Translations under genes and position numbers: made by a program
Notes under the pieces: generated by a model
Seen by the model: the letters and a program-made list of their open reading frames with translations, nothing else
What the model was told of the DNA's origin: nothing
Databases searched by the model: none
Shown: piece by piece, positions 1 to 64,000 of the stretch
Numbering within the stretch: position 1 is the stretch's first letter
How the letters are laid out: the number at the start of each line of letters is the position of its first letter
Assembly: GCF_022747945.1 (NCBI RefSeq)
Contig: NZ_JALDST010000001.1
Location: 2,666,001 to 2,730,000 of the forward strand
Source: Micromonospora sp. R77
Lineage (GTDB): Bacteria > Actinomycetota > Actinomycetes > Mycobacteriales > Micromonosporaceae
Reading direction: 5' to 3'
DNA length: 64,000 bases

Positions 1-1
1 G

Positions 2-967
2 CTCGCCGCGCGACCCCAGGTGACCTGGCCGGTGCCGCTGGTCGCCTCGCTGGTCGGCCTGCTCGCGGTCACCGGGCAGCCGGACGAGGCCGTCGGCCGG
101 GCGGACGCGGCGCTGCGCTCCGGCGAGCGGACGCCCGCGCCACGCGATCGCAGCCGCCTGCTCAGCAACCGGGGCATCGCCCGGCTGGACCTCGGCGACC
201 CGGGCGGGTCCGGCGACTGCCTGGACGCCATGACGTCTCACGAGCGCAGCGCCGGCTGGACGCCCGTCGTGCTCTCGGTGAACGCCATGGACGCGGTGGC
301 CGGCCTGGGCGACCTCGCCCGGTACGCCCGGATCCTCGCCCGGGCCCGCGCCACCGCCGAGACCCGGGGCTGCACCCAGGACCTGCGCTACCTGGACGCC
401 GCCCGCGCCTGGTGCACCTTCTGGTCGGGGGACCCGGCCGACGCGGAGCGACAGGTCCAGCACTGGCTGGCCCACGAGGACCGGCACTTCCTGACCGACC
501 AGTGCCTCTATCTGGACGGCCGGCTGAAGCTGCTCCGGGGCAACAGGAGCGGGGCGGCGCAGGCCCTGGAACGGCTCACCGAGCAGAGCCGCCGGGGCGT
601 CCGCTGGCAGGCCCGGGTCTATGCGGCGGTGCTCGCGGCAGCGCTCGCCACCGGGCGGAACCGTCCGACGCGCGGGGTGCCCGCCCTGGTCGAGGAGGCC
701 ATCGGCGTCGTCGGGACCGCCTTCCTGCCGCCCGAACTCGGCGTGGACCTGCCGATCCTGATGCGGATCGCCGGGGTGCCCGCGACCGCGCTCGCCCGGG
801 TCGCGCCGAGTCCCTGGCGGAGCGCGGCCGAGGCGTACCTGAGCGGGAACCGCCACCAGGCGGCGCAGCGGTACCGGGTGATCGGCTCGCGTACCGACCT
901 GGCGGGCTGCCGACGGCGGGTCGAACTGCCACCCCGGACCGCCGCCGCACGCCGGTCGTCCCACTAG
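2..967 (+). CDS. Helical-repeat (TPR-like) protein, C-terminal part
   Basis: The reading frame is open to the left window edge, so this is the C-terminal part of a longer protein; the GTG at position 20 is only the first start codon inside the window. The sequence is Ala/Arg/Leu-rich and consists of helical pairs of the kind seen in TPR or SARP/LuxR-type regulator tails (for example LLSNRGIARLDLGD and YLDGRLKLLRGNRSGAA). No catalytic motif is visible. The function is unknown; a regulator or scaffold is a guess from the repeat character. Its TAG stop is part of the TAGGCT -10-like hexamer of the next gene. Confidence 0.6.
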   Translation, partial: LAARPQVTWPVPLVASLVGLLAVTGQPDEAVGRADAALRSGERTPAPRDRSRLLSNRGIARLDLGDPGGSGDCLDAMTSHERSAGWTPVVLSVNAMDAVAGLGDLARYARILARARATAETRGCTQDLRYLDAARAWCTFWSGDPADAERQVQHWLAHEDRHFLTDQCLYLDGRLKLLRGNRSGAAQALERLTEQSRRGVRWQARVYAAVLAAALATGRNRPTRGVPALVEEAIGVVGTAFLPPELGVDLPILMRIAGVPATALARVAPSPWRSAAEAYLSGNRHQAAQRYRVIGSRTDLAGCRRRVELPPRTAAARRSSH

Positions 968-977
968 GCTTGTCCCC

Positions 978-1313
978 GTGTTCGGACCCCAGATTCCCAG
1001 CGTGCCCGCGTCGGCCGTGCCCGACGACAGCTACCTGCTCGACGTCCGGGAGGACGACGAGTGGACCGCCGGCCACGCCCCCGGTGCCCACCACCTGCCG
1101 ATGACCGAGCTGCCCGGCCGGCTCGCCGAGGTGCCGAACGACCACGAGGTGTCGGTCATCTGCCGCTCCGGCGGCCGCTCCGCGCAGGTCGTGGCCTATC
1201 TGCTGCGCAACGGCTGGGAACAGGTGCGCAACGTCGACGGCGGGATGGGCGAGTGGGCCGCCGCCGGTCGACCGGTGGTCACCGACGACGGACAGCCGGG
1301 CCGGGTCGCGTAA
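978..1313 (+). CDS. Rhodanese-like domain protein
   Basis: A 111-residue single-domain rhodanese. The active-site loop CRSGGRSAQ, with the catalytic cysteine, follows the strand VSVIC, and the family features LLDVREDDEW and GHAPGAHHLP come before it. Family members carry sulfane sulfur as a cysteine persulfide; the acceptor here cannot be told. GTG 978 lies exactly 7 nt after TAGGCT (965-970), the spacing expected for a leaderless transcript. The next gene starts 12 nt downstream, so the two are probably co-transcribed. Confidence 0.9.
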   Translation: MFGPQIPSVPASAVPDDSYLLDVREDDEWTAGHAPGAHHLPMTELPGRLAEVPNDHEVSVICRSGGRSAQVVAYLLRNGWEQVRNVDGGMGEWAAAGRPVVTDDGQPGRVA

Positions 1314-1325
1314 CGGCCGACCGGC

Positions 1326-2117
1326 ATGGGCGACCCCCTGGTCTTCGCACACCGCGGCTCGTCGTACGACCTGCCCGAGCACACCCTCGCCGCCTACCTG
1401 CGCGCCCTGGACGAGGGTGCCGACGGGCTGGAGTGCGACGTCCGGCTCACCCGGGACGGGCACCTGGTCTGCGTGCACGACCGCCGGCTGGACCGGACCA
1501 GCAACGGTCACGGGCTGGTCAGCGCGCGTACCCTCGCCGAGCTGGAGACCCTCGACTTCGGCTCCTGGCACCCCGGCGCGGTGCCGGCCGAGGGCGACGA
1601 GGTGCTGGACGACACGCACACCCGGCTGCTCACCCTGGAGCGGCTGCTCGACGCCGTACTGGCCGCCGGCCGGCCGGTCCGGCTGCTGGTGGAGACGAAA
1701 CACCCCACCCGGTACGGCCGGGACGTGGAGCGGCGGCTGGTGGCCCTGCTGCGCCGCTACGGGCTCGCCGAGCCCGGCCCCGACGACCCGGTACGGGTCA
1801 CCGTGATGTCCTTCTCGCCGCTCGCCGTCCGGCGGGTGCGCGAACTCGCCCCGGCCCTGCCGACGGTGCTGCTGCTGGAGGTGCTGCCGCGCTGGCTGCG
1901 GCTGGGCCGGCTGCCCTTCGGCACCCGGATCGCCGGGCCGGGGATCGCGCTGCTGCGGGCCCGTCCGCAGCTCGTACCCGCGCTCCGGGCCGCCGGCAAC
2001 CAGGTCTACGTCTGGACGGTGAACGAGCCCGACGACCTGGCGTTGGTCCTCGACGCCGGGGTGGACGGCGTGATCACCGACCGGCCCGCGCGGACGCTGG
2101 CCCGGCTGGGCCGCTGA
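1326..2117 (+). CDS. Glycerophosphodiester phosphodiesterase family protein
   Basis: 263 residues with the GDPD TIM-barrel signature: FAHRGSSYDLPEHT near the N terminus (catalytic His, Arg, Glu), then GLECDVRLTRDG with the metal-binding Glu and Asp, and HDRRLDRTSNG with the second catalytic His. The late motif VYVWTVNEPDD and the ending GVDGVITDRP are also typical. Members hydrolyse glycerophosphodiesters to glycerol 3-phosphate and an alcohol. No signal peptide is visible, so a cytoplasmic enzyme is likely. It starts 12 nt after the rhodanese gene. Confidence 0.93.
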   Translation: MGDPLVFAHRGSSYDLPEHTLAAYLRALDEGADGLECDVRLTRDGHLVCVHDRRLDRTSNGHGLVSARTLAELETLDFGSWHPGAVPAEGDEVLDDTHTRLLTLERLLDAVLAAGRPVRLLVETKHPTRYGRDVERRLVALLRRYGLAEPGPDDPVRVTVMSFSPLAVRRVRELAPALPTVLLLEVLPRWLRLGRLPFGTRIAGPGIALLRARPQLVPALRAAGNQVYVWTVNEPDDLALVLDAGVDGVITDRPARTLARLGR

Positions 2118-2263
2118 GCGGGCCCCGCGCCGCCCGGTCCGACCCGCCCCGATGGCCGGCCCGGTCCGAACCGCGCGACGGTCGGCCCGGCCCGGACGGT
2201 GGTCGACCCGGGCCGGACGGGCGGGGGTGTCCCGTGGACCGGTCGGCGGGGCACACTCGGGAC

Positions 2264-3718
2264 ATGCCGGAGCAGACCGATTTCGCCGCCCTCATCGCCG
2301 GCCACACCAGCGTGATCAAGATGATCAACTGCGGTGAGTCCGGCCTGCCGGTGCTCACCCGCCTGCTCAGGGTGGTCCAGCCGGCGATCGGTGCGGCCAG
2401 CCTCGCCTTCGTGGAGTTCGCGCCCACCGGCGGGCGGGTGATCGCCGCCACCGGCGGCGCCGAATGGACCATCGGCCGGCCGCTGCCCGCCACCGACCCG
2501 GCCACCGTCTGCCTCCTCTCCGGGCCACCGGTCCGCGAGGTGTCGGTGGACCGCATCCCCGGAGCGCTCGCCGGCGAGGTGGCCGGCCGGGGTCTGCGTC
2601 GCATGATCGTGGCCCGCGCCGAGATCGGCGGCCTCACCGTCGGCAGCCTGCACGCGCTCTATCCCGACGGCGACCCGCTCGACAGCTCCCAGGCCGCCGT
2701 CCTGGGCTACGTCGCCTCCTGCATCGCCCACATGTACGGCGACCAGACCGGCCTGCCGGTGCACGGCGACGGCCCGGTCGTCGCGGCGCTCGCCGACGGG
2801 TTGGCCGTGGTCGACCGGGAGCACCACGTACGGCTCTGGAACCCGGCCGCCGCGCTGGTCACCGGCCGCCCCACCGGTGAGGCGATCAACCGGCCGCTGC
2901 CCTTCCCGCTGCCGGAGTCCGGGCAGGTGCTCGACCACCGGCTGCCGGACGGCCGCTGGCTGCGGATCACCTCCGGCGAGCTGCCCGGTCCGGGCGCGCT
3001 GCGGGTGGTCACCTTCCGGGACATCACCGACCAGCAGCGGCGCGACCTCGACCGCGACCTCTTCGTCGCGGTGACCAGCCACGAGCTGCGCACCCCGGTC
3101 ACCGTCATCAAGGGGTACGCGGACACCCTCACCGACCACTGGAACTCGCTCGGCGACGACGACCGGCGGCAGGCGGCCCGGATCATCGGCCAGCGCGCCA
3201 ACGAACTGGCCCGGCTGGTGGACCGACTGCTCACGGCGGCCACCGAGCACCGGCCCGGCAACGAACCGGCCGCCCCCTTCGACCTCGCCGACGCGCTCCG
3301 CGCCGCGGTGGTCGACCTGCCCGCGGATGTCCGGCACCGGATCGTCCTCGACCTTCCCGACGACCTGGCCAAGGCGCTCGGCGACCGGCACAGCCTGGCC
3401 ACCGTGCTGACCGAGCTGAGCACCAACGCCGGGAAGTACTCGCTGCCGGACACCCCGATCGAGGTGACCGCCGAGGCGAACGAGCGGACGGTCTCCTTCC
3501 GGGTCGCCGACCGCGGCATCGGCATCCGCCCGGAGCACGTGGAACGGGCGTTCGACCGGTTCTGGCAGGGCGAGTCGGGCGACCGGCGGCGCTATCCGGG
3601 GGCCGGACTCGGTCTCTATCTCGTCCGGCAGATCGTTGAACAACAGAATGGCTGGGTATCCCTTCGACCGAGGACCGGTGGCGGTACGGTCGCAGAGGTG
3701 CGGCTGCCACGGGCCTGA
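2264..3718 (+). CDS. Sensor histidine kinase (GAF-PAS-HisKA-HATPase)
   Basis: A 484-residue cytoplasmic histidine kinase with no transmembrane segment. The N-terminal ~160 residues look like a GAF-type sensor, followed by a PAS-like module (LADGLAVVDREHHVRLWNP). The dimerisation helix SHELRTPVTVIKGY places the phospho-acceptor histidine at about residue 273. The ATPase domain shows NAGKYS (N box), DRGIGI (G1) and GAGLGLYLV (G2). The ORF is open far upstream, but coding homology begins at ATG 2264, after the preceding gene. No response regulator is adjacent. A second ATPase-domain gene follows, suggesting a linked signalling unit. Confidence 0.9.
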   Translation: MPEQTDFAALIAGHTSVIKMINCGESGLPVLTRLLRVVQPAIGAASLAFVEFAPTGGRVIAATGGAEWTIGRPLPATDPATVCLLSGPPVREVSVDRIPGALAGEVAGRGLRRMIVARAEIGGLTVGSLHALYPDGDPLDSSQAAVLGYVASCIAHMYGDQTGLPVHGDGPVVAALADGLAVVDREHHVRLWNPAAALVTGRPTGEAINRPLPFPLPESGQVLDHRLPDGRWLRITSGELPGPGALRVVTFRDITDQQRRDLDRDLFVAVTSHELRTPVTVIKGYADTLTDHWNSLGDDDRRQAARIIGQRANELARLVDRLLTAATEHRPGNEPAAPFDLADALRAAVVDLPADVRHRIVLDLPDDLAKALGDRHSLATVLTELSTNAGKYSLPDTPIEVTAEANERTVSFRVADRGIGIRPEHVERAFDRFWQGESGDRRRYPGAGLGLYLVRQIVEQQNGWVSLRPRTGGGTVAEVRLPRA

Positions 3719-3752
3719 CCTGACCCGGACAGCGGGGCGAGAAGGGACGGCG

Positions 3753-4202
3753 GTGTCGACCGAGTCGACGGAGCGTTCGTGGTGCGTGGTGGTGCCACAC
3801 CACGCGACCGGTGCGCGCCTCGCCCGGCACCGGCTCGCCGACGAGCTGGCCGACGTCGTACCCCCGGCCCTGCTGGCCGACCTGGTCGCGGTCCTCGCCG
3901 AGCTGGTCGGCAACGCGGTTCGGCACGCCGACCCGCTGCCCGGCGGGGTGGTCCGGGTGGCCTGGCGGTTGCGCCCGACGCCCGACGGGCCGTGCGTCCA
4001 GCTCCGGGTCACCGACGGCGGTGCCCCCTCCGGCCCCCGGATGCGGGCGGCCAGCCCGGACGCCGTCGACGGGCGCGGCCTGCACATCGTCTCCGGCCTG
4101 GCCAGCCGCTGGGGCGTCGAGCGGGACGGCCTCGGACAGAGCGTCTGGGCCGAGTTCGACCCCGCCGGTACGCCCCGACCCGACCTGGTCCCGGCCGGCT
4201 GA
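3753..4202 (+). CDS. Small HATPase (anti-sigma/RsbW-like) protein
   Basis: 149 residues forming an isolated GHKL ATPase domain. ELVGNAVRHA is the N box, VTDGG the G1 box and GRGLHIVSGLA the G2 region. Single-domain proteins like this in actinomycetes are usually RsbW/SpoIIAB-like kinases or degenerate versions that bind anti-anti-sigma factors. GTG 3753 is chosen because GAGAAGGGACGG lies just upstream and the longer frame runs back into the histidine kinase gene. The 34-nt gap suggests co-transcription with the kinase. Confidence 0.78.
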   Translation: MSTESTERSWCVVVPHHATGARLARHRLADELADVVPPALLADLVAVLAELVGNAVRHADPLPGGVVRVAWRLRPTPDGPCVQLRVTDGGAPSGPRMRAASPDAVDGRGLHIVSGLASRWGVERDGLGQSVWAEFDPAGTPRPDLVPAG

Positions 4203-4282
4203 CACCTGGTCCCGCCCGGCCGGGCGGTCGCCGGGGCGGGTCGTCCCCACCCGGCGCCGGCCGAGCTCTAGGCTGTCTCGCC

Positions 4283-4366
4283 ATGAGCGAGCGCAGCGAG
4301 CGAATCATCAGGCACCGTGCAATGGAGCCTCGTGCGGGTGCCGAGCGGAGCGAGGCGACCGCATGA
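4283..4366 (+). repeat. Repeat-like short ORF overlapping the DUF5926 start (ATGA)
   Basis: The stretch begins ATGAGCGAGCGCAGCGAGCG and ends GCCGAGCGGAGCGAGGCGAC before the next ATG. Its GAGC/CGAG units are mutually complementary and can fold back. It encodes a 27-residue peptide starting MSERSERIIRHR whose TGA overlaps the ATG of the next gene (ATGA at 4363-4366). A TAGGCT hexamer at 4269-4274, 8 nt before the ATG, could make it a leaderless upstream ORF. From memory, near-identical sequence recurs in front of many Micromonospora genes; I could not check this here. Confidence 0.55.
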
Positions 4367-5247
4367 GCAAGCGTCGGAAGAACCAGCAGGCCGCCGGAGC
4401 CGTACCGAAGCGGGAGAAGGTGCGCGACGTCTTCGTGCCCCGCCCGTTCGAGGGGCTGGTGGACGAGCCGGAGTGGATCGCGCTGCGCGAGCTGGTCCCG
4501 GCCGCCTCCGCGCCGCTGCGGCTGACCCCCGAGCTGACCGAGGAGTACGGCGACCGCCCGGTCACCCTGGCCACCGTGCTGCCGATGGCCGCCCCGGCGA
4601 TGGCCAAGGCGGACGGCCGGGTCTTCGTCGGCCTCCAGCGGCACCAGCAGTCCGGGGACGTCTCCCGGGACCTGGCCGAGGCGCTGCTCTGCGCGCTGCG
4701 TACCGAGCCGGGTGGCCAGGTGAGCGTGCCGCCGCTGCCCGGCCCGGGACCGCGTCTGCAGGACGTGCTGGTGGACGGCCCGCTGGAGATCAGCATGCAC
4801 GACGGGTTCGACTTCTGGCTGGATCCGGGGGCGACCGACGACCCGACCGTGCAGGCGTCGCTGGAGCGGGCCAACGCGGCGGTCTACCCGACCGTACGGT
4901 TGGCGGCGGCCCGGGCCGCGTACTGGTGCCAGGTGCCGGAGAAGGCGCACGTGCGCTGGGTGCTGCCGGAGGACGAGGACACCGCGCTGGACACGCTGTC
5001 CCGGCTGAGCGCGGCCGGCACGCTGACCCTCGGCGAGCGGACCCGCTTCGCGGGCATGTTCCGGGCGCACGGCCGGCTGGTCCCGGTCTGGGACCTGCCC
5101 GAGGACGTCCCGGCGACCGAGTGGGAGGCCCCGGTGGCCGCCTTCGCCGAGCGGTACGCCGCCGCGCTGAAGGAGACCGACCCGCTGGACGCCGCGGGCC
5201 GCCGGGCCCGCCAGGGCCTCGTCGGTCGCCAGCTCACCCTCCGCTGA
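4363..5247 (+). CDS. DUF5926 family protein
   Basis: 294 residues, recognisable as the actinobacterial DUF5926 family: a basic N terminus (MSKRRKNQQ), then FVPRPFEGLVDEPEWIALRE and the mid-region HDGFDFWLDP. The function of the family is not known. No signal peptide or membrane segment is visible. ATG 4363 is supported by the start of family homology and by the ATGA overlap with the repeat-encoded short ORF. It converges on the arginine deiminase gene, with a tandem repeat in between. Confidence 0.8.
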   Translation: MSKRRKNQQAAGAVPKREKVRDVFVPRPFEGLVDEPEWIALRELVPAASAPLRLTPELTEEYGDRPVTLATVLPMAAPAMAKADGRVFVGLQRHQQSGDVSRDLAEALLCALRTEPGGQVSVPPLPGPGPRLQDVLVDGPLEISMHDGFDFWLDPGATDDPTVQASLERANAAVYPTVRLAAARAAYWCQVPEKAHVRWVLPEDEDTALDTLSRLSAAGTLTLGERTRFAGMFRAHGRLVPVWDLPEDVPATEWEAPVAAFAERYAAALKETDPLDAAGRRARQGLVGRQLTLR

Positions 5248-5260
5248 CCCCGGATGCAAG

Positions 5261-5336
5261 CAGGGGCCCCCTCTTAACGCCTGGTGTTAACAGGGGGCCC
5301 CTGTACAACGTCCGGCGTTAACAAGGGGCCCCTCCT
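5261..5336. repeat. Tandem GGGGCCCC / TTAAC palindromic repeat
   Basis: Two and a half copies of a ~31-nt unit of the form AGGGGGCCCCTNTNAACGYC followed by YGGYGTTAAC. GGGGCCCC cores lie at about 5263-5270, 5293-5300 and 5325-5332, with GTTAAC after the first two units. Each unit is itself palindromic (GGGGCCCC; TTAACGCC/GGTGTTAA). It fills the convergent gap between the DUF5926 gene and arginine deiminase and touches the latter's stop codon. I recall this as a dispersed intergenic repeat of Micromonospora. Confidence 0.8.
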
Positions 5337-6548
5337 TCAACCGCCGAGCGGGTCGCGGACGAGGGGGCAGGACATGCAGCGCGGGCCGCCCCGGCCGGAA
5401 CCGAGCTCGGAGCCGGCGATCGGGATGACCTCGATGCCGGCCCGCTCCAACTGGGCGTTGGTCTCCACGTTGCGTTCGTAGCCGACGCAGAGCCGCGGCG
5501 CGAGGGCGAGGGTGTTGTTGCCGTCGTCCCACTGCTCGCGTTCGGCGGTGACCGGGTCGAGCCCGGTGTCGATCACCCGGAGCTGGTCCAGGCCCATCGC
5601 GTCGGCCGCCGCCCGCAGGAAGGGCGCCGGGCCGTCGACCCGCGGGTCGTCGCCGTCCGCGCCGGCCACCACGGTGTACGCCGACAGCGTGCTGGCGATG
5701 TTCGGGTACATCAGCACGGCGTCCACGTCGACCATGGTGCAGACGGTGTCCAGGTGCATGGTGGCTCGTTCCTGGGCGATCGGGACCACCAGGATGGTGT
5801 GCGCGAGGCCGGCGGCGAAGACCTGCCGGGCGAGGCGTTCCGCGCCGGCCGGGGTGGTCCGCTCGCCCACCCCGACGGCGAGTACGCCCGGCGCGAGCAG
5901 CAGCACGTCGCCACCCTCCAGGTGCTCCAGTTCGGGGTGGTAGACGAACCCGGTGCCGGCGAAGCGGGGGTGGTGGCGGTAGATCGCGTCGGTCAGTGTG
6001 GTCTCCCGGCGGCGGGCCGGCATGGCGAGGCTGGTCACCCCGACCCGGTCGCCGATCCAGACCGAGGAGTCCCGGGTGAAGAGCAGGTTGGGCAGCGGGT
6101 CGATGACGAAGTCGTGCCGGTCCATCAGCGTCCAGACCAGACCGCCCGGCCGGTCGCGGCCGAGCCGCAGCTCCTCGTGGGCGAGCCCGGCGGTCAGCAC
6201 GTCGGCGAGGGCCACCGGGTCGAGGTAGGCGAGGTGGTCGGAGACCCGGCGGCGGAGGGTGTCGCCGAGCCGGGGCGAGCGGAGCACGAGGTCGACGAGT
6301 TCGGCCCGGGCGTCGGGGACGGCGAGCGTCTCGGCGAGCAGGGTGGCCAGATAGAGCACCTCGACGCCCCGGCTGCGCAGCTCGCCGGCGAAGGCGTCGT
6401 GCTCCTCCTGCGCCCGTCCCACCCATGGGATAGCGTCGAAGAGGAGCGAGTCGTTGTTGCGGGGGGTGAGTCGGGCGAGTTCGGGCCCCGGGCGGTGCAG
6501 CAGCACCGTGCGGAGTCGGGCGACCTCGCTGTCCACGAAGTGGGTCAC
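5337..6548 (-). CDS. arcA: Arginine deiminase
   Basis: 403 residues in the guanidino-group-modifying superfamily: [13 protein letters not shown] at the N terminus, [11 protein letters not shown], the HLEGGD segment, the [11 protein letters not shown] block with the catalytic His, and the C-terminal [12 protein letters not shown] with the nucleophilic Cys. The reaction is arginine to citrulline plus ammonia. GTG 6548 is preferred because TACGCT sits 6 nt upstream and family homology starts there ([11 protein letters not shown]); the frame could extend to 6620. No ornithine carbamoyltransferase, carbamate kinase or antiporter is adjacent, so this is not a complete ADI operon. Confidence 0.9.
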
Positions 6549-6711
6549 CTTCGCAGCGTAGGGCAGGCGTGAGCACCATTCGAGAAAAGAACAGCGGATG
6601 AATATGGCATTCATCCGCACTCATTCCGGCGCTCCAACTTGCCGAACACCGGGGTCGGCAACGTAGGGTAGTGGAGACATAACTTCGAGGGACCTTTTGC
6701 CGGAGGTCGCG

Positions 6712-7449
6712 ATGACTGTCTTTCCCGCTCGTCGAGCCGTACCCACGCGGGCACTGCCGCCCGCCTCGGTGCCGCACCCCCGGGTCGAGCCCACCTCGGT
6801 GCTCGAACCGGCCCGACCCACTCCACTGGAGTGGGCTCGTCGTCGTCGCGCCGAACGGGGTGCCCGCCGGCTGGAGGCGGCCGGTGCGCGCGCCCTCGGT
6901 CAGCTCGACCACCTCGGGCCCGGGTGGCACGTCATCGAGTGGCCCCGCACGGACATGGCCGACGTCCTGCTCGACCGTGGCCAGGAGGAGCGCGCCGGGT
7001 TCCTCGCCATCGGCCCGAGCGGGCTCTTCGCGGTCACCATCGCCGACCACGGCCGGGCCCGGGTGCTCGTCGCCGGCGACGTCGTGCAGATCAACGGGAA
7101 GCGTCCGCCCTATGTGGCCGAGGCCCGCCGGGACGCGAAGCGGGCCAGCAAGGCCCTCTCCGACGCGGTCGGTCTGCAGATCCCGGTGACGCCGGTGCTG
7201 ACCTTCGTCGGCTCCGGCGTGATCAGCGTCTACGGCCTGCCCAAGGACTGCCTGATGGCCACCCACCGGGAGCTGGACCGCCTGCTCGTCGCCGGGGGCA
7301 ACCGGATCAGCCCGGCCACCGCCGAGAAGCTGTCCCGGGTCGCCCAGCACCCCGGGACGTGGCTCAACGGCACGTACCGTCCATCCGCCGACTACCGGTG
7401 GTACGACGAGGGCCGAACGGCCGCTGACAAGCGGGCCGCCCGCCGGTAA
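6712..7449 (+). CDS. NERD-like (nuclease-related) domain protein
   Basis: 245 residues. After a variable Pro/Arg-rich N terminus, the region from GARRLEAAGARALGQL to VVQINGKRPPYVAEA follows the NERD pattern (GPGWHVIEW, a hydrophobic strand ending GPSGLFAVTI, then helical RRDAKRASKALSDAV). The catalytic Asp/Glu-x-Lys triad of active nucleases is not obvious (AVTIAD stands where xVEVK is usual), so activity is doubtful. ATG 6712 has GGAGG (6702-6706) upstream. A possible -10, TAGGGT, lies at about 6664. Confidence 0.65.
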   Translation: MTVFPARRAVPTRALPPASVPHPRVEPTSVLEPARPTPLEWARRRRAERGARRLEAAGARALGQLDHLGPGWHVIEWPRTDMADVLLDRGQEERAGFLAIGPSGLFAVTIADHGRARVLVAGDVVQINGKRPPYVAEARRDAKRASKALSDAVGLQIPVTPVLTFVGSGVISVYGLPKDCLMATHRELDRLLVAGGNRISPATAEKLSRVAQHPGTWLNGTYRPSADYRWYDEGRTAADKRAARR

Positions 7450-7640
7450 CGTCTCCGACGACGCCACGCGGTCGCCGAACCCGCCCCGGCGGTGCCGTCG
7501 GTCCGCGCCGTCACCGGCGCACGCGCCGCAGCACCCCTGGTGGGCGGGCAGCTCACCGGGAGCGGCGGCCGGTGGCACCAGCTCGGTCGTCGCGGTGACC
7601 GGCTAGCGTGGACAGACCGTCGGTGCATATAGGAGGCGCG

Positions 7641-8099
7641 GTGGCCCACGTCGAACTGTCGCTCTCGGAAGTGTTCGTGCCCGCGGCACGGACACCGGCA
7701 GAGCACGAGTTCGACAGTGTCGGGCAGTGGTCCCACACGGTCTCCCACGCCGCCGAGCCCTGCCTGCTGATCGACGCCGACACCACCGTGGTGGCGATCT
7801 CGTCGTCCGGCTGCGAGCTGCTCTGCCTGGGCGACCCGGAGGACGTGATCGGCCGGCCGTTGCTGGACGGCGGGCTGCGCCTGGTCGACTTCACCGCCTA
7901 CAGCAGCGAGCTGACCGAGCAGGAGTCCGACAAGATCCCCCCGCTGCTCGCCCTGCACTCCGGGCGGCTGGCCCGTGGGCTGCTGCGGGTCCGCGAACCG
8001 GACACCGACGCCCCGGGCACCACCGTCGACGCGATCTCCACGCCGGTGCTGGCCGACGGCGACGTCGCCGGTTCGCTCACCTTTTTCTCGAAGGTCTGA
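7641..8099 (+). CDS. PAS-domain protein
   Basis: 152 residues with one PAS-like fold: EPCLLIDADTTVVAISSSGCELLCLG, shown here only by its parts EPCLLIDADT and SGCELLCLG, then VIGRPLLDGGLRLVDF and a C-terminal strand VAGSLTFFSKV. No output domain is attached, so it may act as a partner of a kinase or as a small-molecule sensor. GTG 7641 is supported by AGGAGG at 7631-7636; TAGCGT at 7604-7609 is a plausible -10. Confidence 0.7.
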   Translation: MAHVELSLSEVFVPAARTPAEHEFDSVGQWSHTVSHAAEPCLLIDADTTVVAISSSGCELLCLGDPEDVIGRPLLDGGLRLVDFTAYSSELTEQESDKIPPLLALHSGRLARGLLRVREPDTDAPGTTVDAISTPVLADGDVAGSLTFFSKV

Positions 8100-8222
8100 C
8101 CAGCAGGGACGGTCGGTGACCCCGACTGTGTCCACAGGCGAGCTTCACCTCGCCCGGCGATCCTCCTACGATGGGCTCGGCCACCCGGCCGCAACCATGC
8201 CTGTCGATGCGAGGATCGGATC

Positions 8223-8753
8223 GTGCCGCCCACCGCACCGCGTCCCGCCGGTCCGCGCCGGCTCGCCGCCCCGGTCGCGCTGCTCGTCGTACTGCCCCTC
8301 ACCGCCTGCGGCACCCCGCCGGAACTGCGGCAACCCCCACCCTCGGCGGCGGTCGCCCCGACCGCCAGCGGCTCGCCCGTGCCGGTCACGCCGAGCGTCG
8401 CGCCGACCACCCCGGGCGCCCCACGGCCCGTACCCACCCCCGCCGACCTGGTCGCCACCCGATGCACCGACGGGCCGTCGGGGAACCGGGTGGCCCGGCT
8501 GCTGCGCGGTCCGGACGGGATCCTGCCCGCAGCGGTACGGGTCACCGTCCGGACCGGGCCGCTCTGCGCCGGCGAATGGCAGTACACCGTGCTGGCGGTG
8601 ACCGGGCACGAGGAGCTCCAGGTGGTCACCCGGGGCCGGTCGGCGGCACTGGAGCTGGTCACCGCCGGTACGGACGTCTGCGGGGTGCAGGTACGCGCCG
8701 TCGCGCCGCCCGGCATCCGGACCTTGGCCTGCGACGGCACGCCGGGTGCGTAG
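8223..8753 (+). CDS. Putative secreted lipoprotein
   Basis: 176 residues. The N terminus is a lipoprotein signal: RPAGPRR, then hydrophobic LAAPVALLVVLPL, then the lipobox LTAC, followed by a Pro/Ser/Thr-rich linker. The globular remainder has two further cysteine pairs (RCTD...LCAG and DVCG...LACDG) that could form disulfides outside the membrane. No known family is recognised. TACGAT about 50 nt upstream (8168) could be its -10. Its TAG stop is part of the -10-like element of pheA. Confidence 0.72.
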   Translation: MPPTAPRPAGPRRLAAPVALLVVLPLTACGTPPELRQPPPSAAVAPTASGSPVPVTPSVAPTTPGAPRPVPTPADLVATRCTDGPSGNRVARLLRGPDGILPAAVRVTVRTGPLCAGEWQYTVLAVTGHEELQVVTRGRSAALELVTAGTDVCGVQVRAVAPPGIRTLACDGTPGA

Positions 8754-8763
8754 GCTGGTCGGC

Positions 8764-9720
8764 ATGCCGGGAACACCGCCGACCCGCTTCGTCTACCTCG
8801 GGCCCGAGGGCACCTTCGCCGAGCAGGCGCTGCGTACCGTCTCCGCCGCCGAGCGTGGTTCCCGTACGCCCGCCCGCAGTGTCGGCGAGGCGCTGGACAG
8901 CGTACGGGTGGGGGACGCGGACGCGGCCCTGGTGCCGCTGGAGAACTCGATCGGCGGTGCCGTCGGGGTCACCCTCGACGAGATGATCGAGGGGGAACCC
9001 CTGGTCATCACCCGCGAGGTGATCCTGCCGGTGGAGTTCGTGCTGGCCGCCCGCGCGGGCACGTCGCTCGCCGACGTCCGGGGCGTGGCCGCCCACCCGC
9101 AGGCGTCCACCCAGTGCCGGGGCTGGCTGCGCGACCACCTGCCCGACGCGACCGTGGTCGACGTGCTCTCCAACGGCGCGGCGGCGGCCGGTGCCGCGAC
9201 CGGCGAGTACGACGCGGCGATCTGCGCCCCGATCGGGGCGTCCCGACACCGGCTCACCGTGCTCGCCGAGAAGATCGCCGACCACCCGGACGCGGTGACC
9301 CGCTTCGCGCTGGTGTCCCGCCCCGGCCCGCCCCCGCCCCCCACCGGGGACGACGTCACCTCGCTGGCGATCTACATCGCCCACGACCGGGTGGGTGCCC
9401 TGCTGTCGGTGCTGATGGAGCTGGCCGTCCGGGGGGTCAACATGTCCCGGATCGAGTCCCGCCCGACCGGCGAGGCCCTCGGCCGGTACGTCTTCTTCCT
9501 CGACTGCACCGGTCACGTCGCCGACGTCCGACTGGGTGAGGCGTTGCAGGGGCTGCGCCGGGTCTGCGCGGACGTCCGCTTCCTGGGGTCGTACCCCCGG
9601 CACCGCTGGAGTGCGGCGGCGGCCGAACGGCCGGTCCCCGCACCGGCCGGCCTCTCCGACGTCGACTACGCCGACGCGGCGGCCTGGGTGACCCGACTGC
9701 GCGCCGGTGAGCTGAGCTGA
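8764..9720 (+). CDS. pheA: Prephenate dehydratase
   Basis: 318 residues with the two expected domains. The catalytic domain opens with YLGPEGTFAEQAL and contains PLENSIGG and the conserved VTRF segment. A C-terminal ACT domain (ALLSVLMELAVRGVNMSRIE followed by SRP) binds phenylalanine in homologues. The enzyme converts prephenate to phenylpyruvate in phenylalanine synthesis and is usually feedback-inhibited through the ESRP motif, which is present. ATG 8764 lies 7 nt after TAGGCT (8751-8756), so the message is probably leaderless. No other aromatic genes are adjacent. Confidence 0.96.
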   Translation: MPGTPPTRFVYLGPEGTFAEQALRTVSAAERGSRTPARSVGEALDSVRVGDADAALVPLENSIGGAVGVTLDEMIEGEPLVITREVILPVEFVLAARAGTSLADVRGVAAHPQASTQCRGWLRDHLPDATVVDVLSNGAAAAGAATGEYDAAICAPIGASRHRLTVLAEKIADHPDAVTRFALVSRPGPPPPPTGDDVTSLAIYIAHDRVGALLSVLMELAVRGVNMSRIESRPTGEALGRYVFFLDCTGHVADVRLGEALQGLRRVCADVRFLGSYPRHRWSAAAAERPVPAPAGLSDVDYADAAAWVTRLRAGELS

Positions 9721-9721
9721 C

Positions 9722-9757
9722 GGTGCGCGGGCGCCCCACCCCGGGCGCCCGCGCACC
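9722..9757. terminator. Bidirectional hairpin terminator
   Basis: Perfect 15-bp inverted repeat GGTGCGCGGGCGCCC (9722-9736) and GGGCGCCCGCGCACC (9743-9757) with a 6-nt loop, placed between converging pheA and the AIM24 gene. No T-tract follows, as is usual in actinomycetes. Confidence 0.85.
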
Positions 9758-9763
9758 GGGCGG

Positions 9764-10486
9764 TCACTGCAGCAGGCCGCCGAGCAGGCCACCCTGCTGC
9801 TGCTGTGCTCCGCTGCCCTGCACCGGCGGCTCCTCCGACGGCTGCACCACCACGAAGCCCTGACCGGCGAAGCTCATCGTGAACGCCTCACCGGTGCTGC
9901 GGCCGAGCAGCGTGCCCAGGCCGAGCTGCTCGGCCCGGTGGTAGCCGGTCTGCAGGTTCGCCGACCAGCAGACCGCCGCCTGCGGGTCGACGTAGGTCGG
10001 GGCGTCGACGTTGAGCACCACCGGGGTGCCCTTGGTGGTGATCGCGATCCGGCCGTGGCCGGTGAAGACGCAGTTGAACAGGCCGGACGAGGACGCCATG
10101 CCCATCCCGCTGACCATCTTGATGTCGTACTGGAGGGTGGAGTCGAAGGCGAGCACGCTGGACCCGTTGATCGACAGCGCGTCGCCGGGCTCCAGGTCGA
10201 TGATGTGCACGTCCTTGGCCAGCTCGGCGAGGAAGACGTCACCCCGGCCGGAGAGCTTCATCAGCGGGACACCCTCGCCGGTGAGGCGCTGCTTGATGAA
10301 CTTGCCGATGCCGCCGGAGCCGAGCGCCTGGAACTGCACCTGCCCCTGGTAGGCGACCATCGACCCGACCCGGGCCATCGCCTCGCCGTTGAGCTCGATC
10401 TTCAGCATCTTGGAGTTCTGCAGCCGCATGCCCGGCTGCTGGGACTCCTTCTCGAGGTTCTCCGCGGAGAACAGGGCGCTGCGCAT
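9764..10486 (-). CDS. AIM24 family protein
   Basis: 240 residues of the AIM24/TIGR00266 beta-helix family: LKIELNGEAMARVGSMVAYQ near the N terminus, a Gly-rich turn GSGGIGKFIKQR, VFLAELAKDVHIIDLE and the C-terminal GEAFTMSFAGQGFVVVQPSE. The tail is Gln/Gly-rich and disordered (QQQQGGLLGGLLQ). The biochemical role of bacterial members is not established. AGGAGGAAACCC precedes ATG 10486, a strong ribosome site. Confidence 0.88.
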   Translation of the reverse strand: MRSALFSAENLEKESQQPGMRLQNSKMLKIELNGEAMARVGSMVAYQGQVQFQALGSGGIGKFIKQRLTGEGVPLMKLSGRGDVFLAELAKDVHIIDLEPGDALSINGSSVLAFDSTLQYDIKMVSGMGMASSSGLFNCVFTGHGRIAITTKGTPVVLNVDAPTYVDPQAAVCWSANLQTGYHRAEQLGLGTLLGRSTGEAFTMSFAGQGFVVVQPSEEPPVQGSGAQQQQGGLLGGLLQ

Positions 10487-10582
10487 GGGTTTCCTCCTGC
10501 ATCGGGGTGTGCCTGTTCCGCAGGTTAGGGGACCCGCGCAACGGCCGGCATCGGCCGAGCGGGGTGGAGCGGGGTGGACCGG

Positions 10583-10933
10583 TCAGCCCCAGCCGAGGGC
10601 GTGCAGCCGTTCGTCGTCGATCCCGAAGTGGTGGGCGATCTCGTGCACCACGGTGACCGCGACCTCCTCGACGACGTCGTCGTCGGAGTCGCAGATGCGC
10701 AGGATGGGCTTGCGGTAGATCAGGATGCGGTCCGGCAGGACGCCGGAGTAGTCCCAACCCCGGTCGGTGAGCGCGTGCCCCTCGTAGAGGCCGAGCAGGT
10801 CCTCGCCGGGCGGCGGGTCGTCCTCGACCAGGATCACCACGTTGCTCATCAGCCCGAGCAGCTCCTCGGGCACCTCGTCGAGGGCCTCGCCGACCAGCTC
10901 CTCGAACCGCTCACGGCTCATCTCCACGGCCAC
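10583..10933 (-). CDS. Small zincin-like metallopeptidase
   Basis: 116 residues with an HExxH zinc site near the C terminus (VTVVHEIAHHFGIDD) and the N-terminal helix FEELVGEALDEVPEEL, typical of the short actinobacterial metallopeptidase family (predicted acidic Zn-dependent proteases). Hydrolytic activity is inferred from the motif; the substrate is unknown. GTG 10933 is the longest start; an in-frame ATG at 10921 (MSRERFEEL) is a good alternative. Confidence 0.85.
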   Translation of the reverse strand: MAVEMSRERFEELVGEALDEVPEELLGLMSNVVILVEDDPPPGEDLLGLYEGHALTDRGWDYSGVLPDRILIYRKPILRICDSDDDVVEEVAVTVVHEIAHHFGIDDERLHALGWG

Positions 10934-11069
10934 CCGACCATTCTCCCCCGCGCGGCGCCGCCCGTACCGGCCGAGATCGGGGCAGCGGGACGGAAGCGGG
11001 TGCCCGCCGACATCGCGACGGGCACCCTTCCGGGACCGCGCGGGCCGCGCGCCCGCCCGGGGTGGGACG

Positions 11070-11501
11070 TCAGGAGGCCAGGCGGGCGTTCAGGGTGATC
11101 TGGGCGCCCGGGGAGAGCAGCCGCGAGATCGGGCAGTTCTCCTTGGCCGCCTCGGCGAGCTTGCCGAACTGGGCCTCGTCCATGCCCGGGACCTGGCCGA
11201 CCGTGTCCAGGTCGATCCGGGTCACGGTCATGCCCGCGTCGGTCTTGTCGAAGTGGACCTTGGCGGTGGTCTCCACCGAGGTGTCGGTGGCGCCCGCGTC
11301 GGCGAGCTGCTTGGACAGCGCCATCGAGAAGCAGCCGGCGTGCGCGGCGCCGATCAGCTCCTCGGGGTTGGTCCCCTCGCCCTCCTCGAAGCGCGACTTG
11401 AACGAGTAGTTCCCGGTCAGGCCGCCCTTGCCGGTGCGGACGGTCCCGGCACCCTCGGTGAGGTTGCCCTGCCAACGTGCGGATGCGGTACGGATAGGCA
11501 T
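11070..11501 (-). CDS. OsmC family peroxiredoxin-like protein
   Basis: 143 residues with both redox cysteines of the OsmC/Ohr fold: AHAGCFSMALS and KENCPISRLL. The N-terminal strand block (ARWQGNLTEGAG) and NPEELIGAAHAGC match OsmC rather than Ohr. The family reduces organic hydroperoxides using a thiol cofactor. ATG 11501 is 6 nt from TAGCGT (complement of 11508-11513), giving a leaderless arrangement. Confidence 0.93.
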   Translation of the reverse strand: MPIRTASARWQGNLTEGAGTVRTGKGGLTGNYSFKSRFEEGEGTNPEELIGAAHAGCFSMALSKQLADAGATDTSVETTAKVHFDKTDAGMTVTRIDLDTVGQVPGMDEAQFGKLAEAAKENCPISRLLSPGAQITLNARLAS

Positions 11502-11634
11502 GCCCCGACGCTAGCCGAAACCGGACGCGGGTGCACCGAGCAGCACGGACCCGCCTGCCGGACTCGCGGTGCCGGTTGTCGAGTGCCGGCTGTGGAATGA
11601 TTCGACTCTGGCCCGCGCACTCGGAAGGGTGGCC

Positions 11635-12378
11635 ATGTCCCAGGATCTCCCCGTTCCCAGGCAGGACAGGCGGCCCGACGGGACGACCGTCGTCGAGTGG
11701 GGTGACACCGGTACGACGTCCCCGGGCCGGCTCGGGCGTTCCCTCGCCGACCTGGGTCGGGACCGCCGCCTGCCGCCGGTGCTCGCCGGACTGGGTGCGG
11801 TGGCCGCGGTGGCCTCGCTGGTCGGCGAGTGGCTGGTGATGACGGTCCCGAACGGCGGTCCGGAGGGCAACACCCCGATCCGGGTGCCCGCCGGCGTCTC
11901 CGACGTGGCCGGCTTCGGGGTGGGCTACCTGGTGGGTCTGCTCGGCCTGGCCGTCGCGGTGGCGCTCGCCCTGAGCGGCACCGCCGCCGTCCGGCGCAAC
12001 GCCCGGGTGGCGGGCCTCGGTCTGGCGGCGGCTCTGCTGGCCGTGCTGACCGCGACCGCGCTCTCCCTGGACGACTCGGGCCAGCGGACCCTCTTCTACT
12101 CGTCCGAGGAGGGCTTCCGGGTCGAGTACGGACGGGGCCTGGTGACCGCCTTCCTCGCGACCGCCCTGCTGGCGGCGGCGCTGCACCTGTCCGGCCGGTC
12201 CACCGCCGAGCCGGTCGGCCCGGCGGCCGAGGGCGCGGACGACGGGTCGGACCCGGCCGAGCCGCCCCCGGTGCACCGGCGCCGCCGGGCGCGGTCGGTC
12301 GACGAGCGACCGCCCGCGCCGGCCGATCTGACGGTCGAGCCCACGGTGCCGTTCGCCCGCCTCGAACCACCGCGCTGA
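11635..12378 (+). CDS. Predicted four-helix membrane protein
   Basis: 247 residues with four likely membrane helices: around VLAGLGAVAAVASLVGEWLV, VGYLVGLLGLAVAVALAL, GLGLAAALLAVLTATAL and LVTAFLATALLAAALHL. The N terminus and the Arg/Pro-rich C-terminal tail (RRRRARSVDERPP) are polar and probably cytoplasmic. No family is recognised. ATG 11635 follows GGAAGGGTGG, a reasonable ribosome site. Confidence 0.75.
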   Translation: MSQDLPVPRQDRRPDGTTVVEWGDTGTTSPGRLGRSLADLGRDRRLPPVLAGLGAVAAVASLVGEWLVMTVPNGGPEGNTPIRVPAGVSDVAGFGVGYLVGLLGLAVAVALALSGTAAVRRNARVAGLGLAAALLAVLTATALSLDDSGQRTLFYSSEEGFRVEYGRGLVTAFLATALLAAALHLSGRSTAEPVGPAAEGADDGSDPAEPPPVHRRRRARSVDERPPAPADLTVEPTVPFARLEPPR

Positions 12379-12565
12379 CGACCGGGTGCCGCACGTCCGA
12401 GGGCGGGTGATGGACACCGGACGGCCACCCCGGGTTGGTGCCCGATTCGTCGGGAAGCCGTGGTTGCGGCCGGTTCGGCGAGGTACGGTTGCTGCCCGCC
12501 GTTCGTGGGCCGAGGCACCGACGACCAGGACGGCTGGCGTGACGGCGGCGGGCGAAGGAGGACCG

Positions 12566-13387
12566 ATGACCCGCCCGGGACTGCCCAAGCTGATCGCCAC
12601 CGACCTCGACGGCACGCTCGTCCGCAGCGACGACACCGTCTCCGCGTACACCCATGGGGTGCTCGACCGGGTCCGGGCCGCCGGGATCCCGGTCGTCGGC
12701 GCCACCGGTCGCGGGCCGCGGCTGACCGAGCTGACCCGCAACGACATCCGGGCCGCCGACTTCCTGGTGATGGCGGGCGGGGGCCGGGTGGTCGACCAGA
12801 GCGACCCCGCCGGGCCGGTGGTGCTGCGCGACGAGCGGCTGCCGGCCGAGGTGCTCGCCGGCCTGCTGGCCGGCCTGGAGGCCGAGGTCGGCCCGCTGAC
12901 CGTGATGGTGGAGGCGTCCGACGAGCACGACGCGCCGCTGTGGGGCGACTACCACCCGAGCTGGCCCTACCAGGACCGGTTCGAGGCGCGCAGCCGGGCC
13001 GAGTGCCTCTCCTGCGACGTGATCAAGGCGTTCGTCCGGACCGCCGACCACCACGTCGACGAGCTGCTGGAGGTGGCCCGGGCGATCGTGCCGCCGGAGG
13101 TGGCCACGCTCACCCAGGCCGGTCTCAACTTCGTCGAGATCTGCCCACCCGGGGTGGACAAGTCCACCGGGCTCAGCGTGGTCGCGCAGCGCCTCGGGGT
13201 CGATCCGGCCGAGGTGCTGGTCTTCGGTGACATGCCCAACGACCTGCCGATGTTCGCCTGGGCCGGCTGGGCCCGGGTGGCCGTCTCCAACGCCCACCCC
13301 GCCGTCCGCGCCGCCGCCGACGAGGTGACCCTGCGCAACGACGACGACGGAGTCGCGATCTACCTGGACCGACTACTGTCCCGGTGA
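12566..13387 (+). CDS. HAD superfamily hydrolase, Cof-type
   Basis: 273 residues. The HAD motifs are motif I ATDLDGTLV, motif II GATGRGP, a motif III Lys around DVIKAF, and motif IV FGDMPNDLPMF. The large cap between motifs II and III makes it a Cof/type IIB phosphatase acting on small phosphorylated metabolites; the substrate is unknown. AAGGAGGA just before ATG 12566 sets the start. Its TGA overlaps the ATG of a paralogue, so the two are translationally coupled. Confidence 0.92.
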   Translation: MTRPGLPKLIATDLDGTLVRSDDTVSAYTHGVLDRVRAAGIPVVGATGRGPRLTELTRNDIRAADFLVMAGGGRVVDQSDPAGPVVLRDERLPAEVLAGLLAGLEAEVGPLTVMVEASDEHDAPLWGDYHPSWPYQDRFEARSRAECLSCDVIKAFVRTADHHVDELLEVARAIVPPEVATLTQAGLNFVEICPPGVDKSTGLSVVAQRLGVDPAEVLVFGDMPNDLPMFAWAGWARVAVSNAHPAVRAAADEVTLRNDDDGVAIYLDRLLSR

Positions 13388-14199
13388 TGCGAGAGGTACC
13401 CCGGCTGGTCGCGACCGACATCGACGGCACCCTGATCGACGACGACCGGGTGGTCAGCCCGCGTACCGCGGGGGTGCTGCAGCGGATCTCCGCGGCGGGC
13501 ACGCCGGTCGTGCTGGTCACCGGCCGCCCGATCCGCTGGCTGCAACTCGTGTACGACCAGCTCGCCGCCCCGCTCCCGGCGATCTGCGCCAACGGGGCGG
13601 TGGTCTACGACCCGGTCGCCGACGAGGTGCTGCGGGCCGACCCGCTCGCCCCGGAACTGCTCGCCGAGGTGGCCCGGCGGCTGCGGGCCGAGGTGCCCGG
13701 GGTCAGCTTCGCGGTGGAGATCGTGGACAGCCGGCAGATGCGGCACGAGGCGCACTACCCGCTGCGCTGGGACGCCGACGCCGAGGCGATCCGGGCGATC
13801 GAGTCGCCGGAGGAGCTGCACTCCGTGCCGGCGGTGAAGTTGCTGGCCCGGGCCGGCGAGCAGGACCCGGACGCGTTCGTCCGGGTGGTGGCCGGGGCGT
13901 TGCAGGGGCTGGCCGAGGCGACCCACTCGTCGTACAGCGGGCTGGTCGAGATCTCCGCCGCCGGGGTGACCAAGGCGGCGGGACTGGCCTGGTACTGCGC
14001 CCGGCTCGGCATCGACGAGCGGGACGTGCTGGCCTTCGGCGACATGCCGAACGACGTGCCGATGCTCACCTGGGCCGGCCGGGCGGTGGCCGTGGCGAAC
14101 GCGCACCCCGCCGTCCTGGAGATCGCCGACGAGGTCACGGCGGCGAACTCCGCCGACGGCGTGGCGGCGTACCTGGAGCAGGTCTTCGGGCTGGCCTGA
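13387..14199 (+). CDS. HAD superfamily hydrolase, Cof-type (second copy)
   Basis: 270 residues, a paralogue of the preceding gene: motif I ATDIDGTLIDDD, motif II LVTGRP, and motif IV AFGDMPNDVPML followed by AVANAHPAV. ATG 13387 shares its A with the upstream stop (TGATG); a GTG three bases earlier is also possible. Tandem duplication followed by divergence is likely, because motif order and C-terminal layout are the same but the cap sequence differs. Confidence 0.92.
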   Translation: MREVPRLVATDIDGTLIDDDRVVSPRTAGVLQRISAAGTPVVLVTGRPIRWLQLVYDQLAAPLPAICANGAVVYDPVADEVLRADPLAPELLAEVARRLRAEVPGVSFAVEIVDSRQMRHEAHYPLRWDADAEAIRAIESPEELHSVPAVKLLARAGEQDPDAFVRVVAGALQGLAEATHSSYSGLVEISAAGVTKAAGLAWYCARLGIDERDVLAFGDMPNDVPMLTWAGRAVAVANAHPAVLEIADEVTAANSADGVAAYLEQVFGLA

Positions 14200-14200
14200 G

Positions 14201-14239
14201 CGGGCCCGGGCGCCGCCCTTCGCGCGGCGCCCGGGCCCG
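14201..14239. terminator. Bidirectional hairpin terminator
   Basis: Perfect 15-bp inverted repeat CGGGCCCGGGCGCCG (14201-14215) and CGGCGCCCGGGCCCG (14225-14239) with a 9-nt loop, between the converging HAD and bpa genes. Confidence 0.85.
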
Positions 14240-14240
14240 G

Positions 14241-14828
14241 TCAGAGGTACTGGCCGGTGCTGTGACCGTCGCCGCCCTGCGGCTGGCCCATGCCGGGCAT
14301 CCCCGGCATGATCCCGCCGGGGCCGCTGGGGAGCGCCTGCCGGCCGGAGCGCATCTGCTCCAGCTGCACCCGGGCGGCCATCTGCTGGGCCACCAGCGCC
14401 GCCTGGATGCCGTGGAACAGGCCCTCCAGCCAGCCGACCAGCTGGGCGTGCGCGATCCGCAGCTCACCCTCGCTGGGCGCCTTCTCCTCGGTGAAGGGCA
14501 GCGAGATCCGCTCCAGCTCCTCGCGCAGCTCGGGGGCGAGGCCCTCCTTCAGCTCGACGATCGAGCGTTCGTGGATCTCGCGCATCCGGTGCCGGCTGGC
14601 GTCGTCGAGCGGCGCGGACTTGACCTCCTCCAGCAGCTGCTTGATCATGCTGCCGATCCGCATCACCTTGGCCGGCTGTTCGACCAGGCGGGTGGGGTCC
14701 TCGCCGTGGCCCTCCTCGGTCGGCACGGCGCCGACCGGCCGGCCGTCCGGGCCGACCACCACCACGGTGCCGGGGATGCCGTCCTGGCCCGGCTCGTCAT
14801 TCTGTCCAGCTGAGCGCGCGTCGGTCAT
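14241..14828 (-). CDS. bpa: Bacterial proteasome activator
   Basis: 195 residues matching the Bpa/DUF2587 family (Mycobacterium Rv3780). A disordered N terminus leads into GTVVVVGPDGRPVG, then a helical bundle (VMRIGSMIKQLLEEVK, LREELERISLPF, LVGWLEGLFHGIQAAL), and the protein ends GQYL. In homologues a dodecameric ring docks this HbYX-type tail into the 20S proteasome and opens the gate without ATP. ATG 14828 starts family homology (MTDARS); in-frame starts further upstream are less likely. Mpa and proteasome genes are not in the window. Confidence 0.93.
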   Translation of the reverse strand: MTDARSAGQNDEPGQDGIPGTVVVVGPDGRPVGAVPTEEGHGEDPTRLVEQPAKVMRIGSMIKQLLEEVKSAPLDDASRHRMREIHERSIVELKEGLAPELREELERISLPFTEEKAPSEGELRIAHAQLVGWLEGLFHGIQAALVAQQMAARVQLEQMRSGRQALPSGPGGIMPGMPGMGQPQGGDGHSTGQYL

Positions 14829-14923
14829 GCCACCCATCTTTACCCAGCGCCCGCCGGGCACACGCGCCGGGACCGGCTCCCGGGGCGGCGGGACGCCGCC
14901 GGGCCCGCGCTACCGTCGCTGCC

Positions 14924-15751
14924 ATGTCCACCGACCCGCGCGACGTGCTGACCCGGCCCGCCCCGGCGCCGGACGTCACGGTCGCCTACGGCGACCGTCC
15001 CGACCAACTTGCCGATCTGCGCCGACCCGCCGGCAGCGGTCCGGCCCGCCCGCTGGTGATCGTCGTGCACGGGGGCTTCTGGCGAGCGGAGTACGACCGG
15101 AGCCACACCGGCCCGATGGCGGCGGCACTGGCCGCGCTGGGCCACCCGGTCGCCCAGGTCGAGTACCGCCGTACCGGGCAGCCCGGCGGGGGCTGGCCGG
15201 GCACCCTCACCGACGTGCTGGCCGGGGTGGCCGCACTGCCCGGACTGGCCGCCGCCGCACTGCCCGGCCGGGTGAGCGCCGCGCCGCCGATCCTGGTCGG
15301 TCACTCGGCCGGCGGCCACCTGGCGCTGTACGCGGCGGCGCAGGCCCCGGCCACGGTCGGCGGGGTGCTGGCGCTGGCCCCGGTGGCCGACCTCGCCGAG
15401 GCGTACCGGCTGGACCTGGACGGTGGGGCGGTGGCCGCGCTGCTCGGCGGGGGCCCGGCCGAGGTGCCGGACCGGTACGCGGCGACCGATCCATCGGCGT
15501 TGGTGCCGATCCGAGTACGCACAGTAGTCGTTCACGGGACGCTGGACCGTCAGGTCCCGATCGCGATGAGCCGCTCCTGGGTCGCCGCGGCCCGGGCGGC
15601 GGGTTCCCAGGCCACGCTGGTTGAGCTGCCCGAATCGGAGCATTTCGGTCTCATCGCGCCGGGATCGTCGGCCTGGCCGACAGTCCTCGACGCGTTGCGG
15701 TCCCTGCACGGTGATCTTCGGGGCATTGACGCAGCGTCGCCAAGCAGGTAG
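14924..15751 (+). CDS. Alpha/beta hydrolase
   Basis: 275 residues with a standard alpha/beta-hydrolase layout: oxyanion motif VVHGGFW, nucleophile elbow GHSAGGH, late acid in HGTLDRQVP and the histidine in SEHFG. It resembles the BD-FAE/kynurenine-formamidase group of esterases, but no tryptophan-degradation genes are near, so the substrate is open. ATG 14924 lies 7 nt after TACCGT (14911-14916), a leaderless arrangement. Confidence 0.88.
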   Translation: MSTDPRDVLTRPAPAPDVTVAYGDRPDQLADLRRPAGSGPARPLVIVVHGGFWRAEYDRSHTGPMAAALAALGHPVAQVEYRRTGQPGGGWPGTLTDVLAGVAALPGLAAAALPGRVSAAPPILVGHSAGGHLALYAAAQAPATVGGVLALAPVADLAEAYRLDLDGGAVAALLGGGPAEVPDRYAATDPSALVPIRVRTVVVHGTLDRQVPIAMSRSWVAAARAAGSQATLVELPESEHFGLIAPGSSAWPTVLDALRSLHGDLRGIDAASPSR

Positions 15752-15799
15752 AACGCCGGAGGGGCGGTCAGCCCTGCCAGCGCTTTTGGAAGGAAACCG

Positions 15800-17005
15800 G
15801 TGTCGCAGATGAACCGTAGGCGGGCACTCCAACTGCTGGCCGCACTCGGCACCACGGGGCTGGCGGCCGGCTGCGGCCCCGACTCCGACGGCGCGGGGGA
15901 CGAGCCGGGCAGCGCGGTCAAGATCGGACTGATCGCGCCGGGCACCGGGCCGAACAAGCCGATCGGCGACGAGATCACCAACGGTTTCGAGCTCTTCCTC
16001 GCCCTCAACGACCAGCGCCTCGGCGGCCACCCGGTGACCCTCGTGCAGGCCGACGAGGGCGACAGCGCCAAGAGCGCCCAGACCGCCGCGGACCGGCTGC
16101 TCAAGGAGGGCGTGGTGGCCCTCACCGGCGTGGTCGGCTCGACAGCGATGTCCGGTATCCGGGACATGGTCGAGCAGGCCCGCGTCCCGTTGATCGGCTC
16201 GAACGCCTCCCCGGCCAGCCTGCAGAGCGTCGTCTACATCTGGCGCACGTCGTACGTGCTGGACGAGCCGGGCCAGGCGCTCGGCGACTACCTCCGGCAG
16301 ACGCTCAAGGCCGGCGACCGGCTGATGATCGTGGCCCCGGAGGGGCAGGGCAGCCTGGACGTGATCGCGGGCTTCCGGCGGGGCTACGAGGTGGGCGGGG
16401 TACGCCTCACCGACGCCCCGATCATCACCACCAACAGCGCCAGCCCGAGCAAGGGCGACTTCGCCCCCTACATCCGCCGCGCGCTCAACCGCAAGCCGAC
16501 CGCCATCTTCTGCCACTACGCCGGCAAGCCGGCGGTCGCGTTCATCAAGCAGCTCTACGACGAGGGCTACCAGGGCCGGATCTACGCCCCCGGCTTCCTC
16601 ACCGAGGGCTCGGTCCTGGGCGACCTGGAGAGCGAGACCAGCACCATCGAGAAGTACGGCATCGAAACGGCGCTGAACTACTCCGCCGACCTGAACAACA
16701 CCGCCAACCGGGTGTTCGCCTCGGCCTACCGCAAGACCTACAACAGCTCGCCGACCACCTACGCGATGGCCTCGTACGACGCCGCGCAGGTGCTCGACAA
16801 GGCACTCCGGATCGCCGGACCGAACCCGAACCCGCAGCAGGTCAACCTGGCGCTCGGTCAGATCGGTCAGATCGACAGCCCGCGCGGGGCCTGGCAGTTC
16901 AACCAGCCGCGTACGCCGCAGCAGAAGTGGTACCTGCGCCGGGTGCAGAAGGACGGGCAGCTGTTGTCGAACGTCGTGATCAGCGAGCTGGCCACGCTCG
17001 GCTGA
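15800..17005 (+). CDS. Branched-chain amino-acid-type ABC substrate-binding lipoprotein
   Basis: 401 residues. The N terminus has an RRR motif followed by a hydrophobic stretch and the lipobox LAAGC, suggesting Tat or Sec export and lipid anchoring. The mature part is a type I periplasmic-binding fold: KIGLIAPGTGPNKPIGDEI, GVVGSTAMSGI and PLIGSNASP are typical of Leu/Ile/Val-binding (LivK-like) proteins. GTG 15800 follows GGAAGGAAACC; ATG 15809 is an alternative. No permease or ATPase genes are adjacent, so it is an orphan receptor. Confidence 0.88.
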   Translation: MSQMNRRRALQLLAALGTTGLAAGCGPDSDGAGDEPGSAVKIGLIAPGTGPNKPIGDEITNGFELFLALNDQRLGGHPVTLVQADEGDSAKSAQTAADRLLKEGVVALTGVVGSTAMSGIRDMVEQARVPLIGSNASPASLQSVVYIWRTSYVLDEPGQALGDYLRQTLKAGDRLMIVAPEGQGSLDVIAGFRRGYEVGGVRLTDAPIITTNSASPSKGDFAPYIRRALNRKPTAIFCHYAGKPAVAFIKQLYDEGYQGRIYAPGFLTEGSVLGDLESETSTIEKYGIETALNYSADLNNTANRVFASAYRKTYNSSPTTYAMASYDAAQVLDKALRIAGPNPNPQQVNLALGQIGQIDSPRGAWQFNQPRTPQQKWYLRRVQKDGQLLSNVVISELATLG

Positions 17006-17023
17006 GCGGCCCCCCCGTACGCC

Positions 17024-17059
17024 GACGGGCCGGCCTCCGCGAGCGGAGGCCGGCCCGTC
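17024..17059. terminator. Bidirectional hairpin terminator
   Basis: Perfect 16-bp stem GACGGGCCGGCCTCCG (17024-17039) and CGGAGGCCGGCCCGTC (17044-17059) with the tetraloop CGAG, between converging genes. Confidence 0.88.
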
Positions 17060-17069
17060 GTCCGCAGCG

Positions 17070-17894
17070 TCAGTCGCGCAGCTCGGCGATGCAGCACTTC
17101 ACGCTGCCGCCGCCCTTCTTCAACTCGGCCAGCTCCACCGGCACCGGATGGTAGCCGGCGGCCTTGAGCTTGCCCGCCAGCCGGCTGGCCTCGCTGTTGA
17201 GCACGACGTTGAGGCCGTCGCTGACCAGGTTCAGCCCGAAGGCCAGGGCGTCGGAGTCGTCCGCGTGCACCGCGTCCGGGAAGAGCTGGGTGAGCACCCG
17301 CTGGCTGGCCGCCGAGAACGCGCCCGGGTAGTAGACGACGTTCCCGTCGTCGATCGAGGCGAGCGCCACGTCCAGGTGGTAGAAGCGCGGGTCGACCAGG
17401 CGCAGCGACACCACCGGCCGGCCCAGCGCCTCCTGCGCCTCGGCGTGCGCCGGCAGCTCCGTCCGGAAGCCGTGCCCGGCCAGGATCAGGCCGCCGTGCG
17501 CCTCCGGCAGGTACGCGAAGTCGCCCTCGCCCTCGTTGGTCTCGCTCGGCGCGATGAACCGCCAGTCCCGCGACTCGTAGAACGCCCGGTGCAGGGCGGC
17601 CTCGGCGGCCCGCTGCTCGTGCTTGAACTGGGCGCCGTAGACCGTGCCGTCGACCACGAAGGCGCCGTTGGCCGCGAAGACCATGTCGGGCAGCCCCGCC
17701 TCGGGCGTGAGCAGGTGCACCTCGTGACCGAGGCCGACCAGCGTCTCCCGCAGGCGGTCCCACTGCTTGACCGCCAGTTCGGCGTCGACCGGCGCGGTCA
17801 CGTCCATCCAGGGGTTGATGGCGTACTCGACCGCGAAGTGCTCAGGCGAGCACATGAGATATGTCCGCTTTCGCGGGACTCGCTGCTGGTTCAC
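17070..17894 (-). CDS. Dimethylargininase / amidinotransferase-family hydrolase
   Basis: 274 residues of the guanidino-modifying fold: YLMCSPEHFAVEYAINPWMD at the N terminus, GLPDMVFAANGAFVV, the EGEGDF acidic loop, the YHLDVALASI block with the catalytic His, and a C-terminal KKGGGSVKCCI carrying the nucleophilic Cys. It is probably an N-dimethylarginine dimethylaminohydrolase, giving citrulline and dimethylamine, though ornithine-forming relatives cannot be excluded. GTG 17894 is 8 nt from TACTCT. It is divergent from an Lrp-type regulator, which probably controls it. Confidence 0.85.
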   Translation of the reverse strand: MNQQRVPRKRTYLMCSPEHFAVEYAINPWMDVTAPVDAELAVKQWDRLRETLVGLGHEVHLLTPEAGLPDMVFAANGAFVVDGTVYGAQFKHEQRAAEAALHRAFYESRDWRFIAPSETNEGEGDFAYLPEAHGGLILAGHGFRTELPAHAEAQEALGRPVVSLRLVDPRFYHLDVALASIDDGNVVYYPGAFSAASQRVLTQLFPDAVHADDSDALAFGLNLVSDGLNVVLNSEASRLAGKLKAAGYHPVPVELAELKKGGGSVKCCIAELRD

Positions 17895-17895
17895 G

Positions 17896-17930
17896 GTCAC
17901 CAAGAGTAGGTACGGTACAACTTTGGTAAC
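17896..17930. promoter_or_regulatory. Candidate Lrp operator (imperfect dyad)
   Basis: GTCACCAA (17896-17903) and TTGGTAAC (17923-17930) form an inverted repeat (7 of 8 matching) in the divergent promoter region between the dimethylargininase and lrp genes. Lrp/AsnC proteins often bind such dyads next to their own gene; this one lies directly upstream of the dimethylargininase start. Confidence 0.4.
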
Positions 17931-17962
17931 AGCCACAACCATTGCTTCCCAGAGGCGGAACG

Positions 17963-18421
17963 TTGCAGATAGATGCGGTCGACCAGCGAATCATTGCGTT
18001 GCTCGTGGCGGACGCCCGCGCGTCGTACGCCGACATCGGCACCCGGGTGTCACTCTCCGCCCCCGCCGTCAAGCGACGGGTCGACCGACTGCGCGCCACC
18101 GGGGTCATCCGCGGCTTCACCGCCGTGGTCGACCCGGCCGCCGTCGGCTGGACCACCGAGGCGTTCGTCGAGCTGTTCTGCGCCGGCCGGACCACCCCGG
18201 CACAGATCGGTGCCGCGGCCCGCCGCCACCCCGAGGTGGTCGGCGCGTACACCGTCTCCGGGGAGGCCGACGCGCTCGTCCACCTGCGGGCCGCCGACAT
18301 CTCGCACCTGGAGGACGCGCTGGAACGGCTGCGGGCCGAATCCTTCGTCACCTCGTCGCGCAGCACCATCGTCCTGTCCCGGCTGGTCGAGTCGCCCGGC
18401 GTCGGCCCCTCCACCGGCTGA
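17963..18421 (+). CDS. Lrp/AsnC family transcriptional regulator
   Basis: 152 residues: an N-terminal winged helix-turn-helix (AVDQRIIALLVADARASYAD, then VSLSAPAVKRRVDRLRATGV) and a C-terminal RAM/ligand domain (GAYTVSGEADALVHLRAAD). TTG 17963 is chosen because AGAGGCGG lies 5 nt upstream and the HTH then starts at the usual distance; the frame also allows TTG 17942. It is divergently transcribed from the arginine-derivative hydrolase, so an amino-acid effector related to arginine or ornithine is plausible. Confidence 0.93.
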   Translation: MQIDAVDQRIIALLVADARASYADIGTRVSLSAPAVKRRVDRLRATGVIRGFTAVVDPAAVGWTTEAFVELFCAGRTTPAQIGAAARRHPEVVGAYTVSGEADALVHLRAADISHLEDALERLRAESFVTSSRSTIVLSRLVESPGVGPSTG

Positions 18422-18478
18422 CCCCGGCCGTCGACGCTGCGGGGGAACCGGGGCGGGCAAGCCGCCGTCGAACCGGAC

Positions 18479-20371
18479 ATGAACCGGATGACCGCCTCCG
18501 CCACGACCGGCACGCTGCTCGCGCTGAGCCTCCTCGCCGGCAGCGGCGTCACGCTCGGGGCGGCCGTACCCGAGGCGGCGTCGCCCACCGGCACGGTCCG
18601 GCTGGTCTCCTACGACTCCTGCGCGGAGGCGCTGGCCGGGCTGCGGGCGGCGGCCGCAGCCTCGGTCGGGCCGTGGGGCCACGGCGGCGGTTGGCGCACC
18701 TTCGGCGGCGAGGGGCCGGCGCCGGCCGGCCCCGCCCCCGGCGGCATCGCGGCCCGGCCCGCCGACGTGGCGGGCGGCGCCGCCGAGCACTCGCGGACCA
18801 ACAGCCACGAGCCGGGCGCGGACGAGCCCGACCTGGTCAAGACCGACGGCCGGCGGATCGTCACCGTCACCGGGGGCGTGCTGCGGGTGGTCGACCCGGC
18901 CACCCGGCGACAGACCGGGCGGCTCGACCTCGTCGACGGGCAGCCGGGCCGCTGGTGGCCGGAGGCGAACCTGCTGCTGCACGGCGACCGGGCACTGGTG
19001 CTGCTGCGCCCGGGTGCGCCCGAGGCCGGCCCGGACCAGGCCGGCCCGGTGCGCCGCGCCGACCGCCCCGACGGGCCACGGCTGCTCCTGGTCGACCTGA
19101 CCGGACCGCCCACGGTGGTCGGCACGTACCGGATCCGGGGGAGCCTGCTCGACGCCCGGCAGACCGGTGCGACCGCCCGGGTCGTGGTCCGCTCGCAGCC
19201 CCGGTTCTCCTTCCCGTACGACGAGCGGCGCGACAAGACCGCGCGGACCGCCGCGAACCGCGCGGTGATCGCCAAGGCCGGCCTGGACGCCTGGCTACCC
19301 GGCTACGAGTGGACCGACGGCGTTGGCACCCGGCACGCCGGCCGGGTCGGCTGCGACCGGCTGAGCCGCCCCGCCACCGGCACCGGCACCGCGCTGCTCA
19401 CCGTGCTCAGCTTCGACCTCGCCACCGGTTCCCTCGGCGACGGCGACCCGGTGAGCGTCGCCGCCGACGCCGACACCGTCTACGGCACGGCCGGCAGCCT
19501 CTACCTCGCCGGGCAGACGAATCCGGGCTGGCCGACCGGGCGGGTGGGCCTCCGGCGGCCCGGGCCCGAACGCACCGAGATCTACCAGTTCGACGCCACC
19601 GGCCCCGGCCACCCCCGCTACCTGGCCGCCGGCAGCGTGCCCGGGACGCTGGTCAACCAGTACGCGCTCTCCGAATGGCAGGGGCACCTGCGGGTGGCGA
19701 CCACCCGGACGGACGGCGCTGCCGGCGCGACCGAGTCCGCCGTACACGTGCTGGTCCGGCGGGGCGACCGGCTGGCCGGGACGGGCCGGGTGGACGGCCT
19801 CGGCCGGGGCGAACGGATCACCTCCGTACGCTTCCTCGGCGGCACCGGCTACGTGGTCACCTTCCGCCGGACCGACCCGCTGCACGTGCTCGACCTGACC
19901 GACCCGACCACGCCCCGGCTCACCGGTGAACTGAAGATCACCGGCTGGTCCGCGTACCTGCACCCGGTGCCGGGAGAGCGGCTGCTCGGCATCGGCCAGG
20001 AGGCCGACGAGCTGGGCCGGGCGCAGGGGCTCCAGCTCTCCCTCTTCGACGTCCACGACCCGGCCCACCCGACGGTCCTGGCCCGCCACCACCAGCCGTA
20101 CGACACCTCGGCGGCCGAGTTCGACCCGCACGCTTTCCTGTTCGAGCCGACCACCGGACTGGTGGCCCTGCCGGTGGCCCGGGGCGGGCTCCGCCTGTTC
20201 ACGGTGACCGACCGGGTGATCCGGGAGATCGGGACGGTCACCGACCGGCAGGGCGGCGCGGTCACCCGGTCACTGCTGGTCGACGGCCGGCTCTGGACCG
20301 TCTCCGACACCGGCCTGACCGTCACCGACCCGACCACCGCCCACACCCTCGCCCGCCTCCCCTGGACCTGA
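18479..20371 (+). CDS. Secreted beta-propeller domain protein
   Basis: 630 residues. The N-terminal hydrophobic segment (GTLLALSLLAGSGVTLGAAV) is a signal peptide. The body matches the COG4880-type C-terminal beta-propeller family: SHEPGADEPDLVKTDGRRIV is the hallmark entry, followed by repeated propeller blades (VLRVVDPATR, LDLTDPTTPRL, LSLFDVHDPAHP). The family is extracellular and of unknown function; a binding scaffold is likely. ATG 18479 is the longest start, with ATG 18488 as an alternative. Confidence 0.85.
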   Translation: MNRMTASATTGTLLALSLLAGSGVTLGAAVPEAASPTGTVRLVSYDSCAEALAGLRAAAAASVGPWGHGGGWRTFGGEGPAPAGPAPGGIAARPADVAGGAAEHSRTNSHEPGADEPDLVKTDGRRIVTVTGGVLRVVDPATRRQTGRLDLVDGQPGRWWPEANLLLHGDRALVLLRPGAPEAGPDQAGPVRRADRPDGPRLLLVDLTGPPTVVGTYRIRGSLLDARQTGATARVVVRSQPRFSFPYDERRDKTARTAANRAVIAKAGLDAWLPGYEWTDGVGTRHAGRVGCDRLSRPATGTGTALLTVLSFDLATGSLGDGDPVSVAADADTVYGTAGSLYLAGQTNPGWPTGRVGLRRPGPERTEIYQFDATGPGHPRYLAAGSVPGTLVNQYALSEWQGHLRVATTRTDGAAGATESAVHVLVRRGDRLAGTGRVDGLGRGERITSVRFLGGTGYVVTFRRTDPLHVLDLTDPTTPRLTGELKITGWSAYLHPVPGERLLGIGQEADELGRAQGLQLSLFDVHDPAHPTVLARHHQPYDTSAAEFDPHAFLFEPTTGLVALPVARGGLRLFTVTDRVIREIGTVTDRQGGAVTRSLLVDGRLWTVSDTGLTVTDPTTAHTLARLPWT

Positions 20372-20483
20372 CCCACCCGGTCCCCCGCCCCCGCCCCCGC
20401 CCGTGCCCGTGCACTTTCGGTGAAAGCGTGGCCATTTCGCGGGTGATGGGCGCTCATTCCCCGAATCAGCGGCGTGGCGGGTC

Positions 20484-20520
20484 GCGGGGTGGTGGGTCGG
20501 GGGTTGGGGGGTGGGGGTGG
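20484..20520 (+). other. G-rich tract with quadruplex potential
   Basis: Within the 150-bp convergent gap 20372-20521, the plus strand carries successive runs of three to six Gs separated by one or two bases, directly after the stop of the minus-strand gene at 20522. A mirror C-rich stretch (repeats of CCCGCCC) lies at 20382-20412, and a short hairpin CTTTC-GGT-GAAAG lies between. The runs satisfy the usual G-quadruplex pattern. No conventional terminator was seen here. Confidence 0.5.
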
Positions 20521-20521
20521 G

Positions 20522-21628
20522 TCAGAGGTACATGCCGGTGCGGTGTTCGGCCGACTCGGACCGGGTCGGCTTGTCGCCCTCGCCGAAGAAACGCTTGCCG
20601 CCGAACTCGCCGTGCAGCCGGTCGTCCAACTCGTCGGCCAGCCCGGTCATCACCTGCACGGCCAGCATCAGGTGGGTGGCCTGGAAGTTGCGGCCGAAGA
20701 CCGGGATCGAGGCCCAGACCGTGTCGTCGGCGCAGTAGAGCCGACCGATCGGCATCCGGTTGGTGAGCTCGGAGAGCTTCACATAGAGCCGCTCGGTGGG
20801 CTCGACCTCGGTGAGCACCGGGGAGAAGACGTCCACCAGCGGCGGGTTGTCCCGGACCCGGACGAACACCATGGCCGAGCCGGCCCGGATGTTGATGTCG
20901 CCGTCGGAGTCGATCTGCAACTGGTCGGAGTCCGACTTGAGCATGGTGGAGACGACCGTACGGACCCGCTCCTCCAGCGCCAGCACGTCGTTCTCGCCGG
21001 TCTGCGCGGTCGCGGCGGCTGCCAGCGCCTCGTCGAGGTCCGCCTCGATGTTCCGGTCCGGGCCGAACTCGCTCCGCGCGGTGCCCATCGGCTCCACCGG
21101 CAGCGGCTCGCCCTCCGCGTCGTGCACGAGATAGACCAGGAACGCCGGATGCGGTGCCCCGTAGACGTCGCGCAGCGTGCGGGAGAGCACCGCCGCCAGG
21201 CGGTTCGACTCGCTGGTGACGCAGTCCAGACCGAAGTGCTCGCCGGAGCCCTCGACCACCCCGGGCGGGGACCAGCCGAGCGCGATCATGTCGGCCACCG
21301 CCGCCCGGTCCAGCCGGTAGCCCGGCGGCAGGGTGGCGTTGCCGACCGCCCGCGCGGCGAGCCGCCCCTCGTCGCCGACGTCCACGCTGATCGAGTAGAC
21401 GGCGTCCCCCGTACCGGAGGCGGTCGGGTCGAGGGTCAGCTCGACGTGCGCACCGGTGGGCAGCGCCCGCACCCGGTCGGCGAGCGCCCGGGCGAACTCC
21501 CGCCACGCCTCGGTCACCTTCGCCCGCAGGTCGGCCGTGGTCGGCTCGTCCAGCAGGATCGACTCGTACTGCTCCGGCGCCTCGCCGGCGCGGTCACCGA
21601 TCGGCGCCGAGGGGTGGTCTGCCGTCAT
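20522..21628 (-). CDS. YbjN/type III chaperone-like (TY-Chap) protein with HbYX-like C terminus
   Basis: 368 residues in at least two modules: an N-terminal CesT/YopN-like chaperone region (LILDEP-type start, [17 protein letters not shown]) and a C-terminal YbjN-like domain ([33 protein letters not shown]). Proteins of this build are predicted peptide-binding chaperones in actinobacteria. The last residues are TGMYL: hydrophobic-Tyr-any, the pattern proteasome regulators use to dock, and similar to the GQYL end of Bpa in this window. GGACGGAGGCGATC precedes ATG 21628. Confidence 0.65.
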
Positions 21629-21709
21629 GATCGCCTCCGTCCGTCACCGCCACCCTACCCACCGGGTAAGAGGGTCGAATCAGCCCGGACCGGGATCGGA
21701 CACCCTCGG

Positions 21710-21967
21710 TCAGCCCGCGGGAGTGGTCCCGTCGAGCTCCACCGGCCAGGTCCCGGCCAGCCCGCTGAGCCGGGCGGCCGCCGTGGCGAGGTCGGCGCCC
21801 CGACCGACCGCCAGCCCCAACAGGTACGCGCTGACCGGCGCACCGGGGCGCAGCACCTGGTGGGCCACGTCCTTGGCCAGGTCGAGCACCACCGGCACCG
21901 GCACCTCGGCCGGGTCGAGCCCCAGCTCGGCGCAGGCCGCCGTGACCCACTCGTCCATCACCGTCAT
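21710..21967 (-). CDS. DUF6457 protein linked to mobA
   Basis: 85 residues, all helical: [42 protein letters not shown] and LLGLAVGRG. It matches the small DUF6457 family found next to molybdopterin-guanine dinucleotide genes. ATG 21967 overlaps the mobA stop (ATGA), implying coupled translation; starts at 21976 and 21958 are in frame. An accessory role in Moco nucleotide addition is inferred only from this linkage. Confidence 0.75.
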
Positions 21968-22563
21968 CGTGTCCACTCCTCGGCCCGGCGTACGTCCTCG
22001 TCAGTGTCGCAGTCGAACCACGGCGGCGGACCGGAGCCCGACCACGGCACCTCCAGCACGGTCAGCCCGCCCAGCAGCGCCCGGAACGGGGCACCGTCGA
22101 GCGTCCCGCCCCGCTCGGCGGTGAGCCGGTCCAGGGCGGCCCGCAGCGCGGCGACCCGCCACATCCCGCAGAGCTGCTGCCGGCGACCGTCGCCGTCGAG
22201 GTGGCAGACCCCGTCGGCCGTCGACCCGGCGAGCCGCCGCAGCAGGTCGGCCACCGCCTCCGGGGTGAGCAGCGGCAGGTCGCCGGCGAACAGGGCGACG
22301 GTGGTCGTGCCGGCGTCGAGCAAGGCCAACCCGGCAGCGGTGGCGGCGACGGGACCACCACCGGGCGGCTGCTCGCGGGTCACCCGCACCCCGGCGGGCG
22401 CGTGGTCCACCGGCCCGACCAGCACGCGCGGCTCCGCGTCGGCGACCGCGGCCAGCACCCGGTCACGCATCGGCCGACCCCCGACCGGGAGCGCCGGCTT
22501 GTCCACGCCGCCCATCCGCCGGGCCGCGCCGCCGGCGAGCACCACCGCCGCATACGTCATCAC
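21964..22563 (-). CDS. mobA: Molybdenum cofactor guanylyltransferase
   Basis: 199 residues with the nucleotidyltransferase signature [20 protein letters not shown] at the N terminus and the metal-binding FAGDLPLL. The enzyme joins GMP (or CMP in MocA relatives) to molybdopterin. GTG 22563 is 7 nt from TAGCGT (complement of 22571-22576), favouring a leaderless start there over ATG 22560. It is translationally coupled to the DUF6457 gene and divergent from fdhD, which also serves molybdoenzymes. Confidence 0.88.
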
Positions 22564-22690
22564 CCGTCCCACGCTAACCGCACCGTCGCCGACGGCGATC
22601 GACCGCGGCCACCCCGCACCCCGCTCGATCCCGGCGGCCCGGCTCCGGTCGCCGTGCGGGTCACCCGGTCGGCGGGGCAGGATGGGCGCC

Positions 22691-23551
22691 ATGGGACGGG
22701 CGACTGACCGGCGGGGCGTGCAGCGGATCGACCTCGACGCGGCGGCGGACGGACGCGCCTCGGTACGTCGCCAGGACACCCTGGCCGTCGAGGAGCCGCT
22801 GGAGATCCGGGTCGGGCCGGGTGGTCCCGGCCGGCGCAAGCCGCTCGCGGTGACCATGCGGACCCCCGGCGACGACCTGGACCTGGCGATCGGCTTCCTG
22901 CTCACCGAAGGGCTGATCCGCTCCACCGACGACGTGCACACCGCCCAGCTCTGTGCCGGCGCCGAGACCCCGAACACCTACAACGTGGTCGACGTGGTCC
23001 TCGCCCCCGGCGTGCCGGAGCCCGTCACCGACGTGTCGCGCAACTTCTACACCACCAGTTCGTGCGGGGTGTGCGGCAAGGCCAGCATCGACTCGGTGCG
23101 TACCCGATCGCGCTTCGCCCCGGCCGACGATCCGCTGGTCGTGCCGGCCGGCACCCTGGCCGACCTGCCCGACCGGCTGCGGGCGGCGCAGCGGGCGTTC
23201 GACCGGACCGGCGGGCTGCACGCGGCCGGGCTGTTCACCGCGGCCGGTGAGCTGGTGGCGCTCCGGGAGGACGTGGGCCGGCACAACGCCGTCGACAAGG
23301 TGATCGGCTGGGCGGTACGCGAACGCCGGCTGCCGCTGGCCGGGCACGTCCTGCTGGTCTCCGGCCGGGCCAGCTTCGAGCTGACGCAGAAGGCCTGGAT
23401 GGCCGGGGTGCCGCTGCTGGCGGCGGTCTCCGCGCCGAGCACCCTCGCCGTCGAGTTGGCCGACGAGGCCGGGATGACCCTGGTCGGCTTCCTGCGGGGC
23501 CGGACGATGAACGTCTACACCGGGGCACACCGCGTGCGCGACACCGACTGA
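22691..23551 (+). CDS. fdhD: Formate dehydrogenase sulfurtransferase FdhD
   Basis: 286 residues with the FdhD hallmarks: [14 protein letters not shown] carrying the two cysteines used to pass sulfur, [14 protein letters not shown], and the C-terminal GRTMNVYTG. FdhD moves sulfur from a cysteine desulfurase onto the Mo-bis-MGD cofactor of formate dehydrogenase. ATG 22691 is preferred; an ATG at 22682 is also in frame. The formate dehydrogenase itself is not in the window. Confidence 0.95.
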
Positions 23552-23610
23552 ACGGGCCCGGTCCCGCCGCGACGCCGGTGACCGGAGCACTGTCCCGGTC
23601 GGGGGCGGCA

Positions 23611-24663
23611 TCAGATCGTCCGGCGGGAGACACCGCGTCGGCGGGCCCGCCGCCGGACCACGCCGGGTAGGCCGACCGCCGGCCAACCGTCCAGCTCGGA
23701 CGGCGGTACGCCCCGGCGGAGCAGGTCGTCGAGGAGCAGCGCGAGCGAGTAGTCGGGGTGCGCGGCCAGCACCCGTTCCAGGGCCACCGCGGCGAGCGCG
23801 CCGAGCCCCGCGCGCCAGGCCGCGAAGGCGAGCAGGCTCCCCGGGGCGGCGGTCAGTTCCGGCTCGGCGCGGCGCAGCACGTCGGTCCACAGGCTGATGT
23901 CGGTGTCCCGCCCGTCGGTGCGTTCCCACGCGTGGTCGCGGACCGGGAGCCGGGTGAGCAGGACGCTCAGCCAGGCCGCCTCGTCGTCGGTGAGCCGCTC
24001 GCCCCGGCGGTGCCGGCGCAGCGCCACCCGGACCGCGGCGACGCCCGCCGAGCGGACCGACCGGCCGCCGACCAGCGTCTCGTCCAGATCCTCGGTCAGC
24101 TCGGCCAGCCGACTCCTGGCCCGGGCGGTGGCCTGGCGCATCGCCACCCGGACCGGCCCGTCGACGGGGGCCACCTGCGCGGTCAGCGCCGCGCGGTCGG
24201 GGAGGGCCACCTGCCCGGCGAAGACCGCCGCCGCGCTGACCTCGCTCGCGCCCGGGTCGTACGGAGTGCCGTCGGGCGGGCAGCAGTCCGGCTCGGTGCA
24301 GAGGTAGGACCACCAGCGTCCGTCGGTCACCCGCAGCGAGTCGAGGACGACGAGTCCGGCCCCGGCCAGCGCGTCGCTGACCGCGTCGACGGCCGGGGTG
24401 ACCCGGGCGGCCGGGCCGTACCCGACGACGGTGGCGGCAGCGGCGTGCTGCCGGGCGATCACGTCGGCGAGGTGCCGGGCCGCCTGCTGCGGCTCCGCCG
24501 TGGGTGGTGGCAGGTCGGCCCGGGCGGCGAAGACGACCCGTCGACCGCGCATCGCGACCACCACCACGCTGTCGGTGGGGTGGAAGCCGAGCAGGTAGGG
24601 CACGGCGGCGATCAGGTCGGCGGGTGAGCGGACGGCGAGCCGGGGGCGGTCGGTCGGAGTCAT
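23611..24663 (-). CDS. DUF4192 domain protein
   Basis: 350 residues of DUF4192: VRSPADLIAAVPYLLGFHPT at the N terminus, then SVVVVAMRGRRVVFAARADL, WWSYLCTEPDCCPPDGTPYD, and the C-terminal SLLAFAAWRAGLGALAAVAL with HPDYSLALLLDDLLR. The family is common in actinobacteria; its biochemical role is unknown. The start is set by the first ATG of the conserved block. It converges with fdhD and is divergent from the fructosamine kinase gene. Confidence 0.88.
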   Translation of the reverse strand: MTPTDRPRLAVRSPADLIAAVPYLLGFHPTDSVVVVAMRGRRVVFAARADLPPPTAEPQQAARHLADVIARQHAAAATVVGYGPAARVTPAVDAVSDALAGAGLVVLDSLRVTDGRWWSYLCTEPDCCPPDGTPYDPGASEVSAAAVFAGQVALPDRAALTAQVAPVDGPVRVAMRQATARARSRLAELTEDLDETLVGGRSVRSAGVAAVRVALRRHRRGERLTDDEAAWLSVLLTRLPVRDHAWERTDGRDTDISLWTDVLRRAEPELTAAPGSLLAFAAWRAGLGALAAVALERVLAAHPDYSLALLLDDLLRRGVPPSELDGWPAVGLPGVVRRRARRRGVSRRTI

Positions 24664-24825
24664 GCCGGGAGCGTGCGACGGCGCCACACCCCACCGACAG
24701 GCCCTGTGGACGACACGCTGGTTGTCCACAGATACGGAGAGTATTGATGCAGGTCCGGGCGTTTCGGCACCTGTCGGGGAGCGGCACGACCCCCGCCGTC
24801 GGGCGGGACGGGCTACGTTGCGCTC

Positions 24826-25740
24826 ATGGACCTGGCGTACCTGCGGGCACACCCGGAGCACCTGCCGACCTTCCTGACCCACCAGCGGATCCGGGAGACG
24901 CCGGTGCCCGGCGGCGACAGCTGTGCCGCCTCCCGGCTCACCCTGGACGACGGTCACTCGATCTTCGCGAAGACCTGGCCGGAGGGGGCGGGACGGCCGG
25001 CGCCGGCGGACTTCTTCGCCACCGAGGCGGCCGGCCTGCGGTGGCTGCGCGCGGCGGGCACGGTGGCCGTACCGGAGGTGGTGGTGGCGCTGCCGCAGCT
25101 GCTGGCGCTGGACTGGGTGGAGACCGGCGAGCCGACGCCGGAGGCCGCCGAGCGGTTCGGCCGGGAGCTGGCCGGGTTGCACCGGGCCGGCGCACCGGCG
25201 TTCGGGGCCGAGTGGACCGGCTTCATCGGCGCGGCACCGCAGGACAACACCCCCGATCCCGGACCGTGGTCGGAGTGGTTCGCCCGCAGCCGGCTCCTGC
25301 CGTACCTCCGGATGTCGGTCGACAACGGTGCCCTGACCGGGGCCGGGGCTGCCCTGGTCGAGCAGGTCGTCGAGCGGATCGGGGAAGTCGGCGGCGACGA
25401 ACCGCCGGCTCGGATCCACGGTGACCTCTGGCCGGGCAACCTGCTCTGGGGCGCCGACGACCGGGTGTGGCTGGTCGACCCGGCGGCGCACGGCGGGCAC
25501 CGCGAGACCGACCTGGCCCAGCTCGCCCTCTTCGGTGGTCCACCGCACCTGGACCGGATCCTGGCCGCCTACGACGAGGCGTGGCCGCTGGCCGACGGGT
25601 GGCGGGCCCGGGTGCCGCTGCACCAGCTCCACCTGCTGCTGGTGCACACCGCGCTCTTCGGCGGCGCGTACGCGGACGCGGTCGGCAGCGCCGCCCGTGC
25701 CGCGCTGGGTGGGGCCGGACGCGCTACCGTCGACAGGTGA
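24826..25740 (+). CDS. Fructosamine kinase family protein
   Basis: 304 residues in the aminoglycoside-phosphotransferase-like kinase fold: nucleotide-binding Lys in SIFAKTWPE, catalytic loop [13 protein letters not shown], metal Asp in [20 protein letters not shown]. The sequence is closest to fructosamine-3-kinase/ketosamine kinases, which phosphorylate glycated amines so that they break down. ATG 24826 lies 6 nt after TACGTT (24814-24819). Its TGA overlaps the GTG start of moaA. Confidence 0.9.
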
Positions 25741-26750
25741 CCGCCGCCCCGACCACCGACGGGGTCCTCGTCGACCGGTACGGCCGTGTCGCCCGGGACC
25801 TGCGGGTCTCGCTGACCGACAAGTGCAACCTGCGCTGCACGTACTGCATGCCGGCCGAGGGGCTGCCCTGGCTGGCCGGGTCGCAGCTGCTGACCGACGA
25901 CGAGATCGTCCGGCTGATCCGGGTCGCGGTGCGGCGTCTCGGCGTCACCGAGGTCCGCTTCACCGGCGGTGAGCCGCTGATCCGGCCCGGCGTGGTGGAC
26001 ATCGTGGCGGCGGTGGCGGCACTGGAGCCCCGCCCCCGGATCTCGGTGACCACCAACGGCATCGGGCTGGCCCGGCTCGCGCCCGCCCTGCGCGGCGCCG
26101 GCCTCGACCGGGTGAACGTCTCGCTGGACACCCTCGACCGGGACCGGTTCGCCGCCCTGACCCGCCGGGACCGGCTGGCCGACGTGCTCGCCGGCCTGGC
26201 CGGGGCGGCCGAGGCGGGACTCACCCCCGTGAAGATCAATTCGGTGCTGATGCGCGGGGTCAACGACGACGAGGCCCCGGCGCTGCTGCGCTTCGCCCTG
26301 GCCCACGGCTACCAGCTGCGCTTCATCGAGCAGATGCCGCTCGACGCGCAGCACGGCTGGGACCGCGCCACCATGGTCACCGCCGACGAGATCCTGGCCG
26401 CCCTGGGCCGGGAGTTCGCGCTCACCCCCGATCCGGTGGCGCGGGGTGCCGCGCCCGCCGAGACCTGGCTGGTCGGCGGCGGCCCCGCCAAGGTCGGCGT
26501 GATCGGCAGTGTGACCCGACCGTTCTGCGGTGACTGCGACCGCACCCGGTTGACCGCCGACGGCCAGGTGCGCGCCTGCCTCTTCGCCACCGAGGAGTCC
26601 GACCTGCGCGCCGCGCTGCGCGGCGGCGCGGACGACGCCGAACTGGCGGCCCGCTGGCGTACGGCGATGTGGGGCAAGCGCGCCGGCCACGGCATCGACG
26701 ACCCGACGTTCCTGCAACCCGCCCGACCGATGTCGGCGATCGGAGGCTGA
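25737..26750 (+). CDS. moaA: GTP 3',8-cyclase MoaA
   Basis: 337 residues. The radical-SAM cluster motif is [12 protein letters not shown], the second Fe-S cluster has [10 protein letters not shown] and a later Cys in VRACLF, and the C terminus ends in the required Gly-Gly. MoaA with MoaC turns GTP into cyclic pyranopterin monophosphate. GTG 25737 overlaps the fructosamine kinase stop (GTGA) and also has its own TACCGT 6 nt upstream. moaD follows 3 nt downstream; moaC lies about 15 kb away. Confidence 0.96.
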
Positions 26751-26753
26751 CCG

Positions 26754-26999
26754 GTGCAGCTCACCGTCCGCTACTTCGCCGGTGCCCGCGCCGCCGCCGG
26801 CCGGTCCGAGGAGACCGCATCCGCCGGGCGATCCCTGGACGAACTCCTCGACGAACTCACCGAGCGGCACGGTGACCGACTCGCCACCGTACTGAAGGCG
26901 GCGAGTTTCCTGGTCGACGGCCTGGCCTGCCATGATCGTCAGGCACCGCTGCCGGCCGGGACGACGGTGGACGTACTGCCCCCGTTCGCCGGGGGCTGA
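26754..26999 (+). CDS. moaD: Molybdopterin synthase sulfur carrier subunit
   Basis: 81 residues with the beta-grasp fold (QLTVRYFAGARAAAG at the start, TTVDVLPPFAGG at the end). The C-terminal Gly-Gly is adenylated and thiocarboxylated to carry sulfur into molybdopterin. GTG 26754 follows the moaA stop by 3 nt. The partner subunit moaE is encoded in the second Moco group at 39.7 kb. Confidence 0.93.
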   Translation: MQLTVRYFAGARAAAGRSEETASAGRSLDELLDELTERHGDRLATVLKAASFLVDGLACHDRQAPLPAGTTVDVLPPFAGG

Positions 27000-27010
27000 G
27001 GAGGCTCACG

Positions 27011-28360
27011 TTGTTGGCGATGGCGACCTTCGTGGGCTTCGCGGTGCTCGTGACCGCCCTCATCCACCTCTATCTGTGGAAGCGGCTGGTCCGGGACACC
27101 ACCGGACCGGGCCGCTGGCGCCGTTTCGGCGGCCTCGTGGCGCTGCTGCTGGCGCTGCTGGTCCCGGCCACCATGGCGGGCACCCGCAACGGCATGTACT
27201 GGCTGGCCTGGCCGGGCTACGTCTGGCTCGCGCTGATGTTCTACCTCCTTGTGCTGCTGCTGGTGCTGGAGGTGCCGATGGCGGTGGCGAAGCTGGTGCT
27301 GCGCCGCCGGGCGGTGGCCGCCGCGCCGGCCGTCACCGCCCCGGAGCCCGCCCTGGTCGGCGCCGAGTCCAACCCCGTGCCGGCCGGCCCCACGTCGACC
27401 CGGTCCGACTCCGCGTCGGCCGGGGCCGATCCCGCAGTCGGGCCCGACCGGTCCGGCACCGTGCCGACCCGGCCCGCAGGCCCACCGGCCGTCGCGGATC
27501 ACCCGGACCAGGCGGACCACGATCCGTCGCGGCGGCTGCTGCTGGCCCGGGGCGCGGCGATCTTCGCCGGCCTCACCGCCGCCGGCGTCACCGGGTACGG
27601 CGTCCGCACCGCGATGGGCCCCCCGCAGCTCGACCGGGTACGCATCCCGCTGGCGAAGCTGCCGCGCAGCATGGACGGCCTGCGGATCGCCACCGTCTCG
27701 GACATCCACCTCGGCCCGCTGCGCGGACGGGCGCACACCGAGCGGATCGTCGAGATGATCAATCGAATGGACGCCGACCTGGTGGCCGTCGTCGGTGACC
27801 TGGTCGACGGCTCGGTCGCCGAGCTGGGCGAGGCGGCGGAGCCGCTGCGCGACCTGCGCTCCCGCTACGGCAGCTTCTTCGTCACCGGCAACCACGAGTA
27901 CTACTCGGGCGTCGAGGAGTGGGTCCGGGAGGTCGACCGGCTCGGACTGCGGGTGCTGCAGAACGAGCGGCAGGAGATCCGGGCCCGGGGCGGCGTACTG
28001 GACCTGGCCGGGGTGAACGACGTGAGCGCGGCCGGCACCGGTCTCGCCGCCCCCGCCGACTACGCCGCCGCCCTCGGCGACCGCGACCCGAGCCGTCCGG
28101 TGGTGCTGCTCGCCCACCAGCCGGTGGCCGCGCACGAGGCGGCGAAGTTCGGCGTCGACCTCCAACTCTCCGGGCACACCCACGGCGGCCAGATGGTGCC
28201 CTTCAACCTGGCCGTCAAGCTCCAGCAGCCGGTGGTGTCCGGTCTGGGCGAGGTGGACGGCACCAAGGTCTATGTGACCAACGGGGCGGGCTTCTGGGGC
28301 CCGCCGGTCCGGGTCGGCGCACCGCCGCAGGTCACCCTGGTGGAGCTGCGCACCCCATAG
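27011..28360 (+). CDS. Membrane-anchored metallophosphoesterase
   Basis: 449 residues. Several membrane helices occupy residues ~5-95 (FVGFAVLVTALIHLYLW, VALLLALLVPATMAG, LALMFYLLVLLLVLEVPMAV), followed by a Pro/Ala-rich linker, one more hydrophobic segment (GAAIFAGLTAAGVTGYGV), and the phosphoesterase domain: VSDIHLGP, VVGDLVDG, TGNHEYY, SGHTHGGQ. It resembles YkuE/YaeI-type enzymes acting on membrane-linked phosphates; the substrate is unknown. TTG 27011 is chosen for the GAGGAGG spacing; ATG 27020 is the alternative. Confidence 0.88.
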   Translation: MLAMATFVGFAVLVTALIHLYLWKRLVRDTTGPGRWRRFGGLVALLLALLVPATMAGTRNGMYWLAWPGYVWLALMFYLLVLLLVLEVPMAVAKLVLRRRAVAAAPAVTAPEPALVGAESNPVPAGPTSTRSDSASAGADPAVGPDRSGTVPTRPAGPPAVADHPDQADHDPSRRLLLARGAAIFAGLTAAGVTGYGVRTAMGPPQLDRVRIPLAKLPRSMDGLRIATVSDIHLGPLRGRAHTERIVEMINRMDADLVAVVGDLVDGSVAELGEAAEPLRDLRSRYGSFFVTGNHEYYSGVEEWVREVDRLGLRVLQNERQEIRARGGVLDLAGVNDVSAAGTGLAAPADYAAALGDRDPSRPVVLLAHQPVAAHEAAKFGVDLQLSGHTHGGQMVPFNLAVKLQQPVVSGLGEVDGTKVYVTNGAGFWGPPVRVGAPPQVTLVELRTP

Positions 28361-28400
28361 CGCGCCGGGGCCGCGCAGTCCAGCACCGGATTGCTCAGGT

Positions 28401-28414
28401 CACGCGTACGCGTG
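28401..28414. promoter_or_regulatory. Perfect 14-bp palindrome upstream of EndoQ-UvrD gene
   Basis: CACGCGTACGCGTG at 28401-28414, 41 nt before the chosen GTG start. It could be an operator; it does not match an actinobacterial LexA box. Confidence 0.35.
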
Positions 28415-28454
28415 GCGGCGCACGGGTAGTGGACCGGCCGTGACAGGATGCGGC

Positions 28455-31400
28455 GTGCCTCCGTTCAGTGCCGTACCCTCCGGTGGCCTCCCGTCGTTCG
28501 TCGCGGACCTGCACATCCACTCGAAGTACTCGCGCGCGTGCAGCCGCGACCTGACCCTGCCGAACCTCGGCTGGTGGGCCCGGCGCAAGGGCATCGGCGT
28601 GCTCGGCACCGGCGACTTCACCCACCCCGCCTGGTACGACCACCTCCGCGAGACCCTGCACCCGGCCGAGCCGGGGCTGTACCGGCTCTCCCCCGAGGCG
28701 GAGCGGGACATCGCCCGCCGGCTGCCGCCCCGGCTGGCGAGCGCGGCCGAGGCGGACCCGGTGCGGTTCATGTTGAGCGTGGAGATCTCCACGATCTACA
28801 AGCGGGACGACCGGACCCGCAAGGTGCACCACCTGATCTATTTGCCGGACCTGGACGCGGTGGCCCGGTTCAACGCCGCGCTCGGCCGGATCGGCAACCT
28901 GGGCTCGGACGGCCGCCCGATCCTCGGCCTGGACTCCCGGGACCTGCTGGAGATCACCCTGACGGCCAGCCCGGACGGCTACCTGGTCCCGGCGCACATC
29001 TGGACGCCGTGGTTCTCCGCGCTGGGCTCGAAGTCCGGCTTCGACGCGATCGCCGACTGCTACGCCGACCTGGCCGACCACATCTTCGCGGTGGAGACCG
29101 GCCTCTCCTCCGACCCGGAGATGAACTGGCGGGTCGGCAGCCTCGACCGCTACCAGCTGGTGTCCAACTCGGACGCCCACTCACCGCCCGCGCTGGCCCG
29201 GGAGGCCACCGTCCTGGACTCGGCCCGGGACTACTTCGCCATCCGGGACGCGCTGCGGACCGGTGACGGACTGGCCGGGACGATCGAGTTCTTCCCCGAG
29301 GAGGGCAAGTACCACGCCGACGGGCACCGGCTCTGCGGCGTCAACTGGTCGCCGGAGCGGACCCGGGAGGCGGGTGGCCGCTGCCCGGAGTGCGGCAAGC
29401 CGCTGACCGTGGGGGTGCTGAGCCGGGTCGAGGAGCTGGCCGACCGGCCCGAGGGGCACCGGCCGGCGCACGCCCGCCCGGTCACACACCTGGTGCCGCT
29501 GGCCGAGATCCTCGGCGAGATCAACCAGGTGGGCGCCCGCTCGAAGCGGGTCGAGGGGAAGCTCAACGACCTCGTCGCGGCGCTCGGCCCCGAGCTGGAG
29601 ATCCTGACCAGCACCCCGCTGGACGAGGTCGGCCGGGTGGGCGGGGAGCTGCTGGCCGAGGGGATCGGCCGGCTGCGCCGGGGTGACGTGCGCCGGGTCC
29701 CCGGCTACGACGGCGAGTACGGCGTGATCACCCTCTTCGACCCGGCCGAGCTGGCCGGTGGCGGCACCCCGGGGACCCAGGACACGCTCTTCGACGTACC
29801 CGTGCCGGTGCAGCGACGGCCGACGGAGCCGACGGCGAAGGCGAAGGCCGGACGCCCGGCGGCGGCGAAGGCCGAGCCGAAGCGGAAGGCCACGCCGCCA
29901 CCGCCCCCACCGATCGCGCCGGCACCCTCCCCGCACGAGCCGTTCGAGCCGATGCTCGCCGGCATGGAGGAGGTCGGCACCGGCCTGCTGGACCGGCTGG
30001 ACGCGATGCAACGGGTGGCGGCCTCGGCGCCGGGCGGGCCGCTGCTGATCGTGGCCGGCCCGGGCACCGGCAAGACCCGGACGCTGACCCACCGGATCGC
30101 CTATCTCTGCGCGGAGCTGAACGTCTTCCCCGAGCAGTGCCTGGCGATCACGTTCACCCGGCGGGCCGCCGAGGAGCTGCGGCACCGGTTGGACGGCCTG
30201 CTCGGGCCGGTCGCCGAGGACGTCACCGTCGGCACCTTCCACTCCCTCGGGCTGGCCATCCTGCGGGAGAACGCCGAGGCGGCGGGGCTGCCGGTGGACT
30301 TCCGCATCGCCGACGACACCGAACGGGCCCAGGCCCGGTCCGAGGCGGGCACCGACGACGCCGCGTACACGGCGCTGCTGCGCAAGGACGACCTGGTCGA
30401 CCTGGACGAGCTGCTCACCCTGCCGGTCGCGCTGCTGAAGGCGGACCGGAAGCTGGTCCGGGAATATCGGGACCGCTGGCGGTGGATCTTCGTCGACGAG
30501 TACCAGGACGTCGACGCCGTCCAGTACGAGCTGCTGCGTCTGCTCAGCCCCGCCGACGGCAACCTCTGCGCGATCGGCGACCCGGACCAGGCGATCTATT
30601 CCTTCCGGGGGGCCGACGTCGGCTACTTCCTGCGCTTCTCGCAGGACTTCACCGACGCCCGGCTGGTCCGGCTGAACCGCAACTACCGCTCGTCGGCGCC
30701 GATCCTGGCCGCCGCGGTGCAGGCCATCGCGCCGTCGTCGCTGGTGCGCGGTCGCCGGTTGGACCCGGCCCGGCTCGACCTGGAGGCCCCGCTGGTCGGC
30801 CGTTATCCGGCGGCCACGGTCGCCGACGAGGCCGACTTCGTGGTCCGTACGGTCGACGAGCTGGTCGGCGGCCTCTCCCACCGGTCGCTCGACTCGGGCC
30901 GGATCGACGGCCGGTCGACCACGCTCTCCTTCTCGGACATCGCCGTGCTGTACCGCACGGACTCCCAGGCCGCGCCGATCGTGGACGCGCTGTCCCGGGC
31001 CAACATCCCGGTGCAGAAGCGCTCGCACGACCGGCTGCGGGACCGGCCCGGGGTGCTGGCCATCGCCCGCGAACTGCGGCACGCCGACGGGCTCGACGGC
31101 GCGTTGGCCGCCCGGGTCCGGCTGGCCGGGCAGGTGCTGGCGGAGCGGTTCGCCGTACCGACGCTGGACGGCACGGGCAGCGTCCGCCCCGAGGACGTCC
31201 GGACGGCGGTGGACCTGCTGACCCCGCTGGCCCGGCGCTGCGGCGACGACCTGGGGCTGTTCCTGGCCCAGCTCGCGACCGGCGCGGAGGTGGATGCCCT
31301 CGACCCGCGCGCCGAGGCGGTCACCCTGCTCACCCTGCACGCGGCGAAGGGCCTGGAGTTCCCGGTCGTCTTCCTGGTGGGGGCGGAGGACGGGCTGCTG

Positions 31401-31649
31401 CCGCTGCGCTGGCCCGGCAGCGAGCCGGACGACGACGCGGTCGCCGAGGAGCGCCGGCTCTTCTTCGTCGGCCTCACCCGCGCCCAGGACCGGCTGTACG
31501 TCAGCCACGCCGCCCGCCGGGTCCGGCACGGCGCGGAACGCGACTGCCGCCCCTCGCCGTTCCTGGACGTCATCGACCCGGGCCTCTTCGAACGCTTCGG
31601 CGAGGCCGAGCCGCGCCGCCCGAAGGACCGCCAACTGCGGCTGATCTAG
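28455..31649 (+). CDS. Endonuclease Q-like (PHP) / UvrD helicase fusion protein
   Basis: 1064 residues. Residues ~12-400 form a PHP-fold nuclease of the Endonuclease Q/TIGR00375 type: ADLHIHSKYSRA, GTGDFTHPAW, VSNSDAHSP, and the zinc ribbon CPECGK followed by LTVGVLSRVEELADR. After a Pro/Ala/Lys linker, residues ~510-1060 carry all SF1A helicase motifs: AGPGTGKT, DEYQDVD, GDPDQAIYSFRGAD, NYRS, TLHAAKGLEF, GLTRAQDRLY. EndoQ nicks DNA 5' of deaminated bases, so the fusion suggests a one-chain lesion nickase and helicase. GTG 28455 has AGGA 6 nt upstream; GTG 28440 is an alternative. Confidence 0.9.
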   Translation: MPPFSAVPSGGLPSFVADLHIHSKYSRACSRDLTLPNLGWWARRKGIGVLGTGDFTHPAWYDHLRETLHPAEPGLYRLSPEAERDIARRLPPRLASAAEADPVRFMLSVEISTIYKRDDRTRKVHHLIYLPDLDAVARFNAALGRIGNLGSDGRPILGLDSRDLLEITLTASPDGYLVPAHIWTPWFSALGSKSGFDAIADCYADLADHIFAVETGLSSDPEMNWRVGSLDRYQLVSNSDAHSPPALAREATVLDSARDYFAIRDALRTGDGLAGTIEFFPEEGKYHADGHRLCGVNWSPERTREAGGRCPECGKPLTVGVLSRVEELADRPEGHRPAHARPVTHLVPLAEILGEINQVGARSKRVEGKLNDLVAALGPELEILTSTPLDEVGRVGGELLAEGIGRLRRGDVRRVPGYDGEYGVITLFDPAELAGGGTPGTQDTLFDVPVPVQRRPTEPTAKAKAGRPAAAKAEPKRKATPPPPPPIAPAPSPHEPFEPMLAGMEEVGTGLLDRLDAMQRVAASAPGGPLLIVAGPGTGKTRTLTHRIAYLCAELNVFPEQCLAITFTRRAAEELRHRLDGLLGPVAEDVTVGTFHSLGLAILRENAEAAGLPVDFRIADDTERAQARSEAGTDDAAYTALLRKDDLVDLDELLTLPVALLKADRKLVREYRDRWRWIFVDEYQDVDAVQYELLRLLSPADGNLCAIGDPDQAIYSFRGADVGYFLRFSQDFTDARLVRLNRNYRSSAPILAAAVQAIAPSSLVRGRRLDPARLDLEAPLVGRYPAATVADEADFVVRTVDELVGGLSHRSLDSGRIDGRSTTLSFSDIAVLYRTDSQAAPIVDALSRANIPVQKRSHDRLRDRPGVLAIARELRHADGLDGALAARVRLAGQVLAERFAVPTLDGTGSVRPEDVRTAVDLLTPLARRCGDDLGLFLAQLATGAEVDALDPRAEAVTLLTLHAAKGLEFPVVFLVGAEDGLLPLRWPGSEPDDDAVAEERRLFFVGLTRAQDRLYVSHAARRVRHGAERDCRPSPFLDVIDPGLFERFGEAEPRRPKDRQLRLI

Positions 31650-31668
31650 CCGGGCCGGATCCGTGCCG

Positions 31669-31698
31669 CTCGGCTGAGCGGTGCGGGGCTCAGCCGAG
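31669..31698. terminator. Hairpin terminator between converging genes
   Basis: Perfect 11-bp stem CTCGGCTGAGC (31669-31679) and GCTCAGCCGAG (31688-31698), 8-nt loop. It overlaps the stop codon of the minus-strand prepilin peptidase gene. Confidence 0.75.
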
Positions 31699-32390
31699 CA
31701 GCACCGCCAGCCAGAAACCGGCGAGGAGGGCCGGGCCGAACGGCAGCGCGGTGTCCCGGCGTACCCGTCGGGTGGCGAGCAGGGCGAGCACGGCGACCCC
31801 GTTGAGCAGGTGCGGCAGGAGCAGTCCGAGCCCGAGGGCCGGCCAGCCCAGCCAGCCGAGCGGCAGGCCGAGCGCGGCGGCGAGCTTCACGTCACCGAAC
31901 CCGAGCCGCGAGCCGGGCAGCAGGGCGAGCACGACGTAGCCGGCGAGGAGAGCGCCGCGCCGGCCAGGGCCGGGAGCAGCCGGCCGGGCGCGCCGGTGGC
32001 CAGCGCCGCGCCGGCCAGGCCCAGCCCGCCGCCGACCGCCACGGCCGCCACCAGCGGGTCCGGCAGCCGCAGGCAGGCCAGATCCACCGGTACGAGCACC
32101 AGCCCGACCGCCGCGACCAGCAGCAACGCCGGCAGTGCCGGGTCACCGCCCCGGTCGGCGGCGAGCCCACCGAGGACGACCGCCCCGACGGCTGCTCCGA
32201 CGGCCGACCCCCATCCCGGTCGGGCCGGCCGAGTCGACAGCGACGGCGACGCAGCTGGCCGGACCGGTGGCGCGTCCGGCGGACCCGCGTCGGGCGGTCC
32301 GGAAGTGGTGAAGCGGCGGGCCACCACGGGGGCGGCGCCGCCGGCCAGCCCGCCGAGCAGCGCCACGGCGGTCACCAGTCCGGCGGACAC
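31690..32390 (-). pseudogene. Type IV prepilin peptidase (A24 family), frameshifted
   Basis: Two frames together make one A24 peptidase. The first part runs from GTG 32390 (VSAGLVTAVALLGG) and includes the first active Asp region VDLACLRLPDPLV. The second part, after about 31950, reads VVLALLPGSRLGFGDVKLAAA with the second Asp motif GFGDVK and ends at 31690. The switch needs one inserted or two deleted bases near 31945-31955 (coding strand GCGCTCTCCTCGCCGGC). Either the gene is broken or the base is a sequencing error. Intact members cleave and methylate prepilins; no pilin genes are close. Confidence 0.75.
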
Positions 32391-32401
32391 GAAGCGGGAT
32401 G

Positions 32402-33421
32402 TTACCGGCGGGCCGCCGCCGGTTCCGCCCCGTCGACCGGCCGGCGGGGTCGCTCGGTGCTCACCACCAGCGCCACCCCGGCCACGATCACCGCCCCGCC
32501 GAGCAGCACCTGCGCGGTGACCGGCTCCGCCGCGACGAGCGCGCCGAGCGCCACCGCGACCCCCGGGTTGACGTACGCGTAGGTGGAGACCAGGGAGATC
32601 GGCGCGTGGTGCAGCAGCCAGACGTACGCGGTGAAGGCGACCAGCGAGCCGGCCACCATGAGGTACGCCAGCGCCGCCCAGGAACGGCCGGTCACCCGGT
32701 CCGGGGAGAAGTCGCGCAGCTCGCCCCGGACCAGGGCGAGCCCGGCCAGGGCGGCGGCGCCGGCGACCATCTCGTAGACGGTGGCGACGAAGGGGTCGGT
32801 GGGCATCCGGAGCCGGTTGGACAGGAACGAGCCGACCGACCAGCAGGTGGCGCCCAGCACCACGGTCAACGCCCCGAGGATCGGCACCGCGCCGGACCCG
32901 CCGGTGGGGAGCACGAGCAGCACCAGGCCGAGGAAGCCGAGGGTCACCCCGGCGAAGGTCCAGAGCCGGGGGCGGTCGCCGGTGAGCGTACGCAGCAGCA
33001 CCACCAGCAGCGGGACGGTCGCCACCAGCAGCGCGGCGATCCCGGAGGGGAGCGCGACGCCGGGCGGCCCGGACTCGGCGAGCACCACCAGACCGTTGCC
33101 GCCGGTGAGCAGCAGCACCCCGACCAGCGCGGCGGAGCCGAGCTGCCGCCGGTCGACCCGGAGCGCTCCCGGTCCCCGGCGCAGCCGCAGCACGACCGCC
33201 AGCACCAGGGCCGCGGCGGCGAACCGGAGGGCCGCCGAGGCGAGTGGCGGCAGCGACTCGACGGCGATCCGGATGCTCAGGTAGGTGGAACCCCAGAGAA
33301 CGTAGACGAGGATCAGTGCGGTCCAGATCAGCGCAGGTCGGGTAGGGGCGGCGACCTGCGCCGGGGCGGTTCCGGTGGACCCGGGACCGGGTGGCGTCGC
33401 ACTTGCGGGAGGTGAGCTCAT
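32402..33421 (-). CDS. EamA/DMT family transporter
   Basis: 339 residues with about ten membrane helices in two EamA repeats. The first opens ALIWTALILVYVLWGSTYLS, the typical entry of YedA/RhaT-like exporters, and the second begins near ILGALTVVLGATCWSVGSFL. The family exports amino acids and other metabolites; the substrate cannot be read from sequence. ATG 33421 lies 9 nt after TAGCGT on the coding strand. Confidence 0.9.
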   Translation of the reverse strand: MSSPPASATPPGPGSTGTAPAQVAAPTRPALIWTALILVYVLWGSTYLSIRIAVESLPPLASAALRFAAAALVLAVVLRLRRGPGALRVDRRQLGSAALVGVLLLTGGNGLVVLAESGPPGVALPSGIAALLVATVPLLVVLLRTLTGDRPRLWTFAGVTLGFLGLVLLVLPTGGSGAVPILGALTVVLGATCWSVGSFLSNRLRMPTDPFVATVYEMVAGAAALAGLALVRGELRDFSPDRVTGRSWAALAYLMVAGSLVAFTAYVWLLHHAPISLVSTYAYVNPGVAVALGALVAAEPVTAQVLLGGAVIVAGVALVVSTERPRRPVDGAEPAAARR

Positions 33422-33506
33422 CGGTGGTCCACGCTACGGTGACCACGGCGTCGCGTCGCCTCCTGGTGGCCGGCTTCTCACCACTGGCGTACGCGGGAGG
33501 GCGTTG

Positions 33507-34340
33507 ATGACGAACTTCGGACCACCGACCGGCGGCTCTGGACAGCCGTGGGGACGGCCCGACGACGCGTACCGCCCGGCACCCGATCCCCGTTACGGGC
33601 CGCCGCACCAACCGTCGCCGGGTGGGTGGGAGCAGCCGGCCGTCGGTGACGGCTGGGACGAGCCGGCGGGCGGGAGCGACTGGGACGCCGGTCAGCGGGG
33701 CCGCCAGCCGGCCGCCGCCCCGGGTTACCCGCCCTACCAGCCGGCGACCGAGGCGTACCCTGCCGGCCCGCAGCCCGGCTACCCGAACGGCCCGCAGCCC
33801 GGCTACCCGAACGGCCCGCAGTCCGGCTACCGGCCCGACCCGTACGCCCCGCCCGTGACCCCGTACGCCGAGCCGACGCCGCCGAAGCGCGGCCGTGGGC
33901 GGCTGATCGCGGTGCTCGCCGCGCTGGTGGTGCTGGTCCTGGCGGGCGCGGCCGCGGTGGTGTTCCTGGGCCGGGACGACCCGCCGCCGGCGAAGACGCC
34001 GACCGGCCTGCCCTCGCAGGTCACGGAACCGACGGCGGTGGCGACCGAACCGGCCGCTCCGCCGTCCAGCGCGCCCGCTCCGCAGTCGTCCGCCGACCCG
34101 CGCTTCGTGAAGGTGGGGCAGTGCGTCCGCAACGAGGGCCCGGCCGGCGGCAAGCCGAAGCTGCTGATCAGCGAGTGCGGCCCGAAGACCTACCAGGTGC
34201 TGCGGCGTTTCGACGGCGCGACCAGCGGTGAGAAGGACGCCGAGGCGAAGTGCGCCAAGGTCGACGGCTACACCAACTGGTTCTTCTTCGACAGCGAACT
34301 GGACACCCTCGATTTCGTGCTCTGCCTCAAGCAGCGCTGA
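33507..34340 (+). CDS. LppU-like membrane protein with disordered N terminus
   Basis: 277 residues. Residues 1-125 are Pro/Gly/Tyr-rich and disordered, including three copies of GPQPGYPN. One membrane helix follows (LIAVLAALVVLVLAGAAAVV), then a Pro/Ser/Thr linker, and a C-terminal domain of ~75 residues with four cysteines (VGQCVRN, SECGPKTYQVLRRF, KCAKVDGY, FVLCLKQ). That domain is shared with the next gene and resembles LppU-type extracytoplasmic domains. The function is unknown. GGGAGG precedes ATG 33507. Confidence 0.75.
   Translation: MTNFGPPTGGSGQPWGRPDDAYRPAPDPRYGPPHQPSPGGWEQPAVGDGWDEPAGGSDWDAGQRGRQPAAAPGYPPYQPATEAYPAGPQPGYPNGPQPGYPNGPQSGYRPDPYAPPVTPYAEPTPPKRGRGRLIAVLAALVVLVLAGAAAVVFLGRDDPPPAKTPTGLPSQVTEPTAVATEPAAPPSSAPAPQSSADPRFVKVGQCVRNEGPAGGKPKLLISECGPKTYQVLRRFDGATSGEKDAEAKCAKVDGYTNWFFFDSELDTLDFVLCLKQR
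33766..33837 (+). repeat. In-frame 24-bp tandem repeat (three copies)
   Basis: Three adjacent 24-nt units beginning GGCCCGCAGCCCGGCTACCC encode GPQPGYPN, GPQPGYPN and the diverged GPQSGYRP. Copy number could vary between strains because the first two units are identical. Confidence 0.85.
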
Positions 34341-34365
34341 ACCGCCCCTCACCCCTGGGAATCGC

Positions 34366-35241
34366 ATGTCAACCTACGGTCCTTACGACTCCGGTCGGTC
34401 CGACGACCCCTACCAGCGCCCGGCCGGCCCGCCGCCGGTCGACCCGACCCTCCCGCAGTGGGGGCCGCCGCCCACCGAGCCGCCGACCACTCCGTACCCC
34501 GGCCAGCAGCCCACCGCCGGCTACCCGCCGCCCCCGGCGGGGAGCTATCCCCCGCCCGGCGGGGCGGTCCCGCCGACCTCGGGTAGCGGCTACCCGCCAC
34601 CCCAGGGGAGCTACCCGCCGCCGGGTGGCGGCTATCCGCCGGTGGGTGGGGCGCCGGTGTCCGGTGGCGGCTATCCCCCGCCGCCGGGACCGTATCCGCC
34701 TACCGGGCCCACGCCCGCGCCGTTCCCGCCGGCCGGCGACCCGGGTGCCGCGCCGTGGGGTCAGCCCCCCGCGACCGGGTACCCGGTCGCCCCGCCGGCA
34801 CCGAAGCGCGGCGGGCGGGTCGCCCTGATCGTCACGCTGGTGGTGCTGCTCGTGCTCTGCCCCTGTCTCGGCCTGGCGGGTTGGGGCTTCTACCAGGCCG
34901 GCAAGGACGACGACAAGCCGGTGACGCCGTCGACCAGCGCCCCGGCACTGCCGACGGACGAGCCGAGCGTGGAGCCCACGACCGCGGAGCCCAGCCCGAG
35001 CGAGACCAAGGACTACAGCTTCGTCAAGGGCGACTGCGTGGTGAACGACGGTACGGACGCCGACGCGTCGCTGCGCAAGGTGAAGTGCGGTCCCGGCACG
35101 TATCAGGTGCTGCTGCGGATCCCGGGGACCACCGACGGTGACAAGTGCAAGAAGGCGGCACCGACGGCGACGGCCAACTACGTCAGCGACAACCCGCTGG
35201 ACTCCCTGGACTTCGTGCTCTGCCTGAAGAAGCGCAGGTAG
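34366..35241 (+). CDS. LppU-like membrane protein, paralogue
   Basis: 291 residues and the same layout as the preceding gene: a long Pro/Gly/Tyr-rich N terminus (repeats such as GGGYPPP and GSYPPPGG), one membrane helix (RVALIVTLVVLLVLCPCLGL), then a four-cysteine domain (KGDCVVND, VKCGPGTYQVLLRI, DKCKKAAPT, FVLCLKKR). The C-terminal domains align throughout, so the pair arose by tandem duplication. It starts 25 nt after the first copy and is probably co-transcribed. The function is unknown. Confidence 0.75.
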   Translation: MSTYGPYDSGRSDDPYQRPAGPPPVDPTLPQWGPPPTEPPTTPYPGQQPTAGYPPPPAGSYPPPGGAVPPTSGSGYPPPQGSYPPPGGGYPPVGGAPVSGGGYPPPPGPYPPTGPTPAPFPPAGDPGAAPWGQPPATGYPVAPPAPKRGGRVALIVTLVVLLVLCPCLGLAGWGFYQAGKDDDKPVTPSTSAPALPTDEPSVEPTTAEPSPSETKDYSFVKGDCVVNDGTDADASLRKVKCGPGTYQVLLRIPGTTDGDKCKKAAPTATANYVSDNPLDSLDFVLCLKKRR

Positions 35242-35259
35242 GTCCGCCGGTAGCCGAAA

Positions 35260-35295
35260 CTAGGGCTGTCTAGCGTCCACGCTAGACAGCCCTAG
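35260..35295 (+). terminator. Hairpin with short T-run after LppU-like pair
   Basis: Perfect 16-bp stem CTAGGGCTGTCTAGCG (35260-35275) and CGCTAGACAGCCCTAG (35280-35295) with loop TCCA, followed by CTTTGT. It contains the first copy of the TCTAGC-N6-GCTAGA dyad. Confidence 0.75.
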
Positions 35296-35359
35296 CTTTG
35301 TCTCGACAGCCCCGACACGCCGGTAGCCGCATCTATCCATCTCTAGCCCACCGGCTAGA
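35269..35359. promoter_or_regulatory. Pair of identical dyads TCTAGC-N6-GCTAGA
   Basis: TCTAGC-N6-GCTAGA occurs at 35269-35286 and again at 35342-35359, 73 bp apart, with different spacer bases (GTCCAC; CCACCG). The second copy sits 8 bp before the TACGGT -10-like hexamer (35368-35373) of the AAA ATPase gene, over its -35 position. CTAG is rare in such DNA, so two matching copies suggest operator sites for a dimeric regulator. Confidence 0.55.
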
Positions 35360-35380
35360 CGGCCCGATACGGTGCGAGAC

Positions 35381-36619
35381 GTGGATCCGGTCCGCAACCC
35401 GTACGCCCCGGGCGCCGGCCAGCGCCCGCCCGAACTCGCCGGGCGGGGGCGGGAGCTGGACGTCTTCGACGTGGTGCTGGAACGGATCGCCCGGGGCCGA
35501 CCCGAACGCAGCCTGATGCTCACCGGGCTGCGCGGCGTCGGCAAGACCGTGCTGCTCAACACCCTCCGCTCACAGGCCATCAACCACCTCTGGGGCACCG
35601 GCAAGATCGAGGCGCGGCCCGACCAGTCGCTGCGCCGCCCGATCGCCGCCGCCCTGCACATGGCGGTCCGCGAGCTGGCTCCCCGGCACCGGGCCCCGGA
35701 CCGGATCGACGCGTTCCTCGGCGTGCTCAAGGCGTTCGGCCAGCGTCCCGCACCGGCCGGGCGCGGCGCGGCCACCGCCAAGCTGCGCGACCGCTGGCAA
35801 CCAGGCATCGACGTGCCGGCCACCATCGGCCGGGCGGACTCCGGGGACATCGAGATCGACCTGGTCGAGCTGCTCAGCGACGCGGCGGCGGTGGCCGCGG
35901 ACGTCGGCACCGGGATCGCGATCTTCATCGACGAGATGCAGGACGTCGGCGCCGAGGACGTCTCGGCGCTCTGCGCCGCCTGCCACGAGTTGTCCCAGCT
36001 CGGCGCGCCGCTGATCGTGGTCGGCGCCGGGCTGCCGCACCTGCCGGCCGTGCTCAGCGCCGCCAAGTCGTACTCCGAGCGGCTCTTCCGCTACCAGCGG
36101 ATCGACCGGCTGGACCGGATCGCCGCCGACCAGGCCCTCTGCGCGCCGGCCGACCGGGAACAGGTCGAATACGAACAGAAGGCCCTCGACCTGCTCTACG
36201 AGAAGTCCGGCGGCTACCCCTACTTCGTCCAGGCGTACGGGAAGGCCACCTGGGACCACGCGCCGCGCTCCCCGATCACCGCCGCCGACGTACGGGTCGC
36301 CGCCCCGGAGGCCGAGGCGGAGCTGGCGGTCGGTTTCTTCGGCTCCCGCTTCGAACGGGCCACCCCGGCGGAGCGCGAGTACATGCGGGCGATGGCGACG
36401 CTCTCGCTGGTGGAGGGGGAAGAGGGCGCCGGCCGTGACGACATGGACGCGGCCGTCCCGACGGCGGAGATCGCCCGGTCCCTCGGTCGCAAACCGGCCA
36501 GCCTCTCCCCGGCCCGGGACGCGCTGATCAAGAAGGGGTTGATCTATTCCGGGGAGCGCGGCACGGTCGCCTTCACCGTGCCGCACTTCGGCCGCTACCT
36601 GCGCACCCAGCCGGCCTGA
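35381..36619 (+). CDS. AAA-family ATPase with winged-helix C terminus
   Basis: 412 residues. Walker A is LTGLRGVGKTVLL, Walker B is IAIFIDEMQDV, and the region after PLIVVGAGLPHLPAVL fits a STAND/ORC-like AAA core. The C-terminal third contains an HTH-like segment (TAEIARSLGRKPASLSPARD, then ALIKKGLIYS). Such proteins occur singly in many actinomycetes with unknown roles; DNA binding is plausible. GTG 35381 is exactly 7 nt after TACGGT (35368-35373), hence probably leaderless; GTG 35372 is the other start. A duplicated dyad lies upstream. Confidence 0.8.
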   Translation: MDPVRNPYAPGAGQRPPELAGRGRELDVFDVVLERIARGRPERSLMLTGLRGVGKTVLLNTLRSQAINHLWGTGKIEARPDQSLRRPIAAALHMAVRELAPRHRAPDRIDAFLGVLKAFGQRPAPAGRGAATAKLRDRWQPGIDVPATIGRADSGDIEIDLVELLSDAAAVAADVGTGIAIFIDEMQDVGAEDVSALCAACHELSQLGAPLIVVGAGLPHLPAVLSAAKSYSERLFRYQRIDRLDRIAADQALCAPADREQVEYEQKALDLLYEKSGGYPYFVQAYGKATWDHAPRSPITAADVRVAAPEAEAELAVGFFGSRFERATPAEREYMRAMATLSLVEGEEGAGRDDMDAAVPTAEIARSLGRKPASLSPARDALIKKGLIYSGERGTVAFTVPHFGRYLRTQPA

Positions 36620-36728
36620 CCGTGGACGCGGCCCGGAACCGGCCGGACCGCCGACGCGCGCGGCGGGACACGGGACGGGCCCGGCTGCGGGCGGGAGGTG
36701 CCGCAACGCGCCGGCGCGGGCCGGCCGT

Positions 36729-37274
36729 TCACACCTTCGACCAGGGCGGCGGGAAGACCACCTCGCCGCGCGGCGGTGGCGACTCGCCGCTGACCGACGG
36801 CGGCAGCTCCAGCGCCTGCCACGGGTCGCCCAGCCCGGACCAGGGGCTGGTCAGCCCCATCCGGTCGGCGCGGGCGAAGCCGAACCGCCGATAGAAGGCG
36901 GGGTCGCCGAGCACCACCACCAACCGCTCGTCCAGCTCCGTGGCGGCATCCAGGGCGGCCTGCACCACGGCGGTGCCGTGCCCGATCCGCTGCCGGTGCG
37001 GTGCCACCGCCACCGGGCCGAGCGCGAGCGCCGGGGCCGAACCGCCGTCGGAGCGGACCCGGACCCGGCTGAGCAGGGCGTAGCCGACCACCTCCCCGCC
37101 GGACTCGGCGACCATGGCCAGCTCGGGGATCCACGCGTCGCTGTGCCGCAGTTCCTCCACCAGCCCCACCTCGGGCGGGGTGGCCACGTCGGGTCGGGCG
37201 AAGGCGGCGGCCAGCACCCGGGCGACCGGTGCCTCGTCGGCCGGGTCCTCGGGGCGGAGCCGCAGCGTCGTCAC
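36729..37274 (-). CDS. GNAT family N-acetyltransferase
   Basis: 181 residues with GNAT features: beta-strand ALALGPVAVAPHRQRIGHGTA, holding the acetyl-CoA pyrophosphate loop (HRQRIGHG), then VVVLGDPAFYRRFGF. It is of the YhbS-like type; the substrate is unknown. GTG 37274 is 7 nt from TAACGT (complement of 37282-37287), and family homology (VTTLRLRPED) begins there, so the longer frame to 37346 is rejected. Confidence 0.88.
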   Translation of the reverse strand: MTTLRLRPEDPADEAPVARVLAAAFARPDVATPPEVGLVEELRHSDAWIPELAMVAESGGEVVGYALLSRVRVRSDGGSAPALALGPVAVAPHRQRIGHGTAVVQAALDAATELDERLVVVLGDPAFYRRFGFARADRMGLTSPWSGLGDPWQALELPPSVSGESPPPRGEVVFPPPWSKV

Positions 37275-37423
37275 CCGCGCGACGTTACCGCGCGTACCGG
37301 GTCCATCCGCGACGGTCGCTGGAATTCGGCGTGGCGACCCCGCCACCGACGGACGTCCATGTCGGCCGATCCCTTTCGGGTGTTGCGGGGGTAGGCGCGT
37401 CCGCGGCGGGGTATGACTGATCC

Positions 37424-37969
37424 ATGAAACCCGTGCGATCCCTCGCCCGTGTCATGTTGAGCGGCATCTTCGTGGTCAGCGGCGCCCGCAATCTGCAGAA
37501 CCCCGGCCGGCTGGTCCCCGCCGCGAAGCCGGTCACCGACCGGGTGACCCCGCTGCTGCAGAACCTCTCCCCCCGGATCCCGACCGACACCGAGAGCCTC
37601 GTCCGGATCAACGCGGCCACCCAGCTCGTCGGTGGGCTGATGCTCGCCACCGGGAAGTTCACCCGCCCGGCCGCGCTGGTGCTCGCCGGGACGCTGGTGC
37701 CGACCACCGCCGCCGGCCATCCCTTCTGGAACTCCGAGGACCCGGCGTCGCGCAACAACAACCAGATCCACTTCCTGAAGAACCTCGGGCTCCTCGGTGG
37801 CCTGCTGCTCGCCGCCGCCGACACCGAGGGCAAGCCGGGGCTGCGCTGGCGTACCGGCCACCGGATCGGCCACTCTCGACGTTCGGTGCAGCGGGCGGTC
37901 CGCACCGCCCGTCGAGAGGCAAAAATCGCCGTACGCTCCGCGGCCACCGCCCGCCGACTGCCCGGCTGA
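37424..37969 (+). CDS. DoxX family membrane protein
   Basis: 181 residues with DoxX-type helices: the N-terminal LARVMLSGIFVVSGARNL, the middle INAATQLVGGLMLATG with RPAALVLAGTLVPTTAAGHPFW, and FLKNLGLLGGLLLAAAD. The C-terminal tail is basic (RRSVQRAVRTARREAKIAV). DoxX proteins are found in thiol/oxidative-stress membrane complexes, but the role here is not evident. ATG 37424 begins the family pattern. Confidence 0.85.
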   Translation: MKPVRSLARVMLSGIFVVSGARNLQNPGRLVPAAKPVTDRVTPLLQNLSPRIPTDTESLVRINAATQLVGGLMLATGKFTRPAALVLAGTLVPTTAAGHPFWNSEDPASRNNNQIHFLKNLGLLGGLLLAAADTEGKPGLRWRTGHRIGHSRRSVQRAVRTARREAKIAVRSAATARRLPG

Positions 37970-38173
37970 CCTGCATCTATCCGGCCACCACCCCCCGCAA
38001 GGCCGCGAATTACCTGAACCACCAGACACCCGTTAACGCGGTGGAAATGTCGCAAACATGTGTGGGATCGGACACGGTCGTATAACGCGGGAGGCATCAA
38101 CGTGAGGCGCCGTTCTAGGCTCCGTGCTGGACCTGGACGGGCACAACGACCTTGGTACGGGGGTGGCCACGCC

Positions 38174-39616
38174 ATGCCGGCGACCGTCGGAAGACGGATG
38201 AGCCGCTTCGCACCAGTCCACCGGGTGACCCGTGGGATCGATCGCAGGACAGTCGTACGGACCGGCATCGTGGCCGCCGTCGCCTACGCCGCATGGCTCG
38301 CCATCGGCACTTTCGGGCGGCCGTACAACTTCTTCGACATGAAGATCTATCACGGTGCCGTGGTGTGGTGGGCGAACGGCAACGAGCTCTACGACTTCAT
38401 CGCACCCTCGACGACCCTGGGTTTCACCTATCCGCCCTTCGCCGGCCTGGTCATGCTGCCGATGTCCTGGCTGCCGGTCGAGGCGGCCGGCTGGCTCAAC
38501 GCGCTGGCCAGCATCGCGGCGCTGGCGGTCGTGCTGGCCGCACTGCTGCGTCCGGTGGTGGACCGGCTGGGCTGGTCGCTGCGCTTCACGGTGGCCATCG
38601 CGGTGCCGATGGCGGTGGCGATCGAGCCGTCCCGGGAGACCCTCGGCTACGGCCAGGTCAACCTGCTGCTCTTCGCGTTGATCATGGCGGACCTGGTGGG
38701 CCTGCGCTGGCGGGCGAAGCGGGGCACCCACCACGACACCGCCGACTCGGCGGCGGCCCGGTTCCTCTACAGCGGGGTCTGGGCCGGTGCGGGGATCGGG
38801 CTCGCCACCGCGGTCAAGCTGACCCCGGCGCTCTTCGTCGTCTACCTCATGATCACCCGTCAGTGGCGGGCCGCGATGACCGCGGTCGGCACCACGATCG
38901 GCGTCACACTCGGCTCGTTCGCGCTGGTCGGCGAGGAGTCACGGACGTACTTCACCAGCGTGCTGTGGCAGACCGAACGGGTCGGCGCCGCCGACATGAC
39001 CCCCAACCAGTCCCTCGCCGGACTGCTGGCCCGGCTGTACGACTCGATCGAGACGCCCAAGCTGCTCTGGCTCGCCTTCGCCGTGCTGGTCCTCGCGCTG
39101 GGCCTGTCCCGCGCGGCCACCGCCCGGGCCGACGGCGACGAGCTGACCGCGTTCACCCTGGTCGGCCTCACCGCCAACGTGATCAGCCCGATCTCCTGGT
39201 CGCACCACCTGGTGTGGGTCATCCCGGCGATCATCGTGCTGGCCGACGCCGCGGTACGCCGCCGCGAGGCGAGCCGCGGGCTGCTGCCCCGGGTCACCTC
39301 GTCCACCGCCGGCGGGCCGCCTGCGGTCACCAACCTGCGCCCGCCGATCTGGTACCCGACGCTCACCGGCCTGCGCCACGGCGTGGCCGCGCTCGGGCTC
39401 TATCTGCTCTTCCTGATCTCGCCCATCTGGCCGTACGAGCACCAGCTGCCCGAGGTGTCGCACTATCAGGACGGCCTCTTCGGCGCGCTGATGGAGAACT
39501 CCCTGGCGATCGCCCTGATCGTGCTGGTGGCGGCGCTGCCCTGGCGCCCCGGGGCCGAGCCGGCGTTCTATCACGACCGGCTGACCCGGGCCGGTCAGCT
39601 CACCGGCCGCCGCTGA
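38174..39616 (+). CDS. GT87 family (DUF2029) polyprenol-sugar glycosyltransferase
   Basis: 480 residues with about ten or more membrane helices. The GT-C signature near the N terminus is FFDMKIYHGAVVWWANG followed by LYDF and TYPPFAGLVMLPMSWLP, typical of GT87 alpha-mannosyltransferases that use polyprenyl-phosphomannose to build envelope lipoglycans. Later features include QVNLLLFALIMADL and SWSHHLVWVIPAI. ATG 38174 is chosen because TAGGCT at 38116-38121 would start the mRNA inside the longer frame. Confidence 0.88.
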   Translation: MPATVGRRMSRFAPVHRVTRGIDRRTVVRTGIVAAVAYAAWLAIGTFGRPYNFFDMKIYHGAVVWWANGNELYDFIAPSTTLGFTYPPFAGLVMLPMSWLPVEAAGWLNALASIAALAVVLAALLRPVVDRLGWSLRFTVAIAVPMAVAIEPSRETLGYGQVNLLLFALIMADLVGLRWRAKRGTHHDTADSAAARFLYSGVWAGAGIGLATAVKLTPALFVVYLMITRQWRAAMTAVGTTIGVTLGSFALVGEESRTYFTSVLWQTERVGAADMTPNQSLAGLLARLYDSIETPKLLWLAFAVLVLALGLSRAATARADGDELTAFTLVGLTANVISPISWSHHLVWVIPAIIVLADAAVRRREASRGLLPRVTSSTAGGPPAVTNLRPPIWYPTLTGLRHGVAALGLYLLFLISPIWPYEHQLPEVSHYQDGLFGALMENSLAIALIVLVAALPWRPGAEPAFYHDRLTRAGQLTGRR

Positions 39617-39653
39617 GGCGTCCGGGCGGACGGCGACCGGCCGGACCGCCCGC

Positions 39654-40085
39654 TCAGGGGCAGTTCACCCACTCCTCGGTGCCGTCGGCGAACACCTGCC
39701 GCTTCCAGATCGGCAGCCGGGCCTTGACCTCGTCGACCAGTCGGGCGCAGGCCGCGAACGCGGCGGCCCGGTGGGCGGTGGCGACCGCCGCGACCAGGGC
39801 CGCGTCACCGATCTCCAGCGGCCCGATCCGGTGCGACACCGCCACCGCGTAAACGTCCGGGTCGGCGGCGATCTCGGCGGCGACCTCCCGGAGCACGGCC
39901 TCGGCGGTGGGGTGGCCCTCGTACTCCAGGCTGGTGACCCCGCGACCGTGGTCGTGGTCGCGGACCACGCCCTGGAAGGAGACCACCGCGCCGGCCCGGC
40001 GGTCGGCGACCGCCGCCTCGTGCGCGGCCAGGTCCAGCGGCTGATCGGTGACCGTGCCGTACGCGACCGTGCCGGCGGGGCTCAC
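39654..40085 (-). CDS. moaE: Molybdopterin synthase catalytic subunit MoaE
   Basis: 143 residues: GAVVSFQGVVRDHDHGRGV, LEYEGHPTAEAVL, VSHRIGPLEIGD, and the substrate-binding C-terminal LPIWKRQVFADG followed by EEW. MoaE with MoaD adds the dithiolene sulfurs to precursor Z. GTG 40085 overlaps the moeA stop (GTGA), giving coupled translation behind moeA. Confidence 0.95.
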   Translation of the reverse strand: MSPAGTVAYGTVTDQPLDLAAHEAAVADRRAGAVVSFQGVVRDHDHGRGVTSLEYEGHPTAEAVLREVAAEIAADPDVYAVAVSHRIGPLEIGDAALVAAVATAHRAAAFAACARLVDEVKARLPIWKRQVFADGTEEWVNCP

Positions 40086-41341
40086 CACGTCCGCTCCCCG
40101 GGCAGCAGCGGCAACGGCACGACCGGCACCCGAGCGCCGACCTCCCCGCTGGTGCCGGGCCGGATCACCGCGAACCCGTCCGCCCCGGCCAGCCCACGCA
40201 GCATCGCCGAGCCGACGTGCCGTACCGGGTGCGCGGTGCCGGCCGCCCGGTCCAGCCGGACCAGGGCCAGGTGCGTGTAGTCGCCCCGACCGGGGATCGG
40301 CTCGGCGAGAGTGGCCTGCGGCAGCACCGGCATGGGTCGACCCTGGAGGCCGGCCAGCAGCGGGGCGACCAGCGACACCAGCGCGACGATCGCGGACTGC
40401 GGATTGCCGGGCAGGCCGGCGACGAAACGGATCCGGCCGTCGGCGCCGACCAGCCGGGCCAGCAGCATCGGAAAGCCGGGCCGGACCGCGACCGTGTTCA
40501 CCACGTAGTCGGCACCCAGCGCCTCCAGCGTGGGGTGCAGGTGGTCGACCGGGCCGTGCATGGTGCCGCCGGTGGTGCAGACCAGGTCGGCGGTGGCCAG
40601 CGCCCCGCGCAGGGCGGCCACGTGGGCGGGCAGGGTGTCCGCCACCGGGCCCACCACGTCGACCGGGCGCACCACGCAGCCGTACCGGCGCAGCCAGGCC
40701 GGCACCGCCGGTCCCAGCGCGTCCCGCACCCGACCGGCGGCGGGCGGGCCGGCGGTGAGCAGCTCGTCACCGAAGACCAGCAGCGCCGCGCGCGGCTGCC
40801 GACGGACCCGCAGGGAGTCGTGGCCGCAGGAGGCCGCCAGGCCGATCAGCGCCGGGTCGACCGGGGTCCCGGCCGGGACCAGCTCCTCACCGGCGTACGC
40901 CTCCTCGCCGGGCTCGCGCCACTCGGGCGACGGGCGCGGAACACCGGTGACCAGGCCCTCCGCGGAGCGGGTGGATTCCTCGACGCGCAGGATCGCGGTG
41001 GTCCCCTCGGGCACCATCGCGCCGGTGGCGATCTCGACGGTGGTGCCGTCGGCGGTCAGCGGTGGCGGGGTGTTGCCGGCGAGCACCCGCCCCACCACCC
41101 GCCACGGGCCGTCCCCCCGCAGCGCCCAGCCGTCGATGCTGGAGGTCGGGAAGGCCGGCAGGTCCGTCCGGGTGGTCAGCGGCTCCGCGAGGGTGTGCCC
41201 GTCGAGGTCGGCGAGCGCCCGGTTGACCGGGGGGAGCGCGGCGGCGAGGCCCACCGCGTACACCCGGGAGCGGGCCTCCTCCCAGCCGGCGGGCGGCGGC
41301 GCGGCGACCGGGGCCGCCTCGGCTGCGGTTTCCGTGCTCAT
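40082..41341 (-). CDS. moeA: Molybdopterin molybdotransferase MoeA
   Basis: 419 residues: LPAFPTSSIDGWALRGDG near the N terminus, VEIATGAMVPEGTTAI, VCTTGGTMHGPVDH, the catalytic-domain VAGLPGNPQSAI, and the small C-terminal barrel. MoeA inserts molybdate into adenylylated molybdopterin made by Mog. ATG 41341 is 6 nt from TAGGCT (complement of 41348-41353), so a leaderless moeA-moaE message is likely. Confidence 0.94.
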   Translation of the reverse strand: MSTETAAEAAPVAAPPPAGWEEARSRVYAVGLAAALPPVNRALADLDGHTLAEPLTTRTDLPAFPTSSIDGWALRGDGPWRVVGRVLAGNTPPPLTADGTTVEIATGAMVPEGTTAILRVEESTRSAEGLVTGVPRPSPEWREPGEEAYAGEELVPAGTPVDPALIGLAASCGHDSLRVRRQPRAALLVFGDELLTAGPPAAGRVRDALGPAVPAWLRRYGCVVRPVDVVGPVADTLPAHVAALRGALATADLVCTTGGTMHGPVDHLHPTLEALGADYVVNTVAVRPGFPMLLARLVGADGRIRFVAGLPGNPQSAIVALVSLVAPLLAGLQGRPMPVLPQATLAEPIPGRGDYTHLALVRLDRAAGTAHPVRHVGSAMLRGLAGADGFAVIRPGTSGEVGARVPVVPLPLLPGERTW

Positions 41342-41378
41342 CCGGCGAGCCTAGCGCCGCGACGGCACCCCCGCGTGG

Positions 41379-41849
41379 TCAGTGGTCCCCGCCACGGAGC
41401 TGGTCGACGGCGTGGACGAGGATCGGCCCGAGCACGGCCAGCCCGTCCTTCGCGCCACCCCGCGAGCCCGGCAGGTTCACCACCAGCATCCGGCCGGCGA
41501 CGCCGGCCAGCGCCCGGGAGAGGGCGGCGGTGGGCACGCTGTCCCGGCTGTGGGCGCGGATCGCCTCGGCGATGCCGGGGATCTCGTAGTCGAGCAGGGC
41601 GCGGGTCACATCGGGGGTGCGATCGGTCGGGGTGATCCCGGTGCCGCCGCTGGTCAGCACCACGTCGACCCCGTCGTCCCGGGCGGCCCGCAGCGCCGCA
41701 CCGACCGGATCGCCGTCGGGCACCACCACCGGCTCGTCGACCTCGCAGCCCAGCTCGCGCAGCCCGGCGACGAGCAGCGGACCGCTGGTGTCGGCGTAGA
41801 CCCCGGCGGCGGCCCGGTTGGACGCCACGATCACCCGGGCCCGGATCAC
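41379..41849 (-). CDS. mog: Molybdopterin adenylyltransferase (MogA/MoaB family)
   Basis: 156 residues with RVIVASNRAAAGVYADTSGP, the binding loop VVLTSGGTGITPTDRTPD, and VVNLPGSRGGAKDGLAVL. The family adenylylates molybdopterin before MoeA acts. GTG 41849 overlaps the stop of moaC (GTGA), so it is coupled to moaC; the longer frame is rejected. Confidence 0.92.
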   Translation of the reverse strand: MIRARVIVASNRAAAGVYADTSGPLLVAGLRELGCEVDEPVVVPDGDPVGAALRAARDDGVDVVLTSGGTGITPTDRTPDVTRALLDYEIPGIAEAIRAHSRDSVPTAALSRALAGVAGRMLVVNLPGSRGGAKDGLAVLGPILVHAVDQLRGGDH

Positions 41850-42337
41850 GGCCGGTCCGCCGGTCGGACCCACTCGCCGGTCTTGCCGCCCTCCTTGCGG
41901 AGCACCCGGACCGCGTCGACCGACGCCGCCGGGTCGACCGCCTTCACCATGTCGACCAGGGCGAGCCCGGCCACCGCCACCGCGGTCAGCGCCTCCATCT
42001 CGACGCCGGTGCGGTCGGCGGTCCGCGCGGTGGCGGTGATCTCCACCGTGTCGGCGGTCAGCCGCAGGTCGACGGTCACCCCGTGCAGCGCGATGGGGTG
42101 GCAGAGCGGGATCAGGTCGGGGGTGCGCTTGGCCCCCATGATGCCGGCCAGCCGGCCGACGGCGAGCGCGTCACCCTTGGGCAGACCGTCGCGGCGCAGC
42201 AGGTCGACCACCTCGGCGGTGGTGCGCAGCCGACCGGCGGCGACCGCCGACCGGCCGGAGACCGGCTTGGCGGAGACGTCGACCATCCGGGCCGCGCCGG
42301 CCGGGTCGACGTGGGTGAGCTGGGCGGGATCCGTCAC
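41846..42337 (-). CDS. moaC: Cyclic pyranopterin monophosphate synthase MoaC
   Basis: 163 residues with the MoaC signatures ARMVDVSAKPVSGR, KGDALAVGRLAGIMGAKRT, the LIPLCHPIALHG loop and VEMEALTAVAVAGL followed by DMVKA. It works with MoaA to form cPMP. GTG 42337 is 7 nt from TAGGCT (complement of 42345-42350), which settles a leaderless start and rejects the longer frame to 42469. moaC-mog is divergent from the long gene-free region before the GGDEF-EAL gene. Confidence 0.94.
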   Translation of the reverse strand: MTDPAQLTHVDPAGAARMVDVSAKPVSGRSAVAAGRLRTTAEVVDLLRRDGLPKGDALAVGRLAGIMGAKRTPDLIPLCHPIALHGVTVDLRLTADTVEITATARTADRTGVEMEALTAVAVAGLALVDMVKAVDPAASVDAVRVLRKEGGKTGEWVRPADRP

Positions 42338-42350
42338 GGTCGCGAGCCTA

Positions 42351-42967
42351 TCTTTCGGGTACGACCAGCACTCCCGGGGCGTTCGGGAAGCCGCAGCGCG
42401 ATGGTTTCCGCCGGGACGTGAAAAGGACAGCGAGGAGTGCAGCGATAAGAAACCCGTAAGCGCGTCCATTGGAGCCGGCGGGCGTTACCGGGGCTGCTGG
42501 CGATACGACGCCGCACCCGATGCTGCTCGGGCCTGCCCCACCAGACGGAGAGGGTCGGTGGACGGCCGGTCGAACCCGATTCTCGACCGGCCTGCCCGAG
42601 CGTCGATCGCCATCGAAGAGGTGCGGAAGTCTAGCGACCACCTCCGCGTCTCGCCGCCTCGGGGTGCGAATGAGGGCTCGGGACGGTGGCCCCGTGGCGG
42701 AGCAGGGATCAGCGCAAACACCGACCGAACTGCTGATGAAGATTGGCGGGAAAGCGGTAAGGCTGACGATCGGGATTGACCTGCACACACGACGGGGATT
42801 GCCGTAGGCGACGAGCCAAATACTTCTCGCGTACGAGTGAATGCGCTCCGCACAGTGACTGTGGACAGAACGTCATGAAGCACCACGATGTTAGCTAATA
42901 TTGCGCATACTGACATTTATGCCTTCAAAACTTGCACACCGAACCTCTAATCTGTCTTTCGCAGGTT
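42351..42967. other. Gene-free stretch upstream of GGDEF-EAL gene
   Basis: About 600 bp without a convincing gene. Frames here (for example 42469-42807 plus) lack family features and codon bias. From about 42820 the composition drops towards AT (GTTAGCTAATATTGCGC, ACATTTATGCC), unusual for this genome and consistent with a promoter region or acquired DNA. TAATAT (about 42895) and TAATCT (about 42949) could act as -10 elements; neither has a good -35. Confidence 0.5.
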
Positions 42968-43008
42968 AAAGGTCCTGTCGGACCTTTCAGAAAAGACGGA
43001 TCTGAAAG
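42968..43008 (+). promoter_or_regulatory. Two mutually exclusive leader hairpins
   Basis: Hairpin 1: AAAGGTCC (42968-42975) with GGACCTTT (42980-42987). Hairpin 2: CTTTCAGA (42984-42991) with TCTGAAAG (43001-43008). They share CTTT (42984-42987), so only one can form fully. The 3' arm of hairpin 2 includes part of AAAGGAG (43005-43011), the ribosome site of a mini-ORF at 43019. This looks like an attenuator or translational switch for the downstream GGDEF-EAL gene. Confidence 0.55.
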
Positions 43009-43018
43009 GAGTCGGGCG

Positions 43019-43042
43019 ATGCGCGGCAGCGAGTGGCACTGA
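43019..43042 (+). CDS. Candidate leader peptide (MRGSEWH)
   Basis: A seven-codon ORF with AAAGGAG 7 nt upstream, a better ribosome site than most genes here. The site is partly held by the second leader hairpin. Nothing is known of such a peptide; the call rests on the ribosome site and position. Confidence 0.35.
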   Translation: MRGSEWH

Positions 43043-43090
43043 CCAAGACTTCACGCAGGGAACCTCTGACGGTAGGCTCCGGGCATCAAG

Positions 43091-43144
43091 ATGCTGGTTG
43101 ATGCCGGCCCAGGCTTCAGCCGTTCAGCCACTGGAGCTGGATGA
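43091..43144 (+). CDS. Short ORF coupled to the GGDEF-EAL start
   Basis: A 17-residue ORF starting MLVDAGPGF whose TGA overlaps the ATG of the next gene (ATGA at 43141-43144). TAGGCT at 43074-43079 could start a transcript just before it. Coupled translation of the enzyme is a possible role; chance is not excluded. Confidence 0.3.
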   Translation: MLVDAGPGFSRSATGAG

Positions 43145-45687
43145 GCCACACCGACGGACGACGTGATGAGACCGATCGGCACTTGGTGGCGCTCGTCGGT
43201 CTCGTCGTCCTTCTGGCCTCCGCCGCCACGGCCTCGGCGTTCATCTTCTTCCTACGAGACCCACCCGACTCCGTCCGGGACTTCGCCACCCTGACGACGC
43301 TGACCTTCCTGATCGCGGTCAGCGTGATCGTGAAGACGCCCGTACGGATCCGCTCCACCACCCTCGCGATCGCCTGGGTGGAGACCGCCATCGTGGTCGG
43401 GGTGGCCATCGCCCCCCGGTCCTGGGTCATCCTCGGCACCGGCGTCGGTGTGGCCGCCGCCTCCGCCGCCCTCCGTCTTCCCCCCATCAAGACCGCCTTC
43501 GGAGTCGCCAAGAACATCCTGATCGCGGCGGGCACCGCGTGGACCGCCAGCGTGCTCGACTGGCACTGGACATCTGCCTCGATCGGTGACCTGATCGGCA
43601 CCCTCGGCGCGGTGTACCTGGTCGCCGCCCTCCTGGACGACCTCCTGGCCATGCCCGTCATCGCCCTCGCCTCCGGCACCCGCATCTCCCGCCAGTTCCG
43701 AACCGACCTCGATCTCCGTCTCGCGGGCTTCGGCGTCCGTTTCGTCGTGGCCGCGTGCACCCTGCTCATCCTGCGCGCCGATCCCCGGCTGCTGCTCGCC
43801 GTGCCACCGCTGGTGCTCAGCCTGCACCTCGCCTACTCCACCCGGATCCGCACCCGTACCGAACAGCAGGCGTGGCAGCGGCTCGCCCGCACCACCGACG
43901 CACTCAACGTCGTCGACCTCGACGAGGTGCTCACCACGGCCGTCACGCAGGCCGCCGAGCTCTTCTCCGCCGACGAGGTGGAGATCGAGCTACGGGGCAC
44001 CGAACGCATGCTCCGGGGCACCGCCGCGGGCATCGGCTACGACGGCGCCGCCGCCGAACCGAGCGAGGTCGCCGGCACCGTCATCCCGGTGGCACTCGAG
44101 GGCCACGACCGCTCGATCGACCTCGGTGTGCTGCGGTTGCGCTTCACCGGCCCGGTCGCGCTCTCCGAGCGGGAGCAGTACACCCTGCGTACCTTCGCCT
44201 CCGCGCTCTGCACCGCGGTCCGCAACGCCCAGGCGTACGCCGAGCTGGCCCGGATCGCCGAGGAACACGCGTACGCCGCCAGCCACGACGCGCTGACCGG
44301 GCTGGCCAACCGGCGGCAACTCCTCGACGAGGGCACCGAACAGCTCGGCAGGCGGCACGCCGAGGGGGTGACCGCGCTGGTGCTGATCGACCTGAACCAC
44401 TTCAAGGAGGTCAACGACACCCTCGGGCACGCCGCCGGGGACCAGGTGCTGATCAAGGTCGCCGACCGGCTGCGCGGAGCGGCCCGCCCCGACGACCTGG
44501 TGGCCCGGCTCGGCGGGGACGAGTTCGCCGTACTGCTGCGCGGGCTGCCGGCCCCGGCGGTCGCCGCGCACCGGGCGGAGGCACTCCTCGGCGCGCTGCA
44601 CGAGCCGCTGGACGTGGACGGCATGCGGATCAGCGTGGAGGCCAGCGGCGGCATCGCCATCGCGCCGGCCAGCGGTGGGGTGGCCGAGCTGCTGCGCCGC
44701 GCCGACGTGGCGATGTACCAGGCGAAACGGGCCGGCCAGCGGATCTCCACGTACGCCCCGACGCGGGACACCGCGGACCTGGGCCGGCTCACGCTCGGCG
44801 GTGAGCTGCCCCGGGCCGTGGCCGACCACGAGTTCACGGTCAACTTCCAGCCGATCGTGGACCTCGGCACCGGGCAGGTCACCGGCGCCGAGGCCCTGGC
44901 CCGCTGGCACCACCCGACCCACGGCATGATCGACCCGCTGCGCTTCCTGGAGGCCGTGGAACGCTCCGGCCTGCTCCCGGCCTTCGCGGAGGCCATCCTC
45001 GACCAGGCGCTGATCGCTGCCGGCAGTTGGCGGGCCGCCGGCCACGACCTGCCGGTCTCGGTGAACGTCTCCCCGCGCAGCCTGCTCGACGCCCGGTTCC
45101 CCGGGGCGGTGCTGGCCCGGCTGCGGGCGCACGACCTGCCGCCGGACCGGCTGGTGCTGGAGCTGACCGAGACCCTGACGCTCAGCCAGCTCGACGTGGT
45201 CGACCGGGTGCTCAACCGGCTGCGCGACTCGGGCGTCCGGCTGGCACTGGACGACTTCGGCACCGGCTACTCCTCGCTCTCCCTGCTCTCCCGCATCCCC
45301 GTACACGAGCTGAAGATCGACCGCAGCTTCGTCACCGCCATGGAGAGCTCGGCCGAGGCCGCCGCCGTGATCCGTTCCACGGTGGACCTGGGCCGCAGCC
45401 TCGACCTGGCCGTGGTGGCCGAAGGCGTGGAGAGCGAGCCGCAGCGCCGGGCGCTCTGGGAGTTGGGCTGCGCCGCCGGGCAGGGCCACCTGTTCGCCCG
45501 GCCGCTGCCGGCCGGCGCGCTGCTCGCCGCGCTCCACCGCGGTGCGGGCGGCCGACCCGGCACCCTCGCCCCACCGCTGCACGACGCCGGCGCGGTGATC
45601 CGGCTGCCCGGACGCCGCCAGGTCGGCCGGGGCCGGCCCGCCGCGACCGGCAACGGGCAGACCGCCGACGAGCCGCGCCGACGCTGA
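43141..45687 (+). CDS. Bifunctional c-di-GMP cyclase/phosphodiesterase (membrane-GAF-GGDEF-EAL)
   Basis: 848 residues. The N-terminal ~215 residues are a membrane sensor with several helices (VALVGLVVLLASAATASAFI, ILGTGVGVAAASAAL). A GAF-like region (~240-370) follows, then a GGDEF domain with intact RLGGDEFAVL and SHDALTGLANRR, then an EAL domain with GAEALARWHH, ELTETLTL, DDFGTGYSSL and KIDRSFV. Both active sites look complete, so the protein may make or break c-di-GMP. A long leader with exclusive hairpins and short ORFs precedes ATG 43141. Confidence 0.93.
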   Translation: MSHTDGRRDETDRHLVALVGLVVLLASAATASAFIFFLRDPPDSVRDFATLTTLTFLIAVSVIVKTPVRIRSTTLAIAWVETAIVVGVAIAPRSWVILGTGVGVAAASAALRLPPIKTAFGVAKNILIAAGTAWTASVLDWHWTSASIGDLIGTLGAVYLVAALLDDLLAMPVIALASGTRISRQFRTDLDLRLAGFGVRFVVAACTLLILRADPRLLLAVPPLVLSLHLAYSTRIRTRTEQQAWQRLARTTDALNVVDLDEVLTTAVTQAAELFSADEVEIELRGTERMLRGTAAGIGYDGAAAEPSEVAGTVIPVALEGHDRSIDLGVLRLRFTGPVALSEREQYTLRTFASALCTAVRNAQAYAELARIAEEHAYAASHDALTGLANRRQLLDEGTEQLGRRHAEGVTALVLIDLNHFKEVNDTLGHAAGDQVLIKVADRLRGAARPDDLVARLGGDEFAVLLRGLPAPAVAAHRAEALLGALHEPLDVDGMRISVEASGGIAIAPASGGVAELLRRADVAMYQAKRAGQRISTYAPTRDTADLGRLTLGGELPRAVADHEFTVNFQPIVDLGTGQVTGAEALARWHHPTHGMIDPLRFLEAVERSGLLPAFAEAILDQALIAAGSWRAAGHDLPVSVNVSPRSLLDARFPGAVLARLRAHDLPPDRLVLELTETLTLSQLDVVDRVLNRLRDSGVRLALDDFGTGYSSLSLLSRIPVHELKIDRSFVTAMESSAEAAAVIRSTVDLGRSLDLAVVAEGVESEPQRRALWELGCAAGQGHLFARPLPAGALLAALHRGAGGRPGTLAPPLHDAGAVIRLPGRRQVGRGRPAATGNGQTADEPRRR

Positions 45688-45831
45688 CCCGCGTCGGACG
45701 GGGCCGGCTCCGCCGTCTGCCAGACTGGCCCGCGTGACCGCCACCCCGACCCGGAACCGCCCACCGAGCGTCGCTGGTCGGCGCTGGACACCGCCGCCGG
45801 TGGCCTCGCCCTCGACCTCGGCCTGTACGCC

Positions 45832-47028
45832 GTGTCGGCGCTCTTCGCCGCGGTCACCGCCGTCACCTCGACCCTGCCGCCGCACCGACCGTGGGGTGCC
45901 GTCGCGGCCGTCGGATACCTGGTCGCGGCGCTGGCCGTAGCCGGTCAACTGCTGCTCCGCCGCCGGCACGGCGACTCGCCGGCCGCCGGGCTGACCGCCC
46001 GCTGGACGGTGACCGGGTTCGCCTGGGCCACCACCACCCTGCTGCCGCTGATCGTGGAGAGCTGGCAGCGGGCGTCGGGGCGTACCGGCCGGGCACAGGA
46101 GGAGGTGGTGGTGGTCGAGCACGCCGGGGCGCGGCTCGCCGAACACGGCACCCCCTATCTCGGGCACGACGCGATCGCCGCGCTGCCACCGGCCGAGCAG
46201 CTGCTCGGCTACACCCCGTACCAGCCGGGGATGGCGCTGTTCGGGCTGCCCCGCGCGGTCGTCGACGCCTGGTGGACCGACGCCCGGGTCTGGTTCGCGC
46301 TGGCCACCGTCGTGGCGCTGGCCCTCGCGGTGGGCACCCTGCGCCGCACCGCTTCACCCACCCCCCGACGGGACGCGGCAGTGCTGCGCGGTGTCCAGGC
46401 CGCCACCGTGCTGCCGGTCTGCGCGCTGACCCTGGCCACGGGGGGCGACGACCTCCCCGTACTCGCCCTCTGCCTGCTCGCCCTCGCGCTGGCCGCCGCC
46501 GACCGGCCCGGCCGGGCCGGCGTCGCGGTCGGCCTGGCCGGCGCGCTGAAGCTCTTCGCCTGGCCGGTCGCGGTCGTCCTGATCTGCTGGGCGGCGACCC
46601 GGCGGGCCGGCCTGCGGACCGCCGCCGGCGCGCTCGGGCTGCCGGCCGTCGCGCTGCTGCCCGCCCTGTTGATCGACCGGGACGCCCTGGTGGAGAACGT
46701 GCTCCGCTTCCCGCTCGGGCACGGCCTGGTGACCAGCCCGGCGCAGTCCCCGTTCCCCGGCCACCTGATCGCCACGGCGCTGCCCGCCGGCCGGGTGGTC
46801 GCCGCCGCGCTGCTCGTCGCGGCCGGCGTGGCGATCGCCGTCCGGCTCCTGCGCCGACCACCCCGCACCGCCGCGACCACCGCGCTGATCTGCGGGTACG
46901 GCCTCCTCGCCGCAATCCTGCTGATGCCCTCGACCCGGTTCGGCTACCTGCTCTATCCGCTCGCCCTGCTGGTCTGGGCACCGGCGCTGGCGCGCACCGA
47001 ACGGCCGGCCCACCCGCCCCTCGGCTGA
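45832..47028 (+). CDS. GT87-like membrane glycosyltransferase, N-terminal frame problem
   Basis: 398 residues from GTG 45832, with about nine or ten helices and GT-C features: AEHGTPYLGHDAIA, YTPYQPGMALFGLP, ALKLFAWPVAVVLI, PSTRFGYLLYPLALL. Coding resemblance continues upstream of this start in the same frame (RRWSALDTAAGGLALDLGLY) without a usable start codon. A GTG at 45734 with CAGACT 7 nt upstream starts another frame (VTATPT). One missing base near 45745-45755 would join them, so the true start is probably 45734. Confidence 0.75.
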   Translation: MSALFAAVTAVTSTLPPHRPWGAVAAVGYLVAALAVAGQLLLRRRHGDSPAAGLTARWTVTGFAWATTTLLPLIVESWQRASGRTGRAQEEVVVVEHAGARLAEHGTPYLGHDAIAALPPAEQLLGYTPYQPGMALFGLPRAVVDAWWTDARVWFALATVVALALAVGTLRRTASPTPRRDAAVLRGVQAATVLPVCALTLATGGDDLPVLALCLLALALAAADRPGRAGVAVGLAGALKLFAWPVAVVLICWAATRRAGLRTAAGALGLPAVALLPALLIDRDALVENVLRFPLGHGLVTSPAQSPFPGHLIATALPAGRVVAAALLVAAGVAIAVRLLRRPPRTAATTALICGYGLLAAILLMPSTRFGYLLYPLALLVWAPALARTERPAHPPLG

Positions 47029-47082
47029 CCGGCTTCCGGCAAGTTCCGGACGCGGCGCACCGCCAGGGCGTAGACCTGAGAC

Positions 47083-47715
47083 ATGACCACGTACCGCGAC
47101 CGGACCGAGGCTGGCCAGGTGCTGGCCGACCGGCTCGCCGACCTCGCCGGGCACTCCGACCTCGTCGTCCTCGGGCTGGTCCGGGGCGGCGTACCGGTGG
47201 CCCGGCAGGTCGCCGAGCGGCTCGGCGCACCGTTGGACGTGCTGGTGGTCCGCAAGCTCGGCATGCCCTGGGCACCCGAGGTGGCCTTCGGCGCGCTCGG
47301 CCCCGGTGGCGTGCAGGTGCTCAACGAGATGGTCGCCGGCCGGCTCAGCGACCGCGACCGGGACCAGGTGCGACGGCGGGAACAGGCCGAACTGGACCGC
47401 CGGGAGAGCCGCTACCGGGCCGGCCGGCCCCCGCTGGACCTGCACGGTCGGACCGCGATCGTCGTCGACGACGGCCTCGCCACCGGCGCCACCGCCCGCG
47501 CCGCAGTGCAGGTGGCCCGGCGCCTCGGCGCCGCCCGGGTGATCGTCGCCGTCCCGGTCGGCGCCGAGCAGGCGTACGACCTGCTGGCCCCCGAGGCGGA
47601 CCAGGTGGTCGCCGCCCAGCTGCCGCCGGACTTCGGTGCGGTCGGCGCGTACTACGACGACTTCCACGAGGTCTCCGACGACGAGGTCACCGAGGCGCTC
47701 GCCACCACCGCGTGA
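47083..47715 (+). CDS. Phosphoribosyltransferase domain protein
   Basis: 210 residues of the type I PRTase fold. The PRPP-binding motif is IVVDDGLATGATARAA, and the early loop is VVLGLVRGGVPVARQVAERL. The N terminus (YRDRTEAGQVLADRL) matches stand-alone actinobacterial PRTases of unknown substrate rather than a purine or pyrimidine salvage enzyme. It begins 54 nt after the GT87 gene. Confidence 0.88.
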   Translation: MTTYRDRTEAGQVLADRLADLAGHSDLVVLGLVRGGVPVARQVAERLGAPLDVLVVRKLGMPWAPEVAFGALGPGGVQVLNEMVAGRLSDRDRDQVRRREQAELDRRESRYRAGRPPLDLHGRTAIVVDDGLATGATARAAVQVARRLGAARVIVAVPVGAEQAYDLLAPEADQVVAAQLPPDFGAVGAYYDDFHEVSDDEVTEALATTA

Positions 47716-47738
47716 GCCCACCCGGTACCGTCGGTGCC

Positions 47739-48131
47739 ATGCAGCTCACCTGCCCCAAATGTCACGGAGACATGCGCCAGTACGAGCGCAGCGGTGTCGT
47801 CATCGACCAGTGCGGCGAGTGCCGCGGCATCTTCCTCGACCGCGGCGAACTCGAGAAGCTCTTCGAGGCCGAGGCGAACTGGAACCGTCAGCACACCGCC
47901 CCGACCCAGGCGCCGCCGCCCGCCGCCGGCGGTTACCCGCCGCCACCGCCACCGCCGCCCGCCGCCGCCCCGCACCAGCCGGGCTACGGCACCGTCCCCC
48001 CGCCGCCCCCACCGCCCCCGCCGGGTCACGGCTACGCCCAGCCCGCATACGGGCAGCAGCACTACGGCTACCACGGCCACTACCGGCGCAAGAAGCACCA
48101 CGGCGGGTTCCTCGGCGAACTCTTCGACTGA
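47739..48131 (+). CDS. TFIIB-type zinc-ribbon protein with Pro-rich tail
   Basis: 130 residues. The N-terminal 45 residues are a zinc ribbon: LTCPKCHGDM and VIDQCGECRGIFLDRGELEKL, with four Cys ligands. The rest is low complexity: runs of seven to nine prolines, then His/Tyr-rich GQQHYGYHGHYRRKKHHGG and a short amphipathic end (FLGELFD). ATG 47739 lies 7 nt after TACCGT (47726-47731), so the message is probably leaderless. The function is unknown. Confidence 0.85.
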   Translation: MQLTCPKCHGDMRQYERSGVVIDQCGECRGIFLDRGELEKLFEAEANWNRQHTAPTQAPPPAAGGYPPPPPPPPAAAPHQPGYGTVPPPPPPPPPGHGYAQPAYGQQHYGYHGHYRRKKHHGGFLGELFD

Positions 48132-48135
48132 GCGC

Positions 48136-48167
48136 GAACGGGCCGGGGCGGGTGCCCCGGCCCGTTC
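48136..48167. terminator. Hairpin terminator
   Basis: Perfect 14-bp stem GAACGGGCCGGGGC (48136-48149) and GCCCCGGCCCGTTC (48154-48167) with loop GGGT, just after the zinc-ribbon gene. Confidence 0.85.
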
Positions 48168-48224
48168 CGCCGTACCCGCCGGTCCGGGCTGGCCGTGCGG
48201 CGTTGCCCGTGCGACGCTCGGGCG

Positions 48225-48896
48225 ATGACCGGGCACATCGCGCTGGCGCAGGCCTACGACGGCATCACGCGGGTGGTGTCCGACCTCTCCGACGCGGATC
48301 TGCAACGACCGACGCGCTGCCGCGGCTGGCTCGTCGCCGACCTGCTCCTGCACGTCCTCGTCGACGCCCAACGGGCCCTGGTCGCGCTGGCCAGCCCCGC
48401 CGAGGGACCGGCCGACGTCGACGACGTCAGCTACTGGCGCGAGTTCACCCCCGGCCGGGACGACGAGGCCGCCGCGCACGCCTGGTGGGTACGCCGCTCC
48501 GCCGCCGCCTTCGGCCGGCCGAGCGGCGTGGTCCGGGTCTGGTGCGACACCGCACCCGCCGCCGTCCGCGCGGCCGGCGCCGCCGACCCGTCCGGCTGCG
48601 TCACCACCCAGGGGCACGTGCTCCGCGTACCGGATCTGCTGGCCACCCTCACCACCGAGGCCGTGGTGCACCACCTCGACCTGGTCGTCGACCTGCCGGC
48701 CGCGCCACCGCCCGGCGCCGCCGCCGTCGCGGTGGCGGTCGCCACCATGGACGGCCTGCTCAGCGACGACGCGGTCCGACCGACCGGCTGGGACGACCGG
48801 GACTATCTGCTCAAGGCCACCGGTCGGGTGCCGCTCACCGAGCGGGACCGGCGGGAGCTGGGCGAGGCCGCCGGCTGGTTCCCGCTGCTCGGCTGA
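48225..48896 (+). CDS. Maleylpyruvate isomerase-type (DinB-like) mycothiol protein
   Basis: 223 residues. The N-terminal four-helix DinB/MDMPI region (LAQAYDGITRVVSDLSDADL, PTRCRGWLVADLLLHVLVDA) and the metal histidine in EAVVHHLDLVVDLP place it in the mycothiol-dependent maleylpyruvate isomerase N-terminal family. Many members are mycothiol S-transferases; no ring-cleavage genes are near, so isomerase activity is not implied. It is the last core gene before the accessory island. Confidence 0.82.
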   Translation: MTGHIALAQAYDGITRVVSDLSDADLQRPTRCRGWLVADLLLHVLVDAQRALVALASPAEGPADVDDVSYWREFTPGRDDEAAAHAWWVRRSAAAFGRPSGVVRVWCDTAPAAVRAAGAADPSGCVTTQGHVLRVPDLLATLTTEAVVHHLDLVVDLPAAPPPGAAAVAVAVATMDGLLSDDAVRPTGWDDRDYLLKATGRVPLTERDRRELGEAAGWFPLLG

Positions 48897-48925
48897 GCGA
48901 TTTGTAGGGCCTTATAGTTCGAGCC

Positions 48926-49036
48926 ATGAGCCAACGCTGTGTTCTGCGGGTTTGTGCGTTGTCTCACGAGTTGCCGAGAAGCCTTGTCTCACGACGGTGT
49001 CAGCTCCTCGGCCGGCGACAGCAGGGTGCGTGGTGA
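48926..49036 (+). CDS. Possible leaderless short ORF / degraded recombinase start
   Basis: ATG 48926 lies 7 nt after TATAGT (48913-48918), a good leaderless context, and opens a 36-residue ORF (MSQRCVLRVCALS). Across frames the DNA from 48926 to about 49080 looks like the beginning of a large serine recombinase (VLRVCALS as in RVxxxxLSR; later GDLAVDPSASVS, as in EDLDVSASVS), so it may be a decayed integrase end at the island edge. The resemblance is weak. The gap 48897-49232 holds nothing else. Confidence 0.3.
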   Translation: MSQRCVLRVCALSHELPRSLVSRRCQLLGRRQQGAW

Positions 49037-49232
49037 TCTCGCGGTCGACCCGAGCGCTTCCGTTTCGGCAGCCAGCACGCATGCCTGCGCTGTCCCATAT
49101 GCTGCTACCAGCTGCACCGGTACAAGATCAGCGCGAGCAGTCCGCTAGGGAACCCGGGCAAAACTGCTGAACAGCTGATCACGGGCCCGGCGATCTGGCC
49201 AGCAGGGCTTAGGCACCTCAGCGAGAGCGGGT

Positions 49233-51401
49233 CTACGGCGAGGTGACTCCCACGATGGCCAGCAGGTAGGCGGGCGCGGAAACTCTTCGTAAGGGCGCCA
49301 GCGCGTCGCTTAGATGCTCGGAGTTGCGCCGCGCGGCTGCAATGGTGGTGTCCACGCCGACGATGCGTCGCTCAAGGTTCGCGCGCTTGTCCTGAGCCTC
49401 ATTCTCCATCCGCTTCTCTTGCGCGTCCATGGCCACCTGGGCGGCCCTTTCCGCAGCCCGTGCTTGTGCCACTTCACTACGGGCGTGCTGCTTGGCCGCG
49501 TTCTCTTCAGCGTTGAGGGCGGCGTGGAACTGCTGGACCTGGGCGGTGACTTCCTGGCGTTGCTGCGAGGTGAGGGACTTGGGCGCCTGGCTCTCGGCGC
49601 GCGTCTTGATGCTTTCGCGCCATTGCAGCAGTGACTGAGCGCGTGCCTCCCCGACGTTCTCCACGTAGGTACCAGAGTCAGACGGGTGCCGCCTGATGAA
49701 GGTTCGTTCGTAGCGGCCATACCCGGACGCGGTGCGGTACCCGGTGAAGTCAGCTGCCGTGCGGAAGCCGTGTATGGCCAGCGTTCCGGCAATCTTCGCG
49801 TTGACCATGCGGGGCGGGTTCTTGGCGATGACGGCGTTGCTCAGCGCGCGCTGAACGTGCTCCGCTGCGATTTCGGCGAGTCGTTTCTGCTCTCGCGCCT
49901 GCTGGGTGTTGCTCCAGTCCGAACGCCGCTGCGCGATGCCCTGCAGGGTCTGCTGCAGGACTTGCTGTGCTTGCGCCGTCGCGGTGTCACGCTGCCGGAT
50001 AGCGGCGTCCCGCTGGCCGCGCAGCGCCTGTTGCTGGGCGGTTATGGTGGCATCTAGTTGGGCCCGCGTCCCCCGGACGGCCTGAGCCTGGGCTTGGGCG
50101 GCGGTCAGTTCTTGCTGGGCGGCGGTGCAGGCGTCGCGAGCCTTGCGGCGGGTCACGACCAGCGGATGAGCCAAATAGCTGCCGGCGATCACGACCACGG
50201 CGGCTATGACGGTGAGGATCCAGGCGACCGCGGGTATGGCGGCCAGCAAGGACACGCCGACGCCGGCTGCGACAGCACCGGCAACGCCGAGCAGCAAACC
50301 AGCGGCAGCGAGGCGGGCGACGTTCAGATGCCTTCCGGTGAACGAGTACACCGGGGTGCCGGCCGGTGTCTCGGCGGGTGCGGCCGGGCTGACCGGCGGT
50401 GTCCCCGGTAGGTGGTCGGCCAGCCAATCGGGTATCTCTGTCGCGGAAGCAGCGCGTGCTGCCGGTACCGATGCGGTCACCGTGCCCGCAGGCATGGCCT
50501 CCAGTACGGGTACCTGTGAGGGAGTCAGACGGGTGAAGGTGGCGAGCCGGTCGGCGAGAGCGGCCAGATGGGGCGGACCCGCGGCGCGGAGCGTTTGGAA
50601 GGCACTGGAGGCCACCGGGTCGAGGTAGTCGTCGGAGGCGAACAGCAGTTTGGTGTCGTCGTCAGTGGCGCGCAGCCGTCGCCAGAGTTCCGGGCGGGCG
50701 GCGAGTGCGATCAGGCTGGTGTAGATCACCCAGGCGGAGAACCGGTCGAGGCCGGGCCCGTAGTCGCTGTCGCCGCGGCGGGGATGCTGATAGTTGACAA
50801 GGCCTTTCTCGTTCGGTGGCAGCCCAGCGATCTCCGGAACGTACATGCCGTCGTAGTCGATCAGTTTCAATTCGTCCTGCCCAGTGATCAGCAGGTTGCC
50901 GTGTTGCAGGTCGCCGTGCGCGATGCCCGCCTTCTCCAGCGTGGTGATAACGTTGAGGAACTGATCGGCAACGCTAAGGAGCCGTTCCGGGTGTGAGATG
51001 TGCGTTTCCAGCCACGGCATGAGGCCTTGGGCTTGAACCCAACGCATCTTTAGCAGCGGGTAACGCACGCCGGCCACCATGACCCCGTCGACCTGATAGT
51101 CGAAGTCCACCAGGGCCGGATGGCGCAACGCTTGCAGAGCGGTGGCGATCGCGCGGTACCGCCGGTGCCGGTCGAGGTCGGGACGGACAAAACACTTGAC
51201 CGCCCACTGCTCGCCCGTAGTCCCATAGACATGGAAGACGGAGGCGAAGTTGCCCGATACCGGCTCCGGCATGCCAAGGTCGTCAGCCTTGACCGTGCTG
51301 GCCCGCAGCTGCGGGTCGGCGAAGGCCAGGCCCGGCGATTGCAGCGCATCGACGTAATCGCCGCCGGTCGGGTACCGGGCCGGTGATCTCTGCTGGGTCA
51401 C
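49233..51401 (-). CDS. TerY-P-type protein kinase with membrane, coiled-coil and HhH regions
   Basis: 722 residues. The kinase domain (~45-300) has Lys69 in AVKCF, the catalytic loop HGDLQHGNLL (Asp164, Asn169) and IDYDG in place of DFG, as in kinases linked to TerY-type VWA proteins. A Pro/Ala linker is followed by hydrophobic segments at ~362-412, a Gln/Ala-rich coiled coil (~420-515), two helix-hairpin-helix-like elements (KIAGTLAIHGFRTAADF; NVGEARAQSLLQWR) and another coiled coil. GTG 51401 follows GCGAGGACGG. It ends the operon. Base composition is below that of flanking genes. Confidence 0.82.
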   Translation of the reverse strand: MTQQRSPARYPTGGDYVDALQSPGLAFADPQLRASTVKADDLGMPEPVSGNFASVFHVYGTTGEQWAVKCFVRPDLDRHRRYRAIATALQALRHPALVDFDYQVDGVMVAGVRYPLLKMRWVQAQGLMPWLETHISHPERLLSVADQFLNVITTLEKAGIAHGDLQHGNLLITGQDELKLIDYDGMYVPEIAGLPPNEKGLVNYQHPRRGDSDYGPGLDRFSAWVIYTSLIALAARPELWRRLRATDDDTKLLFASDDYLDPVASSAFQTLRAAGPPHLAALADRLATFTRLTPSQVPVLEAMPAGTVTASVPAARAASATEIPDWLADHLPGTPPVSPAAPAETPAGTPVYSFTGRHLNVARLAAAGLLLGVAGAVAAGVGVSLLAAIPAVAWILTVIAAVVVIAGSYLAHPLVVTRRKARDACTAAQQELTAAQAQAQAVRGTRAQLDATITAQQQALRGQRDAAIRQRDTATAQAQQVLQQTLQGIAQRRSDWSNTQQAREQKRLAEIAAEHVQRALSNAVIAKNPPRMVNAKIAGTLAIHGFRTAADFTGYRTASGYGRYERTFIRRHPSDSGTYVENVGEARAQSLLQWRESIKTRAESQAPKSLTSQQRQEVTAQVQQFHAALNAEENAAKQHARSEVAQARAAERAAQVAMDAQEKRMENEAQDKRANLERRIVGVDTTIAAARRNSEHLSDALAPLRRVSAPAYLLAIVGVTSP

Positions 51402-51427
51402 GGTTGCCGTCCTCGCGCTTCAGCGGT

Positions 51428-52216
51428 TCACAGGTCGATGCGTAACAGCGTGGTGTCGTCGTTCTTCAGCGACCCGTTGGCGCGGCAGCCGTCGACGAGG
51501 GCGGCGAACCCACCGATCTCCGCGTCGGTGCCGAGATCGGACAGGGTGCGCCACGGTGTCCCGCCGGCTCGGGCCTGCGCCAGGAACCACTGGGCCAGCG
51601 CGTCACTCGCCAGCAGCAGCTGATCACCCTGCTGCCAGGCGGTGCGCAACGCCACGACATGTTCGCCGATCTTGGCGGGGTCCAGGGGACGGGACGGGGC
51701 CAGACCGGGCCGGGTGGTGAACTCGTCGGGGTCGTCGATCGGGAACGCGGTGATCAGAGTGTCGTCGCGCACCTGGAACAGGCAGGCGTCGCCCAGCGCG
51801 GCCACCAAAAGTGGCCCCTGCCGGTCGGTGTGGCCGTCCAGCAGGTGCGCGCCGACGACGGTGGCGTAGGCGCCCCGGCGCAGCCCGTCCTCCTCGTACC
51901 AGGCGATCGGCTCGCCAGCCTCGTCGCGGGCATGCCGGTAACCGGCCTCGACGTCGTCCCAGCCGGCGGCCGCCGCGAGGATCGTCGCGGCCAGGTCCTG
52001 GCCGGCGGGCGCACCCGTGAACGTGGTGGTGAGGTGCCGTGCCCAGCGTCCGGCGAGCATGGCCTCGCTGGCACCGTCGGCGACCGCGGCGGCCAACCAT
52101 GGACCGGTGACCTCCGCGTCGTCACCGGCCGCGGGTCGCACGTCGCTGGCGTCCTCGTACTCCTGGTCCGTCGAGCCGGCCTTGGGGACTGCGAACGTAT
52201 TGACGAATGCGCGCAT
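51428..52216 (-). CDS. PP2C-like serine/threonine phosphatase
   Basis: 262 residues with the PP2C core: AVADGASEAMLAGRW (metal Asp47), YATVVGAHLL, VAALGDACLFQV and the C-terminal KNDDTTLLRI. Some family metal positions differ (GASEA rather than GMGGH), as in other phosphatases paired with TerY-like proteins. It probably reverses the action of the kinase encoded 26 nt downstream. It lies 20 nt after the VWA gene, within one operon. Confidence 0.82.
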   Translation of the reverse strand: MRAFVNTFAVPKAGSTDQEYEDASDVRPAAGDDAEVTGPWLAAAVADGASEAMLAGRWARHLTTTFTGAPAGQDLAATILAAAAGWDDVEAGYRHARDEAGEPIAWYEEDGLRRGAYATVVGAHLLDGHTDRQGPLLVAALGDACLFQVRDDTLITAFPIDDPDEFTTRPGLAPSRPLDPAKIGEHVVALRTAWQQGDQLLLASDALAQWFLAQARAGGTPWRTLSDLGTDAEIGGFAALVDGCRANGSLKNDDTTLLRIDL

Positions 52217-52236
52217 GAGCTATCGCGTCTTGAGGC

Positions 52237-53076
52237 TCAGCGCAGGTCCGTGGCGCGGGTGCCGATGTCGAGGAACTGCACGATCGTGATCATGTCGGCG
52301 TTGTAGACGAAACCGCGGCTGGTGTCGTCGACGGCGATCCCCTGCTGTGCGGCGTAGGAGCGCATGTGCGGGGGCAGCGGGGAGCTCATCGAGAACAGGG
52401 TGCGGGCGTACTCATCGTTCAGCTCAGCCGACGCTCTCGGGAAGATGGTCGGCTTGCCACCTTCGCTGGACACGTGCAGGTTGAACAACAGGACGTTGCC
52501 GTCGGTGGACGCCAACTCCCGCACCGCCTCTGCGGCGGGGCGCGGATCGCCGTCGGTGGATTGCCCGTCGGTCAGGTTCAGCACCACTGGCGGAAAGCAG
52601 TTTTCGTTGGTCGCCAGGAAAGTGTTGGCCAGTACGGCGGCCTGGCGCAGCGCCTCGACCATCGGGGTGCCGTGATTGCCGACCGGCTCCACCCAGACCG
52701 GGAACTTGGTCGGTTGCTCGACCAGGCCACCGGCGCCATCGGGAACCTTCTTCATCCGCTCTTCCACCCGGGCCGGATACTTCGCGACCTGCGACAACGG
52801 CACCAGGTCACGCCCGCTCAGTTCTCCCTCGAACACCGAACCGACGCGCACGCCGTACCCGATGACCGCCACGTGGAAGTAGTCGCGGACGCCGCCCTCC
52901 TTGGCGCACTTGATTGCCAGCTCACGCAGCAGCCGGTTCAGCGCGTCGGCGACCACGTCTGCCTTGCGGCGCACGACCTCGCCTTCGGTGATCTCGTCGA
53001 GCATCGACGCCGACTGGTCGAGCAGGAAGATAAAGCAACTGGGGTTCGAGCGGCTGATCTCGGCGGTGTACGCCAC
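52237..53076 (-). CDS. TerY-like VWA domain protein
   Basis: 279 residues, almost entirely a von Willebrand A domain. It opens VAYTAEISRSNPSCFIFLLD with the MIDAS motif DQSASM (Asp20, Ser22, Ser24), then NLTDGQSTDGDPRP, and ends with a helix before ITIVQFLDIGTR. This is the TerY form found with kinase-PP2C pairs. GTG 53076 is chosen for GGAAGGA 6 nt upstream and because family homology starts there; the frame is open to GTG 53187. Confidence 0.85.
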   Translation of the reverse strand: MAYTAEISRSNPSCFIFLLDQSASMLDEITEGEVVRRKADVVADALNRLLRELAIKCAKEGGVRDYFHVAVIGYGVRVGSVFEGELSGRDLVPLSQVAKYPARVEERMKKVPDGAGGLVEQPTKFPVWVEPVGNHGTPMVEALRQAAVLANTFLATNENCFPPVVLNLTDGQSTDGDPRPAAEAVRELASTDGNVLLFNLHVSSEGGKPTIFPRASAELNDEYARTLFSMSSPLPPHMRSYAAQQGIAVDDTSRGFVYNADMITIVQFLDIGTRATDLR

Positions 53077-53208
53077 GGTGGTTCCTTCCAGGTTTGGGTC
53101 GTACAACGGGCAGGTCACGTCTCGATGGGGCGCGACGACAGCTCTGTCGGGGCGAAGGCTTACCGAGGACGGCTTCGTGTCGGACACGGCTCAGACATGG
53201 CAGCGGTA

Positions 53209-54039
53209 TTAGGGCGTCTCGTTCCACCACTCCGTCCTGGCCGGGGCGACGACCGGCGGCGGTGCGGTGTTCGCCGGTGTGGTGCTCGCCGGCGCTGCCG
53301 GCGCAGGTTGTCGGGCCGCAGGAGCAATCGGCCTTGAACACCGCCGTTCTCGCCTCGACGACCACACCGCCCGTAAGTCGTAAATACGCCGGGCTACTGG
53401 AAGCCGTATTAGCCACGCCGGCGCGGAGGTGACCGGCTGGCCGGGAATCGAGGCGATCGGCAACGACAGCGAGTCCGCCCACCGGCCGAGCGTGTCGCGG
53501 TCGACGACGCTGATGTGGCACCGCCGGGCCACATCGACGGCCTGAGCGGTGAGGTAGTTGTTCGTGACCAGCAATGCCACGTCCGCGTCATGGATGTGCC
53601 GAGCAGTTCCGGCGAAGCGTTGCACCTCAGGGCTGCCGACCTTTGCGCTGTATCGCTTGCACTGCACGACCAGCCGCTGCCCGTCCGGGGCGTATCCGGT
53701 CACGTCGGCACCCATGTCGCCAGAACCGCCGGACACCCGCACCCGTCGGCATCCGCTGGCCCACATCAACCGGGCCACCCAGTGCTCGAACTGCGAGCCG
53801 GACATGACGTCAGTGACGGCGACCGTACGCTCCTGCTGCACCAGCCGCCGCGACCGCTGAACCCACAACCATCCACTCCCGCACGCCGTCGCCAGCACGG
53901 CCACCGCGATCAGGGACGCAGCCACCGGGTGCTGTTGCACCAGCTGCATGACGATGCTGATACCCAGCAATGTCGCGCCTGCCAGCCACCAGAAAGTGTC
54001 CGAGCTGATACGCCGGGTTGTGCGTCTGCGTCTAGCCAT
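53209..54039 (-). CDS. Membrane-anchored Mrr-type restriction endonuclease
   Basis: 276 residues. Two membrane helices at the N terminus (~15-33 and ~38-58) are followed by an Mrr_cat domain (~78-190): FEHWVARLMWASGCRRVRV, then GDMGADVTGY with Asp112 and VVQCKRYS with Gln126 and Lys128, the QxK form of the PD-(D/E)xK site. TNNYLTAQAVDVARRCHISV completes the fold. The tail is Pro/Ala-rich. Mrr enzymes cut modified DNA. It heads the minus-strand operon; TACAGT (complement of 54093-54098) is a possible -10. Confidence 0.85.
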   Translation of the reverse strand: MARRRRTTRRISSDTFWWLAGATLLGISIVMQLVQQHPVAASLIAVAVLATACGSGWLWVQRSRRLVQQERTVAVTDVMSGSQFEHWVARLMWASGCRRVRVSGGSGDMGADVTGYAPDGQRLVVQCKRYSAKVGSPEVQRFAGTARHIHDADVALLVTNNYLTAQAVDVARRCHISVVDRDTLGRWADSLSLPIASIPGQPVTSAPAWLIRLPVARRIYDLRAVWSSRRERRCSRPIAPAARQPAPAAPASTTPANTAPPPVVAPARTEWWNETP

Positions 54040-54269
54040 GATCGTCTTTCTCGCGCCGTCGGTCGCAGCCGTGCGTGGAAAACTGCTTGTCGACTGTAGA
54101 GGGAGAGTCTGACGCTTCCGCCAAAGTTGATCTACGCCTCGGCTGTCAAAAACCCGACACCGACGCCTACTGCATCAGCCTTACACGCATCGCCCTCGAC
54201 GCATTGCCTTGCCGGTCAGTTCGGGGTGAGCGCGCTGCGACTAGACAGGCGAACGCGAATCTCAGATAG

Positions 54270-54296
54270 ACGCCATTTATGGCATACGTATGGCGT
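54270..54296. promoter_or_regulatory. Nested dyad in the dnaB-island gap
   Basis: ACGCCAT (54270-54276) and ATGGCGT (54290-54296) form a perfect inverted repeat, and CATACGTATG (54283-54292) inside it is a separate perfect palindrome. The surrounding 54040-54342 gap is lower in GC than the core genes. The site could be an operator for the island operon, about 230 bp upstream of its first gene, or a recombination scar. Nothing else is seen in the gap. Confidence 0.4.
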
Positions 54297-54342
54297 TAAG
54301 TGAGAGGTTATGGCGCGGGCGTGAGGACCTACACGATTCGAC

Positions 54343-57027
54343 TCAGACGATCGCCATGTCGACGAAGCGGGAGAGGTGCAGCTGCGCCGCGACCGTCACG
54401 GTGTCGGTCGGACCATTTCGATGTTTGGCCACGATGAAATCCGCCTCGCCGGCGCGCGGCGACTCCTTGTCGTAGTAATCGTCACGGTGCAGCAGAATCA
54501 CGACGTCGGCATCCTGCTCGATCGAATTGTGGGTGGCGATGCCGTTGGCGATGAAGTTGTGAGTGCCCAGAACAGTGGCATCGTAGACGTCGCGTTCACC
54601 GATGGACTCGATCGACACGATGTCGTCCCAGAAGACGTCGTTGGTCGCGTGCAGGTCTAGATCCGCCGAGTCCAGGACCCCGGCGATCTTCGCAAGCCTG
54701 GTACGACTCGGTGCGTGCTTCCACATCGTGCTGCCACAGAACTGTGTGCCGACGGCAGCAGCGAACTGCCGGTGGCTCATGCCCTGTTCTGCCAGGATCT
54801 CCCGCACGCGCGTCCAGACGTCGGTCGGCACCGTGTCGACATTTGTGTTGCTCTGCATCGACTCCAGCGAGGTCAGCAACGCTTCGCATCTCGCCGCCCG
54901 TACGCCGTGCACACCGATCTCCCGCAGGAACCGGAGCTGGTCGTCCCGCCCGGAAATGTCGAGTGTGTACTGCGGCCTGTGCCGCACAACGGGTACCTGC
55001 TTCAGGCGAGCTGTGATCCCGTACCTGAGCAGGAGACGTGAGACGTCCTCGATCATCCGGCGACTGGTGGAGGAGAAGTACACCCGCCCCCCTCGACCGG
55101 ACTTGTTGACGGTGACGGATCCGTCGGTCGCCCAGAGATGCCGCAGGAACAGGGTGATTTGCTCCTTGGGAAGGCTGAACACCGGTTGTGGCACGAACTT
55201 CTCATGAGACCTGAGCCCGAAGAGTCCAAGCTCGTCGAGCCATTCGGCCACCGGATTGCGCCGTCCGCGCGCGAGACGGTAGGGGGCAGGGAGACGGAGA
55301 GTGGTGACTCGCGTAGCAGGGTAGTCATCCCGGACCGCAGTGATCCCGAAGTGCTTCGCCGCATCGGCGACCGCCTGAAGGTTCAACTCGTCGCAACTCG
55401 CGTAGCGGACTGGCTGACGTCGAACGAAAGAGCCGTCACCCAGCAGATGTGCCAGCAGCACTACTTCACCTTCCGCCCATGGACGAATGTCGAGCGGGGG
55501 CGGCACATGGCGAGGAGTGGCGATGCGAGTTCCGACCGTCAATTCCCCGAGCGGCATCCATCCGGCGAAGGTCAGGAACGGGTGGTTCGCGGTCGCCTCG
55601 ATCAGCTTGCCGGAGGCGAGATTCATTCGGTAAACCTCACGAGTTCCACTGGGGAACACATGCGTCATGGTGCGAGGGGTATAGCGGAGACTCTCGTCCA
55701 ATGCCCAGACGGGAATGTCGCGAGCCCTGTCCGCCAGTAGCTGACCCAGAGTGACCTCGGCGTTGTTGTCGGCCCGCATCAGTCGCGTCTCCGCGGTCAG
55801 ACAGCCCGATTCGCGCAAATCAGACAGCTGCGGTCGCTTGTCCGTACGCTGCTCGGGGCCCCGGTTCAGCTGACTCACCGCGATCACCGGGCACTCGACC
55901 TCCTTGGCCAGCAGCTTCAGGCCACGGGACAGGTCCGCGACCTCCTGCTGCCGGCTTTCGGTGCGCTTCGGTGAGGTCATCAGCTGGAGATAGTCGACGA
56001 CGATCATCTTGAGGTTGTGCTTCTGCTTGAGCCGGCGTGCCTTGGCCCGGATCTCCATCAGGTTCATGCTCGGCGTGTCGTCGACGAAGAGCGGGGCCTC
56101 GCTGATCTCGCCCATGCACCGGGCGAGCTTGGTCCAGTCGTCGTCGGAGAGCTGCCCGCTGCGCAGCACGTGCAGCGGCACGCGGGCCTCGGCCGAGAGC
56201 AGTCGCATGACGATCTCGACCTTGCTCATTTCCAGCGAGAAGATCGCCGCCGCCTGATTGGCCCGAATAGCGGCATTTCGGGCAAAGTCCATACTTGCGG
56301 TCGATTTGCCCAGACCAGGCCGGCCGGCCACGATGATGAGCTGCCCCGCGTGCAGGCCGTTGAGGAGCCGGTCCAGGTCGCTGAAGCCGGTCGGCACGCC
56401 GGTCATCACGCCGCCCTGCGCGCCGACCGCCTCGATCTCGTCGAGGGTCGGCTGGAGCATGTCGGCGAGGACGGCGAAGTCCTCACTGACCCGGCGCTCG
56501 GTGATCTCATAGACGGCCTGCTGGGCCAGGTCGACCACGTCGTCGACGTCGCGGCTGCCGCCCTGGCCGGTGCCGTACCCGAGCTGGACGATCTTCGTGC
56601 CGGCCTCGACCAGCCGGCGGAGCACGGCCCGCTCGCCGACGATCCGGGCGTAGTAGGAGGCGTTCGCCGCGGTGGGCACGCTCGCGATCAGGGTGTGCAG
56701 GTAGGGCGCGCCGCCGATCCGGGCCAGGTCGCCGGAGTCGGCGAGGGCCGCCGCCACGGTGATCGGGTCGGCCGGCTCGCCCCGGCCGTAGATGTCGAGG
56801 ATCGCGTCGAAGATCGTGGCGTGCACGGGACGGTAGAAGTCGTTCGACTTCAGGATCTCCACGACGTCGGCGATGGCGTCCTTGGACAGCAGCATGCCGC
56901 CGAGCACGCACTGCTCGGCGGCCACGTCCTGCGGCGGGGTCTTGTCGAACTGGCTGTCGCGCTGTGGTGGTGGCGCGGACGACGGCCCCCCGGCCCGCTC
57001 CGTCCGCATGTCGTCGGTGACCGACAC
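54343..57027 (-). CDS. dnaB: Replicative DNA helicase DnaB with intein
   Basis: 894 residues before splicing: an N-extein of 408, an intein of 426 and a C-extein of 60. The extein has the DnaB N-terminal domain (DVAAEQCVLGGMLLSKDAI), Walker A GRPGLGKST, VDYLQLM, and the loop RPQLSDLRESG joined after splicing to SIEQDADVVILLHR. DnaB is the hexameric replication helicase. GTG 57027 is chosen for its GAGGGGGGACCC ribosome site; the frame extends to 57117. The spliced protein would be about 468 residues, normal for DnaB. Confidence 0.95.
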   Translation of the reverse strand: MSVTDDMRTERAGGPSSAPPPQRDSQFDKTPPQDVAAEQCVLGGMLLSKDAIADVVEILKSNDFYRPVHATIFDAILDIYGRGEPADPITVAAALADSGDLARIGGAPYLHTLIASVPTAANASYYARIVGERAVLRRLVEAGTKIVQLGYGTGQGGSRDVDDVVDLAQQAVYEITERRVSEDFAVLADMLQPTLDEIEAVGAQGGVMTGVPTGFSDLDRLLNGLHAGQLIIVAGRPGLGKSTASMDFARNAAIRANQAAAIFSLEMSKVEIVMRLLSAEARVPLHVLRSGQLSDDDWTKLARCMGEISEAPLFVDDTPSMNLMEIRAKARRLKQKHNLKMIVVDYLQLMTSPKRTESRQQEVADLSRGLKLLAKEVECPVIAVSQLNRGPEQRTDKRPQLSDLRESGCLTAETRLMRADNNAEVTLGQLLADRARDIPVWALDESLRYTPRTMTHVFPSGTREVYRMNLASGKLIEATANHPFLTFAGWMPLGELTVGTRIATPRHVPPPLDIRPWAEGEVVLLAHLLGDGSFVRRQPVRYASCDELNLQAVADAAKHFGITAVRDDYPATRVTTLRLPAPYRLARGRRNPVAEWLDELGLFGLRSHEKFVPQPVFSLPKEQITLFLRHLWATDGSVTVNKSGRGGRVYFSSTSRRMIEDVSRLLLRYGITARLKQVPVVRHRPQYTLDISGRDDQLRFLREIGVHGVRAARCEALLTSLESMQSNTNVDTVPTDVWTRVREILAEQGMSHRQFAAAVGTQFCGSTMWKHAPSRTRLAKIAGVLDSADLDLHATNDVFWDDIVSIESIGERDVYDATVLGTHNFIANGIATHNSIEQDADVVILLHRDDYYDKESPRAGEADFIVAKHRNGPTDTVTVAAQLHLSRFVDMAIV
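54526..55803 (-). mobile_element. DnaB intein with LAGLIDADG homing endonuclease
   Basis: The intein starts with Cys (CLTAETRL) after DLRESG and ends in His-Asn (ANGIATHN) before Ser of SIEQD, the same insertion point as the Synechocystis DnaB intein. Splicing block B is TANHPFLTF and block F is DVYDATVLGTHNF. Two LAGLIDADG-type motifs are LLAHLLGDGS and FLRHLWATDGS, so the homing nuclease may be active. GC is visibly lower than in the extein, which fits recent transfer. Confidence 0.95.
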
Positions 57028-57138
57028 GGGTCCCCCCTCGTTGCGTCGGATCGAGTCCAGCTCTACCGCCGGGGTCTGACAACTCCCGACGACCCCCTCC
57101 GGTCGATCGGGGGCCACCGCCCGGACGGTCGGGGGCCA

Positions 57139-57168
57139 ACGATACGGAACCCGAGGTCAGCCCCTCAA
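57139..57168 (-). promoter_or_regulatory. Candidate dnaB promoter
   Basis: On the minus strand, TTGAGG (complement of 57163-57168), an 18-bp spacer and TATCGT (complement of 57139-57144) give a vegetative-type promoter about 105 nt upstream of the dnaB GTG. Confidence 0.45.
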
Positions 57169-57242
57169 CAAGGCCGGTGGACGAGCCTCGGGACAACCTG
57201 TGGACGCCGGTGGACGGACATGTGCGCAGGGTGTGCACAGCA

Positions 57243-57251
57243 TGTGGATAA
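57243..57251 (-). promoter_or_regulatory. Perfect DnaA box
   Basis: TGTGGATAA on the plus strand is the reverse of TTATCCACA. Weaker TGTGGA or TGTGCA matches are scattered within 100 bp (TGTGGACGC, TGTGCACAG, TGTGGAGGA). It lies in the 396-bp gap upstream of dnaB, so DnaA could modulate dnaB. There are too few boxes for an origin. Confidence 0.5.
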
Positions 57252-57423
57252 GTGATGGGGAATCCCGGCACTAAACGCTCTGACCTGCGGTTATGCAATC
57301 CCCAGCCTGTGGAGGAAAGATTTCGGGTCGAGCCGGGGCGCCGTTCGTCCCGTACTATCTCAGCGAACGGCTACACCTGGACAGCGGATTGCACTTTCGG
57401 TTGAGAAGGGTCACGCTCCGGCC

Positions 57424-58980
57424 GTGAGTTACCGGGACTGGGGACGCGGGGAGGGCAGCCCGCGCGAGCGCCAGCCGATCGCCCCGTGGGACGCTCCCGC
57501 CGAGTCGCTCCCGGTCGACCCGTACGCCGCCGACGTCGACCGCTACCGCACTCCCAGCCGCCGCCGCGCGATCGAGCGTGGGCAGGACGAGCCGGTCGAC
57601 GCGTACCTGCCGCAGTGGGCGCTCGAGTCCGGCATCCGGCGCGCCGACGGCGGTGGCCGGCACGCCGCCCCGGACGACGACGCCGACCAGCCGCGAGCGG
57701 ACACCGGGTGGCGCGGTGCGACCGACGCCGGCCGGCGCCGCGAGCTCGGCCGGCGCGACGTCCGCGCGATCGGTGCCGGCCCGGCCGCCGAGCACACCGC
57801 AGAGTGGATCCTGGACACCCCGCAGGAGCAGGGGTACGTCGGCAGTCGGCGTGCCGAGTCCGCCGAGGACGAGCCGGTCTCCGGGGCGGTCCCGCGCAGC
57901 CGGCCCCGCCGCGCCCCGGCCCGTCGCCCACAGGTGGTCTGGTCCGGTCTGGAGGAGTCCGATCAGTCCGCTCCCGGGGTGGATCCGGGAAGTGGCTGGG
58001 AGGGCGGGCGGACGACCCGGCGCAGCCGGCGCGCGGCCGAGTCGTCGTGGTCCCGTCCGGCGGCCGAGTCGTGGGACCGGAGCAGGCCGGTCGAACCGGA
58101 CCCCGCCGAGCGTCCGGCGGTCGACCCGTGGGACGCCTCCGGGGTGCACGCGTGGGATCGTTCCGCCCCGGCCGGCCGCTGGGACCAGGCGGACGGCACC
58201 GGCCGCTGGGACCAGTCCGACCACACCGGAGAGTGGGACCGGTTCACCGACACCGGCCAGTGGGACCGCTATGCGGAGCCGGCCCCGTCGGAGCGGTACG
58301 CCGACGTCGACCGGTGGGACCGGACGGCACCGCCCGGCCCGGTCCGGGACCGGGCGGCCGAGGGTCGGGCGTCGACGGAGCAGGCCGAGGGATTCTGGTC
58401 GGGCACCCGGTTGGCCGGGGACGATCCGCGCTGGGTGGATGCGCCGTCGTCGGCACCTCGGTCGCCCGTGGTGGCGTACACCGCTCCCCGCCCCGTTGCG
58501 GCGCCGCGCCGCCGGGTGGGGCCGGCGGGTACGGGCCGGGGCGCCGCTGGCGCGTCGACCCGGAGTCGGACCGAGCCGGCCGGTGGCGGTTCGTGGAGCC
58601 GCCGGATCGAGGACGACCTGCTGGATCCGGATCCCGGTGGTCCACTCCGTCCGCTGCTGTACACCGCGGCGTGTTACCTGGTGCCCGCCGTGCTGGTCTT
58701 CGGATGGCTGCTGACGTTGAGCGGTCAGGCCCCACCGGGGTGCGTCACCGACGTCACGGGCGGTGGGTGTGACTCACCGCGGGCGCACGCCTTCGACTCG
58801 CTCGTCGCCGGGGCTCCCCGCTTCGCCCTGGCGCTGGTCAGCAGCCTGGTGGTGGCGGTGCTGCTGCGCCGGGTAGGCACCACCTGGCGGTCCGCGACCG
58901 TGGCGGTCGCCGCGGCGGTGGTCGGCGGTGGTCTCTCCACGGTGATGATCAGTGCGGTGACGGGCCAGCCGATCGGCTGA
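57424..58980 (+). CDS. Disordered-repeat membrane protein
   Basis: 518 residues. The first ~400 are highly charged and disordered, with Trp-Asp repeats (TGRWDQADG, TGRWDQSDH, TGEWDRFTD, TGQWDRYAE at about residues 258-292). Three hydrophobic segments follow in the last ~115 residues (LYTAACYLVPAVLVFGWLL, FALALVSSLVVAVLL, ATVAVAAAVVGGGLSTVMI). No enzyme motif is visible. It lies divergent from dnaB. GTG 57424 is the likely start, with TACTAT (about 57353) as a candidate -10. Confidence 0.75.
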   Translation: MSYRDWGRGEGSPRERQPIAPWDAPAESLPVDPYAADVDRYRTPSRRRAIERGQDEPVDAYLPQWALESGIRRADGGGRHAAPDDDADQPRADTGWRGATDAGRRRELGRRDVRAIGAGPAAEHTAEWILDTPQEQGYVGSRRAESAEDEPVSGAVPRSRPRRAPARRPQVVWSGLEESDQSAPGVDPGSGWEGGRTTRRSRRAAESSWSRPAAESWDRSRPVEPDPAERPAVDPWDASGVHAWDRSAPAGRWDQADGTGRWDQSDHTGEWDRFTDTGQWDRYAEPAPSERYADVDRWDRTAPPGPVRDRAAEGRASTEQAEGFWSGTRLAGDDPRWVDAPSSAPRSPVVAYTAPRPVAAPRRRVGPAGTGRGAAGASTRSRTEPAGGGSWSRRIEDDLLDPDPGGPLRPLLYTAACYLVPAVLVFGWLLTLSGQAPPGCVTDVTGGGCDSPRAHAFDSLVAGAPRFALALVSSLVVAVLLRRVGTTWRSATVAVAAAVVGGGLSTVMISAVTGQPIG

Positions 58981-59022
58981 CGTGCCACCGGCGACAGGCA
59001 CCAGAGCGACAGGCACCAAGGC

Positions 59023-59060
59023 GACAGGGCCCGCACCGGAGTTCCGGTGCGGGCCCTGTC
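59023..59060. terminator. Hairpin terminator between converging genes
   Basis: Perfect 17-bp stem GACAGGGCCCGCACCGG (59023-59039) and CCGGTGCGGGCCCTGTC (59044-59060), loop AGTT. Three GCGACAGG units lie just before it (58991-59029). Confidence 0.85.
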
Positions 59061-59076
59061 GTGGGTGTCGCGGGTG

Positions 59077-59523
59077 TCAGCCCTGAACGACGTTCAGGTC
59101 GAACTTGGCGCTCACCTCGGGGTGCAGCTTGACGCTGACCGGGTAGGCGCCGAGCGACTTGATGTGACCGGGCAGCTCCAGCCGACGACGGTCGAGGGTC
59201 GGACCGCCGGCCGCCTTGACGGCGTCGACGATCTCGGCCGGGGTGACCGAACCGAAGAGCCGACCACCGTCACCGGCGCGGGCCTTCAGGTTGACCTTCA
59301 GGCCCTCGAGCTGGGCCTTGACCTCGTTGGCGTGGCCGAGGTCGCGGATCTCACGGGCCGAGCGGGCCCGCTTGATGACCGTGACCTGCTTCTCCGCACC
59401 CTTGGTCCAGCTGATCGCGAAGCCCTGCGGCAGCAGGTAGTTACGGCCGTAGCCGTTCTTGACCTCGACGATGTCGCCGGGGGCACCGAGACCGGAAACT
59501 TCCTGGGTCAGGATGATCTTCAT
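59077..59523 (-). CDS. rplI: 50S ribosomal protein L9
   Basis: 148 residues: the N-terminal rRNA-binding domain [20 protein letters not shown] with [16 protein letters not shown], a long connecting helix, and the C-terminal domain ([34 protein letters not shown]). Length and layout are standard. It is the last gene of rpsF-ssb-rpsR-rplI, 14 nt after rpsR, with GAGGAGGCACCGAC before its ATG. Confidence 0.98.
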
Positions 59524-59537
59524 GTCGGTGCCTCCTC

Positions 59538-59777
59538 TCAGCGGGCCGTGGCGGTGTACGGCAGGAGCGCCATCTCACGGGCGTTCTTGACCGCACGGGC
59601 GATCTGCCGCTGCTGCTGCGAGGTCACGCCGGTCACCCGTCGAGCGCGGATCTTGCCGCGGTCGGAGATGAACTTGCGCAGCAGCGCGGTGTCCTTGTAG
59701 TCGATGTAGGTGATCCCGTCCTTGTCGAGCGGGTTCACCTTCTTCTTCGGCTTGCGAAGTGCCGCAGCCTTGGCCAT
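59538..59777 (-). CDS. rpsR: 30S ribosomal protein S18
   Basis: 79 residues with the S18 core [20 protein letters not shown] and [21 protein letters not shown]18 forms a heterodimer with S6 on the 30S platform. The N terminus ([12 protein letters not shown]) has no zinc-binding Cys motif, so this is the C-minus type. The longer upstream frame is rejected because it overlaps ssb. Confidence 0.98.
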
Positions 59778-59818
59778 TGCACGTGCTCCTGGTTTGCGAT
59801 CGCGGGCGCTTTGCGCCA

Positions 59819-60337
59819 TTAGAACGGAGGCTCCTCGTCGAAGTTTCCGCCGCCCGAACCACCGCGCGAGGGAGCGGGCGCAGCCGAGGCCCAAGGGTCG
59901 TCGAAGTTGCCTCCGCCGCCACCCTGGTTGCCACCGCCACCGCCGCCGAAGCCGCCACCGCCGCCGCCGGAGCGGGACATCTTCTGCACCTTCGCCGTGG
60001 CGTAGCGCAGCGATGGGCCGATCTCGTCGACCTCGAGCTCGATGACGGTGCGCTTCTCGCCCTCGCGGGTCTCGTACGACCGCTGGCGCAGCCGACCCGA
60101 GACGATCACGCGGGCGCCCCGCTGGAGCGACTCGGCGACGTGCTCCGCCGCCTGCCGCCACACGGTGCAGGCCAGGAAGAGCGGCTCGCCGTCCTTCCAT
60201 TCGTTGGTGGTCTTGTCCATGAACCGGGGCGTCGAAGCGACCCGGAACTTGGCGACCGCCGCACCGGACGGGGTGAACCGCAACTCGGGGTCATCGGTCA
60301 GGTTGCCGATGACCGTGATGGTGGTGTCTCCTGCCAT
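59819..60337 (-). CDS. ssb: Single-stranded DNA-binding protein
   Basis: 172 residues: an OB fold ([65 protein letters not shown]), then a Gly-rich linker with long Gly runs and the acidic protein-docking tip [14 protein letters not shown] before ATG 60337 sets the start. Its place in the ribosomal operon couples it to translation and replication genes. Confidence 0.97.
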
Positions 60338-60441
60338 GACCATCTCCTCGCGCACTCAATCAGGTCTGTCGTACAGGCTCTCAGAGCCCTCCGACAGAGC
60401 TGGTGAGGCTGGTCCGGACGAACCGGAAAGGGGGTGAATGC

Positions 60442-60732
60442 TTAGCGCATCTCCGGCCGGATGACCTTGGTGCGCAGCACGGACTCGTTCAGCCGCAGCT
60501 GACGGTCGAGCTCGGCGACCGCCGCAGGCGTGGCCTGCAGGTCAACGACGGCGTAGATGCCTTCGGCCTTCTTGTTGATCTCGTACGCGAGGCGCCGGCG
60601 GCCCCACACGTCGGTCTTCTCCACCGAGCCACCCGCGGTGCGGATCACGTTCAGGTACGTGTCGAGCGACGGGGCGACGGTGCGCTCCTCGAGGCTGGGA
60701 TCGAGGATCACCATGATTTCGTAATGACGCAA
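60442..60732 (-). CDS. rpsF: 30S ribosomal protein S6
   Basis: 96 residues, full length: [40 protein letters not shown] and the C-terminal [16 protein letters not shown]. The start is TTG 60732, rare for a ribosomal protein, with a strong AGGAGGTGAG upstream. It leads the operon with ssb, rpsR and rplI. The ribosome site is predicted to be paired in the leader structure described next. Confidence 0.97.
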
Positions 60733-60742
60733 GACGTACTCA

Positions 60743-60785
60743 CCTCCTGTGGGCTATGCGGCCACGGTCCTTCCGTGGCAGGAGG
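60743..60785 (-). promoter_or_regulatory. rpsF leader structure (candidate S6:S18 autoregulatory RNA)
   Basis: On the mRNA, CCUCCU (60785-60780) pairs with the Shine-Dalgarno AGGAGG (60748-60743). Between them is a perfect hairpin, GCCACGG (60779-60773) with CCGUGGC (60767-60761) and loop AAGGA, then a one-sided 12-nt bulge (60760-60749). A CCG at the hairpin-bulge junction matches the known S6:S18 target, so free S6:S18 would stabilise the fold and block rpsF translation. Confidence 0.7.
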
Positions 60786-60844
60786 TCTGCGTCGTGGCCC
60801 GCTCTGACACCGGGGGAACCCGGCCGGGTGCGGACAACCTGACC

Positions 60845-60850
60845 AGGATA
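60845..60850 (-). promoter_or_regulatory. Candidate rpsF -10 element
   Basis: TATCCT on the minus strand would place the transcription start about 105 nt upstream of the rpsF TTG, just before the leader structure. No clear -35 is seen. Confidence 0.4.
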
Positions 60851-60903
60851 GCCGGTCCCGACGATCATGCCCGGGCCGGTCGGGTCCGCCGGGCCGGGAC
60901 GGT

Positions 60904-61041
60904 GACAGGGGTCCACCTCCGGCGACGAGCGCCGGTGGTGGACCCCTGTCCACGGGGCCGCGGGGTGTCCCGTCCGCATTCCTTGGGTGGGACCTGGGGA
61001 GGAACGACCACACCGATGAGGTTGGATCGAGGACACCCCGC
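60904..61041. repeat. Long hairpin and second inverted repeat in the rpsF-nfo gap
   Basis: A 14-bp arm pair GACAGGGGTCCACC (60904-60917) and GGTGGACCCCTGTC (60937-60950) encloses a second hairpin, CCGGCG/CGCCGG. Next to it, GCGGGGTGTCC (60960-60970) pairs with GGACACCCCGC (61031-61041). Both lie in the divergent 674-bp gap between rpsF and nfo, upstream of the rpsF leader. The rest of the gap (to 61406) holds GCCCGA/TCGGGC (61117-61135) in an AT-richer patch, and no gene. Confidence 0.6.
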
Positions 61042-61406
61042 GGAGCTTTATCAGGTTGTTATCTGATGTGACCATACAACGGCTCTCGTCACCTCTTGTG
61101 GTGATTGGCGGAATTAGCCCGATAATTTGTCGGGCACCGTCGTGGCGAGGTCGGATCCCGCCCCGTCGTGCCGGGCCGCACGGCGGGGCAACCCGTTTCC
61201 GGGAGTCCACCTGCCGGCCGGACGCGTTGTGGACCGCGCCCGTCCGGAGCGTCGACCATCGATCCCACCTCGCACAACGACCGCCCGCCCGGCGGGTGAC
61301 GCGGGCCGGGCGAAGCGCCGACGACGGTCGATCCCCGGATCGGGGTCACCGCGACTCCCCGCCGCCGTCACCCCGCACGTCGCAGGGGCGACGTAGGCTC
61401 CCCTGC

Positions 61407-62198
61407 ATGCGAATCGGAGCCCATGTCGATCAGGCCGACCCGCTCGCCGAGGCGACCGCCCGCGACGCCGAGGCCGTGCAGTTCTTCCTCTCCGACCCGC
61501 AGGGCTGGAAGGCCCCGAAACCCCGGGAGGACGCCGAGCGGCTGCGCCAGGCGGACGTCGACCTCTACGTCCACGCGCCCTACGTGATCAACGTGGCCAC
61601 CCTCAACAACCGGATCCGGATCCCCAGCCGCAAGCTGCTGCTCGGCCACGCGTCCGCCGCCGCGGCGATCGGCGCGAAGGGCCTGATCGTGCACGGCGGC
61701 CACGTCAACGCCGGTGACGACCTGGCGGTCGGCTTCGACAACTGGCGCAAGACCTTCGCGTACGCGGCGGACTCCGGCGGCTTCGGACTGCCGGTGCTCA
61801 TCGAGAACACCGCCGGCGGGGACAACGCCTGCGCCCGGCACCTCGACGCGCTGGCCCGGCTCTGGGACGTCCTCGGCGACCACGAGGTCGGCTTCTGCCT
61901 GGACACCTGCCACGCGCACGCCGGCGGCGAAGACCTCCTCGGGCTGGTCGACCGGGTCAAGGCGATCACCGGGCGGATCGACCTGGTGCACGCCAACAAC
62001 TCCAAGGGCGCCTTCAACTCCGGCCAGGACCGGCACGACAATCTGCGCGGCGGCACCATCGATCCCGAACTGGTGGTGGCGGTGATCCGCGCGGCGGGCG
62101 CGCCGGTCGTCGTGGAGACCCCCGGCGGGGTCGACGGCCAGGCGGCGGACATCGCCTTCCTGCGCGACCAGCTCGGGGCGGGGAGCCGGGCGGCATGA
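61407..62198 (+). CDS. nfo: Deoxyribonuclease IV (AP endonuclease family)
   Basis: 263 residues of the Nfo TIM barrel: RIGAHVDQADPLAEA at the N terminus, VHAPYVINVAT, GLIVHGGHVNAGDD, VLIENTAGGDN, FCLDTCHAHAGGED, LVHANNSKGAFNSGQDRHDN and VVVETPGG. The His, Glu and Asp ligands for three zincs are present. The enzyme nicks DNA at abasic sites. ATG 61407 is 7 nt after TAGGCT (61394-61399), a leaderless start. Its TGA overlaps the next ATG. Confidence 0.93.
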   Translation: MRIGAHVDQADPLAEATARDAEAVQFFLSDPQGWKAPKPREDAERLRQADVDLYVHAPYVINVATLNNRIRIPSRKLLLGHASAAAAIGAKGLIVHGGHVNAGDDLAVGFDNWRKTFAYAADSGGFGLPVLIENTAGGDNACARHLDALARLWDVLGDHEVGFCLDTCHAHAGGEDLLGLVDRVKAITGRIDLVHANNSKGAFNSGQDRHDNLRGGTIDPELVVAVIRAAGAPVVVETPGGVDGQAADIAFLRDQLGAGSRAA

Positions 62199-64000
62199 CC
62201 ACCGGGCAGTCCGACGCGACGGGCGGTCGCGCCGAACCGGCCGGCACGGACGCCCCGGCACCGGCGGGCGCGACCGGTCCCGGCGCGGAGAAGGCCAGAG
62301 CGGCGACCGGCGAGATCGTCACCGGCACCGACGGTGACGAAGGCGGCAGCGCCGACAGCAGCCGGAAGCCCGACGACGCCGAGGACGCCGACGCCCCTGC
62401 CAGACCCGATACCCCTGGCAAGCGCGACGCCACCGCCGAGGCGGACCAGGGCCACGGGGCCGACGCCACCGCGAAGGCAGACGCGGACCACGGGGCCGAC
62501 GCCACCGCGAAGCCGGACGGCAGCGGGAAGGCGGTGACCGACGCGAAGGGTGAGGGCCCGGTCGGCGACGGCAAGGGCACGACCGGGCGCAGCGGCCGGC
62601 AGAAGGCCGACCTGTGGGACTCCTTCGGACCTGCTCCGGAACCGGTGCCCACGCGGCTCGGCCGGGTCGGCCGCGCGGTCGGCCGGTTCCTGGTGCACGA
62701 GTGGACGCTGGCCGCCGTCGCCGCCCTGGCCCTGGCCGTCCTGCTCACCTGGCCGACCCTGCGCTACCCGCTCTACACGCTGCCGCAGGACTACTGGGAC
62801 CCGAGCCTCCAGGCCTGGCAGATGGCCTGGTCGGGGCACATCCTGCTGACCGACCCGGCGCACCTGTGGGACTCGAACACGTTCTTCCCGGAGCCGTGGA
62901 GCTTCGCCTTCTCCGACACCCTGCTCGGCTACGCCCCGGCCGGCATGATCGGCACCGGGCCCGAGGCGGCCGTGCTCCGCTACAACATCATGTTCGTGCT
63001 GGCCCACGCCCTCGCCACGTTCGGGGCGTACGCGCTGGCGCGGCAGTTGGGCGCGGGCCGGATCGGGGCCGCGGTGGCGGGAGCGAGCTACACGTACGCG
63101 CCGTGGCTGCTCGCCCAGGCCGGACACCTGCACATCGTCTCCAACGGCGGAATCCCGTTGGCGCTGGCCATGCTGGCCCGCGGCCACGGCTGGTCGCTGC
63201 GCCACGGCTACCGCCCCCAGCGTCGGCACGCCGGTTGGGCGTACGCGGGATGGCTGGTGGCGGCGTGGCAGCTCAGCCTCGGGTTCGGCATCGGGCTGCC
63301 GTTCGCGTACCTGCTGGGCGGCATCGTGCTGGTCTCGGTGGTGATCTGGACGGGCCGGCGGCTGACCGGGGTCCGGCGTCCGTTCGGCGTACGGCTGCTG
63401 GTGGCCGACCTGGTGGGCGGCCTGCTCTTCGCCGCGGTGGGCGGCCTGCTCGCCGTGCCGTACTTCAAGGTCAGCGAGCTGCACCCCAACGCGGTACGGA
63501 CGATCGGCGACATCGCCATCTTCTCGCCGCCGGCGACCGGGTTCTTCACCGCGCCCGCCGAGTCCCGGATCTGGGGCGGGTTGCACGAGGGGGCGCGGGC
63601 CGCGCTGCCCTGGCACCCGGAGATGACCCTGCTGCCCGGCTTCGTGCTCTACGCGCTGGCCGCCGGTGGGCTCTTCTTCTCGGTCTGGCGGCTGCGGCAC
63701 CGGCTGTTGCTGCTGGCGGGGGTGCTGGTGACGATGGTCCTCGCCATGGGCACCCGGTTCCTCGACGGCACCTACACCTACGTCCCGCTCTTCGAGCACC
63801 TGCCCGGCTGGAACGGGCTGCGTACGCCCGGCCGGATGATGCTCTGGACCACCCTGCTGCTCGGCCTGCTCGCCGCGGGTGCGGTCACCGCCTTCTGCGC
63901 CCGGGTACGCGAGCTGGCCGCCGAGCGGGTGCCGCCCTGGCCGGGCCCGTGGCTGCGACTGGCCACCCTGCTGCCGCTGCTGCTGGTGCTCGGGGAAGGG
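62195..64000 (+). CDS. Large membrane protein, probable GT-C glycosyltransferase (truncated by window end)
   Basis: 602 codons to the window edge with no stop. ATG 62195 overlaps the nfo stop (ATGA). Residues 1-150 are disordered and Ala/Asp/Gly/Lys-rich, with a 24-bp direct repeat (62453-62476 and 62489-62512) encoding HGADATAK twice. Then come many membrane helices and a first extracytoplasmic loop (LPQDYWDPSLQAWQMAWSGH, FFPEPWSFAFSDTLLGYAP) like GT-C/YfhO-type enzymes, and GTRFLDGTYTYVPLFEHLPG later. The substrate is unknown. Confidence 0.75.
   Translation, partial: MTTGQSDATGGRAEPAGTDAPAPAGATGPGAEKARAATGEIVTGTDGDEGGSADSSRKPDDAEDADAPARPDTPGKRDATAEADQGHGADATAKADADHGADATAKPDGSGKAVTDAKGEGPVGDGKGTTGRSGRQKADLWDSFGPAPEPVPTRLGRVGRAVGRFLVHEWTLAAVAALALAVLLTWPTLRYPLYTLPQDYWDPSLQAWQMAWSGHILLTDPAHLWDSNTFFPEPWSFAFSDTLLGYAPAGMIGTGPEAAVLRYNIMFVLAHALATFGAYALARQLGAGRIGAAVAGASYTYAPWLLAQAGHLHIVSNGGIPLALAMLARGHGWSLRHGYRPQRRHAGWAYAGWLVAAWQLSLGFGIGLPFAYLLGGIVLVSVVIWTGRRLTGVRRPFGVRLLVADLVGGLLFAAVGGLLAVPYFKVSELHPNAVRTIGDIAIFSPPATGFFTAPAESRIWGGLHEGARAALPWHPEMTLLPGFVLYALAAGGLFFSVWRLRHRLLLLAGVLVTMVLAMGTRFLDGTYTYVPLFEHLPGWNGLRTPGRMMLWTTLLLGLLAAGAVTAFCARVRELAAERVPPWPGPWLRLATLLPLLLVLGEG

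Follow-up and report, generated by a model that had tools for sequence, protein, structure and literature searches.

A triad of VWA protein, PP2C phosphatase and kinase, TerY-P-like and of the YegI type, is repeatedly found next to a nuclease of the Mrr fold whose catalytic residues are intact and which is predicted to be anchored in the membrane. The case described here lies in a stretch of 64,000 nucleotides of the soil actinomycete Micromonospora sp. R77 (the window), whose minus strand carries four ORFs in the order Mrr-type nuclease, TerY-like VWA, PP2C and kinase. The ORF coordinates give intergenic gaps of 132, 20 and 26 nt, in agreement with the order and the 20-132 nt gaps reported in the initial annotation. 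The features are the following:

53209..54039, minus strand: membrane-anchored (predicted) Mrr-type PD-(D/E)xK nuclease (Pfam Mrr_cat, 7.7e-27; alignment, AF2 model, hydropathy)
52237..53076, minus strand: TerY-like VWA protein, 279 aa (PADLOC TerY, PDLC02224, 3.6e-100; motifs)
51428..52216, minus strand: PP2C-family phosphatase, 262 aa (PADLOC PP2C, PDLC02222, 5e-26; motifs)
49233..51401, minus strand: Ser/Thr-type kinase (Pfam Pkinase, 3.1e-10; PADLOC STK_OB, 1.3e-72, confined to the kinase part)
48897..54342 (about), no strand: inserted cassette (nine loci of the same genus align up to 48894-48902 and again from 54338-54345)

The cassette sits at a defined empty site. It is flanked by dnaB and an MDMPI-domain gene, which almost abut in six of ten same-genus genomes. 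The four genes fill the coding space of the insert, and its GC content is indeed lower, as previously noticed (0.668 versus 0.730 for the window). No tRNA genes were found within the window, the repeat scan gave no convincing flanking repeats and the promoter scan no promoter-like site, one terminator-like site was observed where 2.5 were expected, and Rfam gave no match at gathering scores.

The catalytic domain of the nuclease spans about residues 81-190, and the alignment shows its active-site residues E85, D112, Q126 and K128 all intact; D112 and K128, as well as D164 of the kinase, had been correctly pointed out before. Mrr and type IV restriction enzymes typically have an N-terminal DNA-binding (Mrr_N) domain. 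The window nuclease shares with them the Mrr_cat domain and the active-site residues, whereas its N-terminus has no Pfam match to a domain of the Mrr_N type and instead forms a predicted transmembrane (TM) helical hairpin (about 13-78 in the AF2 model, with hydrophobic segments at 16-34 and 39-57 by hydropathy). It also differs by a DWW-type tail, the C-terminus being Pro-rich, modelled with low confidence and ending in EWWNETP. Fold matches of the AF2 model in the PDB include MspJI, EndoMS, AspBHI and a repair endonuclease, with low Foldseek TM-scores (0.20-0.45 for the eight matches with E ≤0.001); searching PDB sequences with the alignment of the nuclease gave no match.

That the VWA, PP2C and kinase genes form a TerY-type triad, as initially proposed, is borne out by matches to the PADLOC TerY-P models. 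The VWA protein, with a Pfam match (0.00075) under the Pfam cut-off, carries the MIDAS-type motif DQSAS at 20, GTPM at 136 and LTDG at 168; its start was set at the GTG at 53076 and not at 53187 as in the listed ORF, GGAAGG preceding this GTG and full-length homologues aligning from there. In the phosphatase, the aspartate motifs VADG, GDA, SDA and DDT are all found, and the PP2C_2 match (0.0084) is likewise under the Pfam cut-off. Hydropathy gives no hydrophobic segments in either protein.

The kinase domain (about 1-300) keeps K69, HGD at 162-164 and DYDG at 182-185. TM helices are predicted within 357-411 (hydrophobic segments 369-387 and 388-406), so that hydropathy and models agree with the earlier proposal that the proteins at both ends of the operon, nuclease and kinase, are membrane-anchored. 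A coiled coil follows (413-522 and 612-706), with an HhH-like head between its two parts (about 523-605). The description of this protein as an HhH kinase holds in part: the head aligns with a region of E. coli YegI that matches HHH_5 weakly, under the Pfam cut-off, but HhH has no Pfam match in the kinase itself, and only kinase domains, with none for the head, appear among the 50 fold matches listed for its model. At the level of sequence, the HhH identity of the head is thus only moderately supported. A canonical TerY-P operon with an OB kinase was rejected, since the STK_OB match ends at the kinase part (profile 2-301 of 562) and leaves the C-terminal (OB) part unmatched.

The initial annotation would have been refuted if relatives did not keep the nuclease beside the triad; this is not the case, the same four-gene order being found in four Micromonosporaceae relatives (L059-L062). 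With the window, this makes five genomes where the four-gene set is a unit at unrelated places, on the same strand and with gaps of 14-140 nt. Mrr nucleases checked with Pfam lie near the triad in other arrangements in L090, L180, L181, L183, L186 and L189. When triads were found by the VWA alone, an Mrr nuclease was present within about 8 kb in 9 of the 16 examined with a VWA at least 60% identical, in four arrangements, against none of 31 more distant triads (VWA <60%); the nuclease is therefore no chance neighbour. In the same way, chance adjacency is rejected by co-occurrence in 12 genomes (5 seen versus about 0.02-0.03 expected). The other seven of these 16 triads lack any Mrr nuclease over that distance, and thus the triad can dispense with it or use another partner.

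These counts relate to one kind of nuclease, as the HMM was built from the window nuclease's own family, and some widened regions extend less than 8 kb on one side. The 16 loci belong to 17 with a VWA >60% identical, L165 being left out. The first VWA search gave 27 places, one being the window (L013, L020, L023, L024 and L027 not widened), another 12 places, again including the window (two partial matches not widened), and another 23, three of them widened earlier (L165, L176 and L177 not widened). L079, L080, L081 and L087 duplicate L059, L061, L060 and L062 respectively, and each of these loci was counted once. Two candidate nucleases were rejected: a triad neighbour in L192 (nuclease HMM 3e-5) was not counted because Pfam gives a weak DUF4231 and no Mrr domain, and that of L065 has a marginal HMM match (0.0015) and no Pfam match.

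The DWW-type tail ends all five same-strand in-operon nucleases, and is found in none of 75 stand-alone nucleases and none of the six nucleases that are linked to a triad in some other arrangement; because of these six, it cannot be a general coupling route. On contigs of at least 10 kb, 11 of 14 tailed proteins share contig size with a listed VWA or kinase, versus 0 of 28 untailed ones.

The surroundings of these loci vary. L061 has a PDC-S28 helicase and TniQ as neighbours, L062 a pPIWI_RE RNaseH and L059 a DDE transposase. The defence-island setting that the initial annotation proposed to score is thus seen in two of the four Micromonosporaceae relatives, which have defence-type neighbours, but not around the window cassette, where none of the three flanking proteins scanned with Pfam is a defence protein. 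Also counting against a mobile defence cassette, none of 50,697 phage records matches the VWA, and 72,556 plasmid records give two matches, both distant.

The claim of a new system was overstated. According to excerpts of the cited papers, TerY-P triads have been published as an anti-phage system acting on T7-like phages (PMC7699616), and a connection between them and endonucleases or restriction has already been put forward (PMC11090510, PMC4978471, PMC7699616). The window operon shares with TerY-P the TerY VWA, the PP2C and a related kinase domain; it differs in lacking the OB fusion, in having TM segments, a coiled coil and an HhH-like head instead, and in the added Mrr nuclease. CoCoNuT types II and III-A also tie a TerY-P triad to nuclease machinery, in the available part of PMC11090510, whereas none of the window's four genes is a McrB-type GTPase, CnuH/CnuE, helicase or HEPN.

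Another close system is E. coli yegL-pphC-yegI. Both have the order VWA-PP2C-kinase on one strand, and both YegI and the window kinase have TM segments and an HhH-like region (aligned with E of 1.9e-5 and 5.7e-7). In E. coli, yegJ sits between pphC and yegI, and the 16 kb fetched contain no annotated nuclease. Furthermore, YegI is called a kinase devoid of conserved motifs in the title of a reference in PMC13232886, whereas the window kinase keeps K69, HGD and DYDG. The same paper, in the part available, cites other work in which PphC dephosphorylates YegI and states that no condition promoting YegI/PphC expression has been defined. Kaur 2020 (PMC7159879), again in excerpt, covers the EACC1-caspase conflict system and GAP1-N2 neighbourhoods containing kinase, PP2C and vWA, and mentions that actinobacteria have sets in which PP2C and vWA accompany a kinase bearing a zinc ribbon or TM. 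In the literature covered, with Anantharaman 2012 and Gao 2020 represented by citing papers only, no account was found of an Mrr nuclease combined with a TerY-type triad whose kinase is of the HhH kind. Judged from its sequences, the triad is of a known kind, TerY-P-like with a kinase resembling YegI, to which the nuclease-linked form adds a variant.

There is about an even chance that the whole is a mobile four-gene defence cassette, in which a membrane-tethered, phosphorylation-controlled nuclease acts against invading DNA. We infer its phosphorylation control, its trigger and its anti-phage effect as follows. The coiled-coil arm and HhH-like head of the kinase would detect DNA that is invading or abnormal close to the membrane, and the kinase would phosphorylate itself as well as the VWA protein, the nuclease tail or both. 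By docking on either the DWW-type tail or the kinase, the VWA protein would assemble the nuclease into a complex that is active at the membrane, while the PP2C would strip phosphates and keep the nuclease off in healthy cells.

The nuclease and the triad could also be two separate defence modules travelling together, a stand-alone type IV enzyme against modified DNA and a TerY-P-like triad, neither directly controlling the other. This is rather unlikely, although 75 of 80 nuclease-scan loci show no triad in the fetched flank (71 of the 80 have at least 5 kb on both sides), the modification-dependent MspJI and AspBHI are among the best fold matches and gene arrangement varies. The tail bears on it in both directions, being seen only within the four-gene order and being restricted to in-operon nucleases. 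The tightly spaced same-strand order in five genomes and the recurrence of diverged nucleases beside the same triad branch argue against mere co-travelling.

A membrane-linked response to DNA damage or stress, surveying host DNA rather than invaders, would fit EndoMS and the repair endonuclease among the fold matches, the position of yegL-pphC-yegI near alkA and yegD, and the tie of TerY-P triads to tellurite resistance mentioned in the available part of PMC11090510. It is made improbable by the insertion site, the mobile or defence neighbours and a patchy presence, with a VWA match in 12 of 354 host-family genomes, at 70% identity or more in five including the window. Least probable is a cell-death (abortive) system in which the nuclease, once activated, would cleave the host's own DNA, in line with what has been proposed for EACC1-caspase conflict systems. 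Three Streptomycetaceae-type loci (L180, L181 and L183) do place an Mrr nuclease and a caspase-SF1 helicase gene beside the triad, with EACC1 as well in L180 and L183, but the four genes of the window insert give no match to EACC1 or caspase genes, the cassette lacks the caspase-helicase, and an excerpt of PMC10889362 reports survival of infection by the majority of P. aeruginosa cells that carry TerY-P, alongside some cell death.

Returning to the phosphorylation-controlled defence cassette, a broader and more doubtful proposal is that of a distinct TerY-P-like branch whose membrane kinase, with its long coiled-coil arm and HhH-like head, would itself be the sensor of entering DNA and would license an Mrr nuclease anchored alongside it; in the four-gene form, this would go through the DWW-type tail, docked on the VWA protein. 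In that case E. coli yegL-pphC-yegI, an orphan triad, would represent the sensing half of a machine of this kind. The tail and the naturally nuclease-free triads render the idea directly testable. If it is true, reversible protein phosphorylation at the membrane would gate restriction-type cutting, the TerY-P triad would gain a concrete nuclease output and the E. coli YegI/PphC pair a testable role.

The initial annotation described a tight four-gene operon in lower-GC DNA, and both points are borne out: gaps of 132, 20 and 26 nt separate the genes, in the order below, and the GC content of the insert is 0.668 vs 0.730 for the window.

53209-54039, minus strand, Mrr-domain nuclease
52237-53076, minus strand, TerY-like VWA protein
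51428-52216, minus strand, PP2C phosphatase
49233-51401, minus strand, kinase with an HhH-like C-terminal region

This cassette is an insert (about 48897-54342) between dnaB and an MDMPI-domain gene. Both flank proteins were searched in 14 genomes, 10 of them from the same genus. In nine of these ten their genes are adjacent, the aligned ends lying 11-55 bp apart in six genomes and 833-982 bp apart in the other three. In G542, the tenth genome, no MDMPI gene turned up near dnaB. Nucleotide homology ends at 48894-48902 and restarts at 54338-54345 in all nine same-genus loci. The adjoining dnaB (54343-57117) contains a LAGLIDADG intein, over whose length some of the compared dnaB loci align and others hardly at all. 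The four-gene order occurs, besides the window, in four Micromonosporaceae relatives (loci L059-L062). Since their cassette regions have no dnaB or MDMPI match, the cassette is placed elsewhere in these relatives.

The proposed conservation of the nuclease next to the triad (VWA, PP2C, kinase) holds for close triads only in part. The VWA was searched for in 394 genomes of the class, 354 of the family and 297 others (some common to several sets), and 48 VWA places, with their flanks widened, were inspected for a Mrr nuclease. Among triads found through the VWA alone, a Mrr-domain nuclease lies within about 8 kb in 9/16 with VWA identity ≥60% (L059-L062, L180, L181, L183, L186, L189); it is missing from the other seven and, after Pfam checks, from all 31 triads below 60%. 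Another such locus, L090, was located through its nuclease and is outside this count. The nuclease is directly upstream of the triad on the same strand in the window and L059-L062, divergent in L090, L180 and L181, on the same strand with two genes between in L183, and convergent downstream in L186 and L189. Twelve genomes totalling about 104 Mb, of which 11 have close triads and one a VWA at 54%, contain 18 nuclease-like places; 5 of these adjoin a triad vs about 0.02-0.03 expected by our arithmetic.

From the nuclease side, a genome scan with the nuclease alignment gave 156 relatives, of which 80 loci were kept. Only 5/80 have a triad in the fetched flank; the wider family is therefore mostly stand-alone. 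All five same-strand in-operon nucleases have a Pro-rich C-terminal tail that carries a DWW-type motif; this tail was found in 0/75 stand-alone nucleases and 0/6 triad-linked ones in other arrangements, so that the four-gene form is special within the family. Judged by a proxy (equal-sized contigs in separate protein lists, from the best 120 of 4138 VWA entries and 14 kinase entries), 11/14 tailed nucleases on contigs ≥10 kb are apparently co-located with a listed VWA or kinase vs 0/28 untailed ones (12/22 vs 1/90 on contigs of any size). The window's own nuclease is one of the three tailed ones without a listed partner. In a phylogeny of 86 nuclease domains, 11 of which are triad-linked, built from few columns and with bootstrap not settled, the triad label needs 5 changes vs 10.6 with shuffled labels; at least two of the five are forced by well-supported branches. 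The pairing thus seems partly inherited and partly arisen more than once.

Sequence comparison places the triad in a branch of related triads. Predicted TM segments and an HhH-like region were found in 20/20 called kinases from triads with VWA of about ≥56%, by a local HMM whose alignment includes some of these kinases, and the HhH-like region in 0/24 called kinases from triads with VWA <50% (four uncalled kinases are left out). E. coli YegI matches this region (5.7e-7 by local HMM, 1.9e-5 by hhalign), and yegL-pphC-yegI has the same gene order as the triad. In one genome, two triads of this branch face each other within about 8 kb (L182, 5781-8487 and 10238-14015). In two others, triads with VWA of about 57% lie directly behind IucA/IucC siderophore synthetase genes (L190, 8434-10284; L191, 8283-10112), where a link to metals is possible. 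An amidohydrolase gene directly precedes the triad in two further genomes (L028, 8474-9703; L187, 6489-7727), with no Mrr nuclease there. A distant VWA copy (L055, genome G702) has one in-frame TGA and may be broken.

Among the neighbouring genes are a PDC-S28 helicase (upstream) and TniQ (downstream) at L061, a pPIWI_RE RNaseH and an HSP90-type ATPase at L062, and a weak STAND NTPase match and a DDE transposase at L059; two proteins scanned at L060 gave no defence match. The window scan covered three proteins (DnaB, MDMPI-domain, phosphoribosyltransferase). L180 carries EACC1 and a caspase-SF1 helicase (caspase part by PADLOC only), and L181 a caspase-helicase, with EACC1 not detected. In L183 (2197-11084), one strand carries a run of six genes: Mrr nuclease, EACC1, caspase-SF1 helicase, VWA, PP2C and HhH-type kinase.

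Synonymous divergence of the four cassette genes is 0.28-0.39 vs A. subtropicus (dnaB exon 1, 0.52), 0.37-0.51 vs Actinoplanes sp. DH11 (0.61) and 0.62-1.32 vs A. solisilvae (0.60). Because the cassette is less diverged than dnaB in close pairs, recent transfer is suggested for these, though not for all. At L061, dS is 1.27 in the C-terminal part of the kinase vs about 0.36 in the VWA and PP2C genes, suggesting a mosaic. In the three nearest relatives, constraint is strongest on the VWA (dN/dS 0.04-0.09, vs 0.33 in L062). The linker/TM part of the kinase (0.38-0.70) and the tail of the nuclease (0.26-0.55) evolve faster.

The AF2 model of the nuclease (mean pLDDT 72.7, pTM 0.54) combines a helical hairpin with a PD-(D/E)xK-type domain and a tail of low confidence, with PDB matches at E ≤0.001 to MspJI, EndoMS, AF1548 and AspBHI, all of low TM-score. 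That of the kinase (mean pLDDT 82, pTM 0.45) shows a kinase domain, TM helices and a coiled coil running out and back around a small head. Catalytic motifs are intact and membrane anchors are predicted.

The cassette was put forward as a candidate new system, but it is not new in kind, since published papers already describe TerY-P as anti-phage (PMC7699616, PMC11090510, PMC10889362), a connection of TerY-P with nucleases and restriction (PMC4978471, PMC11090510), actinobacterial kinase, PP2C and vWA sets as well as EACC1 (PMC7159879), and YegI and PphC (PMC13232886). The gene set and the co-occurrence of nuclease and triad are directly established. The HhH-like arm of the kinase could act as sensor, the kinase would phosphorylate the VWA or the nuclease, PP2C would reset the system, and the role of the cassette would be defence.
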